Notes under the pieces: generated by a model
What the model saw: the letters and a program-made list of their open reading frames with translations, nothing else
What the model was told of the DNA's origin: nothing
The model's database searches: none
Position numbers and translations under genes: made by a program
Shown: positions 1-64,000 of the stretch, in pieces
Position numbering within the stretch: position 1 is the stretch's first letter
Layout: each line of letters begins with the position of its first letter
Origin: Motilibacter deserti
GTDB lineage: Bacteria; Actinomycetota; Actinomycetes; Motilibacterales; Motilibacteraceae
DNA: 64,000 nucleotides
Direction: 5' to 3'
NCBI RefSeq assembly: GCF_011250635.1
Contig: NZ_JAANNP010000002.1
Location: 194,478-258,477 of the forward strand

Positions 1-1587
1 TCGGGCCACGAGACGATCGCCGGTGGTTTCGGTGCCGACTACATCGAGACCGGCCTCGGCGGCGGCTCGGCGTACGGCGGTGGTGACGACGCCGAGAGCA
101 AGGAGACGACCCCGAACCGGATCATCGGCGGCTCGGGCCCGGAGCAGGACTCGCTGACCGGCTCCGCCGGCAACGACACCATCTCGGGCGGTGGCGGCGG
201 CGACCTCATCTTCGGCGGTGAGGGCGACGACGTCATCGACACCCTCGGCGGCACGGTCCTGGCCATCGCCCACGGCCAGGGGGGCAACGACACCATCACC
301 GGCGGCGAGGGGGAGGAGCAGTTCCACGGCGGCGCCGGGAACGACACCCTCATCGGCAACGGTGGCACCGACACCCTGCAGGGCGACGCGGACGACGACA
401 AGCTGTACGGCGGGCCCGGCGACGAGTACCAGTTCAGCGGCGGCGCCGGCGACGACCTGCTGGACGGCGGCCCGGGCGCGGACCAGATGTCCGGCGCCCA
501 GGGCTTCGACACGGTCAGCTACGCGGACCGCGCCGAGCCGCTCGTCATCGACGTCGACGGCCAGGCCGACGACGGTGGTGCCAGCGATGCGCACTCGAAC
601 CGGACGCTGAACCAGAAGGACAGCGTCAGCACGGACGTCGAGAAGGTCATCGGTGGAGCAGGCGGCGACCGCATCACGGTCGGCGCCCCGCAGACGGGTG
701 GGTACACCCTCGAGGGCCGAGGCGGCGACGACACCCTCGTCGGCGCGGCCGGGCCTGACGTCCTCGACGGCGGCGAGGGCAACGACGTCGAGCAGGGCAA
801 CGGCGGTGCGGACACCTTCCTGCAGGGTGCCGCCCCCAACGGTGGCGACGACCTCTCCGGCGGCGAGGGCGCCGACTCGGTGAGCTACGCACTGCGTACG
901 CGGGGCTCGGTGGCGGTCTCGCTCGACGACGTCGCCAACGACGGCGCGGCGGGGGAGTCCGACAACGTCCGCTCCGACGTCGAGGGCTCGCGCCTCGGCG
1001 AGGTCGAGCCGCAGCCGGACGGCGGCACGGGCGGCGGTGGCACGGGTGGCGGTGGTGGCACCGGCGGCGGCGGCGGTGGCGGCGGGGGCGGCGGCGGCGG
1101 GGGCGGCAACCCCGCCCCGGTCGAGCCGCAGCCCGCGCCTCCGGCCCCGCAGCCGACCCAGCCGGCTCCTCCGGCGCCCCAGCCGACGCAGCCGGCGCCG
1201 GTGGAGACGCCGGTGCCGCAGCCTCCGGCTCCGCCGGTGGCCCGCAAGCCCGTGATCTCGATCAAGGGTGGCGCGGTGACCGAGGGCAAGAAGGGCCAGC
1301 GCAAGAAGCTGACCTTCACCATCACCCTCTCCGCGCCGGCGAAGGGCAAGGTCACGGTCGCGTGGTCCGCGGCCGGGGTCACCGCGAGGGCGGGCAGCGA
1401 CTTCGCCAAGGCGGCCGGGACGGTCACCTTCGCGAAGGGGCAGAAGGTCAAGACTGTCACCGTCACGATCCTCGGTGACAAGGTGAAGGAGAAGAACGAG
1501 ACCCTCAAGGTCAACCTCTCCAGGCCGACGGGCGCGACCGTCAAGGTGAAGTCGGCGGTCGGGACGATCCGCAACGACGACAAGTAG
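1..1587 (+). CDS. RTX-repeat / Calx-beta secreted protein, 5' truncated
   Basis: The frame is open from the first base, so this is the last 528 residues of a larger protein whose start lies outside the window. Residues 1-165 and 215-290 hold calcium-binding nonapeptide repeats of the GGxGxDxLx kind, for example GGAGNDTLIG and GGEGNDVEQG. A pure glycine tract follows (about 340-370), then a proline-rich linker with two PAPPAPQPTQ units, then a C-terminal beta domain (about 418-528) that looks like a Calx-beta domain and ends in IRNDDK. Proteins of this build are exported and bind calcium at the cell surface. No catalytic domain is visible in this part, so its activity is unknown. A strong hairpin follows the stop codon. 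Confidence 0.85.
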   Translation, partial: SGHETIAGGFGADYIETGLGGGSAYGGGDDAESKETTPNRIIGGSGPEQDSLTGSAGNDTISGGGGGDLIFGGEGDDVIDTLGGTVLAIAHGQGGNDTITGGEGEEQFHGGAGNDTLIGNGGTDTLQGDADDDKLYGGPGDEYQFSGGAGDDLLDGGPGADQMSGAQGFDTVSYADRAEPLVIDVDGQADDGGASDAHSNRTLNQKDSVSTDVEKVIGGAGGDRITVGAPQTGGYTLEGRGGDDTLVGAAGPDVLDGGEGNDVEQGNGGADTFLQGAAPNGGDDLSGGEGADSVSYALRTRGSVAVSLDDVANDGAAGESDNVRSDVEGSRLGEVEPQPDGGTGGGGTGGGGGTGGGGGGGGGGGGGGGNPAPVEPQPAPPAPQPTQPAPPAPQPTQPAPVETPVPQPPAPPVARKPVISIKGGAVTEGKKGQRKKLTFTITLSAPAKGKVTVAWSAAGVTARAGSDFAKAAGTVTFAKGQKVKTVTVTILGDKVKEKNETLKVNLSRPTGATVKVKSAVGTIRNDDK

Positions 1588-1602
1588 CCCTACGCGCTGC
1601 TG

Positions 1603-1638
1603 CGAGCTGCCCATGGCCTCCGGGCCATGGGCAGCTCG
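1603..1638 (+). terminator. Terminator hairpin after the RTX gene
   Basis: A perfect 16-bp inverted repeat (1603-1618 and 1623-1638) with a TCCG loop starts 15 nt after the stop codon. There is no T tract, as is common in high-G+C actinobacteria. It can also stop transcripts of the aldo/keto reductase arriving from the other side. Confidence 0.8.
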
Positions 1639-1669
1639 CGTGCCGGGCAGCGCCTGCCTCACCGGGCCC

Positions 1670-2551
1670 TCAGCGCGAGGGGCCGCCGGCGCCGATGGCG
1701 TCGAGGTCGGCCACGGCCTCGGCGGGCAGCCGGAGCCCGGCGCCGGCGACGTTCTCCCGCAGGTGCGCGACGGAGGAGGTCCCCGGGATCAGCAGCATGT
1801 TGGGGGAGCGCTGCAGCAGCCAGGCGAGCGCGACGGCGATCGGAGTCGTCTCCAGGCGGGTGGCCACCGCCCGCAGCGCGTCCGACTGGAGGGGGGAGAA
1901 GCCTCCGAGCGGGAAGTACGGCACGTACGCGATGCCCTGCTCGGCCGTGAGGCCGACCAGCGCGTCGTCCTCGCGCCGGGCGATGTTGTAGAGGTTTTGC
2001 ACGCAGACGACGGGCGCGATGGTCTGCGCCTCGGCCAGCTGCTCGGCGCTCACCGTGCTGAGACCCAGATGGCGGATCAGGCCCTGCTGCTGCAGCTCGG
2101 CCAACGCCTCGAACTGCTCGGCGATCGAGCCCGGCTCCGGGGTCTCGAGCCCGCCCACGCGCAGGTTGACGACATCGAGCGCCTCCAGCCCGAGGTGGTC
2201 CAGGTTCTCGTGTACCTGCCGGCGCAGCTCCTTCGGCGTGCGCGCGTGCGGCCAGCCGCCGGCCTCGTCCCGGCGCGCGCCGACCTTCGTGACGACACGC
2301 AGGTTGTCGGGGTACGGCCAGAGCGCCTCGCGGATGAGCTCGTTGGTGACGTAGGGGCCGTAGAAGTCCGCGGTGTCGATGTGCGTGATGCCGAGTTCGA
2401 CGGCTGTGCGGAGCACGGCTGTCGCCTCGTCCCGGTCCTTCGGGGGGCCGAAGACGCCGGGCCCGGCGAGCTGCATCGCGCCGTAGCCGACGCGGGTGAG
2501 GTCGAGGTCGCCGACGCGGTAGGTGCCGCCGGGGAGGTCGTTCGTGGCCAT
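1670..2551 (-). CDS. Aldo/keto reductase
   Basis: A 293-residue NADPH-dependent oxidoreductase of the aldo/keto reductase superfamily, cytoplasmic, acting on an unknown carbonyl substrate. Visible family features are the N-terminal VGYGAMQLAGPGVFG, the catalytic Asp/Tyr region HIDTADFYGPYVTNELI near residue 58, and a C-terminal cofactor region LLIPGTSSVAHLRENV. The ATG gives MATNDLPGG, the usual beginning for this group. It is divergent from an MmyB-type regulator across a 135-bp spacer, an arrangement often seen when the regulator controls the reductase. That control is inferred, not shown. Confidence 0.9.
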   Translation of the reverse strand: MATNDLPGGTYRVGDLDLTRVGYGAMQLAGPGVFGPPKDRDEATAVLRTAVELGITHIDTADFYGPYVTNELIREALWPYPDNLRVVTKVGARRDEAGGWPHARTPKELRRQVHENLDHLGLEALDVVNLRVGGLETPEPGSIAEQFEALAELQQQGLIRHLGLSTVSAEQLAEAQTIAPVVCVQNLYNIARREDDALVGLTAEQGIAYVPYFPLGGFSPLQSDALRAVATRLETTPIAVALAWLLQRSPNMLLIPGTSSVAHLRENVAGAGLRLPAEAVADLDAIGAGGPSR

Positions 2552-2686
2552 GGTGCCCTTCCTGCCGCGGCCGGACGCCTGCGGCAGGCCCAGGCTGCGA
2601 CGTCGGTGCGGGCGCAGGCAGAGCCCCGGTCTTCCTGGGAGTGGCAGGGCCAGGCTGTCGCGGCGCGACGTCCCTACAGTGGCCGC

Positions 2687-3538
2687 ATGGCCGGCACCAA
2701 CGCGCTGGGGGAGTATCTCCGGGCTCGACGCGAGCTCGTGGACCCGGCTGACGTCGGCCTCCGGGTGATGGGCGTACGGCGGACGCCCGGGCTGCGCCGC
2801 GAGGAGGTCGCGACGCTCGCCGGCATCAGCGCGGACTACTACCTCCGGCTCGAGCAGGGGCGCGACCGCAACCCCTCGCCGCAGGTGCTCGACGCGCTGG
2901 CCCGGGTGTTCGGCCTCGACGCCACCGCCACGGCGTACCTGCTGGGGTTGGCGGGCACCGTCCGCACCCCGCGCGCGCCGCGGCGGGAGGTCGTCCCCGC
3001 GGGGATCCGACAGCTCGTGGCCGCTCTCGACCTGCCCGCCTTCGTCGAGAGCCGCCGCTTCGACGTCCTCGCCGTCAACCCGCTCGCGACCGCGCTCGCG
3101 CCGAGCATCCGTCCGGGGGAGAACCGCCTGCGGTCGGTCTTCCTCGACCCGGCCGAGCGCGCGCTCTATCCCGATTGGGAGAAGGCGACTGCAGGCATGG
3201 TCGCGTCCTTCCGCGCCTCCATCGGGACCGACACCGATGACCCGCGCACCGCTCAGCTGGTCGGTGAGCTCTCGCTCGGCAGCGAGCACTTCGGCCGGCT
3301 ATGGGCACGGCACGACGTCGGGCCGCTCGCCGGTGGCACGGCCCGCATGCGTCACCCGCTGGTGGGCCACCTCGAGCTGCGGCGGGAGAAGCTGCCGATC
3401 GGTGATTCGGGCGGGCAGCTGCTGGTGATCTACCACCCGGAGCCGGGCTCGGAGTCGGCGACGGCGCTCGGGCGGCTGCGCTCGCTGGCCGGTGGCGAGC
3501 CGGTCGCGGGTGAGGGGTCGGGCCGCTCGGCGCGGTGA
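2687..3538 (+). CDS. XRE-family regulator with MmyB-like ligand domain
   Basis: A 283-residue transcription factor. Residues 5-75 form an XRE helix-turn-helix with the signature VRRTPGLRREEVATLAGIS and YYLRLEQGRDRNPS, typical of MmyB-like regulators. The remainder (about 105-265) is the MmyB ligand-binding domain, a PAS-like fold that binds fatty acids in studied relatives. No Shine-Dalgarno sequence precedes the ATG. A TACAGT hexamer ends 6 nt before it, suggesting a leaderless transcript. The likely target is the divergent aldo/keto reductase. Confidence 0.88.
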   Translation: MAGTNALGEYLRARRELVDPADVGLRVMGVRRTPGLRREEVATLAGISADYYLRLEQGRDRNPSPQVLDALARVFGLDATATAYLLGLAGTVRTPRAPRREVVPAGIRQLVAALDLPAFVESRRFDVLAVNPLATALAPSIRPGENRLRSVFLDPAERALYPDWEKATAGMVASFRASIGTDTDDPRTAQLVGELSLGSEHFGRLWARHDVGPLAGGTARMRHPLVGHLELRREKLPIGDSGGQLLVIYHPEPGSESATALGRLRSLAGGEPVAGEGSGRSAR

Positions 3539-3560
3539 CTGGAGCTGCCGGAGGAGCAGT

Positions 3561-3590
3561 GAGGGCCGGCCACGCGAGCGCCCGGCCCTC
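3561..3590. terminator. Bidirectional terminator hairpin
   Basis: A 9-bp GC-rich inverted repeat (3561-3569 with 3582-3590) and a 12-nt loop lie between the convergent MmyB-like regulator and the aminotransferase, so it can serve both. Confidence 0.6.
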
Positions 3591-3610
3591 ATGGGAGCAG
3601 CGACTGCCGC

Positions 3611-4912
3611 TCAGCCCCGCGCCTCCCGGTCCACCCGCTCCAGCACGTCGGTGAGGATCCCGAGCCCCTCCTCGGCCTCGGCCTCGGTGAGGATCAGCGG
3701 CGGCGCGATGCGCAGCACGTTGCCGTAGAGCCCGCCCTTGCCGATCAGCAGGCCGGCCTTCCGCGTCTCCTCCATCACCCGGGCCGCCGCCTCGGTGTCA
3801 GGAGTGCGGCCGTCCGGCCGGACGAGCTCGACCCCGACCATCAGGCCGCGGCCGCGTACCTCCGCGATGCTCGGGCAGCGCGCCGCGACGTCCCGCAGCC
3901 CCTCGTGCAGCCGGGTGCCGACCTTCGCGGCGTTGGCCTGCAGGTCGCGGGACAGGATGTAGTCGAGGACGGCGTTGGCCGCCGTCGTCGCCACAGGGTT
4001 GCCGCCGAACGTCGAGATCGAGTTGGCGCCGATGCAGTCCATCAGGTCGCCGCGCGCCACGACGCCGCCGATGGCCCAGCCGCCCGCCAGCCCCTTGGCG
4101 AACGTCATCGCGTCGGGGACGACACCGGAGGCGTTGATCCCCCAGAAGTGCTCGCCCGTGCGGCCCCACGCGGTCTGCACCTCGTCCGAGACGAAGAGCG
4201 TGCCCGTCTCGTCGAGGACCTCCTTGTAGGCCGCCAGCAGGCGGTCCGGCGGCACGGCGAAGCCGCCGACGCCCTGGATCGGCTCCGCGATCATGCAGGC
4301 GACCTCGCCCGCGGTCGCCACCGCGAGCAGCTCGCGCAGGTCGTCCACGCACGCCGCGACGTACGCCTCGTCGTCGAGGTCGCGGAACGGGCTGCGGAAG
4401 CGGTAGCCGCCGTGGACGTACGTCACCTGGAACGGGGAGAAGCTGGTGGCCGACCAGGACCGGTTGCCCGTCACGCCGGTCGTCGCGAACGCGCGGCCGT
4501 GGTAGCCGCTGCGCAGCGCCAGGATCTGGTTGCTGCGCCGGTACGTCGTGGCGAGCAGCAGCGCCGCCTCGTTGGCCTCGGTGCCGGAGTTGGTGAAGAA
4601 CACCTTCGCGTCCGGGATGCCCGACAGCTTCGCGATCTTCTCCGCGAGCTCGACCTGCGAGCGCAGCAGGTAGAGCGTCGAGGTGTGCACGACGCCGCGC
4701 CCGAGCTGCTCCTGCACCGCCTCGCGCAGCTCCGGCAGCCCGTAGCCGACGGAGTTGGTGAGGATGCCCGCGAAGAAGTCGAGGTACGTCCGCCCGGTCG
4801 CGTCCGTGACGCGGCTGCCCGAGCCCGAGACGATCTCGAGCGGCTCGTCGTAGTAGAGCGAGAGCCACGCCGGGAGGACGGCCCGGTGGCGGGCGAGCAG
4901 GTCGTCGGTCAT
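3611..4912 (-). CDS. Class III PLP-dependent aminotransferase
   Basis: A 433-residue fold-type I aminotransferase of the acetylornithine/4-aminobutyrate group. The phosphate-binding FFTNSGTEANEAA region is near 105-117, the cofactor-contacting Asp243 is in SDEVQTAWG, and the Schiff-base Lys273 is in TFAKGLAGG. The amino donor cannot be told from sequence. The ATG at 4912 has GGAG 9 nt upstream. A GTG at 4930 is also possible and would overlap the pgm stop codon as GTGA. The gene follows pgm by 14 nt and is probably co-transcribed with it, although no shared pathway is obvious. Confidence 0.9.
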   Translation of the reverse strand: MTDDLLARHRAVLPAWLSLYYDEPLEIVSGSGSRVTDATGRTYLDFFAGILTNSVGYGLPELREAVQEQLGRGVVHTSTLYLLRSQVELAEKIAKLSGIPDAKVFFTNSGTEANEAALLLATTYRRSNQILALRSGYHGRAFATTGVTGNRSWSATSFSPFQVTYVHGGYRFRSPFRDLDDEAYVAACVDDLRELLAVATAGEVACMIAEPIQGVGGFAVPPDRLLAAYKEVLDETGTLFVSDEVQTAWGRTGEHFWGINASGVVPDAMTFAKGLAGGWAIGGVVARGDLMDCIGANSISTFGGNPVATTAANAVLDYILSRDLQANAAKVGTRLHEGLRDVAARCPSIAEVRGRGLMVGVELVRPDGRTPDTEAAARVMEETRKAGLLIGKGGLYGNVLRIAPPLILTEAEAEEGLGILTDVLERVDREARG

Positions 4913-4926
4913 GCCGCCAGTCTCCG

Positions 4927-6567
<1,641 letters not shown>

Positions 6568-6775
6568 CGGAAATGCCTCCTTGCTAGGGCCTGCTGCTGG
6601 CCGAATTCTGCTGCCCTGTAGTTGGCCTGCCAACTCCAGGGGTTGGGAATCGGGCGAGCGGGGAACTCCCCACGCGTCCGGGTGCCACAGGCCCCGCCGT
6701 CCGGGACGCCGGATCGGCCGGGAGGGGGTGGCCCTTCGCATTCGTGCACTATTTTCAGCACCCTGGGGGTTTTCG

Positions 6776-7165
6776 ATGTCGTCTGCCCTGCGCCGCTCGA
6801 GCGCCGTCGCGCTCGCCACAGGTGGTCTGCTGCTCTCCCCGTTGACCGGCTCGTCGGCGCTCGCCGACCCCGACTACGGCGTCGCTCCCAGTGCTCCCTA
6901 CGCCTACGACCAGGTCGTCTCGTCGGCCGGGTTCACGGTTCAGTTCACCGATAACTCGGACAATGAGTATGTTTTCTACCTCGAGCTGAGCAACAACAAC
7001 GGCGGCACCTGGACCCGCGTGGACGGGGCCTGGCGCTCCGCGGTCGAGGGGACCGGCGGGCAGTCCGCGCTCAGCGCGAGCACGGGCAAGCTCGGCACGC
7101 TCTTCCGCGTCGTGGCCTACAACGGGGCAGGCGCGTCCGCGAGCAACATCCGCATGTGCTGCTAA
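6776..7165 (+). CDS. Small secreted protein of unknown function
   Basis: A 129-residue protein with an obvious export signal: a basic N-terminus (MSSALRRSS), a hydrophobic core and a likely signal-peptidase site [10 protein letters not shown] near residue 30. The mature part of about 100 residues is rich in Ser, Gly, Asn and Tyr, looks like a single beta-sandwich, and ends in MCC, two adjacent cysteines at the very C-terminus. I do not recognise a family. A GGGGG run lies 6 nt before the ATG. Its stop codon overlaps the stop codon of the convergent acVLRF1 gene. Confidence 0.75.
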
Positions 7166-7887
7166 TCCGCTGCTGAGCCACCGCTGGTCGGGGCGTCCGG
7201 CGGGTCCTGCACGCGCACCCGCACCGACCTGACGGCGGCGACGCTCTCCTCGAGCACCTTGCGCCGGGGGTCGGGGACGTCGAGGAACGGGCCGGTGACA
7301 AGGGGGCGCAGGGGGGCCAGCCGTGCGTCGGCCAGCACGGCGTCGACCGCGCGGCGGTCCCCGCCCGTGACGAGGCCGGCCAGGCGGGGCGCTTCGGGCA
7401 GCAGCACGAGGGCAGCGGCGTCCGCGGTGGCTTCGAACGCTACTCGTGCCTGGCCCTCGCGGCGGCGCGCGAACCGCTGCTGCGACCACCCACCGGCGGC
7501 TGTCCGGCCCTGCACGTGGCGCTGCCCTGCCTTGGCCGACACGATGTCGGACCCCTCGACGACGCCGACGGCGTAGCCACCCAGCCGGGCCAGCAGCAGG
7601 CCGACCCGGCGCGGGCGGAGCGCGTGCGCGACGAGCGCGGCGCGACCGTCGACATCGGGACCGCCCCCGGAGTCAGGAGGCCCGTCCGGCTCGACGAGCA
7701 GTGGGGGGAACGGGACTTCGCACGTCGCGATCGCGCCGTCAGCGGCGACGAACCGCACCTCGTCCGCCGCGACAGCGCACGAAGCCGGCCCGTGGCGTTC
7801 CTCGAACCCCGCGAGCCACCGCTCGAGCCGGTCCGCCCCGACGGTGACCCAGCGGCCACCGCCGGCGGCGGGACGCGAACGCGACAT
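7162..7887 (-). CDS. acVLRF1-type release-factor-like protein
   Basis: A 241-residue member of the archaeo-eukaryotic release factor 1 superfamily, of the actinobacterial/chloroflexi VLRF1 group. The diagnostic loop G132-G133-W-S-Q-Q-R138 replaces the GGQ tip of classical release factors; in VLRF1 relatives such as Vms1 the loop's glutamine is needed to free peptides from peptidyl-tRNA on stalled ribosomes. The flanking RFARRREGQA also fits the family. A role in ribosome rescue is therefore likely but inferred. The ATG at 7887 is clear of the epimerase gene upstream. The 3' end overlaps the convergent small secreted protein by 4 nt. Confidence 0.82.
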   Translation of the reverse strand: MSRSRPAAGGGRWVTVGADRLERWLAGFEERHGPASCAVAADEVRFVAADGAIATCEVPFPPLLVEPDGPPDSGGGPDVDGRAALVAHALRPRRVGLLLARLGGYAVGVVEGSDIVSAKAGQRHVQGRTAAGGWSQQRFARRREGQARVAFEATADAAALVLLPEAPRLAGLVTGGDRRAVDAVLADARLAPLRPLVTGPFLDVPDPRRKVLEESVAAVRSVRVRVQDPPDAPTSGGSAAD

Positions 7888-7946
7888 GCTGTCAGCCTCG
7901 CGCGTCCGGCCGGCCCTGCGCGTGAACCAGCCCGGTGCGCCGCCCG

Positions 7947-9188
7947 TCAGCCCTGCGCATCCGCCTGCAGCCGCAGCGCCGTCGCCAGCGTCGGCGCGGC
8001 CGGCAGCTGGGGGAGCAGGGTCGCCTGGTAGGCGTGGTAGACGTCGGGCTTGCCGGCCCAGACCGACGCGGCGGGCAGGTTGTGCTCGTCGAGCTCGTGG
8101 TGCCAGCTGCCGTGCTCGCGGTCGAGGAAGGCGTCCTCGGCGGTGTCCCACCACGTGCGGTACCACTGCTCGTAGCGCTGCTCGCCGGTCCGGCGCTGGA
8201 GTGCGGCCGCGGTCCCGATGGCCTCGGCGAGCACCCAGTGCATCCGGGCCGAGACGACGGGCCGGTCCTCCCAGTCCAGCGTGTAGACGAAGCCCGGCGT
8301 CCGCCCCGCCTGCCAGCCGACGTCGACCGACGCGTCGAACAGCGCGATCGCGTCCTCCAGCAGCCAGGCCGGGGCAGGCTCGCCGGCCGCCTCCATTGCC
8401 GCCTCGAGACCCAGCAGCAGCCGGGACCACTCCAGCCAGTGGCCGACCGTCGAGCCGTACGGCCGGAACTGGTCGGCGGGGGAGTCGACGTTGTAGTCCA
8501 GCTGCGGGTGCCACTCCGCGTCGAAGTGCTCTGGCAGCCGCCAGTGCTGGGCGCGGGCGGCGCCGTGGACGAGGTGCTCGGCGATGCGCAGCGCGCGCTG
8601 CCGCCACACGCCGTCCCCGGTGACGTCGGCGGCGGCGAGGAAGCACTCGACGGCGTGCATGTTGCTGTTGGCGCCGCGATAGGGGTCGAGCTCGGTCCAG
8701 GCCCGGTCCCATGCCTCGACGCAGCGCCCGGCCTGCTCGTCCCAGAACCGCTCCGACATCACGTCGAGCGCCTCGGCCAGCAGGCTGTCGGCCCCCCGCC
8801 GCCCCGCCGCCGCCGCGCTGCTCGCCGCGAGCACGACGAAGGCATGGACGTACGCCTCCTTGCCCGTCCCGACCGGCTGGCCGTCCGGCGAGACGGCCGA
8901 GAACCAGCCTCCGTGCTCGCCGTCGCGCAGCAGGCCGGCGAGCGCGGCGACCCCGGCGTCGGCGTGGCCGCCCGCGCCCGGGGCCCCGCGCAGGTGGGCG
9001 AGGGCGAACACGTGCGTCATCCGCGCGGTGATCCAGGTCTCGATCGGCCGGTGGAGCTCCGGCTTGCCGGCGCCGTCGAGCCAGGCGAACCCGCCCGAGG
9101 GGTGGCGGGACGCCTCGGCGAAGGACAGCAGGCGCCGCCCCTCCTCGTCGAGCCAGGCGAGGTGGGAGGGCAGGGCGGTCCAGGTCAT
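7947..9188 (-). CDS. AGE-family sugar epimerase/isomerase
   Basis: A 413-residue (alpha/alpha)6-barrel protein of the N-acylglucosamine 2-epimerase family, which interconverts C2 epimers such as mannose/glucose or GlcNAc/ManNAc, or isomerises mannose to fructose. Family features include RPIETWITARMTHVFALA near 45-65, GTGKEAYVHAFVVLA near 107-121, the NSNMHAVECFLAA histidine region and RMHWVLAEAIG. The ATG at 9188 is preceded by GAGGAACCGCG. The upstream region has a good promoter (TTGCCC-N17-TACGCT) with a LacI-type operator just downstream of the expected start point. The same half-site occurs before the GH92 mannosidase at 47195, which favours a mannose-related substrate. Confidence 0.88.
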   Translation of the reverse strand: MTWTALPSHLAWLDEEGRRLLSFAEASRHPSGGFAWLDGAGKPELHRPIETWITARMTHVFALAHLRGAPGAGGHADAGVAALAGLLRDGEHGGWFSAVSPDGQPVGTGKEAYVHAFVVLAASSAAAAGRRGADSLLAEALDVMSERFWDEQAGRCVEAWDRAWTELDPYRGANSNMHAVECFLAAADVTGDGVWRQRALRIAEHLVHGAARAQHWRLPEHFDAEWHPQLDYNVDSPADQFRPYGSTVGHWLEWSRLLLGLEAAMEAAGEPAPAWLLEDAIALFDASVDVGWQAGRTPGFVYTLDWEDRPVVSARMHWVLAEAIGTAAALQRRTGEQRYEQWYRTWWDTAEDAFLDREHGSWHHELDEHNLPAASVWAGKPDVYHAYQATLLPQLPAAPTLATALRLQADAQG

Positions 9189-9271
9189 CGCGGTTCCTCT
9201 CTCCAGCCGACGGCCCACTCTGTCAGCCGCTGCAGGGTGCGGTCGGCGGCGCGGCGGAGCCCGCCGCGCCC

Positions 9272-9285
9272 TGACAACGGTGTCA
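9272..9285. promoter_or_regulatory. Putative LacI-type operator of the epimerase gene
   Basis: TGACAACGGTGTCA, an inverted repeat (TGACA/TGTCA arms around ACGG, with CTGACA/TGTCAG when extended). It lies at the expected transcription start of the minus-strand epimerase gene, where a bound repressor would block initiation. It shares TGACAACG and TGTC with the site at 47301. Confidence 0.6.
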
Positions 9286-9295
9286 GCGCAGGGGG

Positions 9296-9324
9296 AGCGT
9301 AGGGGAGGCGCCGCGATGGGGCAA
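9296..9324 (-). promoter_or_regulatory. Promoter of the epimerase gene
   Basis: On the minus strand TTGCCC (9324-9319) is followed after 17 nt by TACGCT (9301-9296), a good match to the housekeeping promoter pattern. The predicted start point falls in or next to the operator at 9272-9285. Confidence 0.5.
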
Positions 9325-9509
9325 CGACCGTGCGGGTGTGCCCGTGCCCTCGCTCGTGGCAGCCGGCAACGAGCGGGCGATCAAGGCCTGCTCCGGGCGG
9401 GTGACGGCGTGGGCGCGGGACGGCGCGGGTAGGGCCCACGCGCGGACGCGCCCGCAGACGGGCGCCGGCCGCCCCCGGCAGGGGCCGCACCGACTGGAGG
9501 AGACGACAC

Positions 9510-10703
9510 ATGAAGGCGCTCGTATGGCACGGCAAGCGTGACGTGCGGGTCGACGAGGTCCCGGACCCGACGATCCAGGAGCCGACCGACGCCATCGTCC
9601 GGATCACGTCGACCGCGATCTGCGGGTCGGACCTGCACCTCTACGAGGTGCTCGGGCCGTACATGCACGAGGGCGACATCCTCGGCCACGAGCCGATGGG
9701 CATCGTGGAGGAGGTCGGCCCGGAGGTCTCCCACATCAAGCCGGGCGACCGGGTCGTCGTGCCGTTCAACATCTCCTGCGGCCACTGCTGGATGTGCGAG
9801 CGCGGCCTGTTCGCGCAGTGCGAGACGACCCAGGTCCGCAAGTTCGGCAAGGGCGCGTCCCTGCTCGGCTACACCGAGCTGTACGGCCAGGTCCCCGGCG
9901 GGCAGGCGGAGTACCTTCGCGTCCCGCAGGCGCACTTCGGCCCGGTGAAGGTGCCCGAGGGCCCGACGGACCAGCGCTTTCTCTATCTCTCGGACGTGCT
10001 GCCGACCGCATGGCAGGCGGTGCAGTACGCCGACGTCCCGCGCGGCGGCACCCTCGCGGTCCTCGGGCTCGGCCCCATCGGCCAGATGTCGGTGCGCATC
10101 GCCAAGCACCTCGGGGTCGAGCGGGTGATCGGCGTCGACCTCGTGCCCGAGCGGCTCGCGATGGCGGCGAAGTACGGCGCCGAGCCGCTCGACATCTCCG
10201 ATGTCGACGACGTGGCCTCCCGGCTCATCGACCTCACGCAGGGGCGCGGCCCCGACTCGGTCATCGAGGCGGTGGGCATGGAGGCGCACGGCGGTCCCGG
10301 GTCGAAGGCGGCCAAGGCTGCGCAGACGGCGGCCGGGCTGCTGCCGGACGCGATCGCCAAGCCCTTCATCGACAAGGCGGCCGTCGACCGCGTCGACGCG
10401 CTGCTCGCGGCCCTCAAGGGCGTGCGCCGGGGCGGGACGGTCTCGGTCTCCGGCGTCTACGGCGGAGAGCTGGAGCCGCTGCCGATGATGGAGATGTTCG
10501 ACCGCGGGATCCAGCTGCGGATGGGCCAGGCGCACGTCAAGCGCTGGGTGCCGGAGATCCTCCCGCTCGTCGTCGACGACGCCGACCCGCTGGGGACGGA
10601 GGACTTCGCCACCCACCTGCTGCCATTGGCGGAGGCGCCCCGCGGTTATGAGATGTTCCAGAAGAAGGAGGACAACTGCGTGAAGGTCGTCCTGCAGCCC
10701 TGA
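9510..10703 (+). CDS. Zinc-dependent alcohol dehydrogenase (formaldehyde dehydrogenase-like)
   Basis: A 397-residue medium-chain dehydrogenase. The catalytic zinc ligands are Cys38 in ICGSDLH and His60-Glu61 in LGHEPMG. The structural zinc is held by Cys90, Cys93, Cys96 and Cys104. The NAD-binding fold begins at VLGLGPIGQMSVRIA (about 187-201). The long insert around 245-310 (SVIEAVGMEAHGGPGSK and beyond) is typical of the glutathione-independent formaldehyde dehydrogenase subgroup, so an aldehyde or small alcohol substrate is likely. The ATG is preceded by GGAGGAG. No partner gene is adjacent. Confidence 0.9.
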   Translation: MKALVWHGKRDVRVDEVPDPTIQEPTDAIVRITSTAICGSDLHLYEVLGPYMHEGDILGHEPMGIVEEVGPEVSHIKPGDRVVVPFNISCGHCWMCERGLFAQCETTQVRKFGKGASLLGYTELYGQVPGGQAEYLRVPQAHFGPVKVPEGPTDQRFLYLSDVLPTAWQAVQYADVPRGGTLAVLGLGPIGQMSVRIAKHLGVERVIGVDLVPERLAMAAKYGAEPLDISDVDDVASRLIDLTQGRGPDSVIEAVGMEAHGGPGSKAAKAAQTAAGLLPDAIAKPFIDKAAVDRVDALLAALKGVRRGGTVSVSGVYGGELEPLPMMEMFDRGIQLRMGQAHVKRWVPEILPLVVDDADPLGTEDFATHLLPLAEAPRGYEMFQKKEDNCVKVVLQP

Positions 10704-10927
10704 CGCCGTCCGGCCGGTGCTCGCGGACCGGCTGAGAACGGCCTCTCGTGGTGCGGCCACACCCCTGGTGCGCCTTTCGGGCGACGGGTAGTGTGGCCGC
10801 ACCTGTCCGTTCAGGAACGTGCGGACAGGGGGTCGAAGGGCTCCAGACCAGGGGTTCTGCGGCGCTTATCGGTGAGCTGCGCTGGGGATGCGCGCTCGCC
10901 CGTAGCCGTAGATTTCAGGAGCCGCGG

Positions 10928-11314
10928 ATGCTCGCAAACTCCAACATCCCGTTCCCCAGTGTCCTGCCGGGACTCGCTAGCGCTCCTGTCCTCGAGGACG
11001 CGGGCCGGGGTCCCTCCGCGCGCGACACCGATGGCGGCGGCGCGTCCGGGCACAATGTCGCTGACGTGCTCGCTCTCGCGGCCCTCCGTCTCGAGCGGGC
11101 GCAGGCAGCTCTGGCGTGGGCCGAAGAGGCGTTCCGGCTCTCGCGCGGCCTGTTCCGCGACAGCGAAGTGCTGTGCGCGTGCGACGAGGTCCTCCGGGCC
11201 CGTGCAGAGTTCCTCGGGCTGATGTCCGGCCGCGGGCTGCCCTGCCCCGCCAGCGACGCCCGCCTCGCCGCCGACGTCGTCATCGCCGACCTGCGGACGG
11301 GGGCGATGGCGTGA
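10928..11314 (+). CDS. Hypothetical protein, first gene of ANTAR operon
   Basis: A 128-residue protein I do not recognise. The first 45 residues are low complexity, and residues 45-100 are strongly helical (LALAALRLERAQAALAWAEE, then FRLSRGLF). There is no signal peptide or membrane segment. Two cysteines lie close together in VLCACDEVL. AGGAG stands 7 nt before the ATG at 10928, which I chose over upstream in-frame GTG codons. Its stop overlaps the GTG of the next gene by 4 nt, so the pair is translationally coupled and likely works with the ANTAR regulator downstream. Confidence 0.7.
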   Translation: MLANSNIPFPSVLPGLASAPVLEDAGRGPSARDTDGGGASGHNVADVLALAALRLERAQAALAWAEEAFRLSRGLFRDSEVLCACDEVLRARAEFLGLMSGRGLPCPASDARLAADVVIADLRTGAMA

Positions 11315-11655
11315 GCTTCGCGCTGCGCTCCCGGCCCACGCCGGAGCCCGTCGGCCGCTACGTCTGGGGCGAGCTGCCCGACGGCAAGGCCGTCACTGCC
11401 GTGGAGCACGTCGTCCTCGCCGGCAACACCTGGGAGGAGCGGCACGCCGCGGTCACCGGGTTCCTGGCCCGGCAGGACCTCGCGGGCCACCGGTGCGTAC
11501 GCCTCGTCGTGCAGGAGGAGCCGCCCGCCGGAACCGCGCCGGACGGGCCGGCCGGGGCGGCCGGGGCGGCGGAGGCGGCCGTGGCTCCGCAGCGCAAGGC
11601 CGCCCGAAAAGGCGCGGCGAGCCAGACGAGCAGGCCTTCCAGGCGGCGCACTTGA
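11311..11655 (+). CDS. Hypothetical protein, second gene of ANTAR operon
   Basis: A 114-residue protein of unknown family. Residues 1-75 look like a small alpha/beta domain (GRYVWGELPDGKAVTAVEHVV, then a helix TWEERHAAVTGFLARQDL and a strand RCVRLVVQEE). The last 40 residues are an alanine- and lysine/arginine-rich disordered tail. The start is a GTG inside GTGA, overlapping the previous stop. Its own stop overlaps the TTG of the ANTAR gene in the same manner. I infer an accessory role to that regulator only from this tight coupling. Confidence 0.65.
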   Translation: MSFALRSRPTPEPVGRYVWGELPDGKAVTAVEHVVLAGNTWEERHAAVTGFLARQDLAGHRCVRLVVQEEPPAGTAPDGPAGAAGAAEAAVAPQRKAARKGAASQTSRPSRRRT

Positions 11656-12950
11656 CCGAGGCTCCGCACCTGCAGCACGACCTCGCCGAGTTCGAGCGGC
11701 GGCTCGGCCGGCTGCGGCAGGCCGCGCTCGGTCCGGACGGCGCGCCGTCCGCCGCGCGTGCGGCGCTGGAGACCGACGAGGAGGAGCTGCGCGGCCTCGT
11801 CGAGCAGTCGCGCTGGTGGCCCGCGCGCAGCCCCGGTGGCCCTGAGCAAGGCCACGAGGCGCTCCCCGTCGCGGTGGTCGTCACTGACGGCGAGGGGATG
11901 ATCACGTCCGCCAACGGCCACGCCCTCGACCTGCTCGGGCTGCGGGCCGGAATCGCCGTCGGCAAGCCGCTCCCGGACTGCGTCGCACTGCACAGCCGCC
12001 CCCTGATGCGGACGGTGTTGCGCGCACTCGGCGCGGACGGCTCCCACCAGGTCGTGCGCCTGCAGCTGACCCCGCGCGACGGCGAGCCCAGGGAGGCGAC
12101 CGTCGCCGTCAGCGCCGCCGACTCCTCCTCGGGCACGATCTTGCGCTGGGTGCTGGTGCCCGACGCCGGGCAGCCCGGCCGCGAAGGCGTCGCCGGCGAC
12201 AGGGTCGTCGTCCGTCCGGACGACCTCGACGTCCTGGCCGTCGGGGCCGCGTTCGCCGAGTTGGCGAGAGTTCCCGAAGACGGGCAGGAGCCCGGGCGGA
12301 CGCCCTACGAGCGCATCGCCGACCTCGCCTCGGCAGCGGTCCCCGGCGCGGCACATGTGAGCGTCGCCGGATGGAACGACAGGGGCGAGCCGGCCGCGCT
12401 GTCCGCCACTTCCGCCTGGAGCGTCGAGCTCAACGCCGCTCAGGCGCGCCTCGACGAGGGTCCGGCCGTCGACGCGCTCCGGCTCGGGGCCGCTCTCTCA
12501 GCGGTCGAGGCCGACGCCGCGCGGCTCTGGCCGCGGTGGGTGACGGCGGTGGACCCCTGTCCCCGGGCCGTCCTGGCGCTGCCGCTGACCGACGGCAAGG
12601 AGGTCGTCGGCACGATCGCGGTCTACTCCCACCCGGACGAGGCCGCCGACCCCGCTGCCCACCTCACTGCACTGGCCCCGAAGCTCGGGACGTACGCGGC
12701 GGCCGCGGGTGCCGCGGTGGGCGTGGCCCGCCGCCTGCAGGAGTCCCGCCGCCACGTGCGGCAGTTGCGCGAGGCGCTGGAGAGCCGGCCCGTGATCGAC
12801 CAGGCCAAGGGCATCATCATGGTGCAGCGAGGCTGCTCGGCCGATGAGGCCTTCGCCGCGCTCGTCGAGGTCAGCCAGCGGCGGAACGTCCGGGTGCGCC
12901 TGGTGGCCCAGCAGCTCGTCGACTCGGTGACGGCCCGCCGCCGGCACTGA
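11652..12950 (+). CDS. PAS-GAF-ANTAR RNA-binding regulator
   Basis: A 432-residue signalling protein. A short helical N-terminus is followed by a PAS domain (about 70-170; PVAVVVTDGEGMITSANGHA), a GAF domain (about 205-365; AYERIADLASAAVPGA-like start, LPLTDGKEVVGTIAVYS) and a C-terminal ANTAR domain (about 370-428) with the hallmark VIDQAKGIIMVQRGCSADEA. ANTAR domains bind paired RNA hairpins and act as antiterminators, so it probably controls transcript elongation in response to a small molecule or redox cue. The start I favour is the TTG at 11652, overlapping the upstream stop as TTGA, with AGGCGG just ahead. Homology gives no reason for an earlier start. Confidence 0.85.
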   Translation: MTEAPHLQHDLAEFERRLGRLRQAALGPDGAPSAARAALETDEEELRGLVEQSRWWPARSPGGPEQGHEALPVAVVVTDGEGMITSANGHALDLLGLRAGIAVGKPLPDCVALHSRPLMRTVLRALGADGSHQVVRLQLTPRDGEPREATVAVSAADSSSGTILRWVLVPDAGQPGREGVAGDRVVVRPDDLDVLAVGAAFAELARVPEDGQEPGRTPYERIADLASAAVPGAAHVSVAGWNDRGEPAALSATSAWSVELNAAQARLDEGPAVDALRLGAALSAVEADAARLWPRWVTAVDPCPRAVLALPLTDGKEVVGTIAVYSHPDEAADPAAHLTALAPKLGTYAAAAGAAVGVARRLQESRRHVRQLREALESRPVIDQAKGIIMVQRGCSADEAFAALVEVSQRRNVRVRLVAQQLVDSVTARRRH

Positions 12951-13321
12951 CCGCGGGCGCCGCGCACCACACTGCCTTGCCGGGCACCGCTCGGGGCTCA
13001 GCTCCAGCGGCCGGTGGGACAGCTCGGACAAAGGGCGGCCCTGGTCGCGCGCTCGCCCCGAACGACCCGTTGGCCCAATGGTGCTCAGCACCAGCCGGCC
13101 GCGCGGTTTCATCACGAGCTGGGCCGCTTGCTGGTCAGCCTGCAACGCGCCAGCGACCAGGAAGCCGCCACTGGGGTGAACTGACGAAGGATGTCGGGCG
13201 ACGCGTGAGAGGCCGGGGAGCGGGGGGTAATAGGGAGGCGGGCTTAACACGTAGAGATATCGTTCAGTAACACAAGGTGAGCGAGTGGCTCATCACTGTC
13301 GATCCGGCGGAGGAGTTCGGC
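12951..13321. other. Gene-free 371-bp spacer
   Basis: No convincing gene. It holds an interrupted dyad GGTGCT-C-AGCACC (13080-13092) and a weak 6-bp stem CTGGTC/GACCAG (13131-13160) that could end the ANTAR operon. A locally AT-richer patch near 13230-13275 is the likely promoter region of the zinc-ribbon gene. An open frame at 12977-13270 has no ribosome binding site and unnatural composition, and is not called. Confidence 0.45.
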
Positions 13322-13642
13322 ATGACGACCCCCAGGCGCAAGAGCACGGCCAAGGCGGCGCCCACGCCCGCGGTGCCCGCCCCTGACGTGCCGAAGGCCT
13401 GTCCCGACTGCCGGAGCCCCAAGGTCACGCACCTCGCGATGACCCTGACCGACGGCACGCCCGTCACCATGATCAGCTGCAGCAACTGCGACACGCGGTC
13501 CTGGTGGGAGGGCTCGGAGCGGCTGGCCCTGCAGAGGGTGGTCGACCTCGCGACCAAGCCAGGAGCCACCGGCCTCGATCTGCGCGACCGCAAGCGCACC
13601 GACCCCGTCCCCCCGCCGGGGGCGTCCCGCCGCACGAAGTAG
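13322..13642 (+). CDS. Small zinc-ribbon protein
   Basis: A 106-residue protein with one four-cysteine zinc ribbon: CPDC near residue 28 and CSNC near 55, separated by about 24 residues of beta structure (VTHLAMTLTDGTPVTMI). A conserved-looking SWWEG follows. The flanks are basic and proline-rich, suggesting disorder. Similar small actinobacterial ribbon proteins are of unknown role; nucleic-acid or protein binding is the usual guess. GGAGGAG lies 6 nt before the ATG at 13322, which I prefer to a GTG at 13277. Confidence 0.75.
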   Translation: MTTPRRKSTAKAAPTPAVPAPDVPKACPDCRSPKVTHLAMTLTDGTPVTMISCSNCDTRSWWEGSERLALQRVVDLATKPGATGLDLRDRKRTDPVPPPGASRRTK

Positions 13643-13683
13643 GCGCGCTCGCCCCCGGGGCACGGGCCGATACCCCACGGTCG

Positions 13684-13713
13684 GTGTCGTGACACAACCT
13701 TGATCCCAGATCA
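13684..13713. promoter_or_regulatory. Two dyads upstream of the sugar ABC operon
   Basis: GTGTC-GT-GACAC (13684-13695) and TGATC-CCA-GATCA (13701-13713) lie 60-90 nt before the binding-protein start. Either could be an operator for the DeoR-type regulator encoded at 19466, or a promoter element. Neither matches a consensus I can name. Confidence 0.35.
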
Positions 13714-13772
13714 TGGTGTTGCGCGCCCGTCTCTAGGGGATTGACCTCCTGTTGCCGCAAGGAGGCGATCCG

Positions 13773-15116
13773 ATGGGTCCTGGCGCAAGGACGAGCCGTG
13801 GGCACCGTGGGGCTGGAACAAGCCGGCCCCGCAGGCGAGCCCCGATCACATTTCTGGCAGTCGGAGCGATCAGCGCGGGGCTCCTGACTGCGTGCGGGGG
13901 GGAGAGCGGGCCTCCCACGCTCACCTGGTACACGAACCCCGACGACGGCGGCCAGGCCGAGCTGGCCAGGCGCTGCGCCGAGGACTCGGGGGGCCGCTAC
14001 CGGATCGAGACCGCCGCGCTGCCGCGGGACGCGAGCTCCCAGCGCGAGCAACTGGTCCGCCGACTGGCGGCCAACGACTCCTCGATCGACCTCATCAGCC
14101 TCGACCCGCCCTTCATCCCCGAGTTCGCCGAGGCCGGGTTCCTGGCGGAGATCCCCGAGGACGTCGCCGCGAAGGTGACCGAGGGAGTCGTCGAGGGGGC
14201 AGTCGCGGGGGCGAGTTGGAACGGCGAGCTGGTCACCGTCCCGTTCTGGGCCAACACGCAGCTGCTCTGGTACAAGAAGTCCGTCGTCGAGCAAGCCGGG
14301 CTCGACATGAGCCGGCCTGTGACGTGGGACCAGATCATCCAGGTGGCCAAGCAGAACGGCTCCGCCCTCGGGGTGCAGGGCATCCGGGCCGAGGCGCTCA
14401 CCGTGTGGGTCAATGCGATGGTGACGTCCGCGGGCGGGCAGATCCTGGAGAACCCCGAGGCTCCGCCGGAGGACGTCCGGCTCGGGCTCGAGACGCCAGC
14501 GGGGCAGGCGGCGGCGAAGGTCATCCAGGACATCGTCGACCAGGGTGTGGCCGGTGCCGGCCTGTCCAACCGCGACGAGGACGCATCGGCGACGCTCTTC
14601 GAGAACGGCGGCGCCGACTTCATGGTCAACTGGCCCTTCGTCTGGCCGCGTGCCAACGGCAAGGTCGAGGACGGGTCCATGGACCAGGCGACGCTCGACG
14701 ACTACGGCTGGGCGCTCTACCCGTCCATGACCGAGGGCGAGCAGAGCCGGCCCCCGCTGGGTGGCATCAACCTCGGTGTCGGGGCCTTCAGCAAGCACAA
14801 GGACTTCGTGCTCGAGGCCGCGCAGTGCATCACGAGCACCGAGAACCAGGCCTATTACTTCCGCACCAACGGCAATCCGCCGTCCAAGGAAGCCGCCTTC
14901 GACGACCCCGAGGTCCGCGAGGCCTTCCCGCAGGCGCCGGTGATCCGCGAGTCGTTGCAGAATGCGGCCCCTCGCCCGCAGACGCCGTACTACAACGAGG
15001 TATCCGGCGGGCTCCAGCGCACCTGGTCCCCGCCGGAGTCGGTCGACCCCAACAGCACGCCTGAGAAGGCGACGTCGCTCATTCAGGGAGTCCTGCGCAA
15101 GGAGAAGCTGCTATGA
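13773..15116 (+). CDS. Sugar ABC transporter substrate-binding lipoprotein
   Basis: A 447-residue extracellular solute-binding protein of the family-1 (maltose-type) group. After a basic N-terminus (RPRRR) comes a hydrophobic stretch ending in the lipobox LLTA|C41, so it is a lipoprotein anchored outside the membrane. Family features include LTWYTNPDDGG at the mature start, SSIDLISLDPPFIPEFAEAG, a hinge VPFWANTQLLWYKK and the late GGINLGVGAFSKH. The ligand is probably an oligosaccharide or a disaccharide such as trehalose; sequence alone does not decide. AAGGAGG stands 7 nt before the ATG, ruling out a TTG 21 nt upstream. Its stop overlaps the first permease as ATGA. Confidence 0.92.
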   Translation: MGPGARTSRGHRGAGTSRPRRRAPITFLAVGAISAGLLTACGGESGPPTLTWYTNPDDGGQAELARRCAEDSGGRYRIETAALPRDASSQREQLVRRLAANDSSIDLISLDPPFIPEFAEAGFLAEIPEDVAAKVTEGVVEGAVAGASWNGELVTVPFWANTQLLWYKKSVVEQAGLDMSRPVTWDQIIQVAKQNGSALGVQGIRAEALTVWVNAMVTSAGGQILENPEAPPEDVRLGLETPAGQAAAKVIQDIVDQGVAGAGLSNRDEDASATLFENGGADFMVNWPFVWPRANGKVEDGSMDQATLDDYGWALYPSMTEGEQSRPPLGGINLGVGAFSKHKDFVLEAAQCITSTENQAYYFRTNGNPPSKEAAFDDPEVREAFPQAPVIRESLQNAAPRPQTPYYNEVSGGLQRTWSPPESVDPNSTPEKATSLIQGVLRKEKLL

Positions 15117-16066
15117 GCACGACCACGATGCCTCCGACCAAGGCCCCGAAGACCGAGCCGAAGTCGGCCCCCAAGGGCGCGTTGAGCGACCGGGCGCGCA
15201 GCGAGCGCCGGCTCGGCTGGATGCTGGCCGGCCCGGCTTTCGCGATCATGCTGCTGGTCACGGCGTACCCGATCGTGCAGGCGTTCTACGAGTCGCTGTT
15301 CGACTACCGGCTCACCGACCCGGACAACCGCTCGTTCACCTGGTTCTCGAACTACGCGGTGATCCTCACCGACTCGATCTGGTGGCAGGCGCTGGGTGTC
15401 ACGGTCGGGATCACTGTCGTCACCGTCGCGGTGGAGCTGGTGCTCGGCTTCGCGCTCGCCATGGTCATGCACAAGGCCATCACGAGCGTCCGGCCCGTCG
15501 TACGCACGGCCATCCTCATCCCGTACGCGATCATCACCGTCGTCTCGGCGTTCGCGTGGTGGTACGGCTTCAACCTCACGTCCGGCTTCGTGAACACCTG
15601 GCTGGGCCTGGGTGACTACGACTGGTTCGGCGACACGCTGCCGGCGCTCGCGATCATCTGCCTGTCCGAGATCTGGAAGACGACACCCTTCATCTCGCTG
15701 CTCCTGCTGGCCGGGCTCGCCCAGGTGCCGGAGGTGCTTCAGGAAGCGGCCAAGGTCGACGGCGCGACGTGGCTGCAGCGGCTGTGGAAGGTCACGATCC
15801 CGAACATGAAGGCGGCCATCATGGTGGCCCTGCTCTTTCGTGCGCTGGACGCGTTCCGGATCTTCGACAACATCTTCATCATGACGCGCGGCAACAACAA
15901 CACCGAGTCGGTGTCGTTCCTCGCCTATCGGCAGACGATCAGCCGGCTCGAGATCGGGCTCGGCTCCGCGCTGTCGGTCCTGGTCTTCCTCTGCGTCGTC
16001 CTCATAGCCGTGGTCTTCATCAAGGGCTTCAAGGTCGATCTGGCATCGGCAAGGGGGGAGAAATGA
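15113..16066 (+). CDS. Sugar ABC transporter permease (MalF type)
   Basis: A 317-residue inner-membrane permease with six transmembrane helices after a 35-residue basic, proline-rich cytoplasmic N-terminus. The ATPase-contact loop is EVLQEAAKVDGATWLQRLWKVTIP (about 203-226), the EAA motif with a conserved Gly. It pairs with the next gene's product to form the translocation channel. Start and stop codons overlap those of both neighbours by 4 nt, so the three proteins are translationally coupled. Confidence 0.93.
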   Translation: MSTTTMPPTKAPKTEPKSAPKGALSDRARSERRLGWMLAGPAFAIMLLVTAYPIVQAFYESLFDYRLTDPDNRSFTWFSNYAVILTDSIWWQALGVTVGITVVTVAVELVLGFALAMVMHKAITSVRPVVRTAILIPYAIITVVSAFAWWYGFNLTSGFVNTWLGLGDYDWFGDTLPALAIICLSEIWKTTPFISLLLLAGLAQVPEVLQEAAKVDGATWLQRLWKVTIPNMKAAIMVALLFRALDAFRIFDNIFIMTRGNNNTESVSFLAYRQTISRLEIGLGSALSVLVFLCVVLIAVVFIKGFKVDLASARGEK

Positions 16067-16908
16067 TGGGCGCCATGTCGACCCGCGAGCGGGTCCTGTG
16101 GTACCTCGGGGCGCTGGCCATCGTGCTGTACGCGCTGTTCCCGGTCGCGTGGATCATCTCGCTGTCGTTCAAGTCCCAGGGCGACCTCACCGACCGGAAC
16201 TTCCTGCCGCGCAACCCCTCCTGGGGCAACTACGAGACGATCTTCTCGGGCAGCGCGCGGGACCTGTTCCTTCCGGCCCTGCGCAACTCGCTCGGCATCT
16301 GCCTCATCGCGACCTTCGTCTCCGTCGTGCTGGCGATGTTCGCCGCGTACGCGATCGCCCGGCTCGACTTCCCGGGCAAGCGGCTGATCCTGTCGACCGC
16401 GCTCGTGGTCGCGATCTTCCCGGCCATCTCGATCGTGACGCCGCTGTTCAACCTGTGGCGCGGGATCGGGCTCTACGACACCTGGCCGGGGCTGATCATC
16501 CCGTACCTCTCCCTGACGCTGCCCATCTCGATCTGGACGCTGGCCGCGTTCTTCCGGGAGATCCCCTGGGAGATGGAGCAGGCGGCCCAGGTCGACGGGG
16601 CCACCTCGTGGCAGGCCTTCCGCAAGGTGATCGTGCCGCTGGCGGCCCCCGGAGTCTTCACCACCGCCATCATCTCGTTCTTCATCGCGTGGAACGACTT
16701 CATCTACGGCATCTCGCTCACCTCGACGGAAGCGTCCCGCCCGGTTCCGGCCGCACTGGCGTTCTTCACCGGCGCGTCGCAGTTCGAGGAGCCGACCGGC
16801 GCCATCACCGCGGCCGCGGTCGTGGTGACCATTCCGGTCGTCGTGCTCGTCCTCCTCTTCCAGCGGCGCATCGTCGCCGGCCTCACCAACGGCGCCGTCA
16901 AGGGCTGA
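16063..16908 (+). CDS. Sugar ABC transporter permease (MalG type)
   Basis: A 281-residue permease with six transmembrane helices. The EAA loop reads EMEQAAQVDGATSWQAFRKVIVP (about 165-187), and LAAPGVFTTAIISFFIAWNDFIY follows, typical of MalG partners. The first of two tandem ATGs overlaps the upstream stop, with GGGGGGAG directly ahead. It is the second half of the channel formed with the preceding permease. Confidence 0.93.
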   Translation: MMGAMSTRERVLWYLGALAIVLYALFPVAWIISLSFKSQGDLTDRNFLPRNPSWGNYETIFSGSARDLFLPALRNSLGICLIATFVSVVLAMFAAYAIARLDFPGKRLILSTALVVAIFPAISIVTPLFNLWRGIGLYDTWPGLIIPYLSLTLPISIWTLAAFFREIPWEMEQAAQVDGATSWQAFRKVIVPLAAPGVFTTAIISFFIAWNDFIYGISLTSTEASRPVPAALAFFTGASQFEEPTGAITAAAVVVTIPVVVLVLLFQRRIVAGLTNGAVKG

Positions 16909-16950
16909 CGCCCGCTGACCGGACCAGCCGAGCAGACTCAGGAGCAGAAC

Positions 16951-18201
16951 ATGGCCGCAATCACGATGAACCACATCGTCAAGAGGTACGGCGACGGCTT
17001 CCCCGCGGTGAACGACGTCAGCCTCGACATCGCCGACGGCGAGTTCATGATCCTCGTCGGTCCTTCCGGGTGCGGGAAGTCCACCCTGCTGCGGATGATC
17101 GTGGGGCTGGAGGACATCACGTCCGGCGACATGCTCATCGGGGGGCAGCGGGTCAACGAGAAGTCCCCTCGCGAGCGCAACCTCTCGATGGTCTTCCAGA
17201 ACTACGCGCTCTACCCCCACCTGTCGGTGTTCGAGAACATCGCCTTCCCGCTGCGGCTTGCCGGCACCTCCGACGCCGAGGTCAAGAAGCGGGTGCAGGA
17301 CGCCGCGGACGTCCTCGAGCTGCGCGAGCACCTCGAGCGCAAGCCGGCGAACCTGTCCGGCGGCCAGCGCCAGCGCGTGGCGATGGGCCGGGCCATCGTC
17401 CGGCAGGCCGACGCGTTCCTCTTCGACGAGCCGCTGTCCAACCTCGACGCGAAGCTGCGCGGGCAGATGCGCACCGAGATCGCCCGCCTCCAGCGCCGGC
17501 TCGGCGTCACGACGGTCTACGTCACCCACGACCAGACCGAGGCGATGACGCTGGGGGACCGCGTGGCGGTCCTGCGCAAGGGCGTCCTGCAGCAGGTCGC
17601 GTCGCCGCGCGAGCTCTACGAGCAGCCGGTGAACCTCTTCGTCGCCGGGTTCATCGGCTCGCCGCCGATGAACTTCCTGCCCGCGACGGTGCAGGGAGCT
17701 GCGCTGCGCACGCCCTTCGGCGACCTGCACCTGGACGACCGCCGGGCCAAGGCCGTGGCCGGCCACGACCTCGTCATCGTCGGGCTGCGCCCCGGGCACT
17801 TCGAGGACGCGAGCCTGGTCGAGGAGGACAAGCGTCGGCACGGCTCGGTCTTCCGCGCCATGGTGGACGTCACCGAGTGGCTCGGCGACCAGCAGTACGC
17901 CTACATCCCGTTCGAGGCGCCCGCCGAGATCACCGCTCAGCTGCGCGACCTCAGCCGCGAGCTCGACAGCGACCAGATGCGCACGCAGGCCATCGTCGAG
18001 ATCGACGCCATGAGCCGGCTGCGCGAGGGCCGCGAGGCCGAGTTCTGGGTGGACACGCGCAAGGCGCACGTGTTCGACCCCAAGACCGGCACCAACCTCA
18101 CCCGCGACGCCGAGGCGGGCGCGCGGATGACGGAGGAGGTCGCGCAAGAGCGCGCCGAGCAGCTCACCGAGACCCGCGAAGGGCGGGTCACGGCGGGCTG
18201 A
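16951..18201 (+). CDS. Sugar ABC transporter ATP-binding protein (MsmK/UgpC type)
   Basis: A 416-residue ATPase that powers the importer. Walker A is GPSGCGKST (37-45), the ABC signature LSGGQ is at 135-139, Walker B FLFDE at 156-160, and the switch His is 193. Residues 240-390 form the OB-type regulatory domain seen in maltose-type ATPases, including WVDTRKAHVFDP. A charged 30-residue tail after that is longer than in most relatives. Carrying its own ATPase makes this importer self-sufficient, whereas many actinobacteria share one MsiK-like ATPase between several importers. The gene follows the second permease by 42 nt with CAGGAG ahead of the ATG. Confidence 0.93.
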   Translation: MAAITMNHIVKRYGDGFPAVNDVSLDIADGEFMILVGPSGCGKSTLLRMIVGLEDITSGDMLIGGQRVNEKSPRERNLSMVFQNYALYPHLSVFENIAFPLRLAGTSDAEVKKRVQDAADVLELREHLERKPANLSGGQRQRVAMGRAIVRQADAFLFDEPLSNLDAKLRGQMRTEIARLQRRLGVTTVYVTHDQTEAMTLGDRVAVLRKGVLQQVASPRELYEQPVNLFVAGFIGSPPMNFLPATVQGAALRTPFGDLHLDDRRAKAVAGHDLVIVGLRPGHFEDASLVEEDKRRHGSVFRAMVDVTEWLGDQQYAYIPFEAPAEITAQLRDLSRELDSDQMRTQAIVEIDAMSRLREGREAEFWVDTRKAHVFDPKTGTNLTRDAEAGARMTEEVAQERAEQLTETREGRVTAG

Positions 18202-18210
18202 CGTCGACGT

Positions 18211-18250
18211 CCCGGCACGGCTCCCTGCCCGTTCAGGGCGCCGTGCCGGG
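18211..18250 (+). terminator. Terminator of the sugar ABC operon
   Basis: An 11-bp perfect stem (18211-18221 with 18240-18250) whose 18-nt loop can itself fold (CCCTG/CAGGG). It begins 10 nt after the ATPase stop codon. Confidence 0.75.
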
Positions 18251-18270
18251 CCCGGGCTCGGGAGGCAGGC

Positions 18271-18299
18271 GGCCTGACGCCGACGGACGTCGTCAGGCC
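18271..18299 (-). terminator. Hairpin at the 3' end of the phosphotransferase-like gene
   Basis: GGCCTGACG at 18271-18279 pairs with CGTCAGGCC at 18291-18299. It overlaps the minus-strand stop codon and lies next to the operon terminator, so the two convergent units each have a hairpin. Confidence 0.5.
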
Positions 18300-19261
18300 G
18301 CTCGGCCGTGCGCGGTGAGGAAGCCCTCGACGATCGCGCAGAGCTCGTCGGTGACCGGCCCCCCGAGTGCCGCGGAGAGGGCGTGGGCCGGCAGCGCGGC
18401 CGCGTCGGCGGCGTCCAGTGACCGGACCGACGCGTAGCCTTCGGCCCACTCGCCACAGGCGCTCTCGAGCTCGAGCCAGGTCCTCGCGCCCGCGACGGCC
18501 GGCGCCACCTCGCCGAGAGGGTCCGCCTCCAGACAGCCTTCGAAGCCGTCGACCGCCAGCAGGCCGTCCACGCCCGTGGCGGCGACGGCCGCCGGCCCGA
18601 GCGCGCCGTGGACCAGCCCGTGGGCACGGCGGCGGCCCGCGCGGGCGAGCCGGTCCACGACAGCCGCGTAGCCGGCCGTGAGCAGCGCGGCCCGGCTGCC
18701 GCGGGCTGCGGGCGGGACGGGGCGCGGCGCCGCAGGGCGGCGTACGAAGCCGTGCGGGCGCGCCCAGCCGTCCGCATGCGCGTGCAGGGCCGCGGCCAGC
18801 GCGCCCAGGTCGCCGGGGCCGGGCGGCGCCGTGGACGCGGACACATTGGGCAGGTGCTCGAACAGCACCGCGTGCCGGACCGTACCCGTGCGGGTGCCGG
18901 GCGTCGGCACGGCCCGCGTGCCCGGCTCCACCACGGTCGCCACCGAGGCGCCGCACGTGGTCGGGAGGACATGCGGGGTGCGCGCGACCCCCGCCCGACC
19001 CACCGCCCGCATCCAGGCCAGCTCGCTGTAGACCTCGGCCCGGCGCTGGGCCCCGGGCGCGGAGACCCGCAGCACCGCGGGCGCCCCGTCCGGGAGCTCG
19101 ACGCGGTAGGCGGAGGAGCCGGTCCGTGCGGCACCCTCATGCGGCGCGAGTGCGGCTCCGCGGCCGCCGAGGCCGTCCAGGCCGTAGTGGGCGAGCGCGA
19201 GGAGAGCGACCGGGTCGACGTCCCGGTGTGCCATGCCCCCCGCACCAGGTCGCACGTCCAT
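18293..19261 (-). CDS. Phosphotransferase-fold protein with degenerate catalytic loop
   Basis: A 322-residue protein with the layout of the aminoglycoside phosphotransferase / choline kinase-like fold: a nucleotide-lobe-like N-terminus (SSAYRVELPDGAPAVLRVSAPG near 49-70), a hinge-like LFEHLPNV (133-140) and an HG-x-L loop at 218-221. Active enzymes have HGDLxxxN; here it is HGALGPAAV, so the catalytic Asp is Ala and the Asn is missing, while the downstream VDGFEG keeps an acidic position. It may be a pseudokinase or bind a sugar or nucleotide without phosphorylating it. The ATG at 19261 has GAGGGGAG 4-5 nt ahead; an internal ATG at 19234 is a weaker choice. It lies between the sugar importer and the DeoR regulator and may belong to that system. 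Confidence 0.7.
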   Translation of the reverse strand: MDVRPGAGGMAHRDVDPVALLALAHYGLDGLGGRGAALAPHEGAARTGSSAYRVELPDGAPAVLRVSAPGAQRRAEVYSELAWMRAVGRAGVARTPHVLPTTCGASVATVVEPGTRAVPTPGTRTGTVRHAVLFEHLPNVSASTAPPGPGDLGALAAALHAHADGWARPHGFVRRPAAPRPVPPAARGSRAALLTAGYAAVVDRLARAGRRRAHGLVHGALGPAAVAATGVDGLLAVDGFEGCLEADPLGEVAPAVAGARTWLELESACGEWAEGYASVRSLDAADAAALPAHALSAALGGPVTDELCAIVEGFLTAHGRAA

Positions 19262-19465
19262 GTCGCTCCCCTCGCGTCGCTTCCCTTCCCCCAACCCCGC
19301 AGTACGAGGAAAAACCCGGCGTGTTACGCCAAGGCGGCCGCAGATGTAAAAGGTGGGCAACCGTTCGGGCACGCGCCGCCGACGTCGCCGATATCCTCGG
19401 GCGGTGGCTCCCGTCGCGCGGACCGACGTCCGCCACCCCGCGCCGCGCAGTGGCGGCCCTGCCAC

Positions 19466-20320
19466 ATGACCGAGCCCGACGCGGGTGCCGCGGTGGGCGC
19501 ATCTGCTGACTCTGACTTCAGGGAAGTCGAGACCCGTGATCGGGCTCAGCGGTGGAGCCTGCTCCTCGACCTGCTCGCGCAGCGCCAGCGGCTGTCGGTG
19601 GCCGAGGTGGCCGAGGAGATCGGCGTCTCCGAGGCGACCGTCCGGCGCGACTTCAGCGCGCTGGCCCGCCAGCAGCTCGTCACGCGCACCCACGGGGGAG
19701 TGGTCGCCGCAGCCGTCGCGTACGGGCTGCCCGCCCGCTACCGGGCCCGCTCCGACAGCGACGCGAAGGACCGCATCGCCGCCGTCGCCGCGGACCTCGC
19801 CCGGCCCGGGACGGTCGTCGGCTTCAACGGGGGCACGACGACCACGGCGACCGCACGTCAGCTGGGCTCGCGCACCGACCTCGCCGAGGGGCCGGCCAGG
19901 CCGGCCGTCACCGTGGTGACGAACGCATTGAACATCGCCATGGAGATGGTCCTGCGCCCGCACGTCAAGACCGTCGTGCTCGGCGGGGTCGCCCGGTCGC
20001 AGGCGTACGAGCTGAGCGGCCCGCTCGCCGCACTGGTGCTCGAGGAGCTCTGGCTGGACGTGCTGATCCTCGGCGTCGACGGCATCTCGGTGGAGGGCGG
20101 CGCCCGGTGCCGGCACGAGGGCGAGGCCGGGATCAGCGGCCTGATGGCGCGGCGGGCCGAGCGGGTCGTGGTCGCGGCCACCTCGGACAAGCTCGGCTCG
20201 CGCAGCTTCGCGCGCATCTGCGGGATCTCAACCGTGCACACCCTCGTCACGGACTCCGGCGCCGACCCGGCGAAGGTGCAGGCGCTGGACGCCGCGGGCG
20301 TGGAGGTGCTGCGGGTCTGA
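19466..20320 (+). CDS. DeoR-family transcriptional regulator of sugar metabolism
   Basis: A 284-residue repressor. The N-terminal helix-turn-helix (about 27-80) reads LLAQRQRLSVAEVAEEIGVS then EATVRRDFSALARQQLVTRT, and a sugar-phosphate-sensing domain follows: VVGFNGGTTTTATARQL, VVTNALNIAMEM, VVLGGVARSQAYELSGPLA and DVLILGVDGIS. DeoR proteins usually release DNA when a phosphorylated sugar is bound. It is divergent from the phosphotransferase-like gene and close to the importer, its most likely target. The ATG lacks a clear Shine-Dalgarno sequence. Confidence 0.88.
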   Translation: MTEPDAGAAVGASADSDFREVETRDRAQRWSLLLDLLAQRQRLSVAEVAEEIGVSEATVRRDFSALARQQLVTRTHGGVVAAAVAYGLPARYRARSDSDAKDRIAAVAADLARPGTVVGFNGGTTTTATARQLGSRTDLAEGPARPAVTVVTNALNIAMEMVLRPHVKTVVLGGVARSQAYELSGPLAALVLEELWLDVLILGVDGISVEGGARCRHEGEAGISGLMARRAERVVVAATSDKLGSRSFARICGISTVHTLVTDSGADPAKVQALDAAGVEVLRV

Positions 20321-20427
20321 GGGTGTTGCCCGTGTGACGCTGTTGCGGGTCTGACGGTGCTGCGCGTCCGATGGGTGCTTCGGACTGGACGTGCCGCGCG
20401 CCTCAGCGTGCCGGACGCTACCCGCGC

Positions 20428-20486
20428 GACGGGAAGAGCGTCACGCTCCCGCCGCGGATGGCGGCGAGCGTGACGCTCTTCCCGTC
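20428..20486. terminator. Very strong bidirectional hairpin
   Basis: A perfect 21-bp inverted repeat (20428-20448 with 20466-20486) around a 17-nt centre that itself holds CCGCC/GGCGG, giving nearly 26 paired bases. It sits between the convergent DeoR and hexosaminidase genes and is the longest perfect hairpin seen in the window. Confidence 0.8.
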
Positions 20487-20498
20487 AGGGCCAGCAGG

Positions 20499-22892
20499 TC
20501 AGGCCGCGGGGCGCACCCCCGTCCCCGCCGCCGCAGCCGACGTCGGCGGCCACTGCGCGAGCAGCTCCAGCAGCAGTGCCTTGCCCTCCGCGCTGATCTT
20601 CGCCGGCCGCAGGGCGCCGATCGCGCCGCGCAGCTGCTGGACGTAGCCGCTCACCGCCGTCGCGTTCGCGCCCGCCTCCGCGGTCTGGGCCAGGCTCACG
20701 ATGTCGAGCAGGTCGCGGTAGGTGCTGGCGACGATGCCGCCCGAGGCTCGCAGCGACGACAGTGCCGTGCGGATCTCGGTGATGCTCGCCGCGGTCACCG
20801 CGAAGGTGATGCTCGTCGTCGTCGCGCCGGCGGTGACAGTGAGCGTCGCGGTGTAGTGGCCCGGCCCGGCGTAGGTGTGGCTCGCGCTGACCGCGTAGAG
20901 CGAGTTCACCCGCGGGGCCAGGGTGTTGGCGTAGACGCCGGGCGTCCCGGTCAGCGTCGCCGTGCTCGTGGTGCCGTCGCCCCAGTCGATCGTCGCGGTC
21001 GGGCTCGCCCCGGGAGTCCCGGTGAGGGCGGGCAGCGCGAGCGTGGCCACCTGGCCGCTCACGGCGTACGGGTAGGTGTTGGTGACGTTGACGTCGGCCG
21101 CGGTGAGGTCGGCCCGCCACGGGACGAGGGGCGAGGGGTAGAAGTTGACGCCCATCGCGGTCCACCGCGCGCCCTGGGCGGCGAGGCGCACCTTGAACTC
21201 GTCGAACGTCCGCCCCGGGACGCCGGCCGGCGACCAGCCGAGCTCGGCGATCGCGGGGAGCCGCGGGAAGTAGAGGTACTCGGCGTCCGAGAGGTTCTTG
21301 ACGGTCTCGGACCACAGCGCGCCCTCGACCCCGATGACGTCGGACTCGGTGACGGCCGGAAGCACCTCGCCGGTGGAGGTGGTGCGGGCCGGGACGAGCG
21401 TCGCCGGGTCCCAGTTGTAGGCGGTGTCGACGTCACAGCCGCGCGGGCAGGCCCAGTTGAGCCCGATCGGCGTGACCGGCCCGTTCGGGTTGGTGGTGCG
21501 GGAGGTGACGTACTTCTGGTCGACGTACGCCCGGTCGGCGGGGGACATCACGACCTTCATGCCCTTCTGCACGGCGCGGCGGGCGGAGTCCCCGCCGGAG
21601 CCCGTGCCGCCGGTGCCCCAGAACTGCACGACGCCCTGCGGCATCCCGGGTTGCCCGAAGTCTCCTTCGGAGATCTCGTTCCAGCCCATGACGATCTTGC
21701 CGGCGGCGCCGACGATCGGCGCCTCGCGGTTGATGAAGTCGGCGTACTGCTGCTGGGTGAGGATCGTCGTCGGGACCTCGTCACCGCCGATGTGGTAGTA
21801 CGGCCCGGGCGTGAGCGCGCTCAGCTGGTTGATGACGTCCGTCAGCAGGGCCCAGGTGTTCGGGCTGTCCGGGCAGAGCGCGCTGTAGCCCACGTCGCCG
21901 CTGAGGTTCCACCTCGGCGGCTTGTTGGCGCTGCAGTTGATGTCCGGGTGGATGTCGGCGTACGCCATGATCGCCGCGTTCGTGTGCCCGGGGGTGTCGA
22001 TCTCCGGCACGATCGTGACGAAGCGGCTCGCGGCGTACTGCACGACGTCGACGTACTCCGCCTGCGTCCAGTAGCCACCGGGGGAGTTGTCGATCCCGAA
22101 CTGGGCGCCGATCGTGGTCAGCTCGGGACGGCCGTTGATCGCGATGCGCCAGCCCTGGTCGTCGGCCAGGTGCAGGTGCAGCGTGTTGATCTTGTACATC
22201 GAGATCTCGTCGATGATCCGCTTCACGGTGTCGACGGTCTGGAAGTGCCGGGCGATGTCGAGCATCGCCCCGCGATAGCCGAAGCGCGGCTCGTCGGTGA
22301 TGGAGACGCCCGGCACCGTCCACGGCCCCGGGCGCACCGTCGGGCTCTCCACCCAGGCGGGCAGCAGCTGGCGCAGGGTCTGCACCCCGTTGAACGCGCC
22401 GTGCGCCGTGTGCGCGCGGACGACCACGCCCGTGCTGCCGGACTCGAGGGTGTAGCCCTCGTCACCGAGGGACGTCGCACCGTCCAGCGCGAGGGCGAGC
22501 GTGCCGGGCTGCGGTGCCCCCGTGGACACCGGCAGCGCGTAGCCCGTCGACGGGCGCAGCACCGCGGCCAGCTGCTGCGCGACGGCGAGCGCGCCCTGCG
22601 CAGCGACGATCCGGGTGTCGGCGGAGAGCGTGAAGGACTGCCCGCTGCGCAAGGACATCTCCTGCGGGAGCGGGACGAGCTGGGGCGCCGTCACGGGCGC
22701 CACGGCGGCCTGGGCCGCCGGCGTACCGGACACAGCGGCGGTGAGGGACGCGGCCCCGAGCGAGCCGGCGAGCAGCGCGGTGAGCACGCGGCGCGCCCGC
22801 GGGACCGCGCCGCGTCGGGCGGGGTGATGGCTGCGGGGGTTCTTCGGCGCGGGCGGTACGGCCGACGCGTCCGGGATCGACGGGATGGGCAA
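20499..22892 (-). CDS. Secreted beta-N-acetylhexosaminidase (GH20)
   Basis: A 797-residue exported glycosidase that removes terminal beta-GlcNAc or GalNAc. The N-terminal signal has basic residues (RARR near 32-35), a hydrophobic core and an AQA|A type site near 62. A GH20b domain (about 68-190) precedes the GH20 barrel (about 195-555). The catalytic Asp371-Glu372 pair is in YYHIGGDEV, and [13 protein letters not shown] is also typical. A PKD-type domain (about 595-665, ending in [15 protein letters not shown]) and a helical FIVAR-like segment follow. The start I favour is the TTG at 22892, which has GGAGG 6 nt ahead and puts the signal peptide close to the N-terminus; no ATG fits. It probably feeds chito-oligosaccharide or glycan fragments to the cell. 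Confidence 0.9.
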
Positions 22893-23093
22893 GGCAGGCC
22901 TCCAGGAGCGCAGGGGAGCTCGGGCCGTCGGCCGGGTGTGCCGGCGGCATGGAGATGGCGCGGGCGGCGGCGAGAGCGGCCAGAGCGCAGCCCCTCCCAC
23001 TGCGGCGGAGGGCTGCCGGTCGCGACGTCTGGCCGAGCGTCGTGACCGAATCGCATCGGGGTCGCCCCGAAACGCGCACAAGTCGTCGTCCTG

Positions 23094-23107
23094 CCCGAAT
23101 ATTCGGG
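23094..23107. promoter_or_regulatory. Perfect 14-bp palindrome, putative operator
   Basis: CCCGAATATTCGGG is fully self-complementary and contains an A/T-only core unusual for this GC level. It lies about 200 bp before the GH20 start and 220 bp before ppgK, in their shared upstream region. Confidence 0.45.
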
Positions 23108-23180
23108 GACCTGTCGGGCGGAAGTCAACAGTTGGGGAAGTCGGAATTGCCGGGCTGTCCGCGGGCTGTGCGTGTGCTGG

Positions 23181-23255
23181 TCCGTGCCCTGTCCGTGCGC
23201 TGTCCGTGCGCTGTCCGTGCGCTGTCCGTGCCCTGTCCGTGCCATCTCCGTGGCG
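23181..23255. repeat. 11-bp tandem repeat array
   Basis: Six consecutive 11-bp units beginning TCCGTGC (consensus TCCGTGCGCTG, with CCTG and CATC end variants), plus a partial seventh, run from 23181 to 23255. The period is close to one DNA helical turn. The array ends about 70 bp before the ppgK start. Confidence 0.85.
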
Positions 23256-23325
23256 CGCGGACGGCGCGCGCACGTCAGCGGGCACCGGAGGGGAGCGAGG
23301 AGCAGCGGTCGGGTATGCATGTGCC

Positions 23326-24141
23326 ATGTCCGACGAGATCGCTTCCCCCACCTCCGTTGCCACCGCGGGTACGCCGGGCCGCGGCGCTGCCCCGCAGACC
23401 GGCCGGGGCTTCGGCGTCGACATCGGCGGGAGCGGCGTCAAGGGCGCCCCGGTCGACCTGGCCACCGGCGAGCTGCTCGACGAGCGCTACCGGATCCCGA
23501 CCCCGCAGCCGGCGACTCCCGAGGCGGTGGCCGAGGCCGTCGCCGAGGTCTGCGCGCACTTCGAGTGGACCGGCCCGCTCGGCTGCACCGTCCCGGCCGT
23601 CGTCACCTCGGGCGTCGCCCGCAGTGCCGCGAACATCGACAAGTCCTGGATCGGCACGGACGTCGAGGCCCTGCTGCGCAAGGCGACCGGGGCCTCAGCG
23701 GTGGCGGCCGTCAACGACGCCGACGCCGCCGGGGTCGCCGAGGTGGCCTACGGCGCGGCCAAGGGCCGGGGCGGGGTGGTCATCGTGCTGACCCTCGGGA
23801 CCGGCATCGGCAGCGCGCTCGTCGTCGACGGCGTCCTCGTCCCCAACACCGAGCTCGGCCACCTCGAGATCGACGGGCACGACGCGGAGAAGCGCGCGGC
23901 GGACTCGGCGCGTGAGCGCGAGGACCTCTCGTGGAAGGACTGGGCGGCCCGGCTCGACCGCTACCTCAAGCACGTCGAGATGCTGTTCTCGCCGTCGTTG
24001 TTCGTCCTTGGGGGCGGCGTCAGCAAGAAGTCGGAGAAATTCCTCCCGCTGCTCTCGCTGGACACGCCCGTCATCCCGGCGGAGCTGCGCAACAACGCCG
24101 GGATCGCCGGTGCCGCGCTGCTCGCGGCCGGCCGCGGCTGA
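23326..24141 (+). CDS. ppgK: Polyphosphate glucokinase (ROK family)
   Basis: A 271-residue ROK-family kinase that phosphorylates glucose with inorganic polyphosphate or ATP, the usual glucose entry enzyme in actinobacteria. The phosphate loop is [20 protein letters not shown] (about 29-48), and [15 protein letters not shown] and the glucose-contacting [18 protein letters not shown] follow. [13 protein letters not shown] is characteristic of the polyphosphate-using group. The C-terminus [14 protein letters not shown] is also typical. The ATG at 23326 has no good Shine-Dalgarno sequence. It is divergent from the secreted hexosaminidase. Confidence 0.92.
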
Positions 24142-24219
24142 CGGCCGGTCGTCCGGGAACGCCGGCGGGCCGCCCGTCGTCGTCCCGTCGGTTGTCGGTG
24201 CGAGCAGACGGGTGGGCGC

Positions 24220-25116
24220 GTGACTGGGGGCAGGCATCGGCGTCCGGGCCTTGACGAGGACGCGCCGGAGGCCGTGCCCGGCCCGGCCGGAGTCCTCGTC
24301 GACGGCGCCGGAGAAGGGTCGGCCGGCGACGGGGTAGGCCCGGCACCGGCGTACGTCCCGCGCCGTGCGCGCCCCGAGCCGGCGGCGCGTGCCGTGGCGG
24401 TGGAGGGCCCGGTGCCGGGCCAGAGCCTGGTGCCGGACGAAGCCGGAGGCCCGGGAGCGCAGGCGGTCGAGGCCCCGGTGCCCGAGCCGGTGCCGGCCGG
24501 GCCGGCTCGCCGCGAGATCGGCCCGCGGGGCCGCCGGGCGCGCGCCCGACGCGTGGCCCGGCGCCGGCGCGCGCTGGCGCTGCGGGAGGCGGCGTTCCTC
24601 GCCGTGGCCGCGGTCCTGGGCGCCGTCCTCATCAAGGCGTTCCTCGTCGAGGCGTTCTACATCCCCTCCGGCAGCATGGAGCAGACGCTGCACGGGTGCG
24701 AGGGCTGCTCGGGCAACGACCGGGTGCTGGTCTGGAAGCTGGGCACCCGTCTCGGGGACCCGGAGCGTGGCGACATCGTCGTCTTCGGCACCGAGGGCAC
24801 GAGGTACGCCCAGCTCTCCTCCGAGCGCGACGTCATCAAGCGCGTGATCGGCGTGGGGGGCGACGAGGTCCGCTGCTGCGACCCGCAGGGCCGGGTCGTG
24901 GTCAACGGCGAGCCCCTCGACGAGCCCTACGTCTACGAGGACAACTCGATGGCGTTCGGGCCCGTGACGGTGCCCGCCGACCAGCTCTGGGTCATGGGGG
25001 ACCACCGCAGCGACTCGCAGGACTCGCGCTTCGTCGGCCCGATCCCGGTGGAGAACGTCGTCGGCCAGGCCTTCGTCCGGGTGTGGCCGCTGCACCGCCT
25101 CGGGCTGCTGCACTGA
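24220..25116 (+). CDS. lepB: Signal peptidase I with long cytoplasmic extension
   Basis: A 298-residue membrane serine protease that cleaves signal peptides of exported proteins. After about 118 residues of acidic/proline-rich and then strongly arginine-rich cytoplasmic sequence comes one membrane segment (about 122-145). The catalytic Ser152 is in FYIPSGSME and the catalytic Lys207 in RDVIKRVIG. The late box GDHRSDSQDSRFVGPI is typical. A CEGCSGND insert after the Ser box has two cysteines, and CC occurs near 219. The GTG at 24220 is the best available start, though its ribosome binding site is weak and the extension length is therefore uncertain. It is not in the rplS neighbourhood where actinobacterial lepB often lies. 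Confidence 0.9.
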   Translation: MTGGRHRRPGLDEDAPEAVPGPAGVLVDGAGEGSAGDGVGPAPAYVPRRARPEPAARAVAVEGPVPGQSLVPDEAGGPGAQAVEAPVPEPVPAGPARREIGPRGRRARARRVARRRRALALREAAFLAVAAVLGAVLIKAFLVEAFYIPSGSMEQTLHGCEGCSGNDRVLVWKLGTRLGDPERGDIVVFGTEGTRYAQLSSERDVIKRVIGVGGDEVRCCDPQGRVVVNGEPLDEPYVYEDNSMAFGPVTVPADQLWVMGDHRSDSQDSRFVGPIPVENVVGQAFVRVWPLHRLGLLH

Positions 25117-25120
25117 GGCG

Positions 25121-25141
25121 GCCGGGCCCGTCCGGCCCGGC
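25121..25141. terminator. Terminator hairpin between lepB and hisN
   Basis: GCCGGGCC (25121-25128) pairs with GGCCCGGC (25134-25141) across a 5-nt loop, 5 nt after the lepB stop. Confidence 0.55.
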
Positions 25142-25162
25142 GCGCTGCCACATTGAGCCGGC

Positions 25163-25242
25163 GGACGCACCGCCTCAGCCGGCCGCGGGACGCAGGGGCG
25201 CAGCCGGCCGCGGGACGCACCGCCTCAGCCGGCCGCGGGACG
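25163..25242. repeat. 30-bp direct repeat at the hisN 3' end
   Basis: The 30-bp sequence at 25163-25192 (begins GGACGCACCGCC) recurs exactly at 25213-25242, period 50. A shortened third copy (CAGCCGGCCGCGGGACG) starts at 25201. The right copy carries the last codons and stop of hisN, so the left copies look like a local duplication of the gene's tail. Confidence 0.8.
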
Positions 25243-26091
25243 GAGGGCGGCAAGTACGTCGTCGTGCAGCAGCCCGTTGGTGGCCAGCGCGCTGCCACCG
25301 GCCGGCCCCGGGACGCCGCCGAGGTCGGTGAACCGCCCGCCCGCCTCGCGCACGAGCAGGTCGAGCGCGGCGAGGTCGTGGAGCGCGACCTCGGGCTCGG
25401 CCGCCACGTCGACGGCCCCCTCGGCGACGAGGCAGTAGGACCAGAAGTCGCCGAACGCCCGGGTCCGCCACGCCGTGTCCAGCAGGCCGAGGAACGCCGG
25501 CCGGCGGGCGCCCCACGCGTCGAGCGAGGAGTAGGACACCGAGGCGTCGACGAGCCGGGAGACGCCCGAGGCGGCCAGCCGGCGCGGCTCGGACCGGCCC
25601 TCCTGCCCCCAGGCGCCGGCTCCGCGTGCCGCCCACCAGCGGCGCCCGAGCGCCGGCGCGGACACGACGGACACGACGACCTCGTCGCCGTCCAGCAGCG
25701 CGATCAGCGTCGCCCACGCGGGCACGCCGCGGACGAAGTTCTTCGTGCCGTCGATCGGGTCGACCACCCAGCGGCGCGGCCCCTGGCCGGTGTCCGGCAG
25801 CTCCTCGCCGTGGACGGCGTCGTCGGGGCGCTCGGCCGCGAGCGTCGCGCGCACCTGCTCCTCGACGGCCCGGTCGGCGTCGGTGACCGGCGTCGCGTCC
25901 GGCTTGGACTCCACCCGCAGGTCCTGCGCGCGGAAGCGGGCGAGGGTCGTCAGGTCGGCCGCGTCGGCGAGCCGCAGCCCCAGCTCGAGGTCGGCGGCGT
26001 ACGCCCCGGTCGCCCCGGCGGCGACAGTAGCCGCAGACGCCGCGGAGGCCGGGCCGGGGGACGAGGAACGGGGGGGCACGGAGGAGGACAC
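25225..26091 (-). CDS. hisN: Histidinol-phosphatase, inositol monophosphatase family
   Basis: A 288-residue Mg-dependent phosphatase for the penultimate step of histidine synthesis. Inositol-monophosphatase motifs are present: GEELPD (about 95-100), the metal site [15 protein letters not shown] (about 108-122) and the late [14 protein letters not shown]. The neighbourhood with rsgA, aroA and sigR is the conserved actinobacterial setting of hisN. The GTG at 26091 is the longest start but lacks a Shine-Dalgarno sequence, and the first 30 residues are low complexity, so the true start may lie nearer codon 30. Confidence 0.88.
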
Positions 26092-26252
26092 GGTGGGACG
26101 CTATCGACCGTGCCGCCCGCGTCCGGCGCGGGCTGGCGCATACTTCGCACGGTCGGAACCATGGCGGGAGCGCCGCCGTCGGGGGGGCGGCGACGAGCAC
26201 GGCCGGGCGGACGAGCACCGCCGGGCACCAGAGCACGGGCACGGGAGGGGAC

Positions 26253-26657
26253 ATGGCTGCACTCGGGCGCATCTTCGGACGCCGTCGTGCCGCGGGCCCG
26301 GTCGAGCCCGCGCCGCTGGTCGTGCCCCGCCAGACGCTCGACGGCTGGGTGCTCGACGGCACCCCGCTCGCCCGCAGCGTGCCGCGCGCCGACCAGCGCG
26401 AGCTGGCCCACCTGCTGCACAGCGTCTCCGGCCGGGTCGACACCCCTTGGACGTATTCCCGCGCGGCCGAGATCCTGCTGGCGGCCGGGGACGTCGCGCA
26501 GGCGCACGCCGTCACCTCGGCCTGGCTGCGCCATCCGGCGTCGCGCGCGGCCGAGCACGCCGCGGCCACCCGCTCGCTGACGCGGACGCACGAGCGGGTC
26601 GAGACGCGGCTGGCGTCGGCCGAGCAGCCGCTCGACGTGCAGCGGGCGAACGGTTGA
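26253..26657 (+). CDS. Hypothetical helical protein
   Basis: A 134-residue cytoplasmic protein I cannot assign. The N-terminus is basic (GRIFGRRRA). Residues 28-130 are mostly helical with short repeats of helix-turn-helix size (TYSRAAEILLAAGDVAQAHA, then VTSAWLRHPASRAAEHAAAT), loosely like a single TPR-type unit. No membrane segment or signal. GGGAGGGG precedes the ATG. It is followed after 25 nt by the HAD phosphatase and may share its transcript. Confidence 0.65.
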   Translation: MAALGRIFGRRRAAGPVEPAPLVVPRQTLDGWVLDGTPLARSVPRADQRELAHLLHSVSGRVDTPWTYSRAAEILLAAGDVAQAHAVTSAWLRHPASRAAEHAAATRSLTRTHERVETRLASAEQPLDVQRANG

Positions 26658-26682
26658 GGCACGGCGTCGGGAGGGGCGGGGC

Positions 26683-27417
26683 GTGAGCAGCCAGCCGGGT
26701 GCGTCCGGGCCGGGTCAGGACTACGAGGTCGCACCGGCTCCGCCGGCGTTCCTGTTCGACCTCGACGGCACCCTCATCGACAGCGTCTATCAGCACGTCG
26801 TCGCCTGGCGGCAGGCCCTCGTGTCGGTCGGCATCGACGTCTCGGTGTGGCGGCTGCACCGGCGCATCGGCATGAGCGGCGGGCTCTTCGTCCAGGCGCT
26901 GCTCGCCGAGACCGGCGTCGAGCTGTCGGCGGAGGAGGTCGAGCGGCTGCAGCAGCTGCACGCGGAGGCGTTCGCGCAGCTGCACGGGACCGTCCGCCCG
27001 CTTCCCGGCGCCCGCGAGCTGCTGGCCGAGCTGACCGGCCGCGGCGTCGCCTGGGCCATCGCGACGAGCGGACGCGAGGCGACCGCCCGCCCCGGGCTGG
27101 ACTCGCTCGGGGTGCCCCCCGACGTGCCCGTCGTGACCCGCGACCGCGTCCGCCGGGCCAAGCCCGACCCCGACCTGTTCCTGGCCGCCGCCCGCGCGCT
27201 GGGCGTTGAGGCATCCTCGACCTTCGTCGTGGGCGACAGCGTCTGGGACCTGCTGGCGGCGCGCCGCGCGGGCGCGCTCGGGGTGGGGCTGCAGTCCGGC
27301 GGCTACGGCCGCGAGGAGCTGGAGCGGTCCGGCGCGTTCCGCGTCTACGCCGACCCCGCCGAGATGCTGCTCCACCTGCACGAGCTGGGCGTGCGCGGGG
27401 GTGGCGGGCTTGCCTGA
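26683..27417 (+). CDS. HAD-superfamily phosphatase
   Basis: A 244-residue hydrolase of the phosphoglycolate phosphatase / beta-phosphoglucomutase-like branch. Nucleophile Asp26 and acid/base Asp28 lie in FLFDLDGTL, motif II is the threonine/serine in AIATSGRE, the motif III lysine is in RRAKPDPDLF, and the Mg-binding acids are in VVGDSVWDLLAARRAG. A helical cap domain lies between. The substrate is unknown. The GTG at 26683 has GGGAGGGG ahead. Its 3' end overlaps the start of the SpoIIE-type gene. Confidence 0.87.
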   Translation: MSSQPGASGPGQDYEVAPAPPAFLFDLDGTLIDSVYQHVVAWRQALVSVGIDVSVWRLHRRIGMSGGLFVQALLAETGVELSAEEVERLQQLHAEAFAQLHGTVRPLPGARELLAELTGRGVAWAIATSGREATARPGLDSLGVPPDVPVVTRDRVRRAKPDPDLFLAAARALGVEASSTFVVGDSVWDLLAARRAGALGVGLQSGGYGREELERSGAFRVYADPAEMLLHLHELGVRGGGGLA

Positions 27418-30400
27418 CCCGACCCCGCCGCCGCCGGCGGCGCAGCTGCACGAGCTGGCCAAGGCCGCCTTCGAGGTACGCGCCGTGCCGGGCGCCGACG
27501 ACCTGCTCGCCCGTGTCGTGGAGCGGGCCCGCGAGCTCGTCGGCGCCCACCAGGCGCTGCTGGTGCGTGCCGCCGACGACGGTGCGGGCACCCCGCCCAT
27601 CGCCGCCTCGGTCGCGTCCCGCCCGGGCTGGTCGCCCACAGCGCTGCCGGCGGCGCTGCGCGCCCTGCACGACGTCGTGGTCCGGACCAACGCGCCGCTG
27701 CGCCTGGACCACGCCGACCTCGAGGCCCATCCGGCGTACGCCGCGGCCGCGGACGACCCGGAGCTGGCCGAGTGGCCGGCCCTGCGCGGGCTGCTCGCCG
27801 TGCCGCTCGTCGCGCGGGACCGGAGCAACCTCGGGGTGCTGCAGCTGTCGGACAAGTACGCCGAGGCCGGCTTCACCCCGGCCGACGAGGCCGTCGCGGT
27901 CCAGCTCGCGCAGCTCGTCGCGGTCGCGGTCGAGTCGCGGGCCGACGCCGAGCGGCTCACCCGCAGCGAGGAGCGCTACGAGGCGCTGGTCGCCGCGACG
28001 AGCGACGCCGTGTGGGCGGTCGACGCGGAGTTCCGCAGCATCGGGGACCAGCCGTCGTGGCGCGCGCTGACCGGCCAGGAGCCCGGCGGCGACCTCGGGC
28101 TGGGCTGGCTGGACGCCGTGCACCCCGATGACCGCCCTCATGTCGTGGCGGCCGTGGACCGGGCGGTGCGGACGGGGGAGCGCTACGAGGCGACCTACCG
28201 GGTGCAGTCCGAGGGGCGGGCCGAGCGGTGGCTCCGGGCGCGGGGCGTGCCGGTCACGGGCGACGACGACGGCACGCCGCGCGTGGTGGGCTGGGTCGGC
28301 GGGTGCAGCGACATCACCGACATCGTGCAGTCGGAGCGGGCCCGGCAGGACCTGACCGCACGCGCAGCGGCGGCGACGCGCCGTGTGGAGCTGCTGCAGC
28401 AGGTGACCGCCGCCCTCGCCGAGGCCCTGACCACGGCCGACGTGAGCGCCGTGGTCACCGGCCCCGGGCGCGGGATGCTGGGCGCGGCGGAGTGCGCCCT
28501 CGTGCTGCTCGACGAGCAGGGCGGCGTCCGGCGTACGGCGTCCGCCGGCCCGCTCGACGCATCGCTCGTCGACCGGCTGGCCGAGGTGGGGCGCACGGGC
28601 GAGCCGGTGTTCGGCCGGCCGGACGAGGCGGCGGGCGGCGGGGGCGCGCTGGCGCTGCTGCCGCTCGGCGGGGCCGATGGCGCGGCCGGGGCGCTCGCCC
28701 TCACCTGGGCGCACGAGCGCGAGTTCTCGGCGGAGGAGCGGGTCTTCCTGACGGCCGTCGCCGCGCAGTGCGCCTCGGCGCTCGCCCGGGCGCGCCTCTA
28801 CGACGAGCTCGCCGAGCGCGCCGCGCGCCAGACGCTGCTGCTCGACGCCACCGAGCGGCTCTCGGGCAGCCTGGAGCGGGACGAGGTGCTCGAGCAGCTG
28901 GCGGCCCTGGTCGTGCCCGAGCTGGCCGACTGGGCCGTGGTCCACCTGCTCGACGGGCAGGGGCCGGCGCTGCGAGCCACGGCGGTCGCGGCCAAGGACC
29001 CGGTCGTCGCGGCCGACCTGCGGCTGTTCTTCGACCAGTTCCCGGTGGCCGTGGGGGAGCCGTACGGCGCCGGTGCCGTCGTGGCGAGCGGGCGGCCGCA
29101 GCTCCTGGACCGCCCGGAGCTCCTCGGGGCGGAACGGGCGGGGCCGGAGCCCGGCCCGCTCCCGGAGGCGCTCGGCGCGCTGCCGCCGAGCACGCTCGTC
29201 GTCCCGCTCTCGGCGCGCGGCCGGGCCTTCGGCGCGTTGACGCTCGCCCGGGCCGACTGCGCGTACGGGCCGGAGGAGCAGGCGTTCGCCGACGACCTCG
29301 CGCGCCGCGCGGCCCTCGCCGTCGACAACGCCGCGCTCTACTCGGCCCAGCGCGAGGCCGCCGTCACCCTGCAGCGCTCGCTGCTGCCGCAGTCGCTGCC
29401 GGCCGTGGAGGGGCTCGAGTTCGTCGCGCACTACGTGCCCGGTGCGGACGGGACCGAGGTCGGGGGCGACTGGTACGACGCGTTCGAGCTGCCCGGCGGC
29501 CGTGTCGGCATCGCCGTCGGCGACACGATGGGGCGCGGGGTGGGGGCCGCCGCCGTGATGGGGCAGGTCCGCGCGGCGCTGCGCGGCTACGCCCTCGAGG
29601 GCCACATCCCGGCCGAGGTGCTGCGCCGCCTCGACCTGGTCGTGCGGGCCTTCGACGAGCTGCGGCTGACGACCTGCGTCTACGCCGTCTACGACCCGCG
29701 CACCCGCTGGCTGTCCGTCGCCTCCGCGGGCCACCTGCCGCCCCTGGTGCTCGAGCCGGGCCGGCCGGCGCGCTTCCTCGACCTCGACCCCGGCCTGCCG
29801 CTCGGCGTCGGCGCGGAGCTCTCGACGCAGGACGCGCCGTTCCGCGAGCACGTCGTCGCCCTGCGGCCCGACGCCACGGTCCTGCTCTACACCGACGGCC
29901 TGGTCGAGCGGCGCGACGTCGTCGCCGACGAGGGCATGGAGGCGCTGCGCTCGGCCCTGGACGGCGTCGAGCGCTCGCCGCGCGAGGTGCTGGACCTCGC
30001 CCTCGGCAGGACCGGGCAGCTCGAGGCGCCCACCGGCCAGGACGACGTCGCCGTCCTCGCGGTGCGCGCCGTGGGCGGGCTGCCGGGCATGCCGGGCCAG
30101 CGACGCGCGCTCGAGGTCGAGCTCTCGCCGAGCCTGCACGCCGCGCGCACCGCCCGCGGGCGCGTGCTCAGCGCCCTGACCGAGTGGGGGCACGGGGGGT
30201 CCGAGGACGCGGGCGGCCCGGGCGGGTTCGAGGCGGTCGACGCCGTCGTGCTGCTCACCGACGAGCTGGTCACCAACGCCGTCGTGCACGCCCACTCGCC
30301 GCTGCTGCTCGAGCTGAGCGCGACGGCCGACCACGTCCGGGTCGCGGTCACCGACGAGAGCCCTCGCCTGCCCGCACCGCGCGGCCAGTCGCAGGACTCG

Positions 30401-30550
30401 GCCGACGCGCTCGACGCGGTGTCCGAGGGCGGGCGCGGGCTGCGCCTGGTCGAGCTGCTCGCCAGCCGGTGGGGCGTGGACCGGCTGCCCGTCGGCAAGC
30501 GGATCTGGTTCGAGGTCGACCTGCCGGCCGAGGCGGCGCCGGGCGGCTGA
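27401..30550 (+). CDS. Multisensor SpoIIE-type PP2C phosphatase with RsbW-like kinase domain
   Basis: A 1,049-residue cytoplasmic signalling protein. Domains in order: GAF (about 20-175), PAS/PAC (about 190-315), second GAF (about 325-465), third GAF (about 480-645), SpoIIE/RsbU PP2C phosphatase (about 655-890; GGDWYDAF, VGDTMGRGVGAAAVMGQ, LLYTDGLVERR, GQDDVAVLA) and an RsbW-like HATPase (about 900-1045; DELVTNAVVHA, GGRGLRLVELL). The acidic metal sites of the phosphatase are intact. Such proteins set the phosphorylation of anti-sigma-factor antagonists in stress pathways; fusing phosphatase and kinase in one chain is a known actinobacterial format. The start is uncertain: GTG 27401 or TTG 27410, both overlapping the HAD gene. 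Confidence 0.88.
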   Translation: MAGLPDPTPPPPAAQLHELAKAAFEVRAVPGADDLLARVVERARELVGAHQALLVRAADDGAGTPPIAASVASRPGWSPTALPAALRALHDVVVRTNAPLRLDHADLEAHPAYAAAADDPELAEWPALRGLLAVPLVARDRSNLGVLQLSDKYAEAGFTPADEAVAVQLAQLVAVAVESRADAERLTRSEERYEALVAATSDAVWAVDAEFRSIGDQPSWRALTGQEPGGDLGLGWLDAVHPDDRPHVVAAVDRAVRTGERYEATYRVQSEGRAERWLRARGVPVTGDDDGTPRVVGWVGGCSDITDIVQSERARQDLTARAAAATRRVELLQQVTAALAEALTTADVSAVVTGPGRGMLGAAECALVLLDEQGGVRRTASAGPLDASLVDRLAEVGRTGEPVFGRPDEAAGGGGALALLPLGGADGAAGALALTWAHEREFSAEERVFLTAVAAQCASALARARLYDELAERAARQTLLLDATERLSGSLERDEVLEQLAALVVPELADWAVVHLLDGQGPALRATAVAAKDPVVAADLRLFFDQFPVAVGEPYGAGAVVASGRPQLLDRPELLGAERAGPEPGPLPEALGALPPSTLVVPLSARGRAFGALTLARADCAYGPEEQAFADDLARRAALAVDNAALYSAQREAAVTLQRSLLPQSLPAVEGLEFVAHYVPGADGTEVGGDWYDAFELPGGRVGIAVGDTMGRGVGAAAVMGQVRAALRGYALEGHIPAEVLRRLDLVVRAFDELRLTTCVYAVYDPRTRWLSVASAGHLPPLVLEPGRPARFLDLDPGLPLGVGAELSTQDAPFREHVVALRPDATVLLYTDGLVERRDVVADEGMEALRSALDGVERSPREVLDLALGRTGQLEAPTGQDDVAVLAVRAVGGLPGMPGQRRALEVELSPSLHAARTARGRVLSALTEWGHGGSEDAGGPGGFEAVDAVVLLTDELVTNAVVHAHSPLLLELSATADHVRVAVTDESPRLPAPRGQSQDSADALDAVSEGGRGLRLVELLASRWGVDRLPVGKRIWFEVDLPAEAAPGG

Positions 30551-30578
30551 GCGGCGCCCCGCATGCAGGGACGGGGCC

Positions 30579-31622
30579 TCAGCCCTCCGGCTCCTCGTCC
30601 GGCACGTCCTCGCCCGCCCCGCCCCGCGCCCGCAGCAGCCGTCGCAGCGACTCCAGCCGCGCCGGCCCCGCGCTGCCCGCGGACCCGCTCGCGACCCACT
30701 CGTCGAGCGCGCACTCGGGCTCGTCATGGGTGCAGCCGCGCGGGCACTCCTCCATCCCGGCGGCGAGGTCGGGGAAGGCACCGACCACGCGGGAGGGGTC
30801 GACGTGCGCGAGGCCGAAGCTGCGCACGCCGGGGGTGTCGATCACCCAGCCGGAGCCGTCGACGAGGCGGAACATGATCGCCGACGACGACGTATGACGT
30901 CCTCTTCCTGTCACCGCATTCACGTGTCCGACTGCACGTCTCGCGCCGGGCACCAGGGCGTTGACGAGCGTGGACTTGCCCACGCCGGAGTGCCCGACGA
31001 GGACGCTGGTGCGGCCGCGCAGCCGGGAGCGCAGCTCGGCGAGCCCGTCGCCCGGGCGGCTCGCGATCCACGGGACGTCGAGCGCGGCGTACGCCTCGAT
31101 CAGCTCGTCCGGCGGCTTGAGGTCGGTCTTGGTGATGCAGAGCAGCGGGTCGAGCCCGGCGTCGTACGCCGCGACGAGGCAGCGGTCGAGCAGCCGGGGG
31201 CGGGGCTCGGGGTTGACGGTGGCCGTGACGATGACGAGCTGGTCGGCGTTGGCGACGAGGACGCGCTCGACCGGGTCGGTGTCGTCGGCGGTCCGCCGCA
31301 GTGTGTTGGCCCGCGGCTCGACGCGCACGACGCGGGCCAGGGCGTCGGTGCCGCCGGCCAGGTCGCCCACCAGCGCGACCCGGTCGCCGACCACGACGCC
31401 CTTGCGCCCGAGCTCGCGCGCCTTCATGGCGGTCAGCTCGCGCGGCTCGGCCTCCTCGTCGACGACGCAGGTGTAGCGCCCACGGTCCACCGCGACCACG
31501 CGGCCCTCGGTCGCGCCGGCGTGCTCCGGGCGGTCCTTCGTGCGCGGCCGCGACTTGCCCCGTCCGGGGCGTACGCGGATGTCGTCCTCGTCGAGGTCAC
31601 GGCGGCGGCGCGGGCCGGGCAT
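30579..31622 (-). CDS. rsgA: Ribosome small-subunit-dependent GTPase A
   Basis: A 347-residue circularly permuted GTPase that checks late 30S assembly. An OB-fold N-domain (about 40-110; EGRVVAVDRGRYTCVVD) is followed by permuted G motifs: G4 TKTD (about 166), G1 GHSGVGKST (about 211-219), G2 and G3 DTPGVRSFG (about 264). The zinc domain has Cys and His ligands in MEECPRGCTHDEPECAL. It lies 12 nt after aroA, the normal actinobacterial pairing, and is probably translated from the aroA transcript. Confidence 0.93.
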   Translation of the reverse strand: MPGPRRRRDLDEDDIRVRPGRGKSRPRTKDRPEHAGATEGRVVAVDRGRYTCVVDEEAEPRELTAMKARELGRKGVVVGDRVALVGDLAGGTDALARVVRVEPRANTLRRTADDTDPVERVLVANADQLVIVTATVNPEPRPRLLDRCLVAAYDAGLDPLLCITKTDLKPPDELIEAYAALDVPWIASRPGDGLAELRSRLRGRTSVLVGHSGVGKSTLVNALVPGARRAVGHVNAVTGRGRHTSSSAIMFRLVDGSGWVIDTPGVRSFGLAHVDPSRVVGAFPDLAAGMEECPRGCTHDEPECALDEWVASGSAGSAGPARLESLRRLLRARGGAGEDVPDEEPEG

Positions 31623-31634
31623 CGAGCGGCGCCC

Positions 31635-32936
31635 TCAGCCGAGCAACGTGGCCCAGAGGCCGACGAAGTCGGGGAGCGTCTTGGTCGTCGTCGTCACGTC
31701 CTCCACGAGCACGCCGGGGACGGCGAGCCCGAGGACGGCGCCGACGTGTGCGAGCCGGTGGTCGTCGTAGGTGCCGAACAGGCCCCCGTGCAACGGCCGT
31801 GGCCGGATGTGCAGGCTGTCCGGCGTCTCGGTGACGTCGCCGCCGAGGGCGTTGATCTCCGTGGCCAGCGCGGTCAGCCGGTCGGTCTCGTGGCCGCGCA
31901 GGTGGCCGATGCCGCGCAGGGTCGACGGGCCGTCCGCGAGGGCGGCGAGCGCCGCGAGCACCGGCGTCAGCTCGCCGACGTCGTGCAGGTCGGCGTCGAG
32001 GCCGAAGACGCGGCCGGTGCCACGGACCTCCAGGCCCTCGGGCAGGAGCTGGACCGAGGCGCCCATGTCGGTCAGCAGCCCGCGCAGCGCGTCCCCGGCC
32101 TGCGTCGTGCGCTCGGGCCAGTCGGGCACGACCACGCGGCCCTGCGTGACGAGCGCGGCCGCCAGGAAGGGCGCCGCCCCCGACAGGTCCGGCTCGACGA
32201 CGACGTCGCGGGCCCGCACCGGGCCCGGCTCGACCCGCCACACGTCCGGCGTCGTGTCGTCGACGGTGACGCCGGCGGCGCGCAGCATGTCGACGGTCAT
32301 CTCGATGTGGGGGAGCGACGGCACGGGCTCGCCGGCATGCCGCACGGTCAGGCCCTCGTCGTAGCGCGCACCGCTGAGCAGCAGCCCGCTGACGAACTGG
32401 CTGGACGCGCTGGCGTCGATCGTGACCTCGCCGCCGCGGACGCGTCCCTGCCCGTGCAGGGTGAACGGGAGCGTGCCGCGGCCCCCGTCCTCCAGCCGCA
32501 CCCCCAGCGTGCGCAGCGCCTCGAGGATGCCGCCCATGGGGCGTACGCGGGCGCGCTCGTCGCCGTCGAACTCGACCGTCCCGTCGGCGAGCGCCGCCAG
32601 CGGCGGGACGAACCGCATCACCGTGCCCGCGAGCCCGCAGTCCACCGCGGCCGGCCCGCGCAGCCGCCCGGGCGTGACCGCCCAGTCCTCGCCCGACGCG
32701 TCGACCGCGGAGCCCAGCGCGGACAGGGCCGCGGCCATCAGCCGGGTGTCGCGCGCCGGCAGCGGCTTCGCGACGACCGAGGGGGCGTCGGCGAGGGCGG
32801 CCAGGACCAGCGCGCGGTTCGTGACCGACTTGGAGCCGGGCAGGCGGACGACCGCGTCCACCGGGCCGGTTGCTGGAGGCGCCGGCCACGGCGTCGCGGC
32901 GGGAGCGGACGGGGCGGGTGCGGGCACGGCGGTCAC
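31635..32936 (-). CDS. aroA: 3-phosphoshikimate 1-carboxyvinyltransferase (EPSP synthase)
   Basis: A 433-residue enzyme of the shikimate pathway that joins phosphoenolpyruvate to shikimate 3-phosphate. The substrate loop [17 protein letters not shown] (about 32-48), the GLAGTVMRF motif (about 101-109), [16 protein letters not shown] and the C-terminal [13 protein letters not shown] are all present. The GTG at 32936 has no Shine-Dalgarno sequence; a TAGCCT hexamer ends 8 nt before it, suggesting a leaderless transcript starting at the codon. It could also be reached by read-through from the DoxX gene 19 nt upstream. Confidence 0.95.
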
Positions 32937-32955
32937 GCGCGCCGAGGCTAGCGGG

Positions 32956-33531
32956 TCACCCGACGGGCAGGGCCTTGCCCGCCGCCTTGATCGCCTTGGT
33001 CGAGCCCTTGTGCGCCGACGCCTTCGCCGCGAGCTTGGCCTCGCGCGCCGCCATCTTCGCCTCGCGCTTGGTCGCCCGGGCCGCGTGCTTCGAGGCCTTC
33101 GCCAGGTGGCGGGCGCGCCAGGCGAGGGACGGGTCGCCCGCCGTGTCGACGGCGGCGAGCAGCAGCCCGCCCATCATCGACAGGTTCTTGAAGAAGTGGA
33201 TCTTCTGCTGAGCCTTGGTGCCCGGGTTGTCCTCCTCCCAGAAGCGGTGGCCCGCCGCGGTCGTGGGCGCGAGCGAGGCGAGCAGCGCCAGCGCGGACAG
33301 CCGGGGGAACTTGCCGAGCGCGAGCAGCGTGCCCGCCGCCACCTGCACTGCGCCGTTGATGCGGACCAGCTGGACCGGGTCCTCCGGCAGGTAGGGCAGG
33401 TGGCGCGCCAGTGGCGGCGCGACGTCCTCGGCCTTCTCGACCTTCGACGTGGGGTTGCGAAGCTGGTCGATGCCGCCGGTGATGAAGATGCCGGCGATCA
33501 TGGGACGGGCGAGGCGGCGCGCAATCATCAT
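32956..33531 (-). CDS. DoxX-family membrane protein with lysine/alanine-rich tail
   Basis: A 191-residue membrane protein. Residues 1-135 resemble Dox[25 protein letters not shown], then hydrophobic segments ([27 protein letters not shown] and a last one near 115-130), about four helices in all. The final 50 residues are Lys/Ala-rich (for example [20 protein letters not shown]), like histone H1 tails, and would be cytoplasmic. The family is linked to redox or membrane thiol systems in mycobacteria; function here is unknown. I chose the first of two tandem ATGs at 33531, where homologues begin, over an ATG at 33564. Confidence 0.8.
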
Positions 33532-33648
33532 GGCCCTGCCCTTCCCCAGGTTGCGCTCGCTCATGTGCGCCTGCTGATCATCTGCTCGGCCGGCCGTGCT
33601 CCGGCCGGCGGGCACCGCTCACCGCAACGGGCTGGGAAGCTGGTGCGC

Positions 33649-34422
33649 GTGTGCGGACGGTACGCGGCCAGCAGGAGCCCCGAGGACCTCGTCGAGGAGT
33701 TCGAGGTGGACGCCTGGGCCGGCGCGGGCGCCGGGGGCGGCACGGGCGACGGCGCCGGCACGGGCGACGCGGTGCCGCCGTCCTGGAACGTCGCGCCGAC
33801 GGACCCGGTGCGCGTCGTCCTCGAGCGGGTCGTGGAGGAGCGGGCCGAGCGGCAGCTGCGGACGGTGCGCTGGGGGCTCGTCCCCTCCTGGGCGCGCGAC
33901 GCCTCCGGCGCAGCGCGGCTGATCAACGCCCGGCTCGAGACGGTCGCCGAGAAGCCGGCCTTCCGCAAGGCCTTCCGGTCCCGGCGCTGCCTCGTCCCGG
34001 CCGACGGCTACTACGAGTGGTACGCGCAGGAGGACGGTGGCAAGCAGCCCTTCTTCATCCGGCGGCGCGACGGGCGGTCGCTGGCGATGGCCGGGCTGTA
34101 CGAGCTGTGGCGCGCGCCCGGCGAGGGGTCCCCGTGGCTGTGGACGGCGACGGTCATCACGACCGCCGCTGTGGACGAGCTCGGCCGGTTGCACGACCGG
34201 ATGCCCATGCTGGTCGAGCGCGACCGCTGGGCGCAGTGGCTCGACCCCGAGGGAGGCGACGCGGAGGAGCTGAGGGGGCTGCTCGTGCCGGCGGCGCCGG
34301 GGCTGCTCGAGGCATACCCGGTCTCGAAGGCCGTGGGCAACGTCCGCAACAACGGCCCGCACCTCGTCGAGCCCGTCCCCGCCGCCGAGGAGGCCGCCGA
34401 TGCCGCGCCGACGCTCTTCTGA
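33649..34422 (+). CDS. SOS response-associated peptidase (SRAP/YedK family)
   Basis: A 257-residue HMCES/YedK-type protein that forms a thiazolidine crosslink with abasic sites in single-stranded DNA and so shields them. The start is fixed by chemistry: the GTG at 33649 gives Met-Cys2-Gly-Arg, and removal of Met exposes the catalytic Cys. Other active-site elements are present: the Asn in PSWNVAPTDP, the Glu in DGYYEWY and the His in LHDRMPML. A glycine/alanine-rich insert (about 26-42) is not typical. Its 3' end overlaps the following hydrolase by 23 nt. Confidence 0.93.
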   Translation: MCGRYAASRSPEDLVEEFEVDAWAGAGAGGGTGDGAGTGDAVPPSWNVAPTDPVRVVLERVVEERAERQLRTVRWGLVPSWARDASGAARLINARLETVAEKPAFRKAFRSRRCLVPADGYYEWYAQEDGGKQPFFIRRRDGRSLAMAGLYELWRAPGEGSPWLWTATVITTAAVDELGRLHDRMPMLVERDRWAQWLDPEGGDAEELRGLLVPAAPGLLEAYPVSKAVGNVRNNGPHLVEPVPAAEEAADAAPTLF

Positions 34423-35113
34423 GCCCGAGCTCCCGGAGGTGGAGCAGCTGGAGGTCGGGACGCCCGCCGGGCCCGCCCGGGCGTACGTCTCGGCGGCGGC
34501 CGCGCCCCGCGCGACCCTCGTCCTCGGGCACGGTGCCGGGCGGGGGAGCGACACCGCCGACCTGCTCGCGCTCGCGGCCGGGCTGCCCGCGGCCGGGATC
34601 AGCGTCGTCCGGCTCGACCAGCCGTGGGTCGTGGCGGGCCGCAAGGTCGCTCCCACCCCCGCGGCGCTCGACCAGGCGTGGCTGGCGGCCGTCCCGCAGC
34701 TGCCGACGGCAGGACGGCTGGTCCTCGGCGGGCGCAGTGCCGGCGCCCGCGTCGCGTGCCGCACGGCCCGCGCGCTGGGGGCGTCCGCCGTGGCCTGCCT
34801 CGCCTTCCCGCTGCACCCGCCGGGCAGGCCTGAGCGGTCGCGGGCCGAGGAGCTGCGCGGCGTCGACGTGCCCCTGCTCGTCGTGCAGGGCGAGCGGGAC
34901 GCCTTCGGCCGCCCGGAGGAGCTCCTCGACCACGTCGAGCGCGTCGTGCCGGTCCCCGGCGCCGACCACTCGCTGGCGGTGCCGAGGTCGGCCGGGCCGG
35001 GCGGCCCGCAGGCGGCTCTCGACCTGGTGGTCGCCGCCATTCGCGACTGGCTGACCGGCCCGTCCGCGCTGCCCGGGCCCTCCTGCCCGCCGCCGACCGC
35101 AGGCCGCCGCTGA
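34400..35113 (+). CDS. Alpha/beta-fold hydrolase of the KANL type
   Basis: A 237-residue serine hydrolase fold. The oxyanion motif is GHGAGRGSDT (about 53-62), the nucleophile is in GGRSAGARVA, the acid in QGERDAFG and the His in PGADHSLAV. This matches the KANSL3/Tex30-like dienelactone-type group, found in bacteria as small cytoplasmic hydrolases of unknown substrate. It overlaps the SRAP gene by 23 nt and is probably co-translated. Confidence 0.85.
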   Translation: MPRRRSSEPELPEVEQLEVGTPAGPARAYVSAAAAPRATLVLGHGAGRGSDTADLLALAAGLPAAGISVVRLDQPWVVAGRKVAPTPAALDQAWLAAVPQLPTAGRLVLGGRSAGARVACRTARALGASAVACLAFPLHPPGRPERSRAEELRGVDVPLLVVQGERDAFGRPEELLDHVERVVPVPGADHSLAVPRSAGPGGPQAALDLVVAAIRDWLTGPSALPGPSCPPPTAGRR

Positions 35114-35118
35114 GGGGC

Positions 35119-35146
35119 GGGAATCGCCGGCGCCGGAGCCGGTGTT
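35119..35146 (+). promoter_or_regulatory. Putative SigR-dependent autoregulatory promoter
   Basis: GGGAAT (35119-35124) and GTT (35144-35146) with 19 nt between match the SigR promoter pattern (GGAAT, about 18 nt, GTT). It lies 55-85 nt before a TTG with a strong Shine-Dalgarno sequence, and 160-185 nt before the main sigR ATG. Confidence 0.6.
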
Positions 35147-35304
35147 GTCCGCTTCGAGACGGGTGACGGCGGGTCGTCGCCCCTGGTGGAGCGGAGGCCG
35201 GTTTGCTCGCGTCGAGCACTCTCAAGCGGGGGGAGGCGCCGTATCTCTCGTGGCCCGAGTGGCCGACGGGTGGCGCGGCGGCCCGACCAGTAAGCTCCCG
35301 GGCG

Positions 35305-35946
35305 ATGACCGAGGATGCGAGCACGGGCACGGGCACCGACAGCCCGGAGCGGGCCGAGACGCCGGCTGAGCGCACCGCGCGCTTCGAGCGCGACGCGCTG
35401 CAGTACGTCGACCAGCTCTACTCCGCGGCTCTGCGCATGACGCGCAACCCGAGCGACGCCGAGGACCTGGTCCAGGAGACGTTCGCGAAGGCCTACGCGT
35501 CCTTCCACCAGTTCCAGGTCGGAACCAACCTGAAGGCCTGGCTCTACCGCATCCTGACCAACACGTTCATCAACACCTACCGCAAGAAGCAGCGCGAGCC
35601 CCTGCAGGCCGACACCGAGACGGTGGAGGACTGGCAGATCGCGGCGGCGGGGGAGCACACGTCGAGCGGGCTGAAGTCCGCCGAGGCGGAGGCGCTGGAG
35701 CACCTGCCCGACTCCGACGTGAAGGACGCGCTGGCGAGCATCCCGGAGGACTTCCGGATCGCGGTCTACCTCGCCGACGTCGAGGGCTTCGCCTACAAGG
35801 AGATCGCCGACATCATGGGCACCCCCATCGGGACCGTGATGTCGCGGCTGCACCGCGGCCGCCGGCTGCTGCGCAACCAGCTGCAGGACTACGCCCGCGA
35901 GCGCGGGCTCGTTCCGTCCGCCTCGTCCCCGGAGGTGTCGCGATGA
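35305..35946 (+). CDS. sigR: RNA polymerase sigma factor SigR (thiol-oxidative stress)
   Basis: A 213-residue ECF sigma factor. Region 2 (about 27-95) has [18 protein letters not shown] and [17 protein letters not shown]. Region 4 (about 140-200) has [41 protein letters not shown]. The rsrA gene follows with a 4-nt overlap. A TAAGCT hexamer ends 8 nt before the ATG with no Shine-Dalgarno sequence, pointing to a leaderless housekeeping transcript. In the same frame, a TTG at 35203 with GGAGG 5 nt ahead would add 34 residues and could be translated only from the longer SigR-driven transcript, like the unstable long isoform known in Streptomyces. Confidence 0.95.
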
Positions 35947-36212
35947 GCTGCGGTAGGCACCACCAGACCCCGTGCGTCGAGGTCCTCGCCCGGGTCTACG
36001 AGTACATCGACGGCGAGCTCGCGACGTCGGACTGCGCCACCGTGAAGCAGCACCTCGACGAGTGCGGGCCGTGCCTGCGCGAGTTCGGGATCGAGGAGGA
36101 GGTCAAGGTCGTCGTCAAGCGGTCCTGCTCCGACCCGGCCCCCGAGGAGCTGCGGGCCAAGGTCCTGCTGCGCATCCGCCAGGCCCAGCTCGAGCTCGCG
36201 CCCGAGGGCTGA
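35943..36212 (+). CDS. rsrA: Zinc-binding redox-sensing anti-sigma factor RsrA
   Basis: An 89-residue anti-sigma factor that holds SigR until disulfide stress expels its zinc. The ligand spacing is exactly that of the studied protein: Cys3, Cys11, His37, Cys41 and Cys44 in the HxxxCxxC arrangement (HLDECGPC), plus Cys31 and Cys62. The ATG overlaps the sigR stop (ATGA), giving coupled, balanced synthesis. Confidence 0.95.
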
Positions 36213-36228
36213 GCTTCCCGCCGACGAC

Positions 36229-36262
36229 GACGGCCCGGTCTCCGCAGGGAGGCCGGGCCGTC
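36229..36262. terminator. Bidirectional terminator between rsrA and the bL37 gene
   Basis: GACGGCCCGG (36229-36238) pairs perfectly with CCGGGCCGTC (36253-36262). Located between convergent genes. Confidence 0.7.
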
Positions 36263-36280
36263 TCGCGTTCGGGCGCGGAG

Positions 36281-36355
36281 TCAGGCGTTGGGGCGCTTGC
36301 CGTGGTTCGCCGAGCTCTTCGCGCGGGACTTGCGCCGACGGCCTCGCTTGCTCAT
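36281..36355 (-). CDS. Ribosomal protein bL37, actinobacterial type
   Basis: A 24-residue, highly basic protein reading MSKRGRRRKSRAKSSANHGK and then RPNA, a known small 50S component of actinobacterial ribosomes. GGAGG is 5 nt before the ATG. The position next to rsrA is conserved in the group. It is short enough to be missed by gene callers. Confidence 0.93.
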   Translation of the reverse strand: MSKRGRRRKSRAKSSANHGKRPNA

Positions 36356-36392
36356 GTGTGCCTCCATAGGAACGGCCTGCTCGGCCACTCGG

Positions 36393-37004
36393 TCAGGCCA
36401 CCCACGGTAGCCGTCCCCGCGGGCGCTGCTGTGCGCGGCCCCTGCGCGCCGGCGCCGGGGCCGCGCGCCGGCGCCGGCCGGGTCGAGCGTGCGTCCCGGC
36501 CAGCACGAACATCGCGACCCCTGCGGCGACGAGCACGTCGCCGACGCTGACGACCTCGCGCCGCAGCGGCGAGGCGACCGGCACGACGTCGCCGAGCAGC
36601 CGCAGCCGGGTGGACGGCGTCGCCTCCTCGTGACCCGGGTCCGCGTCCAGGTGCAGCTGCTCGTACGGCACGCCGGCCCGCTCCGCAGCCACGAGGGACA
36701 CCGGCATCGCGCCGTTCGCCACCACCACGGCCGCGTTGAGCAGCAGGCCGAGGCCGATCAGGGGTACGCCGGGGCGCCACCGGTTGGCCACCACCACCGC
36801 CAGCGCGGCGAGGGCCGCGAGGCCCACCAGCAGCGCGCGCAGCGCGCCGGAGGCGCCGAGGACGGCCGCGGTCGCCTGCAGCACTGCCGCGGCGACCAGC
36901 ACGGGGACGCCGAGCACCCGGACGTACCCGAGCCGGCGCAGCGTTCCGCCCGTCGCGACGCCGAGCGCCGCGGCGAGCACTGCGACGGTCAGCACGAGCC
37001 CCAC
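36393..37004 (-). CDS. DUF5317 membrane protein
   Basis: A 203-residue membrane protein with about five hydrophobic segments: VGLVLTVAVLAAALGVATGG, a pair near 30-80, GLGLLLNAAVVVANGAMPVS (about 85-104) and VSVGDVLVAAGVAMFVLAG (about 150-168). The ANGAMPV and LGDVVPV boxes fit DUF5317. Function unknown. The start is uncertain; I chose the GTG at 37004, where the first membrane segment begins, with GGGAAG 8 nt ahead. The C-terminus is an arginine/proline-rich cytoplasmic tail. Confidence 0.75.
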   Translation of the reverse strand: MGLVLTVAVLAAALGVATGGTLRRLGYVRVLGVPVLVAAAVLQATAAVLGASGALRALLVGLAALAALAVVVANRWRPGVPLIGLGLLLNAAVVVANGAMPVSLVAAERAGVPYEQLHLDADPGHEEATPSTRLRLLGDVVPVASPLRREVVSVGDVLVAAGVAMFVLAGTHARPGRRRRAAPAPARRGRAQQRPRGRLPWVA

Positions 37005-37086
37005 CCGCCCAGTCTTCCCGCGCACGTCGCCCGATCGGAGCATCAGGGGGCCCGGGCGCGCCGCCGATCGTCCGGAGGTGAGCGAC

Positions 37087-38187
37087 GTGCCGCCTCCCGG
37101 TGCCGCCAGCCCGCTGTCCGTCGTGCCCTTCCTCGTCGCGTTGTGCGAGCTGGGCGGCTCGGACCTGCACTGCAAGGTGGGCTCGCCGCCGCGGGTGCGC
37201 ATCGACGGCCGGCTGCGCCGGCTCGCGGCGCCCGCCCTCGGCCCGGCGGAGACGGCGACGATGACCGCGGAGGTGCTGAGCCCTGCCGCGGCCGCCGAGT
37301 TCGAGCGGACGAATGAAGCAGATTTCGCCTACTCGGTCAGCGGGCTGGGCCGGTTCCGCGTCAACGCCTTCCGTTCACGGGGGTCCATCGGGCTCGTTTT
37401 CCGACGGGTGGGCGTCGGAGCGGTGGGGCTCGAGGACCTCGGGATGCCGCCCGTGGTGCGGAGCCTGGCGATGGAGAAGCGCGGGCTGGTGCTCGTCACC
37501 GGCCCGACGGGCGCGGGCAAGACGACGACGCTGGCCGCCATGATCGACGCGATCAACTCCTCGAGCGAGTCGCACATCATGACCATCGAGGACCCGATCG
37601 AGGTGCTCCACGCCGACAAGCTCGGCATGGTCAACCAGCGCGAGGTGCGGGTCGACACCGAGAGCTTCGCCGTCGCGGTGCGCGCGGCGATGCGGCAGGA
37701 CCCGGACGTGATCCTCGTCGGCGAGATGCGCGACCAGGAGACGGTGCGCGCAGCGCTCTCGGCCGCCGAGACCGGCCACCTCGTGCTGTCGACGCTGCAC
37801 ACGTCCGACGCGGCGGAGACGGTGTCGCGCATCGTCGACTTCTTCGCGCCGCACGAGCAGCAGCAGGCACGCCTCTCGCTCGCGGGCTCGCTGCGCGGCA
37901 TCGTCTGCCAGCGCCTCGTGCCGCGGGCGGACGGCAACGGCCGGGCGGCGGCGCTGGAGGTCTGCGTCGCCACCGGGCGGGTCGCGGACGCCGTCACGGA
38001 CCCGGCGAGGACCGGGTCGCTGACGCAGCTGATCGCCGAGGGCGGGTTCTACGGGATGCAGACGTTCGACCAGCACCTGGTCACGCTCGTGCGCGAGGGC
38101 GTCGTGACGGCCGACGCGGCGCTCGAGGCCGCGTCCAGCCCGCACGACCTCACCGTCGGCCTGCGCGCCGCGGGCCTGGCCGCCTGA
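37087..38187 (+). CDS. pilT: PilT-type twitching-motility ATPase
   Basis: A 366-residue hexameric ATPase of the type II/IV secretion superfamily. N-terminal PAS-like domain: LGGSDLHCKVGSPPRVRIDG. Walker A is GPTGAGKTTT, the Asp box IMTIEDPIEVLH, and Walker B with the PilT signature RAAMRQDPDVILVGEMRD. The His box TGHLVLSTLHTSDA follows. In classical systems PilT pulls back type IV pili. No other pilus gene lies in the window, so its partners must be elsewhere. GGAGG stands 8 nt before the GTG at 37087, preferred over the GTG at 37078. Confidence 0.9.
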   Translation: MPPPGAASPLSVVPFLVALCELGGSDLHCKVGSPPRVRIDGRLRRLAAPALGPAETATMTAEVLSPAAAAEFERTNEADFAYSVSGLGRFRVNAFRSRGSIGLVFRRVGVGAVGLEDLGMPPVVRSLAMEKRGLVLVTGPTGAGKTTTLAAMIDAINSSSESHIMTIEDPIEVLHADKLGMVNQREVRVDTESFAVAVRAAMRQDPDVILVGEMRDQETVRAALSAAETGHLVLSTLHTSDAAETVSRIVDFFAPHEQQQARLSLAGSLRGIVCQRLVPRADGNGRAAALEVCVATGRVADAVTDPARTGSLTQLIAEGGFYGMQTFDQHLVTLVREGVVTADAALEAASSPHDLTVGLRAAGLAA

Positions 38188-38196
38188 CCGCGCGCC

Positions 38197-39072
38197 TCAC
38201 CAGAGCGCGTCGTGGTGCTCCATGACGCCGTGCGCTCGCTCGACGCGCAGCCCTCCGGGCAGCGTGCCGGAGAACGAGCCGAAGGGCTGGCGGTAGGACG
38301 AGCGGACGAGCAGCAGGTCGTCCGAGCGGCCGCGGGCGGCCTCCTCGGCGAAGCGCAGGCTGCTGCCGTCGGCGAACTCGACGCCTGACAGGTCTTGTGC
38401 GAATCGCACTTCACCTGTCTGCTGCGGGCGGCCGTCGACCCAGACCGTGTTCTCGGTGCAGGGCAGGGTGTCGTTCAGGCCGACGATGACGCTCCAGGCC
38501 ACCCGCCTGCCCTCCGCCGTGACGCCGCTGCCGCCCGACCACTGCCACGTGGTGCGCCGCGGGTGGTACCCCGCGTTCTCGTCGACGAGCGCGACGGCGT
38601 CGACGTCGAGCGTGCGGTCCCCGATGCGGGCGACGCCGTGTGCCCGGATCCCCGCCTGCTTGTGCGTCCAGGTCCAGGCGCCGTCGGCCGGCGTGACGAC
38701 CTCGAACGCGGTCTCCGGCCTCTCGTCCAGGGTCAGCTCGACGTGGACGTCGCCGTCGCGTACCCGCAATCGACCAGGGCCGACGTCGACCCGTCCCTTC
38801 CACCGCCGGGTGTGCTCGGTCAGCCGGCCGGCCGAACGGTCCCACACCGCCCAGAACTCCTGCGGGACGGGGCCGACCTGCACGTTCGCCGCGCAGAGCG
38901 AGACCTCCGGGCTCCACACGGAGACGTAGCGCCAGGACTTGCCGAGGCGCAGCCTCGGTACCGGGAGCCGGCCCGGCCGAGGCGCCCGCGCCAGCCAGGG
39001 CAGGCGGTGCGGCGGCAGCGGAAGGCCGGCAGGGCGGTCCGTGCCGTCCCCTCGGTAGTGCAGGCCGTCCAC
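38197..39072 (-). CDS. DUF2804 family protein
   Basis: A 291-residue soluble protein. The N-terminal PLPPHRLPWLAR and WRYVSVWSPEVSLCAANVQVG segments and the late WSVIVGLNDTLPCTENTVWV with DGSSLRFAEEA fit DUF2804. It has a mainly beta structure like lipocalin-type or hydroxyneurosporene-synthase-like proteins; its role is unknown. The GTG at 39072 follows GGGAGG, so I prefer it to the longer start. Confidence 0.78.
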   Translation of the reverse strand: MDGLHYRGDGTDRPAGLPLPPHRLPWLARAPRPGRLPVPRLRLGKSWRYVSVWSPEVSLCAANVQVGPVPQEFWAVWDRSAGRLTEHTRRWKGRVDVGPGRLRVRDGDVHVELTLDERPETAFEVVTPADGAWTWTHKQAGIRAHGVARIGDRTLDVDAVALVDENAGYHPRRTTWQWSGGSGVTAEGRRVAWSVIVGLNDTLPCTENTVWVDGRPQQTGEVRFAQDLSGVEFADGSSLRFAEEAARGRSDDLLLVRSSYRQPFGSFSGTLPGGLRVERAHGVMEHHDALW

Positions 39073-39154
39073 GGCGCCTCCCTCTTCCGGGGGAGAGCGC
39101 ACTCGCTCTCGCAGCCCTGTCGCGCGGTCGGGGCGGAGGAGCTCACTGGGAGGC

Positions 39155-40678
39155 GTGCTGATACGTACGCCACTGCGCCCGCCGCTTGCCGCCGTCGCAG
39201 CGCGCCCCGCCTTCGCCCGCCGGCCGGTACTGCTTGTGGCCGCCGGCGTCGTCGTGCTGCTGCTCGCGGTTGCACCCCGCTACGGCTACCACCGGGACGA
39301 GCTGTACTTCCTGCGGGCGGGGTCCGAGCCGGCCTGGGGCTACCCGGACCAGCCGCCGCTCACCCCGCTGCTCGCCCACGCGATGGACGCGCTCGTGCCC
39401 GGCTCACTCCTCGCCCTGCGGACACCGAGCGCGCTGCTCACCGGGCTCACGGTCGTGGTGGCCGCGCTCACGGCCCGCGAGCTCGGCGGCGGGCGTACGG
39501 CTCAGCTCGTCGCGGCATCGTCGACGGCCGCGTGCGCAGCGCTGCTCGCGGTCGGGCACCTGCTCTCGACGACGACGCTCGACGTGGCCGCCTCCGCGCT
39601 GCTGGTCCTGCTCGTGGCCCGCGTGCTCGGCGGAGCGGGCCCCCGGCTGCTGCTGGCCGCGGGCGTCGTGCTCGGCGTGGGCCTGCAGAACAAGCAGCTG
39701 ATCGGCTTCGTCGCGGCCGCGCTCGTCGTCGGCGTCGCGGTGGCCGGGCCGCGGTGGCTGTTGCGCTGCCGCGCGGCTTGGGGCGGCGCGCTGGCCGCGC
39801 TCCTGCTCTGGCTGCCCAACCTGCTGTGGCAGGCGAGGCACGGTTGGCCGCAGCTGGAGATGGCACGGGTGATCCGGGCGGACGCGGACATGGGCGGGCG
39901 GGAGGCCTTCCTGCCCATGCAGCTCGTCATGCTCGGCCCGCCCCTGGTGCCGCTCGCGCTCGCCGGGCTGGTGCTGCTGCTGCGCAACCCGCGGCTGCGG
40001 GCGTACCGGCCGCTCGGCGTCGCGGTCGTCGTGCTCGTCGCCGCGCACCTCGTGCTCGCGGGCAAGCCGTACTACACCGCGGGCGTCTTCCCGTTGGTGC
40101 TCTCGGCCGGCGGGGTGGCGGCCGAGCAGTGGCTCCGCGCGGCGGCCCCCGCCTCAGCCCGGAGAGCGCGGGTCCTCGCTGCGGCCGTGGCGGCCAGCGG
40201 CGTCGTGGGCGCGCTGCTCGTGCTGCCGCTCGTCCCGGTGCGCTGGTCGGCGGTGCCGGTCGCGGTGTCGTCGGACACCGGGGAGCAGGTCGGGTGGCCG
40301 CGGCTGGTGGCGGCGGTATCCGGGGTGTGGGAACGGATACCGGAGGGCGAGCGGCCCGGCGCGGTGGTCCTCACGGCGAACTACGGCGAGGCCGGCGCGG
40401 TCGACCGCTACGGCGCGTCCCACGGGCTGCCGCGGGCCCACAGCGGCCATGTCGGCTACGCCGCCTGGGGGCCGCCTCGTGGCGACGGCCCCGTCGTGTT
40501 GGTCGGCTTCGGCGATCCGGGCTTCGTAGAAAGGTACTTCGCCGATTGCGCGCTCGTGGCGCAGGTCGACAACGGGGTCGGCGTCGACAACGAGGAGGCA
40601 GGCGCGCCCGTGCACCTCTGCCGCGGGCCCGTCGCCCCGTGGCCGCGGCTGTGGCCGCAGCTCGAGCACCTGGGCTGA
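39155..40678 (+). CDS. GT39-like membrane glycosyltransferase
   Basis: A 507-residue polytopic protein of the ArnT/PMT (GT-C) class, which transfers sugars from lipid-phosphate donors on the outer face of the membrane. The catalytic acidic pair Asp48-Glu49 sits in the first outer loop, YHRDELYF, followed by GYPDQPPLTPLLA. About ten membrane helices run to residue 390, then a soluble C-domain (about 395-507; VVLTANYGEAGAVDRYG, VVLVGFGDP). Acceptor unknown. The GTG at 39155 has GGAGG only 1 nt away, so the exact start is doubtful. Confidence 0.85.
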   Translation: MLIRTPLRPPLAAVAARPAFARRPVLLVAAGVVVLLLAVAPRYGYHRDELYFLRAGSEPAWGYPDQPPLTPLLAHAMDALVPGSLLALRTPSALLTGLTVVVAALTARELGGGRTAQLVAASSTAACAALLAVGHLLSTTTLDVAASALLVLLVARVLGGAGPRLLLAAGVVLGVGLQNKQLIGFVAAALVVGVAVAGPRWLLRCRAAWGGALAALLLWLPNLLWQARHGWPQLEMARVIRADADMGGREAFLPMQLVMLGPPLVPLALAGLVLLLRNPRLRAYRPLGVAVVVLVAAHLVLAGKPYYTAGVFPLVLSAGGVAAEQWLRAAAPASARRARVLAAAVAASGVVGALLVLPLVPVRWSAVPVAVSSDTGEQVGWPRLVAAVSGVWERIPEGERPGAVVLTANYGEAGAVDRYGASHGLPRAHSGHVGYAAWGPPRGDGPVVLVGFGDPGFVERYFADCALVAQVDNGVGVDNEEAGAPVHLCRGPVAPWPRLWPQLEHLG

Positions 40679-40735
40679 GGGGGGCGTATCACTCCCGCGA
40701 CGGCGCCCGTCGTCTCGGGTGGGGGCGCCCTCGCT

Positions 40736-40768
40736 CCCTGAGCCGGCCACGGGGGTGTCGGCTCAGGG
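40736..40768. terminator. Bidirectional terminator hairpin
   Basis: CCCTGAGCCG (40736-40745) pairs with CGGCTCAGGG (40759-40768). It overlaps the minus-strand stop of the GNAT gene and follows the GT39 gene. Confidence 0.65.
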
Positions 40769-41269
40769 GGCGGGGCGGGCGTACGCGAGCAGGTCGACCC
40801 CGGGCGCCGGGGACCAGTCGCGCTCGGGCAGGCGGGAGAAGCCGAGCCGCTCGTAGAGCCGGTGCGCGACGGCGCTCGACGGCTGCGTGCTGAGGACCAG
40901 CCGGCCGGCGCCAGCCGCCGCCGCGCGGCGCAGGCACTCCTCGACGAGCGCCCGGCCCGCACCGCGGCCGCGTGCCTCCGGCGCGACCGCGAGCATGCGG
41001 AACTCCGCTTCCCCTGTCCGGGAGATCTCCGCCCACGGGCCGCCGGGCAGGCAGAACGTCACCGTCCCGAGTGCTTCGTCGGTGTCCGGGTCCACCGCCA
41101 CCAGCAGGTGCGCCTGCTCGGCGCGGAGCGCGGCGTTCGCCAGCCGCAGCTCGTAGCCGTCCTCGACCGCGTCCAGCATCCCGTCCGCGCGGTAGGCCTC
41201 GACGGTGATGCGCCCCACGCGCTCGAAGTCGTCGGGGCGGGCGTCACGGACGGGCAGCGGCGCGGGCAC
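40763..41269 (-). CDS. GNAT-family N-acetyltransferase
   Basis: A 168-residue acetyl-CoA-dependent acetyltransferase. The core is intact: motif D ALGTVTFCLPGGPWAE, motif A EFRMLAVAPEARGRGAGRAL with the R/QxxGxG/A pyrophosphate loop, and motif B LVLSTQPSSAVAHRLYERLG followed by F. Substrate unknown. GTG start at 41269, 41 nt from the divergent YihY gene. Confidence 0.88.
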   Translation of the reverse strand: MPAPLPVRDARPDDFERVGRITVEAYRADGMLDAVEDGYELRLANAALRAEQAHLLVAVDPDTDEALGTVTFCLPGGPWAEISRTGEAEFRMLAVAPEARGRGAGRALVEECLRRAAAAGAGRLVLSTQPSSAVAHRLYERLGFSRLPERDWSPAPGVDLLAYARPAP

Positions 41270-41310
41270 GCCGGGAGCGTACGACGCGGCCGGGTGGGGA
41301 GGCTGAACCG

Positions 41311-42153
41311 GTGTCGTCCCCGCTGCTCGCCCTGCGCATGCTGCTGCGCGACGCTTTCGGGGCGCTGCGCGGCCGCGACGTGGCGCTCGTCTCGGCAGGG
41401 CTGACGTTCTACGCGGGGATCGCGGTGGTGCCCTCGCTGCTGGTCGCGATCTGGGCCGCCAGCCTGGCCGTCGGCAACGCGCAGCTCGACGAGTGGGCGC
41501 GGACGCTCGGCGAGGCGCTGCCCGAGGCGCTGGGCGCCCCCGACGCGGCGCGGGCGCTGGTCGAGGCGGCGCTCGACCTGTCCGTACTCGGGGCGCTGAT
41601 CGCGGCGTTCCCCGCGTCGCTCTATGGAGAAGGACTGCGCCGCAGCTTCCTCGCGCTCGAGCGCCGGACCGAGGCGCTCGCCGGGTGGCGCGGCCGGCTG
41701 CGGGCGCTGCCCCTGCTCGTCGTCGCTCCGCTGGCCGTCATGGGCGTCCTGCTCACCACGCCCTGGCTCGCCCGGTTCTTCGACAGCGGGCGTCCCGGGC
41801 CCACGGCGCTCGGTGTGTTCATCGCGCTGGTCGCGGACTGGCTCGTGCTGTCGCTGCCGCTGAGCTACACGTACCGCGTGGTGGGCCGCTCGACGCGCAC
41901 CTGGGCCTCGGCGCTGTGGTCGGGCTTCACGACCGCGTCGTTCATCAGCGGGTTCCTGCAGGGCTTCGTGCTCTTCCTCGCCCTGCCCCTCGACCTCGGC
42001 GCGCCGTTCGGCGGGCTCACGGTCATCGGCGCCGTCGTCGCCGTCGGGCTGTGGATGTGGGTGCTGCACATGGTGCTGCTCGTCGGCTACACGCTCACGC
42101 TCGCGCTCGAGGAGCGCGGGGGGAACCCGTTCCGGCTGCCCTACTCGCTGTGA
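41311..42153 (+). CDS. YihY/BrkB family inner-membrane protein
   Basis: A 280-residue membrane protein with about six helices. The N-terminal ALRGRDVALVSAGLTFYAGIA and VVPSLLVAIWAA match the YihY/UPF0761 family (usual motif ASALAYYALLSLFP). Role unsettled; once misnamed ribonuclease BN. GTG start. It ends 9 nt before the convergent DeoR gene. Confidence 0.85.
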   Translation: MSSPLLALRMLLRDAFGALRGRDVALVSAGLTFYAGIAVVPSLLVAIWAASLAVGNAQLDEWARTLGEALPEALGAPDAARALVEAALDLSVLGALIAAFPASLYGEGLRRSFLALERRTEALAGWRGRLRALPLLVVAPLAVMGVLLTTPWLARFFDSGRPGPTALGVFIALVADWLVLSLPLSYTYRVVGRSTRTWASALWSGFTTASFISGFLQGFVLFLALPLDLGAPFGGLTVIGAVVAVGLWMWVLHMVLLVGYTLTLALEERGGNPFRLPYSL

Positions 42154-42162
42154 GGCGGGGCC

Positions 42163-43095
42163 TCAGCTCGGCGCGGGCGCGCTCTCGGACGTGGCGGTGG
42201 GCACGGCCCGGTCGGCGTGCGGCGTCGGCGCGGGCAGGCCCGCGAGCAGGGCCGACGGCACGTCCACGACGTCGACGTCGATGCCGCGTGCCCGCAGCGC
42301 CTCGACGACGTCCTCGGGAGCGGACGGGCCGGTGATGAGCAGGTCGACGTCGGTGACCGGGCAGACCCGGGCCAGCGCGACGTGGCCGACCTTCGACCCG
42401 TCGGCCAGGCAGATCCGGCGGCGCGCGGACTGCAGGGCGCGCGCCTTGACGCCCACCTCGGGGAGGTTGACGTTGGTGATGCCGGCGTCGGCGTGCACGC
42501 CGTTGCAGCCGAGGAACGCGGTGTCGGCGTGGACCCGGTCGAACACCGCGTCGGCCAGCGGGTCGACCAGCGAGTGCTGGAGCGGGCGGAGCGTGCCGCC
42601 ACTGAGGACCACGGTGAAGCGGGGGATGGCCGGCTCCAACGTGGTGGCGATGGTGAGGCCGTTGGTGACGACCACGACGTCGTGCAGCTCCTCGCGGGCC
42701 ACCAGCGCGCGGGCGAGCGCCGTGGTGGTGGACCCGACGTCGAGGACGAGCGTCTCGCCGCTGCTGACCAGCCCGGCCGCCGCCTCCGCGATCGCCGACT
42801 TCTCCAGCGCGCCGCGCGACTGGGTCTCCTCGAAGGGGCGCTCGGAGTGGGACAGGTCCTCGGCGACCACGCCACCGCGTACGCGCCGGACCCGGCCGCG
42901 CGAGGCCAGCCGGTCCAGGTCCGTGCGGACCGTGACGGTGGAGATGCCGAACATCGACGCCAGGTCGGTGACGCTGACGAACCCGCAGTCGCGGATGATC
43001 GACAGCATCCGCTCGCGGCGCAGGCCACCCCGGCGGTCCTCCGAGGACGCGCGTCGGTCGTCTCCTTGGCGCGTCGTGGCACCGGCATCGCTCAT
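42163..43095 (-). CDS. DeoR/GlpR-type transcriptional regulator
   Basis: A 310-residue repressor, the second of its family in the window. The N-terminal HTH (about 27-80) includes MLSIIRDCGFVSVTDLASMF and GISTVTVRTDLDRLASRGRV. The effector domain shows LVLDVGSTTTALARAL, VVVTNGLTIATTL, VVLSGGTLRPLQHSLVDPLA and TAFLGCNGVHADAGITN, where sugar phosphates normally bind. A disordered 30-residue tail is rich in Pro/Ala. No target gene is adjacent. The ATG at 43095 is followed by a basic leader before the HTH. Confidence 0.87.
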   Translation of the reverse strand: MSDAGATTRQGDDRRASSEDRRGGLRRERMLSIIRDCGFVSVTDLASMFGISTVTVRTDLDRLASRGRVRRVRGGVVAEDLSHSERPFEETQSRGALEKSAIAEAAAGLVSSGETLVLDVGSTTTALARALVAREELHDVVVVTNGLTIATTLEPAIPRFTVVLSGGTLRPLQHSLVDPLADAVFDRVHADTAFLGCNGVHADAGITNVNLPEVGVKARALQSARRRICLADGSKVGHVALARVCPVTDVDLLITGPSAPEDVVEALRARGIDVDVVDVPSALLAGLPAPTPHADRAVPTATSESAPAPS

Positions 43096-43181
43096 CGAGG
43101 GAGTACAACGCCTTTCGCGGGGCTTGTCAATGCGTAGATCCAACCCGGCCCGCACTTGCGGTTGGCCAAGCTGTGGGAACG

Positions 43182-43217
43182 CCGACGCCCTCCCGTCCGG
43201 AAACGGGAGGGCGTCGG
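43182..43217 (-). terminator. Terminator of sodN
   Basis: A perfect 15-bp inverted repeat (43182-43196 with 43203-43217) and a 6-nt loop lie 20 nt after the sodN stop codon on the minus strand. Confidence 0.75.
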
Positions 43218-43236
43218 GCCGAGCAGACGGCGAAGG

Positions 43237-43641
43237 TCAGGCGGCCTTCTTGGTCTCCCAGAAGATCGTGTCGATCTCGGCGATCTTGTCGAGCAGCTTC
43301 TGCGCCTCGGCGGGGTCGACGGTGCCCTTGCCGCCGGCGGCGCCGGCCAGCTTCGTGGCCTCGTTGAACAGCTGGTGCAGGTGCGGGTACTTCTCGAAGT
43401 GCGGGGGCTTGAAGTAGTCCGTCCACAGCACCCACAGGTGGTGCTTGACCAGCTCGGAGCGCTGCTCCTTGATGATGAGGGCGCGGGTGCGGAACACCGG
43501 GTCCTCGTTCGACTGGTACTTCTCGCAGATGGCCTTGACCGACTCCGCCTCGATGCGGGCCTGGGCCGGGTCGTAGACGCCGCACGGCAGGTCGCAGTGG
43601 GCGGACACGGTGGTGCGGGGGGCGAGCAGGCGCGCGAACAC
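43237..43641 (-). CDS. sodN: Nickel-containing superoxide dismutase
   Basis: A 134-residue precursor that dismutates superoxide in the cytoplasm. The nickel hook HCDLPCGVYDPAQARIEAES follows a 14-residue propeptide. After cleavage His1, Cys2 and Cys6 bind nickel. Choosing the GTG at 43641 gives exactly the 14-residue propeptide (MFARLLAPRTTVSA) seen in Streptomyces SodN; a GTG at 43647 is 6 nt further out. The processing protease gene sodX is divergent, 84 bp away. Confidence 0.95.
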   Translation of the reverse strand: MFARLLAPRTTVSAHCDLPCGVYDPAQARIEAESVKAICEKYQSNEDPVFRTRALIIKEQRSELVKHHLWVLWTDYFKPPHFEKYPHLHQLFNEATKLAGAAGGKGTVDPAEAQKLLDKIAEIDTIFWETKKAA

Positions 43642-43725
43642 GGGCACCCATCCTTCCGCTCGGAAGAGACTGACGTTCGGGACACTACCCCCGCTGGGAG
43701 AGGCTGCACCCGGGAGGATCACGCA

Positions 43726-44061
43726 GTGGCCGTACGCGCGACGCAAGGCCTGCCGCGGCCCTGGCGGGTCGAGGTGACGGGCCGGTCGATGCTCCCCACG
43801 CTGCACCCCGGCGACCGCCTGCTGGTGATGCGTGGACGCACCCCGCGGGTGGGAGACCTGGTCGTCGTACGCCTCCCCGACCGTCCGCTGTCGGTGAAGC
43901 GCGCGGGGGCGAGGGACGACGACGGCTGGTGGGTCGAGAGCGACAACCCCGGCGAGGGGACGGACTCGTGGACGATCGGCCGGCCGGTGCCCCCGGAGGA
44001 CGTCGAGGGGGTCGTCGTCTGGCGCTACCGCCCGCTGCGGCGCACGCGGCGGCGGGCCTGA
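43726..44061 (+). CDS. sodX: Nickel-SOD maturation protease SodX
   Basis: A 111-residue S26-type protease that removes the SodN propeptide. The catalytic Ser is in VTGRSMLPTL (about 17-26) and the catalytic Lys in PLSVKRAG (about 58-65). It has no membrane segment, unlike LepB. The GTG start has GGGAGG 8 nt ahead. The sodN-sodX pairing is conserved in actinobacteria, though here the genes are divergent. Confidence 0.92.
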   Translation: MAVRATQGLPRPWRVEVTGRSMLPTLHPGDRLLVMRGRTPRVGDLVVVRLPDRPLSVKRAGARDDDGWWVESDNPGEGTDSWTIGRPVPPEDVEGVVVWRYRPLRRTRRRA

Positions 44062-44104
44062 CCGGTCTTCTGCTTCCGCCGGGTTGTGCGACCGCACGGG
44101 ACGA

Positions 44105-44141
44105 CGACGGCCCGCCACGCGCTGTGCGTGGCGGGCCGTCG
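44105..44141. terminator. Strong bidirectional terminator
   Basis: A perfect 16-bp stem (44105-44120 with 44126-44141) and a 5-nt loop between convergent sodX and the GH92 gene. Confidence 0.8.
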
Positions 44142-44153
44142 GCGCGCGCAGCG

Positions 44154-47100
44154 TCAGGCCATGCGGCCGGTGAGCGCGTACACCTTCATGTTCGGCAGGT
44201 TCGGCAGTGTGATCGACACGGCCGTCCTGGTGCTGTCGACGGCCAGGGCCACGTGCCACATCCGGACGCGCAGCCCGTCGTGGATGCCGGTGTTGCGGTG
44301 GCGGGTGGGCACGTCGATCGCCGTCTCCTCGCCGTAGGCCGGCGCCGCGGCCGCCCAGTCGGTCGACATGAGGGAGGCCTTCGACGTGGTGCCGTCGGAG
44401 TACGTCACGGTCACGTCGCCGCGGTAGTTGCCGTTGTGCGAGGCCGTCACCGCGTCGAGGGCGGAGTAGCGGCCGGGCGTGAGGTGGATCGTCTGGCCGC
44501 GCGCGGACAGGAAGTTGCCGGCGGTCCCCGTGGTGTCGGGGAAGAGGTACGGCCGCCCGGCCGCGGTGCCCACGCCCGGGGCCGGCAGCAGCTCGGCCGG
44601 CCAGCTCCAGCCGTTGGTGCCGAAGACGCCCTGGCCCATGTTGTCGTCCGTCGTCACGCCGTCGATGTCGTACTGGCCGGCCAGGGACTGCAGGCAGTTC
44701 GAGCCCTGCACGACGCACGCCGTGGGCAGGTTCGGCACCGGGGCGGGCGCGGTGGGCATGCGGTCCACGGGGAGGTCAGCCGCCTTCGTGCCCCACCCGG
44801 TGTTGGCCTTCGAGCCGACCTCGACGGTGACCGTGCCGCCGTTCAGGAACAGCGACTCCGGAAGCCACGAGCGGGTGTAGCCGGGCTTGCCGTTGACCGA
44901 CGCGCTCTGGACGTAGACGTTCGACTCGGACGCCTGCGGCGCGGTGATGGTGATCGTCGGGCCGCCCGCACGGTGCACCCAGGCGCGCTCGAACATCGGG
45001 CTCGAGATGAGCATGTCGGCCGTGCTGGGCGTCTGCGGATAGATGCCGAGCGCGGCGAAGACGTACCACGCCGACATGGTGCCGAGGTCGTCGTTGCCGG
45101 GCAGGCCGCTCGGCCCGGTGCCGTAGACGAGCCGCGCCATGGCGCGCACCGTCTCCTGCGTCTTCCAGGGCTGGCCGAGGGCGTTGTAGAGCCACGGCGT
45201 GTGGATGCCCGGCTCGTTGGTCGGGTCGTAGCGGAACGCGTCCCCACCGGTCGCCCAGGAGCCGTCGGCCTTGTGGAAGAACGTGTCGAGCCGGGCCGCT
45301 GCCTTGGCCCTGCCGCCCATCGCGGCCGCGAGGCCGGAGACGTCGTGCTGGACCATCCAGGTGTACGTCGCGCTGGTGCCCTGAGCGAAGCCCACGTCGC
45401 TGGTGGGGCTGAAGGGCCAGTGCCAGCTGCCGTCGGAACGGCGCGCCTGCTGGTAGCCGCCCTCGGCGCCGGCCGACGGGTTGAAGGTGTTGCGCCACCA
45501 GCCGGCCCGGTCGAGGAAGGTGGAGTGTTCCGCGGCCCGGCCGAGGCGCCGCGCCCAGTCGGCGAGGCCGAAGTCCGCGGCCGCGTCCTCGAGGGTCTCG
45601 GCGGCGCCGCCCCAGCAGTGGCAGGTGTCCTGCGGGGCGTAGTGCAGCCGGAGGTACTCGGCGAGGTTCGGGCGCTGGCCCTCGCACTGGCCGGGGCAGC
45701 CGGCGTCCGACAGGCCGCTCGGGTGGGGCACGGTGGCCTGCTTCACGAGCGAGTCGAACGCCCCCTGCACGTCGAAGTTGCGCACGCCGAGGGCGTAGAA
45801 GCCCGCCAGCGTGGGGGCCGACGGGTCGCCGGTCATGACGTGGGTCGGGCCGTTGACGTGCACCCAGCGGTCCCAGACGCCACCGTTCTGCTTGGCGAGG
45901 TTGAACAGCGACTGGGCGAAGTCGCCGGCGACCTTCGGCTGCAGCAGGGCGAGCAGTTGGGTGTGTGCGCGGTACTGGTCCCAGCCGGAGAAGTTGCCGT
46001 ACTGCGCGCCCTGGCCGGGCTCCAGCTCGTGGACGCGGAAGTCGCTGCCGAGGTAGCGGCCGTCGACGTCGCTGGAGACGTTCGGCTGCAGGTAGGAGTG
46101 GTAGAGCGCGGTGTAGAGCTTCGTCAGCTCGGCGTCCGAGCCGCCGGCGACCTCCACGCTGCGCAGCACCTTGCCCCAGGCGTCCCAGCCGTCAGCTGCC
46201 ACGCTGGCGACGGTGTCGCGGCGCTTGATCTCCTTCGCGAGGTTCTGCTCGGCGCCGGCGAGGCTGACGTAGGAGATGCCGATGCGCATCTGCACGTCGG
46301 TGTCGCTCGAGGTGTCGAAGCTGACGTAGCCGCCGGAGCCCTTGCCCTGCCGGGCCGCGCCGGTGGCGTAGCCCTCGCCGCCGCGGGCCGTGGTGCCGCC
46401 CTTGGTGAGCGTGCTGTCGACCCACGTGCCGGTGCCGGAGAACGCGCGGTCGAAGGAGGCGCTGAAGTAGAGCCGGTAGTAGCTCTTGCGGTTGTTGGTG
46501 CCCCCGTTGGCCCGGCGGCCGCAGAACGCGCCGGTCAGCACGGAGCCCGTGACGCGCTGGTTGGTGACGTCGATGTCGATCTCGGCGTCCTCGCTGCCGT
46601 TGAGCGAGTTCGAGACGCGGAAGAGCAGGTTGGCCGGAGAGCCCTTCGGGAAGTCGAACTCGCCGATGCCGGCGCGCGTCGTCACCGCGAGGTCGCTCGT
46701 GACACCCGAAGCGAGCTTCACCTTGTAGCGGCCGGCCTCGGCGACCTCGTCGGCGTGGGAGAAGTTCGAGGCGTAGACCTGGTCGCGGAAGTCCGCGGTG
46801 GGGGAGGAGGTGACCTCGCCGACGAACGGCATGATCGGCACGTCGCCGGCGGCGCCCGGGTTGCACCCGGCGCCGTTGACGTGGGTGAGGCTGAAGCCGC
46901 GGACCCGCGTGGCGTTGTACTGGTAGCCGTTGGCGGCGCCGGTGCTCGTCTGGTCCCCGGTCGTGCTCGTGGGGCTCCAGGCGATCATCCCGAACGGGCG
47001 GACCGCACCGGGATAGGTGTTTCCGTCCTTGGCCGAGCCGATGAGCGGGTCGACGTACTGCGCGAGGTCCTCCGCGCGGTCCGGGATGTCGTACGCGGCC

Positions 47101-47195
47101 TGGGCCGCCGGCGCGGCGAGGCCTCCGGCCGCGAGGGCGGCGAGGGTGAGCGGGAGCGTGCCGCGCAGGACGGCACGTCGGGACAGCGGAGTCAC
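44154..47195 (-). CDS. Secreted GH92 alpha-mannosidase
   Basis: A 1,013-residue exported glycosidase of family GH92, calcium-dependent exo-alpha-mannosidases. The signal carries a twin-arginine motif (SRRAVLRG at 5-12) and a hydrophobic stretch ending AAQA|A, so Tat export is likely. Family segments: DPLIGSAKDGNTYPGAVRPF, GFSLTHVNGAGC, SGWDQYRAHTQLLALLQP and LPGNDDLGTMSAWYVFAALG. The last 260 residues form a beta-rich accessory domain after a proline linker, probably carbohydrate-binding. The GTG at 47195 has GAGGTG ahead and begins just before the Tat motif. A LacI-type operator overlaps its promoter. Confidence 0.92.
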   Translation of the reverse strand: MTPLSRRAVLRGTLPLTLAALAAGGLAAPAAQAAYDIPDRAEDLAQYVDPLIGSAKDGNTYPGAVRPFGMIAWSPTSTTGDQTSTGAANGYQYNATRVRGFSLTHVNGAGCNPGAAGDVPIMPFVGEVTSSPTADFRDQVYASNFSHADEVAEAGRYKVKLASGVTSDLAVTTRAGIGEFDFPKGSPANLLFRVSNSLNGSEDAEIDIDVTNQRVTGSVLTGAFCGRRANGGTNNRKSYYRLYFSASFDRAFSGTGTWVDSTLTKGGTTARGGEGYATGAARQGKGSGGYVSFDTSSDTDVQMRIGISYVSLAGAEQNLAKEIKRRDTVASVAADGWDAWGKVLRSVEVAGGSDAELTKLYTALYHSYLQPNVSSDVDGRYLGSDFRVHELEPGQGAQYGNFSGWDQYRAHTQLLALLQPKVAGDFAQSLFNLAKQNGGVWDRWVHVNGPTHVMTGDPSAPTLAGFYALGVRNFDVQGAFDSLVKQATVPHPSGLSDAGCPGQCEGQRPNLAEYLRLHYAPQDTCHCWGGAAETLEDAAADFGLADWARRLGRAAEHSTFLDRAGWWRNTFNPSAGAEGGYQQARRSDGSWHWPFSPTSDVGFAQGTSATYTWMVQHDVSGLAAAMGGRAKAAARLDTFFHKADGSWATGGDAFRYDPTNEPGIHTPWLYNALGQPWKTQETVRAMARLVYGTGPSGLPGNDDLGTMSAWYVFAALGIYPQTPSTADMLISSPMFERAWVHRAGGPTITITAPQASESNVYVQSASVNGKPGYTRSWLPESLFLNGGTVTVEVGSKANTGWGTKAADLPVDRMPTAPAPVPNLPTACVVQGSNCLQSLAGQYDIDGVTTDDNMGQGVFGTNGWSWPAELLPAPGVGTAAGRPYLFPDTTGTAGNFLSARGQTIHLTPGRYSALDAVTASHNGNYRGDVTVTYSDGTTSKASLMSTDWAAAAPAYGEETAIDVPTRHRNTGIHDGLRVRMWHVALAVDSTRTAVSITLPNLPNMKVYALTGRMA

Positions 47196-47275
47196 GTACA
47201 CCTCGTCGTGGGAGTGATGGGGCTGGTCCACGCAAACAGGCCCGGGTACCGGCAGGCGAACCGCGGGTGACGCGC

Positions 47276-47314
47276 AGGCTATCCGGCGACGAAGCTCCGT
47301 TGACAACGCTGTCT
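47276..47314 (-). promoter_or_regulatory. Promoter and putative LacI-type operator of the GH92 gene
   Basis: Plus-strand TGACAACGCTGTCT (47301-47314) shares TGACAACG-n-TGTC with the epimerase operator at 9272. On the minus strand its TTGTCA serves as a -35 box, and TAGCCT (47281-47276) 19 nt further on as a -10 box, so a bound repressor would hide the promoter. The 19-nt spacing is longer than ideal. Confidence 0.5.
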
Positions 47315-47351
47315 GACGCGGTGCCCGGCGGAGACGGAGCAGGGGGCAGCG

Positions 47352-48098
47352 TCAGCCGAGCACGTGTCGCAGGTACGCCGTGGGGTCCCCGAGGTAGCGC
47401 CGCCAATGGTCGACGAGCGCCAGCTCGTCCCACGCGGCCTTCTCGTAGCCGGTCTCGGACAGCTCGAGGATCGTCGCGCCCGGCAGCGCCGTCAGCAGCG
47501 GGGAGTGGGTGGCGCAGAGGACCTGCGACCCGGCCGCCGCGAGGTCGTGCAGCACGCCCATCAGGGCCAGGCACGAGGAGAAGGAGAGTGCCGACTCCGG
47601 CTCGTCCAGGACGTAGAAGCCCGGCGAGTCGAAGCGCGTCCGGAGCACCTCCAGGAAGCCCTCGCCGTGGCTGCGCTCGTGCAGGCCGAAGGTGCCTACG
47701 GACTCGAGGTAGGTGTAGAGCCCGTGCATCGTCTCGGCCCGCAGGAAGAACGCCCACCGGCGCCCACCCACGCCGCGCACGATCCGCAGGTCCGCGGCGA
47801 GGCCGGACTCGGTCGCCCGGGTGGAGAAGCTCGCGTTCGGCGAGCCGCCCTCGGGGTTGAGCCCGTACGCCTCGGCCACCGCCTCGACGAGCGTCGACTT
47901 GCCGGACCCGTTCTCGCCGACGAGGAACGTCACGCCGGGCGCGAGGTCGAGGCCGTCACGCAGCAGCTGGGCGACGGGCGCCAGCGTGTAGGGCCACGCC
48001 GCGGGGTCGTACGCCGCCCCGTCGGACCGCTCGACGCGGCGTACGGGCCGCTCGTCGAACGGCCCCGGGTGACCGCCCGGACGGGCCCGCGGCGCCAG
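47352..48098 (-). CDS. AAA/ABC-type ATPase (start uncertain, possibly CTG)
   Basis: An ATPase of the small SMC/RecF-like AAA group: Walker A VGENGSGKST, a signature-like ALSFSSCLALM, Walker B FYVLDEPES and a His switch CATHSPLL. The first ATG/GTG/TTG in frame is the GTG at 47933, giving 193 residues with Walker A almost at the N-terminus. The frame upstream clearly stays coding (RRVERSDGAAYDPAAWPYTL then APVAQLLRDGLDLAPG, the beta strand and helix that normally precede Walker A) back to the stop of DUF6104 at 48102. The only near-start codon there is CTG at 48098, 3 nt after that stop, which gives 248 residues. I annotate the longer form. It is apparently co-transcribed with kgd and DUF6104. 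Confidence 0.7.
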   Translation of the reverse strand: MAPRARPGGHPGPFDERPVRRVERSDGAAYDPAAWPYTLAPVAQLLRDGLDLAPGVTFLVGENGSGKSTLVEAVAEAYGLNPEGGSPNASFSTRATESGLAADLRIVRGVGGRRWAFFLRAETMHGLYTYLESVGTFGLHERSHGEGFLEVLRTRFDSPGFYVLDEPESALSFSSCLALMGVLHDLAAAGSQVLCATHSPLLTALPGATILELSETGYEKAAWDELALVDHWRRYLGDPTAYLRHVLG

Positions 48099-48101
48099 CC
48101 C

Positions 48102-48275
48102 TCAGTCCTCGTCGTCCGCGCGGGCCAGCCAGGTGGCCAGCCGCTCGATCGGCACCTCGTGCTCGGGGTTCAAGTCGACGAACAGCCGCAGCCGTTCGGC
48201 GAGCCAGGCCAGGGTGACCTCCTCGTCGCCCCGCCTGGTCTCCAGCTCCTCGATGCCGCGGTCGCTGGCGTACAC
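48102..48275 (-). CDS. DUF6104 small protein, kgd partner
   Basis: A 57-residue protein reading MYASDRGIEELETRRGDEEV and on to IERLATWLARADDED, matching DUF6104, which accompanies kgd across actinobacteria. It is acidic and helical, with no known activity; the constant pairing suggests it touches the Kgd complex. The GTG starts 1 nt after the kgd stop codon, so it is translationally coupled. It falls below usual length limits for gene calling. Confidence 0.88.
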   Translation of the reverse strand: MYASDRGIEELETRRGDEEVTLAWLAERLRLFVDLNPEHEVPIERLATWLARADDED

Positions 48276-48276
48276 G

Positions 48277-52077
<3,801 letters not shown>

Positions 52078-52276
52078 GGCGGTGTTCGCCTACTTTCGAA
52101 CCTCGACACGGCCTGGGCTGCCAGTAGGCCAGGCTATCTGCATCCGTCCCCTAATGGCCTCCCGGCCCCTAGGGGTGCTCGCGGTCGCGCGACGCCGGGT
52201 AGCGGGCCACTCCTCATCCCTAGCGCGTCGGCCGCCGCCGTGTCGAGGCCCGGACCGGCGCCGGCCCGGGAACGCG

Positions 52277-52308
52277 CGAGCCGGGGCCGTCGCAACGGCC
52301 CCGGCTCG
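52277..52308 (-). terminator. Terminator of the DsbA/hibernation-factor operon
   Basis: A perfect 14-bp stem (52277-52290 with 52295-52308) and CGCA loop, 38 nt beyond the minus-strand stop at 52347. Confidence 0.75.
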
Positions 52309-52346
52309 CACCTCGGCGTCGGCAGGTGCACCCCGTCCGGAGAAGG

Positions 52347-53003
52347 TCAGCCCTCGGGCGCCAGCGCCCGGCGCAGCAGCTCGTCCCAGACCCCGGGGTC
52401 GTCGGAGCCGTCGTCGCCGATGCCCGGGTTGAACACCGACGTGCCGTCGGAGAGCAGGACGTGCGGGCTGCCCTCGATCCCCAGCTCGCCGACGAGGCCG
52501 AAGTCGCGGCGGACCGCCTCCCGGCCGGCGTCGAGCAGCCCGGCGAGCGCGTCCGCGTCGACCTCAGGCACTTCGCGGGCGACCGCGAGCACCTCCTGCG
52601 CGGTCCCGACCGGCCGGCTGGACACGAACAGAGCACGGCGCAGCGCCCAGTCCAACGCCTCGCTCGCAGCCAGCCCGCCGACCCGCTCGTCCTTCGCGGC
52701 GCTGACCGCGCCGAGGGCGTCGAGGAAGCTGCCTGGCCACTCGCCGTGCTCGCCCGACCACGGGCGTACGCCGAACCCGGGCTCGAGGGCGAGCACCTGC
52801 ACGGCCTCGTCGGCCAGTGGCGGCACCGGGCGTCCGTTGGCCAGCTCGAGCGGGAACGCGCGGTGGTCGACCCGCACGTCCAGCTCGAGCCCGAGCCGCT
52901 CGCGCGCCGCGCGCAGCCGGTAGACCGCCAGCGACGCCCACGGGCAGGCGATGTCGCTCCAGACCTGCAGCGTCCCGGGCAGGGGCGCGTCCGCAGCCGT
53001 CAC
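52347..53003 (-). CDS. DsbA-family thioredoxin-fold protein with single-cysteine motif
   Basis: A 218-residue protein of the DsbA/FrnE group: strand and active-site helix VWSDIACPWASLAVYRL near 14-30, a helical insert, and the cis-Pro loop GIEGSPHVLL near 174-183. The motif is CPWA, so only the first cysteine remains; dithiol oxidation is unlikely, while a mixed disulfide with a low-molecular-weight thiol such as mycothiol remains possible. No signal peptide, hence cytoplasmic. The GTG overlaps the upstream stop as GTGA. Last gene of the operon with the Rv2629-like factor. Confidence 0.85.
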   Translation of the reverse strand: MTAADAPLPGTLQVWSDIACPWASLAVYRLRAARERLGLELDVRVDHRAFPLELANGRPVPPLADEAVQVLALEPGFGVRPWSGEHGEWPGSFLDALGAVSAAKDERVGGLAASEALDWALRRALFVSSRPVGTAQEVLAVAREVPEVDADALAGLLDAGREAVRRDFGLVGELGIEGSPHVLLSDGTSVFNPGIGDDGSDDPGVWDELLRRALAPEG

Positions 53004-54127
53004 GCGGACGGCGTCGACTCGTCGGAGTAGCGCAGCAGGGCGCCGACACCGTCCTGCAGCTGCAGCCGTCCCTTCGGGACGACGATGACGTGCGCGTCCG
53101 TCGCGATCGTGGCCCGCAGCAGGGCCGCGTCGGCGCGTGCGGCGAAGCCGTCGTCGACCCCCATCGCCTTGAGCTCGGCCTCGTCGACCGCGATCTGCGA
53201 CGGGTCGGGCCCGACGTAGACCGTCGTGTCGTCGTCGAAGTCCGGTGTCACGATCAACGTGTCGACCTGGGCCTTCTGCAGCGCGCCCACGACCTCGGCG
53301 CGCCCGGTGAGCGCGCCGCCGTGCCCGGCGCCGGTCTGCTCGCGGAACAGCTCGACCTGGTCCTGGGTGTCCCGCACGACCTTCGCGGCGATCGCCTGGC
53401 GGACGTCCTCCTGCACGGCCTGCTCGTCGGACCCGGCCGCGCGGCCGCCGGAGTCGAGCGTGACCACCGCTTCCTTGCCGCGGGTGCCGAGGTGCTGCTG
53501 GAACAGCTCGTTGGCCCGGGTGTCACCGGTCACCGCGAGCAGCGGGATCGAGGTCTCGGCGAGGATCGTGTCGATCTGCTTGGCGACGTCGGTCGCGTTC
53601 GACTCCCAGAGGTTCTCCGCGCGGTGCTCGTAGCGACGGTAGGACCAGCCGCCCGCGTGGACCTTCGAGATGTGGTGCTCGCCGCCCTTGACCTCGGTGT
53701 GCTGCTCGGACTGGCCGAGCGGGCCGACCACGTCGATGTCGGCGCCGGTGCGGTCGATGTGCACCAGGACGTACGGCAGGGTCTGCCCGAGCGTGAGGGC
53801 CAGCGGCCCGAGGTCGGGCACCGGGGCGTACGACGCCCGCTCGGGGATGCGCCCGGGGACCGCCGAGGAGAAGAGCACCTCGGTGCCGGCGCCGACGAGG
53901 ACGAGCGTGTTGTCGCCCGGCACGCCGGTCGGAGCGGTCGCGACCGGCTCCAGCGCGTCGAGCAGCTCGTCGGGGGCGCCGGCCTCCGCGAGCTGCTCGC
54001 GCTGGGCGCGCCAGCGCAGCTCGACCTCGTGGGCGCCCGTCTCGGTGGAGCGTGTCGCGTCGAGGTACGCGGTCACGAACGGCCCCTTCGCGGAGTACAG
54101 GTCGCGAAGGTGGGACAGGCGGGTCAT
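53000..54127 (-). CDS. Rv2629-like ribosome hibernation factor (aeRF1 superfamily)
   Basis: A 375-residue protein matching Mycobacterium Rv2629, which has almost the same length. Shared features as I recall them are the opening LRDLYSAKGPFVTAYLDATR, the central VHAGGWSYRRYEHRAENLWE, and a C-terminal ADAALLRATIATDAHVIVV with DGVGALLRYSDE. The family belongs to the archaeo-eukaryotic release factor 1 superfamily and is related to Balon, which occupies the ribosomal A site during dormancy. Ribosome protection in stress is therefore the best prediction. Both ends overlap neighbours by 4 nt, so the three-gene operon is tightly coupled. The ATG at 54127 has AGGAGG close upstream. Confidence 0.85.
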   Translation of the reverse strand: MTRLSHLRDLYSAKGPFVTAYLDATRSTETGAHEVELRWRAQREQLAEAGAPDELLDALEPVATAPTGVPGDNTLVLVGAGTEVLFSSAVPGRIPERASYAPVPDLGPLALTLGQTLPYVLVHIDRTGADIDVVGPLGQSEQHTEVKGGEHHISKVHAGGWSYRRYEHRAENLWESNATDVAKQIDTILAETSIPLLAVTGDTRANELFQQHLGTRGKEAVVTLDSGGRAAGSDEQAVQEDVRQAIAAKVVRDTQDQVELFREQTGAGHGGALTGRAEVVGALQKAQVDTLIVTPDFDDDTTVYVGPDPSQIAVDEAELKAMGVDDGFAARADAALLRATIATDAHVIVVPKGRLQLQDGVGALLRYSDESTPSA

Positions 54128-54777
54128 GCGCTCTCCTCCTCGGAAGTGCTGCTGCTGTGCGAGACGCCGCTGCCGGCGATCGCGTAGACGCCCTCGTGGA
54201 CGGGCTGCGTCCCCTCCTGCCCCTCGGGAGGGGCGGTGATGCCGAGCCCGTCCGTCAGCGTGAGAAAAGCTCGGGCGTACGGCGAGTCCGCCGTCTCCTC
54301 GCGGACGCGCCCCCAGTCGACCTGCTCGCGCAGGGACCGCGCCACGGCGAGCAGCGGGGACATGTTGCAGTGGTGGGCGGAGAGCGCGAGCAGCTTGCCG
54401 ATGAGGATGTCGCTGGCGTCGAGCACCGGCATCCGGACCGACCCGACCTCGACCTCCTCCGCGCGCTCGAGCATGGCGTCGGTCACGGGGCGCCCGTTGG
54501 CCGCGTGGATGAGGTCGACGAGCCGGTCGTCGTGGAACACCTTGACCAGCCAGTCCTCCGGGCAGCTCTCGTGCTTGAGGCCGGCCTCCGTCAGGGCGTC
54601 GATCGCCCGCGGCACGTCGGCCTCGCGCAGGAAGAAGTCGGTGTCGTGGATGCTCGGCGGGCCGCCCCGCGCGTAGACCGCGTACCCGCCGGCGAGCGCG
54701 AACGGGATGTGGGCCTTCTTGAGGGTGACGGCGACGACCTTCGTCGTCTCGATGAGGTCGGACTCCAGCGCGCTCAT
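54124..54777 (-). CDS. Nucleotidyltransferase-fold protein, first gene of stress operon
   Basis: A 217-residue protein with a nucleotidyltransferase core: FALAGGYAVYARGGPPSIHD and then TDFFL (about 26-50), where GG and the D-x-D pair would bind nucleotide and metal, and a later acid in DRLVDLIHA. The C-terminal part is helical with an acidic serine-rich tail (SSSTSEEES). Substrate unknown; candidates include small molecules, RNA or protein. The ATG at 54777 has no Shine-Dalgarno sequence and lies 10 nt after a SigB-type -10 box, so the transcript is likely leaderless or nearly so. Confidence 0.78.
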   Translation of the reverse strand: MSALESDLIETTKVVAVTLKKAHIPFALAGGYAVYARGGPPSIHDTDFFLREADVPRAIDALTEAGLKHESCPEDWLVKVFHDDRLVDLIHAANGRPVTDAMLERAEEVEVGSVRMPVLDASDILIGKLLALSAHHCNMSPLLAVARSLREQVDWGRVREETADSPYARAFLTLTDGLGITAPPEGQEGTQPVHEGVYAIAGSGVSHSSSTSEEESA

Positions 54778-54787
54778 GCCGAATCCG

Positions 54788-54812
54788 GTACCCGCGGCTG
54801 TCGGAACGGAAC
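54788..54812 (-). promoter_or_regulatory. Putative SigB-type promoter of the hibernation-factor operon
   Basis: On the minus strand GTTC (54812-54809), 15-nt spacer, GGGTAC (54793-54788): the pattern of actinobacterial SigB-family promoters (GTTT-like, 14-16 nt, GGGTAC/T). Confidence 0.55.
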
Positions 54813-54817
54813 CGGAC

Positions 54818-54842
54818 GTTACCGATCACCCCCTCCGGGTAC
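54818..54842 (+). promoter_or_regulatory. Putative SigB-type promoter of the DUF2795 gene
   Basis: On the plus strand GTTA (54818-54821), 15-nt spacer, GGGTAC (54837-54842), about 60 nt before the expected leader end and the ATG at 54910. It mirrors the promoter on the other strand with the same spacing. Confidence 0.55.
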
Positions 54843-54909
54843 GGCTCCGACACGACCGCAGGGCCGACCGAGAAACGGCAGGTCGACCGACAGAGGAGGA
54901 CGGCGAAGC

Positions 54910-55323
54910 ATGACCATCGAGCGCGGCAGTGACAAGCACGGGGCACGCGCGGACGAAGCCCTCGCCGGCGAGGTGGAGGGCGCGATGCGCGCCGGCCGCT
55001 CCACCCACGCCCAGGAGTGGAAGGACCCCGAGCCCTCGGGCGAGGACCAGCCCGACGTCGACCTCAACCCCAACGGCACGCTGACCGGCGGGACCGCAGC
55101 GGGCGTCGACAGCGGGGACATCGAGGGCCGCAGCCAGTTGGCGACGTTCCTCGGCAAGGAGGTCTGGCCGGCGACCGCGGACGTGCTGCGGGCGACGGCG
55201 GAGGAGAACCAGGCGCCGGACCGGGTGCTGCAGCAGCTCGCAGGGCTGCCCGCGGGCCGGTCGTACGACAACGTCCAGCAGGTCTGGGAGGACCTCGGCG
55301 GCGGCCGCGAGGAGCGCTTCTAG
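54910..55323 (+). CDS. DUF2795 domain protein, probable stress protein
   Basis: A 137-residue acidic, hydrophilic protein. The first 75 residues look disordered (GEDQPDVDLNPNGTLTGG). The DUF2795 helical domain spans about 75-135: RSQLATFLGKEVWPATADVL, then a second half AGLPAGRSYDNVQQVWEDLG. Role unknown. GAGGAGG stands about 11 nt before the ATG. The divergent SigB-type promoter suggests induction together with the hibernation-factor operon. Confidence 0.8.
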   Translation: MTIERGSDKHGARADEALAGEVEGAMRAGRSTHAQEWKDPEPSGEDQPDVDLNPNGTLTGGTAAGVDSGDIEGRSQLATFLGKEVWPATADVLRATAEENQAPDRVLQQLAGLPAGRSYDNVQQVWEDLGGGREERF

Positions 55324-55335
55324 CACCGGCTCGAC

Positions 55336-55373
55336 GGCTCCTCGGGCGGGTGCTGCAGCCCGCCCGGGGAGCC
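55336..55373 (+). terminator. Terminator of the DUF2795 gene
   Basis: A 15-bp stem (55336-55350 with 55359-55373) containing one G-U pair, with an 8-nt loop, 12 nt after the stop codon. Confidence 0.7.
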
Positions 55374-55442
55374 GACGGCCAGGGACGGGACGGGGCGCCG
55401 GGGCTCTCCGGCCGTGGTGCCCGGCCGCTAGCCTGCTGCGGC

Positions 55443-56108
55443 ATGGGGCTGGTGCGCTGGAAGGACCTCTGCATCGACGCGACCGGCCCGGACCGGGTGT
55501 CGCGCTTCTGGTCGGCGGCTCTGGGCCGCGAGCGGGAGCTCCAGGAAGGCGGCGACGCGGTCCTCCGCGGCGCGGTTCCGGCGCAGACGGTCTGGGTGAA
55601 CCAGGTGCCCGAGGCGAAGACGGTCAAGAACCGAGTCCACCTCGACCTCGTCGCGCCCGACGTGCAGCCGCTCCTCGAGGCCGGCGCGACCCGCTCCGGC
55701 GAGTTCGGCTACGACGGGCACGAGTGGACGGTCCTGCTCGACCCGGAGGGCGGGGAGCTCTGCGTCTTCAGCGACCCGCGCGAGCCGACCGCCCTCGTGG
55801 TGGACAGCAACGACTCCGTCGCCGACGCCGCCTGGTGGGCCGAGCTGCTCGGCGGGACGCCGACGACGGCGCCCGGCGGGCTGCCCCGCTGGGTGTCGGG
55901 GGTCCCCGGCCTCCCGTTCGACGTGCTGAAGTTCGTCGGCGTGCCCGAGCCGAAGACCGTCAAGAACCGGGTGCACTGGGACGTGACCGGGCGGGTCGAG
56001 GACGTCGTCGCGCGCGGCGCCCGGGTGCTCGCCGACCCGCACGGGCAGGCGCGCTGGCACGTCCTCGCGGACCCGGCCGGCAACGAGTTCTGCGTCTTCG
56101 CACCGTGA
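55443..56108 (+). CDS. VOC-fold protein, tandem glyoxalase-like domains
   Basis: A 221-residue protein made of two glyoxalase-like halves. Each contains the same box: VPEAKTVKNRVHLDLVAPD in the first (about 55-73) and VPEPKTVKNRVHWDVTGR in the second (about 163-180), followed by a strand with acidic residues (LLDPEGGELCVF and LADPAGNEFCVF). It could bind a metal and a small molecule; activity is unknown. No Shine-Dalgarno sequence; TAGCCT ends 8 nt before the ATG, suggesting a leaderless transcript. Confidence 0.83.
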   Translation: MGLVRWKDLCIDATGPDRVSRFWSAALGRERELQEGGDAVLRGAVPAQTVWVNQVPEAKTVKNRVHLDLVAPDVQPLLEAGATRSGEFGYDGHEWTVLLDPEGGELCVFSDPREPTALVVDSNDSVADAAWWAELLGGTPTTAPGGLPRWVSGVPGLPFDVLKFVGVPEPKTVKNRVHWDVTGRVEDVVARGARVLADPHGQARWHVLADPAGNEFCVFAP

Positions 56109-56123
56109 CGATCGGCAGGGGCC

Positions 56124-56831
56124 TCAGCCGCCTGTACGCACCTCGAACCGCGGCAGCATGGCCTGGACGAGCGGCCCGATCGCGAGGGCGTAGAGCACTG
56201 TGCCGACCCCGATCGTGCCGCCGAGGGCCCAGCCGATCGCGAGCACGGTGAGCTCGAGCGACGTCCGCACGAGCCGGACCGACCGCCCGGTACGCCGCAC
56301 GAGCCCGGTCATCAGGCCGTCACGCGGTCCCGGGCCGAGCTGGGCGCCGATGTAGGCGGCCCCGGCGACGGCGTTCAGCACGACGCCGGAGACGAGGAAG
56401 GCCACCCGTGCCCACATCGGGCCGGGCGTGTCGACGACCGCGAGGGTCGCGTCGACGGCCACCCCGATGACGAGCGCGTTGCTCACCGTGCCGACGCCGG
56501 GCCACTGGCGCAGTGGGATCCAGAGCAGCAGGACGAGCACGCCCGTGACGATGACGACGGTGCCGAACGACAGCGACGTGCGGGCGGCGACGCCCTGGTG
56601 GAACGCGTCCCACGGGTCGAGCCCGAGCCCGGCCCGGATCATGAGCCCCATGGAGAACCCGTAGAGCACGAGCCCCGCCTGCAGCTGCACGAGCCGGCGG
56701 GCCAGCCGGCCGGCGCGCAGCTGGGCGAGCGGGGAGGGCAGGGGCGGAAGGCCGGCGGCCGGGCGGACGACGTCGGTGGCACTGGTCACGGGCAGACCCT
56801 GCCACGATTGGCTCTCCTGTTGCAGGTCCAT
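56124..56831 (-). CDS. YczE/YitT-like membrane protein
   Basis: A 235-residue protein with about five membrane helices after a 45-residue cytoplasmic lead. LVLYGFSMGLMIRAGLGLDP and WDAFHQG match the YczE group, as do ALVIGVAVDATL and GAQLGPGPRDGLMTGLVRRT. Probably a transporter-like protein of unknown substrate. An alternative start is the GTG at 56789; neither has a good ribosome binding site. Confidence 0.82.
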   Translation of the reverse strand: MDLQQESQSWQGLPVTSATDVVRPAAGLPPLPSPLAQLRAGRLARRLVQLQAGLVLYGFSMGLMIRAGLGLDPWDAFHQGVAARTSLSFGTVVIVTGVLVLLLWIPLRQWPGVGTVSNALVIGVAVDATLAVVDTPGPMWARVAFLVSGVVLNAVAGAAYIGAQLGPGPRDGLMTGLVRRTGRSVRLVRTSLELTVLAIGWALGGTIGVGTVLYALAIGPLVQAMLPRFEVRTGG

Positions 56832-56939
56832 TTCTGCAGCAGTGGCCCACGCCCAGGTCCGAGCCCGCCGGGCCGGACCCCGGAAGCCCGGTTAGCGTGG
56901 GCGGACCACTGCACTCGAGAACGGGCGGCGACGGGCGGC

Positions 56940-58214
56940 ATGACGCGATCGGCGATGAACTGGGCCGGCAACATCACCTTCGGTGCCGAGCGCTGTGCCG
57001 CACCCGCCTCCGTGGCCGAGCTGCAGCGGCTCGTCGCGGGCGCCGAGCGCGTGCGGGCTCTCGGCTCTGGGCACTCGTTCAACCGGATCGCCGACACGAA
57101 CGGGCTGCAGATCGCCGTCGAGACCCTGCCGCGCAGCGTCGAGGTGTCGGGGGAGAGCGGGCGCCCGGTCGCGGTGGTCCGCGGCGGCGTCCGCTTCGCC
57201 GACCTGACCGGAGAGCTCGAGGCAGCGGGCTATGCGCTGCACAACCTCGGGTCGCTGCCCCACATCTCGGTCGCAGGGGCGTGCGCCACGGGCACGCACG
57301 GCTCGGGTGTGGGCAACGGCTGCCTCGCCACCGCCGTGTCCGCCCTGGAGCTGGTCACCGCCACCGGCGACCTTGTCACCCTGACCCGCGCGGGCGACCC
57401 GGACCGGCTCGCCGGCGCCGTCGTCGGCCTGGGCGCCGTCGGCATCGTGGTGGGCGTCACGCTCGACCTGCAGCCGACGTTCTCGGTCCGGCAGTACGTC
57501 TACGAAGGGCTGACGGCCGGCGTGCTCCGCGAGCGCTTCGAGGAGGTGCTGTCGGCGGCGTACAGCGTGAGCGTGTTCACCGACTGGCGCTCTGACGACC
57601 TGCGCCAGGTGTGGCTGAAGCAGCGCGTCGACGAGCCGGCCTCCGCGGTCGGCGGCGCGGAGTGGCTCGGCGCCCGGCTGGCCGACGGCCCGCGCAACCC
57701 CGTGCCGGAGATGTCGTCGATCCACTGCACCGAGCAGCTCGGCGTGCCGGGGCCGTGGCACGAGCGGCTGCCGCACTTCAAGCGCGGGTTCACCCCGAGC
57801 AGCGGCGAGGAGCTGCAGAGCGAGTACTTCGTGTCGCGCCAGGACGCCGTCGCCGCGTTCGACGCGCTCTCCTCGATCCGGGAGCAGATCGCGGGCGTGC
57901 TGCAGATCAGTGAGATCCGCGCGATCGCCGCCGACGAACTCTGGATGAGCATGTCGTACGGCCAGGACGCCGTCGCGTTCCACTTCACCTGGATCAAGGA
58001 CACGGCCTCGGTCATCCCGGTCGTGCGCGCCGTCGAGGAGCAGCTCGAGCCGTTCCGCGCGCGCCCGCACTGGGGCAAGGTCTTCGAGACCCCGGCATCG
58101 GTGGTGGGCGGCCTCTACGAGCGGATGCCCGACTTCGTGGGCCTGCTCGCGGAGCTCGACCCCGAAGGGAAGTTCCGCAACGCGTTCCTGGACGAGTACG
58201 TCCCGCGCGGCTGA
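56940..58214 (+). CDS. Alditol oxidase (FAD-linked)
   Basis: A 424-residue vanillyl-alcohol-oxidase-fold flavoenzyme very like Streptomyces AldO, which oxidises xylitol and sorbitol to aldoses with release of hydrogen peroxide. His45 in LGSGHSFN is the expected covalent FAD attachment point. NLGSLPHISVAGACATGTHG and SGVGNG bind FAD. Catalytic-side segments SVFTDWRSDD, CTEQLGVPGPWHERLPHFK, FTPSSGEELQSEYF and RPHWGKVF agree with AldO along the whole length. The ATG at 56940 gives MTRSAMNWAGNITF. Confidence 0.9.
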   Translation: MTRSAMNWAGNITFGAERCAAPASVAELQRLVAGAERVRALGSGHSFNRIADTNGLQIAVETLPRSVEVSGESGRPVAVVRGGVRFADLTGELEAAGYALHNLGSLPHISVAGACATGTHGSGVGNGCLATAVSALELVTATGDLVTLTRAGDPDRLAGAVVGLGAVGIVVGVTLDLQPTFSVRQYVYEGLTAGVLRERFEEVLSAAYSVSVFTDWRSDDLRQVWLKQRVDEPASAVGGAEWLGARLADGPRNPVPEMSSIHCTEQLGVPGPWHERLPHFKRGFTPSSGEELQSEYFVSRQDAVAAFDALSSIREQIAGVLQISEIRAIAADELWMSMSYGQDAVAFHFTWIKDTASVIPVVRAVEEQLEPFRARPHWGKVFETPASVVGGLYERMPDFVGLLAELDPEGKFRNAFLDEYVPRG

Positions 58215-58230
58215 GCGCCGGAGGCAGGAA

Positions 58231-58266
58231 GTGCGCACGTGTGAACGCGTGTTCGCATGTGCGCAC
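58231..58266 (+). terminator. Terminator of the alditol oxidase gene
   Basis: A 16-bp stem (58231-58246 with 58251-58266) including two G-U pairs and a GCGT loop, 16 nt after the stop. As DNA it is also an imperfect palindrome and could be a protein-binding site. Confidence 0.6.
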
Positions 58267-58310
58267 GCGCGCCTCCATCCGGGTGATGCGCACGCCCTGC
58301 CCCCACGAGG

Positions 58311-58352
58311 CGTGACGGGGGCTCGTTCCTCCCGAGAGGGGGGGCCGTCACG
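58311..58352 (-). terminator. Terminator hairpin of the YitT gene
   Basis: CGTGACGG (58311-58318) pairs with CCGTCACG (58345-58352), with an inner CTCG/CGAG. It overlaps the minus-strand stop codon. Confidence 0.5.
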
Positions 58353-58986
58353 CCCCGAGATAGCGCCCCGGCCGGTGGTTCATCGCGAGCACGAGGTTCA
58401 CGACGAGGGCGCCGGCGACCGAGACGAGCACGGTGCCCGCCGGCAGCACGAGCGCGGACAGGGCGAGGACGCACGCGTCCAGGGCCAGCTGCACGTAGCC
58501 GGCGCGCCAGCCGAGCCGTTCCTGCGCGAGCAGCGCGACGACGTTGAAGCCGCCGAGGCTGGCCCGGTGACGGAAGAGGATGAGCATCCCGACGCCGGCG
58601 GAGAGGTTGCCGACCAGCGCGCCATAGACCGGCTCCAGCGCGGAGACCGACATCGCGTGCGGGTGCAGCAGCAGGAACGCGGTGACGAGCACCGTCGCGA
58701 CGACGGAGCGGACGGCGAAGCCCCAGCCCTTGCGCAGGCCGGCGAGGAGGAGGAACGGCGAGTTCACGGCGACGTAGACGGCGGCGAACGGGACCGGCAG
58801 CGCGTGGCCCAGCAGCAGCCCGACGCCGGCCGTGCCCCCGGTCACCGCGCCGGCGGTGTCGATCAGGAACAGGCCGAGCGAGGCCAGGAAGGCGCCGGTC
58901 ACCAGGCTGACGAGGTCCTCGACCGCGGAGTGCCGCGGCGGGGGCGCGGCCTCCGGCGCCGGGCGGGCCACCGAGTCGACGATCAT
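58348..58986 (-). CDS. YitT-family membrane protein
   Basis: A 212-residue protein with about six membrane helices. LIDTAGAVTGGTAGVGLLLG and the inner SPFLLLAGLRKGWGFAVRSV, then GVGMLILFRHRASLGGFNVV, fit the YitT/DUF161 family lacking the C-terminal soluble domain. Substrate unknown. ATG at 58986, about 100 bp from the divergent AsnC-type regulator, which may control it. Confidence 0.83.
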   Translation of the reverse strand: MIVDSVARPAPEAAPPPRHSAVEDLVSLVTGAFLASLGLFLIDTAGAVTGGTAGVGLLLGHALPVPFAAVYVAVNSPFLLLAGLRKGWGFAVRSVVATVLVTAFLLLHPHAMSVSALEPVYGALVGNLSAGVGMLILFRHRASLGGFNVVALLAQERLGWRAGYVQLALDACVLALSALVLPAGTVLVSVAGALVVNLVLAMNHRPGRYLGA

Positions 58987-59087
58987 GGGCTACAGGATGG
59001 TGTCGGTGCTGCAGGACGAGCAACAGGCGTGCGACGCGCTGAGCATTCTGCCGCGCTGAGCGGGATCAGGTGTGTCACTCTGCTCAG

Positions 59088-59552
59088 GTGGACCAGCTGG
59101 ACGCCCGGATCCTCCTCGCCCTCGACGACGACCCTGACGCGACGAGCCTCGCCCTTGCCCGCCGCCTCGGCATCGCGCGCAACACGCTGCAGGCGCGGCT
59201 CCAGCGGCTGGCGGCCTCGGGTGCGGTGCGCGAGTTCAGCCGCCGGGTCGACCCGGCGGCGCTCGGGCGCGGGCTGGTGGCGTTCGTCTCGATCGAGCTG
59301 AGCCAGACGACGGGCCGGCGCGCCCCGGCCGCGCTGCGGGCGTACCCCGAGGTAGTCGAGATGCACTCCACGACCGGGCAGAGCGACCTGCTGCTCAAGG
59401 TGGTCGCCCGCGACCCGGCCGACCTGCACCGGCTGACGGGGGAGTTCCTGACCGTGCCGGAGGTGGTGCGCACGAGCACGACGATCTCGCTGCAGGAGGA
59501 GATGCCACTGCGGCTGCGGGCGTTGCTGGAGGCCGTGGCGGGGGAGGGCTGA
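59088..59552 (+). CDS. Lrp/AsnC-family transcriptional regulator
   Basis: A 154-residue regulator. The winged HTH (about 3-60) includes DQLDARILLALDDDPDATSL and GIARNTLQARLQRLAASGAV. The RAM effector domain (about 65-148) has LVAFVSIELSQ, VVEMHSTTGQSDLLLKVVAR and TSTTISLQEEMPL. It likely senses an amino acid. The GTG at 59088 gives the usual MDQLDARIL start; an in-frame GTG at 59070 would add six residues. Divergent from the YitT gene. Confidence 0.88.
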   Translation: MDQLDARILLALDDDPDATSLALARRLGIARNTLQARLQRLAASGAVREFSRRVDPAALGRGLVAFVSIELSQTTGRRAPAALRAYPEVVEMHSTTGQSDLLLKVVARDPADLHRLTGEFLTVPEVVRTSTTISLQEEMPLRLRALLEAVAGEG

Positions 59553-59609
59553 GGGGCCGCGCACCCGGTGGCCGCCCCGGCGCGGAGCCGCCGGGAGAGG
59601 TCCTGCTGG

Positions 59610-59681
59610 TGCCCCCGGCAGGATTCGAACCTGCGCACACGGCTCCGGAGGCCGATGCTCTATCCCCTGAGCTACGGGGGC
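59610..59681 (-). tRNA. tRNA-Arg (anticodon CCG)
   Basis: A complete cloverleaf on the minus strand: acceptor GCCCCCG/CGGGGGC, D arm GCTC/GAGC, anticodon loop CTCCGGA with anticodon CCG (reads CGG), and T arm GCAGG-TTCGAAT-CCTGC. The discriminator is A and the CCA end is encoded (to 59607). CGG is a common codon in this genome. It lies 0.6 kb from argS on the opposite strand. Confidence 0.95.
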
Positions 59682-59792
59682 TCGGGCGGGCCAAACGATA
59701 CCAGCGTGCCGGGCGGGTGCGCGGTCGCCCCGGCGCGGGGCCAGTTCCCGATCGCCCCGCGGGGCGGCATCGGCCGCGGCTAGCCTGGCCGC

Positions 59793-60188
59793 GTGGCGCG
59801 CGTCCTCGTCGTCGACGACACCGACAACATCCGGAACCTCATCGTCATGAACCTCACCCTCGAGGGGTTCGAGGTCGTCACCGCGGTCGACGGGCTCGAC
59901 GCCCTCGAGAAGGTGGTCGACGCCGCCCCCGACGTGATCACCCTCGACGTGGTCATGCCGCGGCTCGACGGCTTCAAGACCGCGGAGCGGCTACGGGCGG
60001 ACCCGCGGACCCGCCACATCCCCATCGCGATGGTGAGTGCGTCGGCGCAGGCGTCGGACCTGCGGCGCGGCACGGAGACCGGCGTCGACGCCTACGTCAC
60101 CAAGCCGTTCGACCCCGACGAGCTGGTCCGGGTCGTACGCGGGCTGGCCGAGACGGGCAGGAGCCCGGTCCCGGACAGCCCGGCCTGA
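59793..60188 (+). CDS. Stand-alone response-regulator receiver protein
   Basis: A 131-residue CheY-like protein with only a receiver domain. Asp8, Asp9 and phosphoacceptor Asp52 (LDVVMPRLDG), the Ser/Thr at MVSASA and Lys104 in VTKPF are all present. No output domain and no kinase gene nearby. TAGCCT ends 6 nt before the GTG and there is no Shine-Dalgarno sequence, so the mRNA is probably leaderless. Confidence 0.9.
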   Translation: MARVLVVDDTDNIRNLIVMNLTLEGFEVVTAVDGLDALEKVVDAAPDVITLDVVMPRLDGFKTAERLRADPRTRHIPIAMVSASAQASDLRRGTETGVDAYVTKPFDPDELVRVVRGLAETGRSPVPDSPA

Positions 60189-60295
60189 GAGCACCCGCCG
60201 CCGTCGCCTGCGCCCGGCCGACCGGGCCGGCGGCGAGCGGGTGAGCGCGGGACGACGGCGCAGGACCGGGGTGGCCAGCCCGGTAGGCTCGACGG

Positions 60296-61957
60296 GTGAC
60301 TCCCTCCGATCTCGCCGATGCCGTCCTCCGCGCCGTACGCGAGGCCGTCGACGCGGGTGAGCTGTCGGTGACGCCTCCCGCCGCCGTGGCCGTGGAGCGC
60401 CCGAAGCAGAAGGAGCACGGCGACTACGCGACCAACATCGCGCTGCAGCTCGCCAAGCCCGCCGGGCGCCCGCCGCGCCAGGTCGCCGAGCTGATCGCCG
60501 CCCGGCTGCGGCCGACGCCGGGCATTGCCGAGGTCGACATCGCCGGGCCGGGCTTCCTCAACGTACGCCTGGAAGCCGCCGCGGCCGGCGTGGCCGCGCG
60601 CCGCATCGTCGAGGCCGGCGCGGAGTACGGCCGCAACGACTCCCTCGCCGGGCAGCGCGTCAACCTCGAGTTCGTCTCGGCCAACCCGACCGGGCCGCTG
60701 CACCTCGGGCACGTGCGCTGGGCGGCGGTCGGCGACTGCCTGGGCCGCCTGCTCGACGCCTCCGGGGCGGCGGTCACGCGCGAGTTCTACGTCAACGACG
60801 CCGGCGCCCAGATGGACAAGTTCGGCGCCTCCATCAGGGCCCGGGCGCTGGGGGAGGAGCCGCCCGAGGGCGGCTACCTCGGGGCGTACGTCAACGACCT
60901 CGCGCGCGAGGTGCTGGCCGCCCGGCCCGACATCCTCGAGCTGCCCGAGGACGAGCAGAGCGCCGCGTTCCGCGAGGAGGGCTACAAGGCCCAGCTCGCC
61001 GAGCAGCAGCGCACGCTCGAGTCGTTCCGCACGCACTTCGACGTCTGGTTCTCCGAGCGCACGCTGCACGCGGGCGGCGGCGTCGAGAAGGCGATCGCGA
61101 CGCTGCGCGAGCAGGGCCACGTCTACGACTCCGAGGGCGCGGTCTTCCTGCGCACGACGGACTTCGGCGACGACAAGGACCGCGTCCTGGTCAAGAGCGA
61201 CGGCAGCATGACCTACTTCGCCGCCGACTGCGCCTACTACCTGGACAAGCGCGGCCGCGGCTTCGACCGGCTGGTCTACATGCTCGGCGCGGACCACCAC
61301 GGCTACGTCAACCGGCTGCGCGCCATCGCGGCCTGCGCCGGCGACGACCCGGAGACGACGGTCGAGGTGCTCATCGGGCAGTTCGTCAAGGTCGTGCAGG
61401 GTGGGGAGGAGCTCAAGCTCTCCAAGCGCGCCGGCAACGTGGTCACCCTCGAGGACGTGGTCGACCTGGCCGGGGTCGACGCGGTCCGCTACGCGCTCGC
61501 GCGCTCGTCGACCGACTCGACGCTCGTCCTGGACATCGACCTGCTGACCAAGCAGGCCAACGACAACCCGGTGTTCTACGTGCAGTACGCGCACGCCCGC
61601 ATCAGCGGCGTGCTGCGCAACGCGCGCGACCTGGGGATCGAGCGGGGCGACGCCGAGAGCTTCGACCCGTCGCTGCTGTCGCACGAGCGCGAGGCGGACC
61701 TGCTCGGGGCCCTCGGCGAGTTCCCGCGGGTCGTCGCCACCTCGGCGGAGCTGCGCGAGGCGCACCGCGTGGCGCGCTATCTCGAGGCGCTCGCCGGCAC
61801 CTACCACCGGTTCTACGACGCGTGCCGCGTGCTGCCGATGGGCGACGAGGAGCCAACCGACCTCAACCGCGCCCGGCTCTGGCTCTGCGAGGCCACGCGC
61901 GTCGTGCTCGCCAACGGCCTGGCGCTGCTGGGCGTCAACGCTCCGGAGCGGATGTAG
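60296..61957 (+). CDS. argS: Arginyl-tRNA synthetase
   Basis: A 553-residue class I synthetase. The Add-1 N-domain (about 1-95), the HIGH-type signature [15 protein letters not shown] (about 129-143), the KMSK-type loop [10 protein letters not shown] (about 377-386) and the C-terminal anticodon-binding domain with YVQYAHARI are in order. GTG start, no Shine-Dalgarno sequence, TAGGCT ending 6 nt upstream. It heads an operon with lysA and hom, a common actinobacterial order, close to a tRNA-Arg gene. Confidence 0.95.
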
Positions 61958-61959
61958 CC

Positions 61960-63378
61960 ATGCGCGCACACGAGGCCGGCGCCCTCCACGGGCAGGCCGG
62001 GGACCACGGCCCCGCCTGGCTGCGGGTGCCCGACGACGTCAACGCGCTCGTGCCGGTCCTCTGGTCCGAGCACGTGGCGCGCGCCGAGGACGGGGCGCTG
62101 CGCGTGGCCGGCCTCGACGTCCGCGAGCTGGCGCAGGAGTTCGGGACGCCGGCCTACATCCTGGACGAAGCAGATTTCAGGAACCGGGCGCGTGCCTTCC
62201 GTGAAGCGTTCGCGCCGGCGACGGTCTACTACGCGGCCAAGGCGTTCTTCTCCGTCGCCGTCGCCCGCTGGGTGCTCGAGGAGGGGCTCAGCGTCGACGT
62301 GAGCACCGGCGGCGAGCTCGCCGTGGCCCTCGCGGCCGGGGTGCCCGGCGAGCGGCTCGTCTTCCACGGCAACAACCGCTCGGCGGCGGAGCTGGGCCGG
62401 GCGATGGACGCCAACGTCGCGCGCATCGTCGTGGACTCCTACGACGAGATCGAGCGCGTGGCGCGGGTCGCGGCCGAGCGCGGCATCCGGCAACGCGTGA
62501 TCGTGCGGGTCACCGTCGGGGTCGAGGCGCACACCCACGAGTTCATCGCGACCGCGCACGAGGACCAGAAGTTCGGGCTCTCGCTCGCCGGCGGTGCGGC
62601 CGACGAGGCCGTACGCCGCATCCTCGCGGCGCCCTCGCTCGAGCTCGTCGGCCTGCACAGCCACATCGGCTCGCAGATCTTCGACACGGCCGGCTTCGAG
62701 ATCGCCACGCGCCGGCTGCTCGGCATGCTCCACCGGCTGCGCGGCGAGCACGGCATCGAGCTGCCCGAGGTGGACCTCGGCGGCGGCTTCGGCATCGCCT
62801 ACACCACCCAGGACGACCCGCAGCCGCCCAGGGTGCTCGCCGAGAGCATGCGCGCCATCGTCGAGCGTGAGTGCGCCGCGCTGGGCATGGACGTCCCGCA
62901 CGTGTCGATCGAGCCGGGCCGCGCCATCGCGGGGCCGACGACGTTCACCCTCTACGAGGTCGGCACGGTCAAGGACGTCGCGCTCGACGGCGGCCGCCGC
63001 CGCACCTACGTCGCCGTCGACGGCGGCATGAGCGACAACATCCGCACCGCGCTCTACGACGCGAGCTACTCCGCGACGCTGGCGTCGCGCCGCTCGGACG
63101 CCGGGCCGGTGCTCTCGCGGGTGGTCGGCAAGCACTGCGAGAGCGGCGACGTCGTGGTCAAGGACGAGTTCCTGCCCGCCGACGTGGCGCCGGGCGACCT
63201 CGTCGCCGTGCCCGGCACGGGCGCCTACTGCCGGTCGATGGCCAGCAACTACAACCACGTCCCCCGGCCGCCGGTCGTGGCCGTGCGTGACGGGGCGGCC
63301 CGGGTGCTGCTCCGGCGCGAGACCGAGCAGGACCTGCTGCGCCTCGACACCGGGCTCGACGTGGAAGAGGGGGCCTGA
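61960..63378 (+). CDS. lysA: Diaminopimelate decarboxylase
   Basis: A 472-residue PLP enzyme, last step of lysine synthesis from meso-diaminopimelate. The Schiff-base Lys is in VYYAAKAFFS (about 88-97), GLHSHIGSQI binds the cofactor phosphate region, EPGRAIAG and the late HCESGDVVVKDEF with the active-site Cys are present. It starts 2 nt after the argS stop with GGAG ahead, and hom follows after 1 nt. Confidence 0.95.
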   Translation: MRAHEAGALHGQAGDHGPAWLRVPDDVNALVPVLWSEHVARAEDGALRVAGLDVRELAQEFGTPAYILDEADFRNRARAFREAFAPATVYYAAKAFFSVAVARWVLEEGLSVDVSTGGELAVALAAGVPGERLVFHGNNRSAAELGRAMDANVARIVVDSYDEIERVARVAAERGIRQRVIVRVTVGVEAHTHEFIATAHEDQKFGLSLAGGAADEAVRRILAAPSLELVGLHSHIGSQIFDTAGFEIATRRLLGMLHRLRGEHGIELPEVDLGGGFGIAYTTQDDPQPPRVLAESMRAIVERECAALGMDVPHVSIEPGRAIAGPTTFTLYEVGTVKDVALDGGRRRTYVAVDGGMSDNIRTALYDASYSATLASRRSDAGPVLSRVVGKHCESGDVVVKDEFLPADVAPGDLVAVPGTGAYCRSMASNYNHVPRPPVVAVRDGAARVLLRRETEQDLLRLDTGLDVEEGA

Positions 63379-63379
63379 G

Positions 63380-64000
63380 GTGGACAAGCCGCTGCGCGTG
63401 GCGCTGCTGGGCTGCGGGGTCGTCGGCAGCGAGGTCGCGCGACTGATCGTCGAGAACGGCGACGACCTGGCCGCCCGCGTCGGGCGGCCGCTCGAGCTCG
63501 CCGGCATCGCCGTGCGCCGCAAGCGCGAGCGTCCCGGCCTGCCCGTCGACCCCGACCTCTTCACCACCGATGCCACCGGCCTCGTCAGCCGGGACGACAT
63601 CGACCTCGTCGTCGAGGTCATCGGCGGCATCGAGCCCGCGCGGTCGCTCATCCTCGCGGCGATGAAGAACGGCGCGTCGGTCGTCAGCGCCAACAAGGCA
63701 CTGCTCGCCGAGGACGGCGCGACGCTCTTCGCGGCCGCTCAGGAGCACGGCGTGGACCTCTACTACGAGGCCGCCGTGGCCGGTGCCATCCCGATCCTGC
63801 GCCCGCTGCGCGAGTCTCTCGTCGGCGATCAGGTGCAGCGTGTTTTGGGAATCGTGAATGGCACGACGAACTTCATCCTTTCGAGCATGGACGAGACCGG
63901 CGCCGGCTTCGCGGAGGCGCTGGACGAGGCAACGGCGCTCGGCTATGCGGAGGCCGACCCGACCGCCGACGTCGAGGGCTTCGACGCCGCCGCGAAGGCC
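63380..64000 (+). CDS. hom: Homoserine dehydrogenase, 3' truncated by window end
   Basis: The first 207 codons of an enzyme that reduces aspartate semialdehyde to homoserine. The NAD(P) fold has VALLGCGVVGSEVARLI (about 7-23), followed by DLVVEVIGGIEPA, VVSANKALLA and the start of the catalytic domain VLGIVNGTTNFILSSM and GYAEADPTADVEGFDAA. The frame stays open to the last base. GTG start, 1 nt after the lysA stop, so translation is coupled. Confidence 0.93.
   Translation, partial: MDKPLRVALLGCGVVGSEVARLIVENGDDLAARVGRPLELAGIAVRRKRERPGLPVDPDLFTTDATGLVSRDDIDLVVEVIGGIEPARSLILAAMKNGASVVSANKALLAEDGATLFAAAQEHGVDLYYEAAVAGAIPILRPLRESLVGDQVQRVLGIVNGTTNFILSSMDETGAGFAEALDEATALGYAEADPTADVEGFDAAAKA

Follow-up and report, generated by a model that had tools for sequence, protein, structure and literature searches.

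A candidate SigB/F-type stress divergon pairs an Rv2629/Balon-like ribosome hibernation factor operon with a DUF2795 gene

The hibernation factor Rv2629 has a solved ribosome-bound structure (PMC10901736), and in the literature searched the described partners of Balon-type factors are only the ribosome, EF-Tu and RaiA. Published gene neighbours of Balon/Rv2629 factors encode RaiA, Hsp20, OsmC/OsmY, HdeD, RtcB, MarC and EmrB (PMC10901736). DUF2795 proteins and nucleotidyltransferases are not among these neighbours and neither is mentioned in that paper; a link might stand elsewhere in the literature. DUF2795 itself is nearly absent from the literature searched (PMC), where two proteomics papers mention it, each only in passing.

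Here we describe a locus in a 64,000-nucleotide stretch of Motilibacter deserti DNA (the window, meaning the whole stretch analysed) in which three minus-strand genes, forming a single unit from 54777 to 52347, face a plus-strand gene across a 132-bp gap. Unlike the published Balon/Rv2629 loci, it carries divergent promoter-like sites of the SigB type. Its features are as follows:

52276-52309: perfect 15-bp inverted repeat without a T tract, 38 bp beyond the stop codon of the DsbA-like gene
52347-53003, minus strand: DsbA/FrnE-like protein, 218 aa, GTG start (PF01323, 35 bits, cut-off 25.6)
53000-54127, minus strand: Rv2629/Balon-like ribosome hibernation factor, 375 aa (PF18844, NF052289, PDB 8v9k_z)
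54124-54777, minus strand: nucleotidyltransferase, NTP_transf_5-like, 217 aa (PF14907, 31.0 bits, cut-off 31.2)
54788-54812, minus strand: SigB/F-type promoter-like site GTTC-N15-GGGTAC, 5' of the operon
54818-54842, plus strand: SigB/F-type promoter-like site GTTA-N15-GGGTAC, 5' of the DUF2795 gene
54910-55323, plus strand: DUF2795 protein, 137 aa (PF11387, 52.9 bits, over the gathering score of 25)
55332-55377: 19-bp inverted repeat (89%), 9 bp beyond the stop codon of the DUF2795 gene

An earlier note on this DNA had proposed the three overlapping genes, the DUF2795 gene facing them and the mirrored boxes on opposite strands of the gap, and an open reading frame check and pattern search found all of them in place. 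Adjacent operon genes overlap stop-to-start by 4 nt at both junctions (54124-54127 and 53000-53003), as they also do in three relatives (G001, G002 and G003). The 15-bp repeat likely marks the end of the operon and the 19-bp repeat is likely a terminator hairpin, so the island appears bounded on both sides.

The Rv2629-like protein matches NF052289, the NCBI Rv2629 family of ribosome hibernation factors, over 357 of 357 positions with 263.9 bits, below the NCBIfam equivalog cut-off of 320 bits, and we class it by homology as a family member rather than an equivalog. Its alignment with the M. tuberculosis Rv2629 chain (8v9k_z) extends over 365 residues (E 7e-31), full-length homology that bears out the identity first suggested for it, and it matches PF18844 (Pfam baeRF family 2) with 144.8 bits. 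The GGQ of release factors is GGW in this protein, with loss of the catalytic glutamine at the hydrolase loop, and GGW occurs in all called Rv2629-like proteins in which the motif was located (14 entries, the window counted twice; 10 not scored). A single-protein pattern scan of genome contigs with the Rv2629-like protein gave no match. The full-length homology, the missing release-factor glutamine and the stress-linked surroundings are shared with Balon/Rv2629 factors (PMC10901736; baeRF family 2, PMC6514570), and by analogy with these homologues the protein would bind the ribosomal A site (PMC10901736).

We surveyed gene order in 394 actinomycete genomes (the class-level set; the family- and order-level sets comprise the same five genomes). 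DUF2795 lies within 5 kb of Rv2629 in 37 of the 77 genomes that hold both, across seven families and in at least four arrangements, where about 0.2 would be expected; the surveyed genomes share ancestry, which overstates P values. The pair is unlinked in roughly half of the genomes that have both, and in the named set Rv2629 stands alongside in 37/80 DUF2795 loci. The two genes are divergent in the window's family and part of f17; DUF2795 comes first in most of f17 (including Streptosporangiaceae), f9 and f19; Rv2629 comes first in f4, f46, f48 and one f19 locus; and the pair is tail to tail in L126 and L194. On the Rv2629 tree, six arrangement labels need ten changes, and the linkage recurs. 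Spacing in Streptosporangiaceae is mostly 0-25 bp, with a one-base overlap in L172. The closest DUF2795 homologues outside the window's family, from Frankiaceae MAGs, are not beside Rv2629 in the stretches examined.

The nucleotidyltransferase gene adjoins Rv2629 in 4 of the 5 genomes of the window's family, and elsewhere in one loose case at 1.5 kb; it lies near DUF2795 in the same four genomes and in 14 genomes of f18. With that one exception, the placement of the nucleotidyltransferase and DsbA genes next to Rv2629 is a feature of just two genera in the window's family. The gene order that the earlier note expected in related genomes, with both genes flanking Rv2629, thus holds in all but one of the five genomes from the window's family and breaks down beyond it, and the survey rules out a widespread module of all four genes. 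The recurrent core, which these comparisons mark as the conserved unit, is the Rv2629/Balon-like factor together with the DUF2795 gene.

The window's DUF2795 protein combines an ERGSDKHG...D...E motif in a disordered N-terminus (residues 4-46) with a helical DUF2795 domain at 68-130; mean AlphaFold pLDDT is >90 for most of 81-130 and ~45 for 1-30. Alignments show a shared disordered N-terminus, MERGSDKHGPRxDDxxxxExxG...TRAEEWxxPEP, and no named family scored above cut-off against the motif part of P0004. Motif-only proteins (MERGSxKHGPRxDD, 54-74 residues, without the DUF2795 domain) adjoin Rv2629-like genes at L103:7265-7489, L104:6202-6387, L117:6325-6513 and L126:7434-7598, and L112 has a domain-only DUF2795 protein beside Rv2629. 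The company that each half of the protein keeps with Rv2629 is our best pointer to a genuine functional link. Compared with the PDB by Foldseek, the DUF2795 model reached a best E of 1.6, and a profile search with DUF2795 found no solved relative, so a function cannot be borrowed.

The pattern GTTN-N15-GGGTAC occurs twice in the window, both times in the 132-bp gap (shuffled sequences average 0.08 matches and never reach two). Across the 5-Mb genome, the exact pattern has 10 matches, 2 of them in the gap, against 10 for a reversed-pattern control, and the probability of at least two matches in one such gap is ~3e-8. The pattern is not enriched genome-wide, yet the pair in the gap is far from chance. 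A genome-wide SigB regulon could not be recovered with the exact pattern, its counts equalling those of the controls, and the variant GTTT-N13-16-GGGTA occurs three times in the genome and never in the gap.

Comparison with other genomes points to a promoter function for these boxes. The sister species G003 keeps both despite changed spacers; in G002 GGGTAC persists on both strands and the upstream boxes are weaker; and G004 has a similar site, GTTA-N16-GGGTAG, 5' of its DUF2795 gene. Among named genomes, a SigB-type box (GTT-N14-17-GGGTA[CTG]) lies upstream of 50 of 78 DUF2795 genes (39/51 plus 11/27) as against 8 of 372 control genes; these genomes are related, and the 50/78 are not independent trials. 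In Streptosporangiaceae the box (GTTTG, a short spacer, GGGTA[CTG]) sits at a near-constant distance amid diverged spacers. Where Micromonosporaceae loci have a box, it mostly lies close to the start codon, like the box before the window's nucleotidyltransferase gene, and the operon transcript is expected to start only a few nucleotides 5' of the ATG, making it near-leaderless. The boxes and their spacing closely resemble those of mapped SigB-family promoters of Streptomyces coelicolor such as SCO5555p (GTTAGA-N13-GGGTAC) and SCO3557p (PMC8346170); the part of that source considered here contains no DUF2795-Rv2629 target. The window's genome encodes one SigBFG sigma factor over the curated cut-off. 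The SigB-type reading proposed at the outset is strengthened by the conservation in G003, the same boxes at DUF2795 genes of other families, this sigma gene and the S. coelicolor likeness, and the comparative evidence suggests that both promoter-like sites depend on a SigB/F-family sigma factor.

The nucleotidyltransferase retains, by alignment, the HDxDF catalytic motif (D45, D47) together with D88, K128 and D154; K128 is absent from some relatives. A profile of its relatives reaches MenT1 (8an4, E 1.2e-5), a tRNA-modifying enzyme of M. tuberculosis (PMC10435456), and the protein, which shares the core motifs of MenT/AbiEii toxins (GG, DxD, Lys), is a distant MenT1 relative. It differs from MenT toxins in its Pfam family and in lacking an antitoxin gene, no candidate for which was recognised in the operon. 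The AbiEii/DUF1814 model was not matched, and the only Pfam hits, each below its cut-off, are PF14907, DUF2204 and Aminoglyc_resit. A structure model built from a two-sequence alignment (pLDDT 48) was too poor to use.

Outside the window's family, the nucleotidyltransferase keeps other company. About a quarter of the surveyed genomes have one copy of it, frequently with a metallophosphoesterase as partner. Immediately after it, in several families, come a BON-domain segment or gene and a calcineurin-like phosphoesterase, and in f18 these are followed by DUF2795. Clusters of the nucleotidyltransferase, a short BON-domain protein and the phosphoesterase are found at L114:5523-7137, L116:6325-7915, L121:5102-6685 and L127:6697-8286. 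The two enzymes of this cluster could form a write/erase pair; the window's own genome has no clear relative of the metallophosphoesterase partner. Since the gene lies elsewhere in the BON-phosphoesterase cluster, the window's lineage either transferred it to the hibernation operon or retained it there after an older context was lost.

The DsbA-like gene occurs at this place only in G000, G001, G002 and G003. A profile of the four orthologues matches FrnE (5cp1, E 9e-7), which places them in the thioredoxin-like family of FrnE/DsbA-like oxidoreductases (5cp1, 3gl5). Unlike those enzymes, all four have alanine in place of the second active-site cysteine (CPWA, CPAA or CPYA instead of CXXC; CPWA in the window). 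The description of a one-cysteine protein given beforehand is accurate, one Cys being common to all four; without the second cysteine, the accompanying label of thiol protein is doubtful in its redox sense.

On balance, we think the locus is probably a stress divergon, switched by a SigB/F-type sigma factor, whose products shut ribosomes down and shield them, the motif/DUF2795 protein being a partner not described before. A SigB/SigF-type sigma factor would read outward in both directions from the 132-bp gap. One arm would yield a Balon/Rv2629-type factor that, judging from its family, occupies the vacant A site of idle ribosomes and keeps them inactive. Stop-start overlaps would couple its synthesis to that of the MenT-related nucleotidyltransferase, which from its relatives probably acts on an RNA and possibly on tRNA ends, and of the one-cysteine DsbA-like protein, whose role in the divergon, if any, is conjectural. 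The other arm would yield the DUF2795/MERGSxKH-motif protein, which we propose partners specifically with the hibernation factor or with parked ribosomes, as gene linkage and shared promoters suggest. At the level of sequence, the proposal builds on gene identity, conserved overlaps and boxes, and the recurrent DUF2795-Rv2629 linkage.

A more far-reaching version casts the MERGSxKHGPRxDD protein, with or without DUF2795, as an undescribed actinobacterial Rv2629/Balon co-factor made together with it under a general-stress sigma factor, the window's family adding a MenT-related nucleotidyltransferase so that one operon would shut down both tRNA charging and ribosomes; taken whole, we consider this unlikely. 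The DUF2795-Rv2629 pair would link ribosome hibernation in actinomycetes with their SigB-type general stress response. It also makes the DUF2795/motif family, which shares these stress promoters, a concrete candidate partner of Balon-type factors across actinobacterial families, and the N-terminal motif offers a short target for binding assays.

Both genes could instead be bystanders in a SigB-type regulon that clusters in stress islands, with DUF2795 doing a job of its own (for example in envelope, DNA or osmotic protection) and making no contact with the ribosome. Many DUF2795 homologues fit such a picture, standing without Rv2629 beside DUF6158, DUF2945-like, CBS, PfpI, SRPBCC and hemerythrin genes. 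Stress-type neighbours of DUF2795 homologues (CBS, PfpI, DUF6158, hemerythrin, SRPBCC) also count in favour of the stress divergon. However, the close or overlapping Streptosporangiaceae genes are tighter than loose island clustering, and the linkage of both the motif-only and the domain-only halves to Rv2629 also goes beyond it; we judge this explanation somewhat improbable. The boxes might also not be promoters at all, in which case a housekeeping or other promoter would drive the operon and the GGGTAC motifs would be chance occurrences or operator repeats. The genome-wide count at control level is in keeping with this, and the two box half-sites fall within an imperfect inverted repeat. It is nonetheless very improbable given the retention of the boxes in G003, the matching boxes that precede DUF2795 genes of Streptosporangiaceae and Micromonosporaceae at a fixed distance, and a search of the locus for a sigma-70-like site that found none.

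A further possibility is toxin-like shutdown, in which a MenT-type nucleotidyltransferase blocks tRNA 3' ends under stress and the hibernation factor then protects the idled ribosomes. The MenT1 profile match, the catalytic Asp pair and the alignment of K128 with MenT1 K137 are what such an enzyme would show, and the conserved menA1 neighbours include Rv0079, which has been called a RaiA-type hibernation factor (PMC10435456, PMC10901736). The missing antitoxin gene, the other Pfam families (all under cut-off), the loss of K128 from some relatives and the single-copy distribution, often with a metallophosphoesterase, argue against a toxin, and we give the idea little credence. The divergon with a DUF2795 partner remains our preferred reading.

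Several loci vary the layout around DUF2795. In Geodermatophilaceae the gene immediately preceding DUF2795 encodes a small protein that looks DUF2945/TUDOR-like by eye alone (L143:5777-5983, L153:5711-5920, L163:5709-5918), and no SigB-type box was found between the two genes in these three loci. Between Rv2629 and the motif protein of G016 (L126:7303-7433) lie three copies of the palindrome GGAGATGTCATCTCC. Stress islands in f19 (L109:5279-7986 and L110:5393-8586) hold DUF2795, PfpI, DUF6158 and an Rv2629-like gene, with a CBS protein also in L110. In G001 (L095:5383-6138) an epimerase-like gene is inserted between DUF2795 and the nucleotidyltransferase, splitting the divergent arms.
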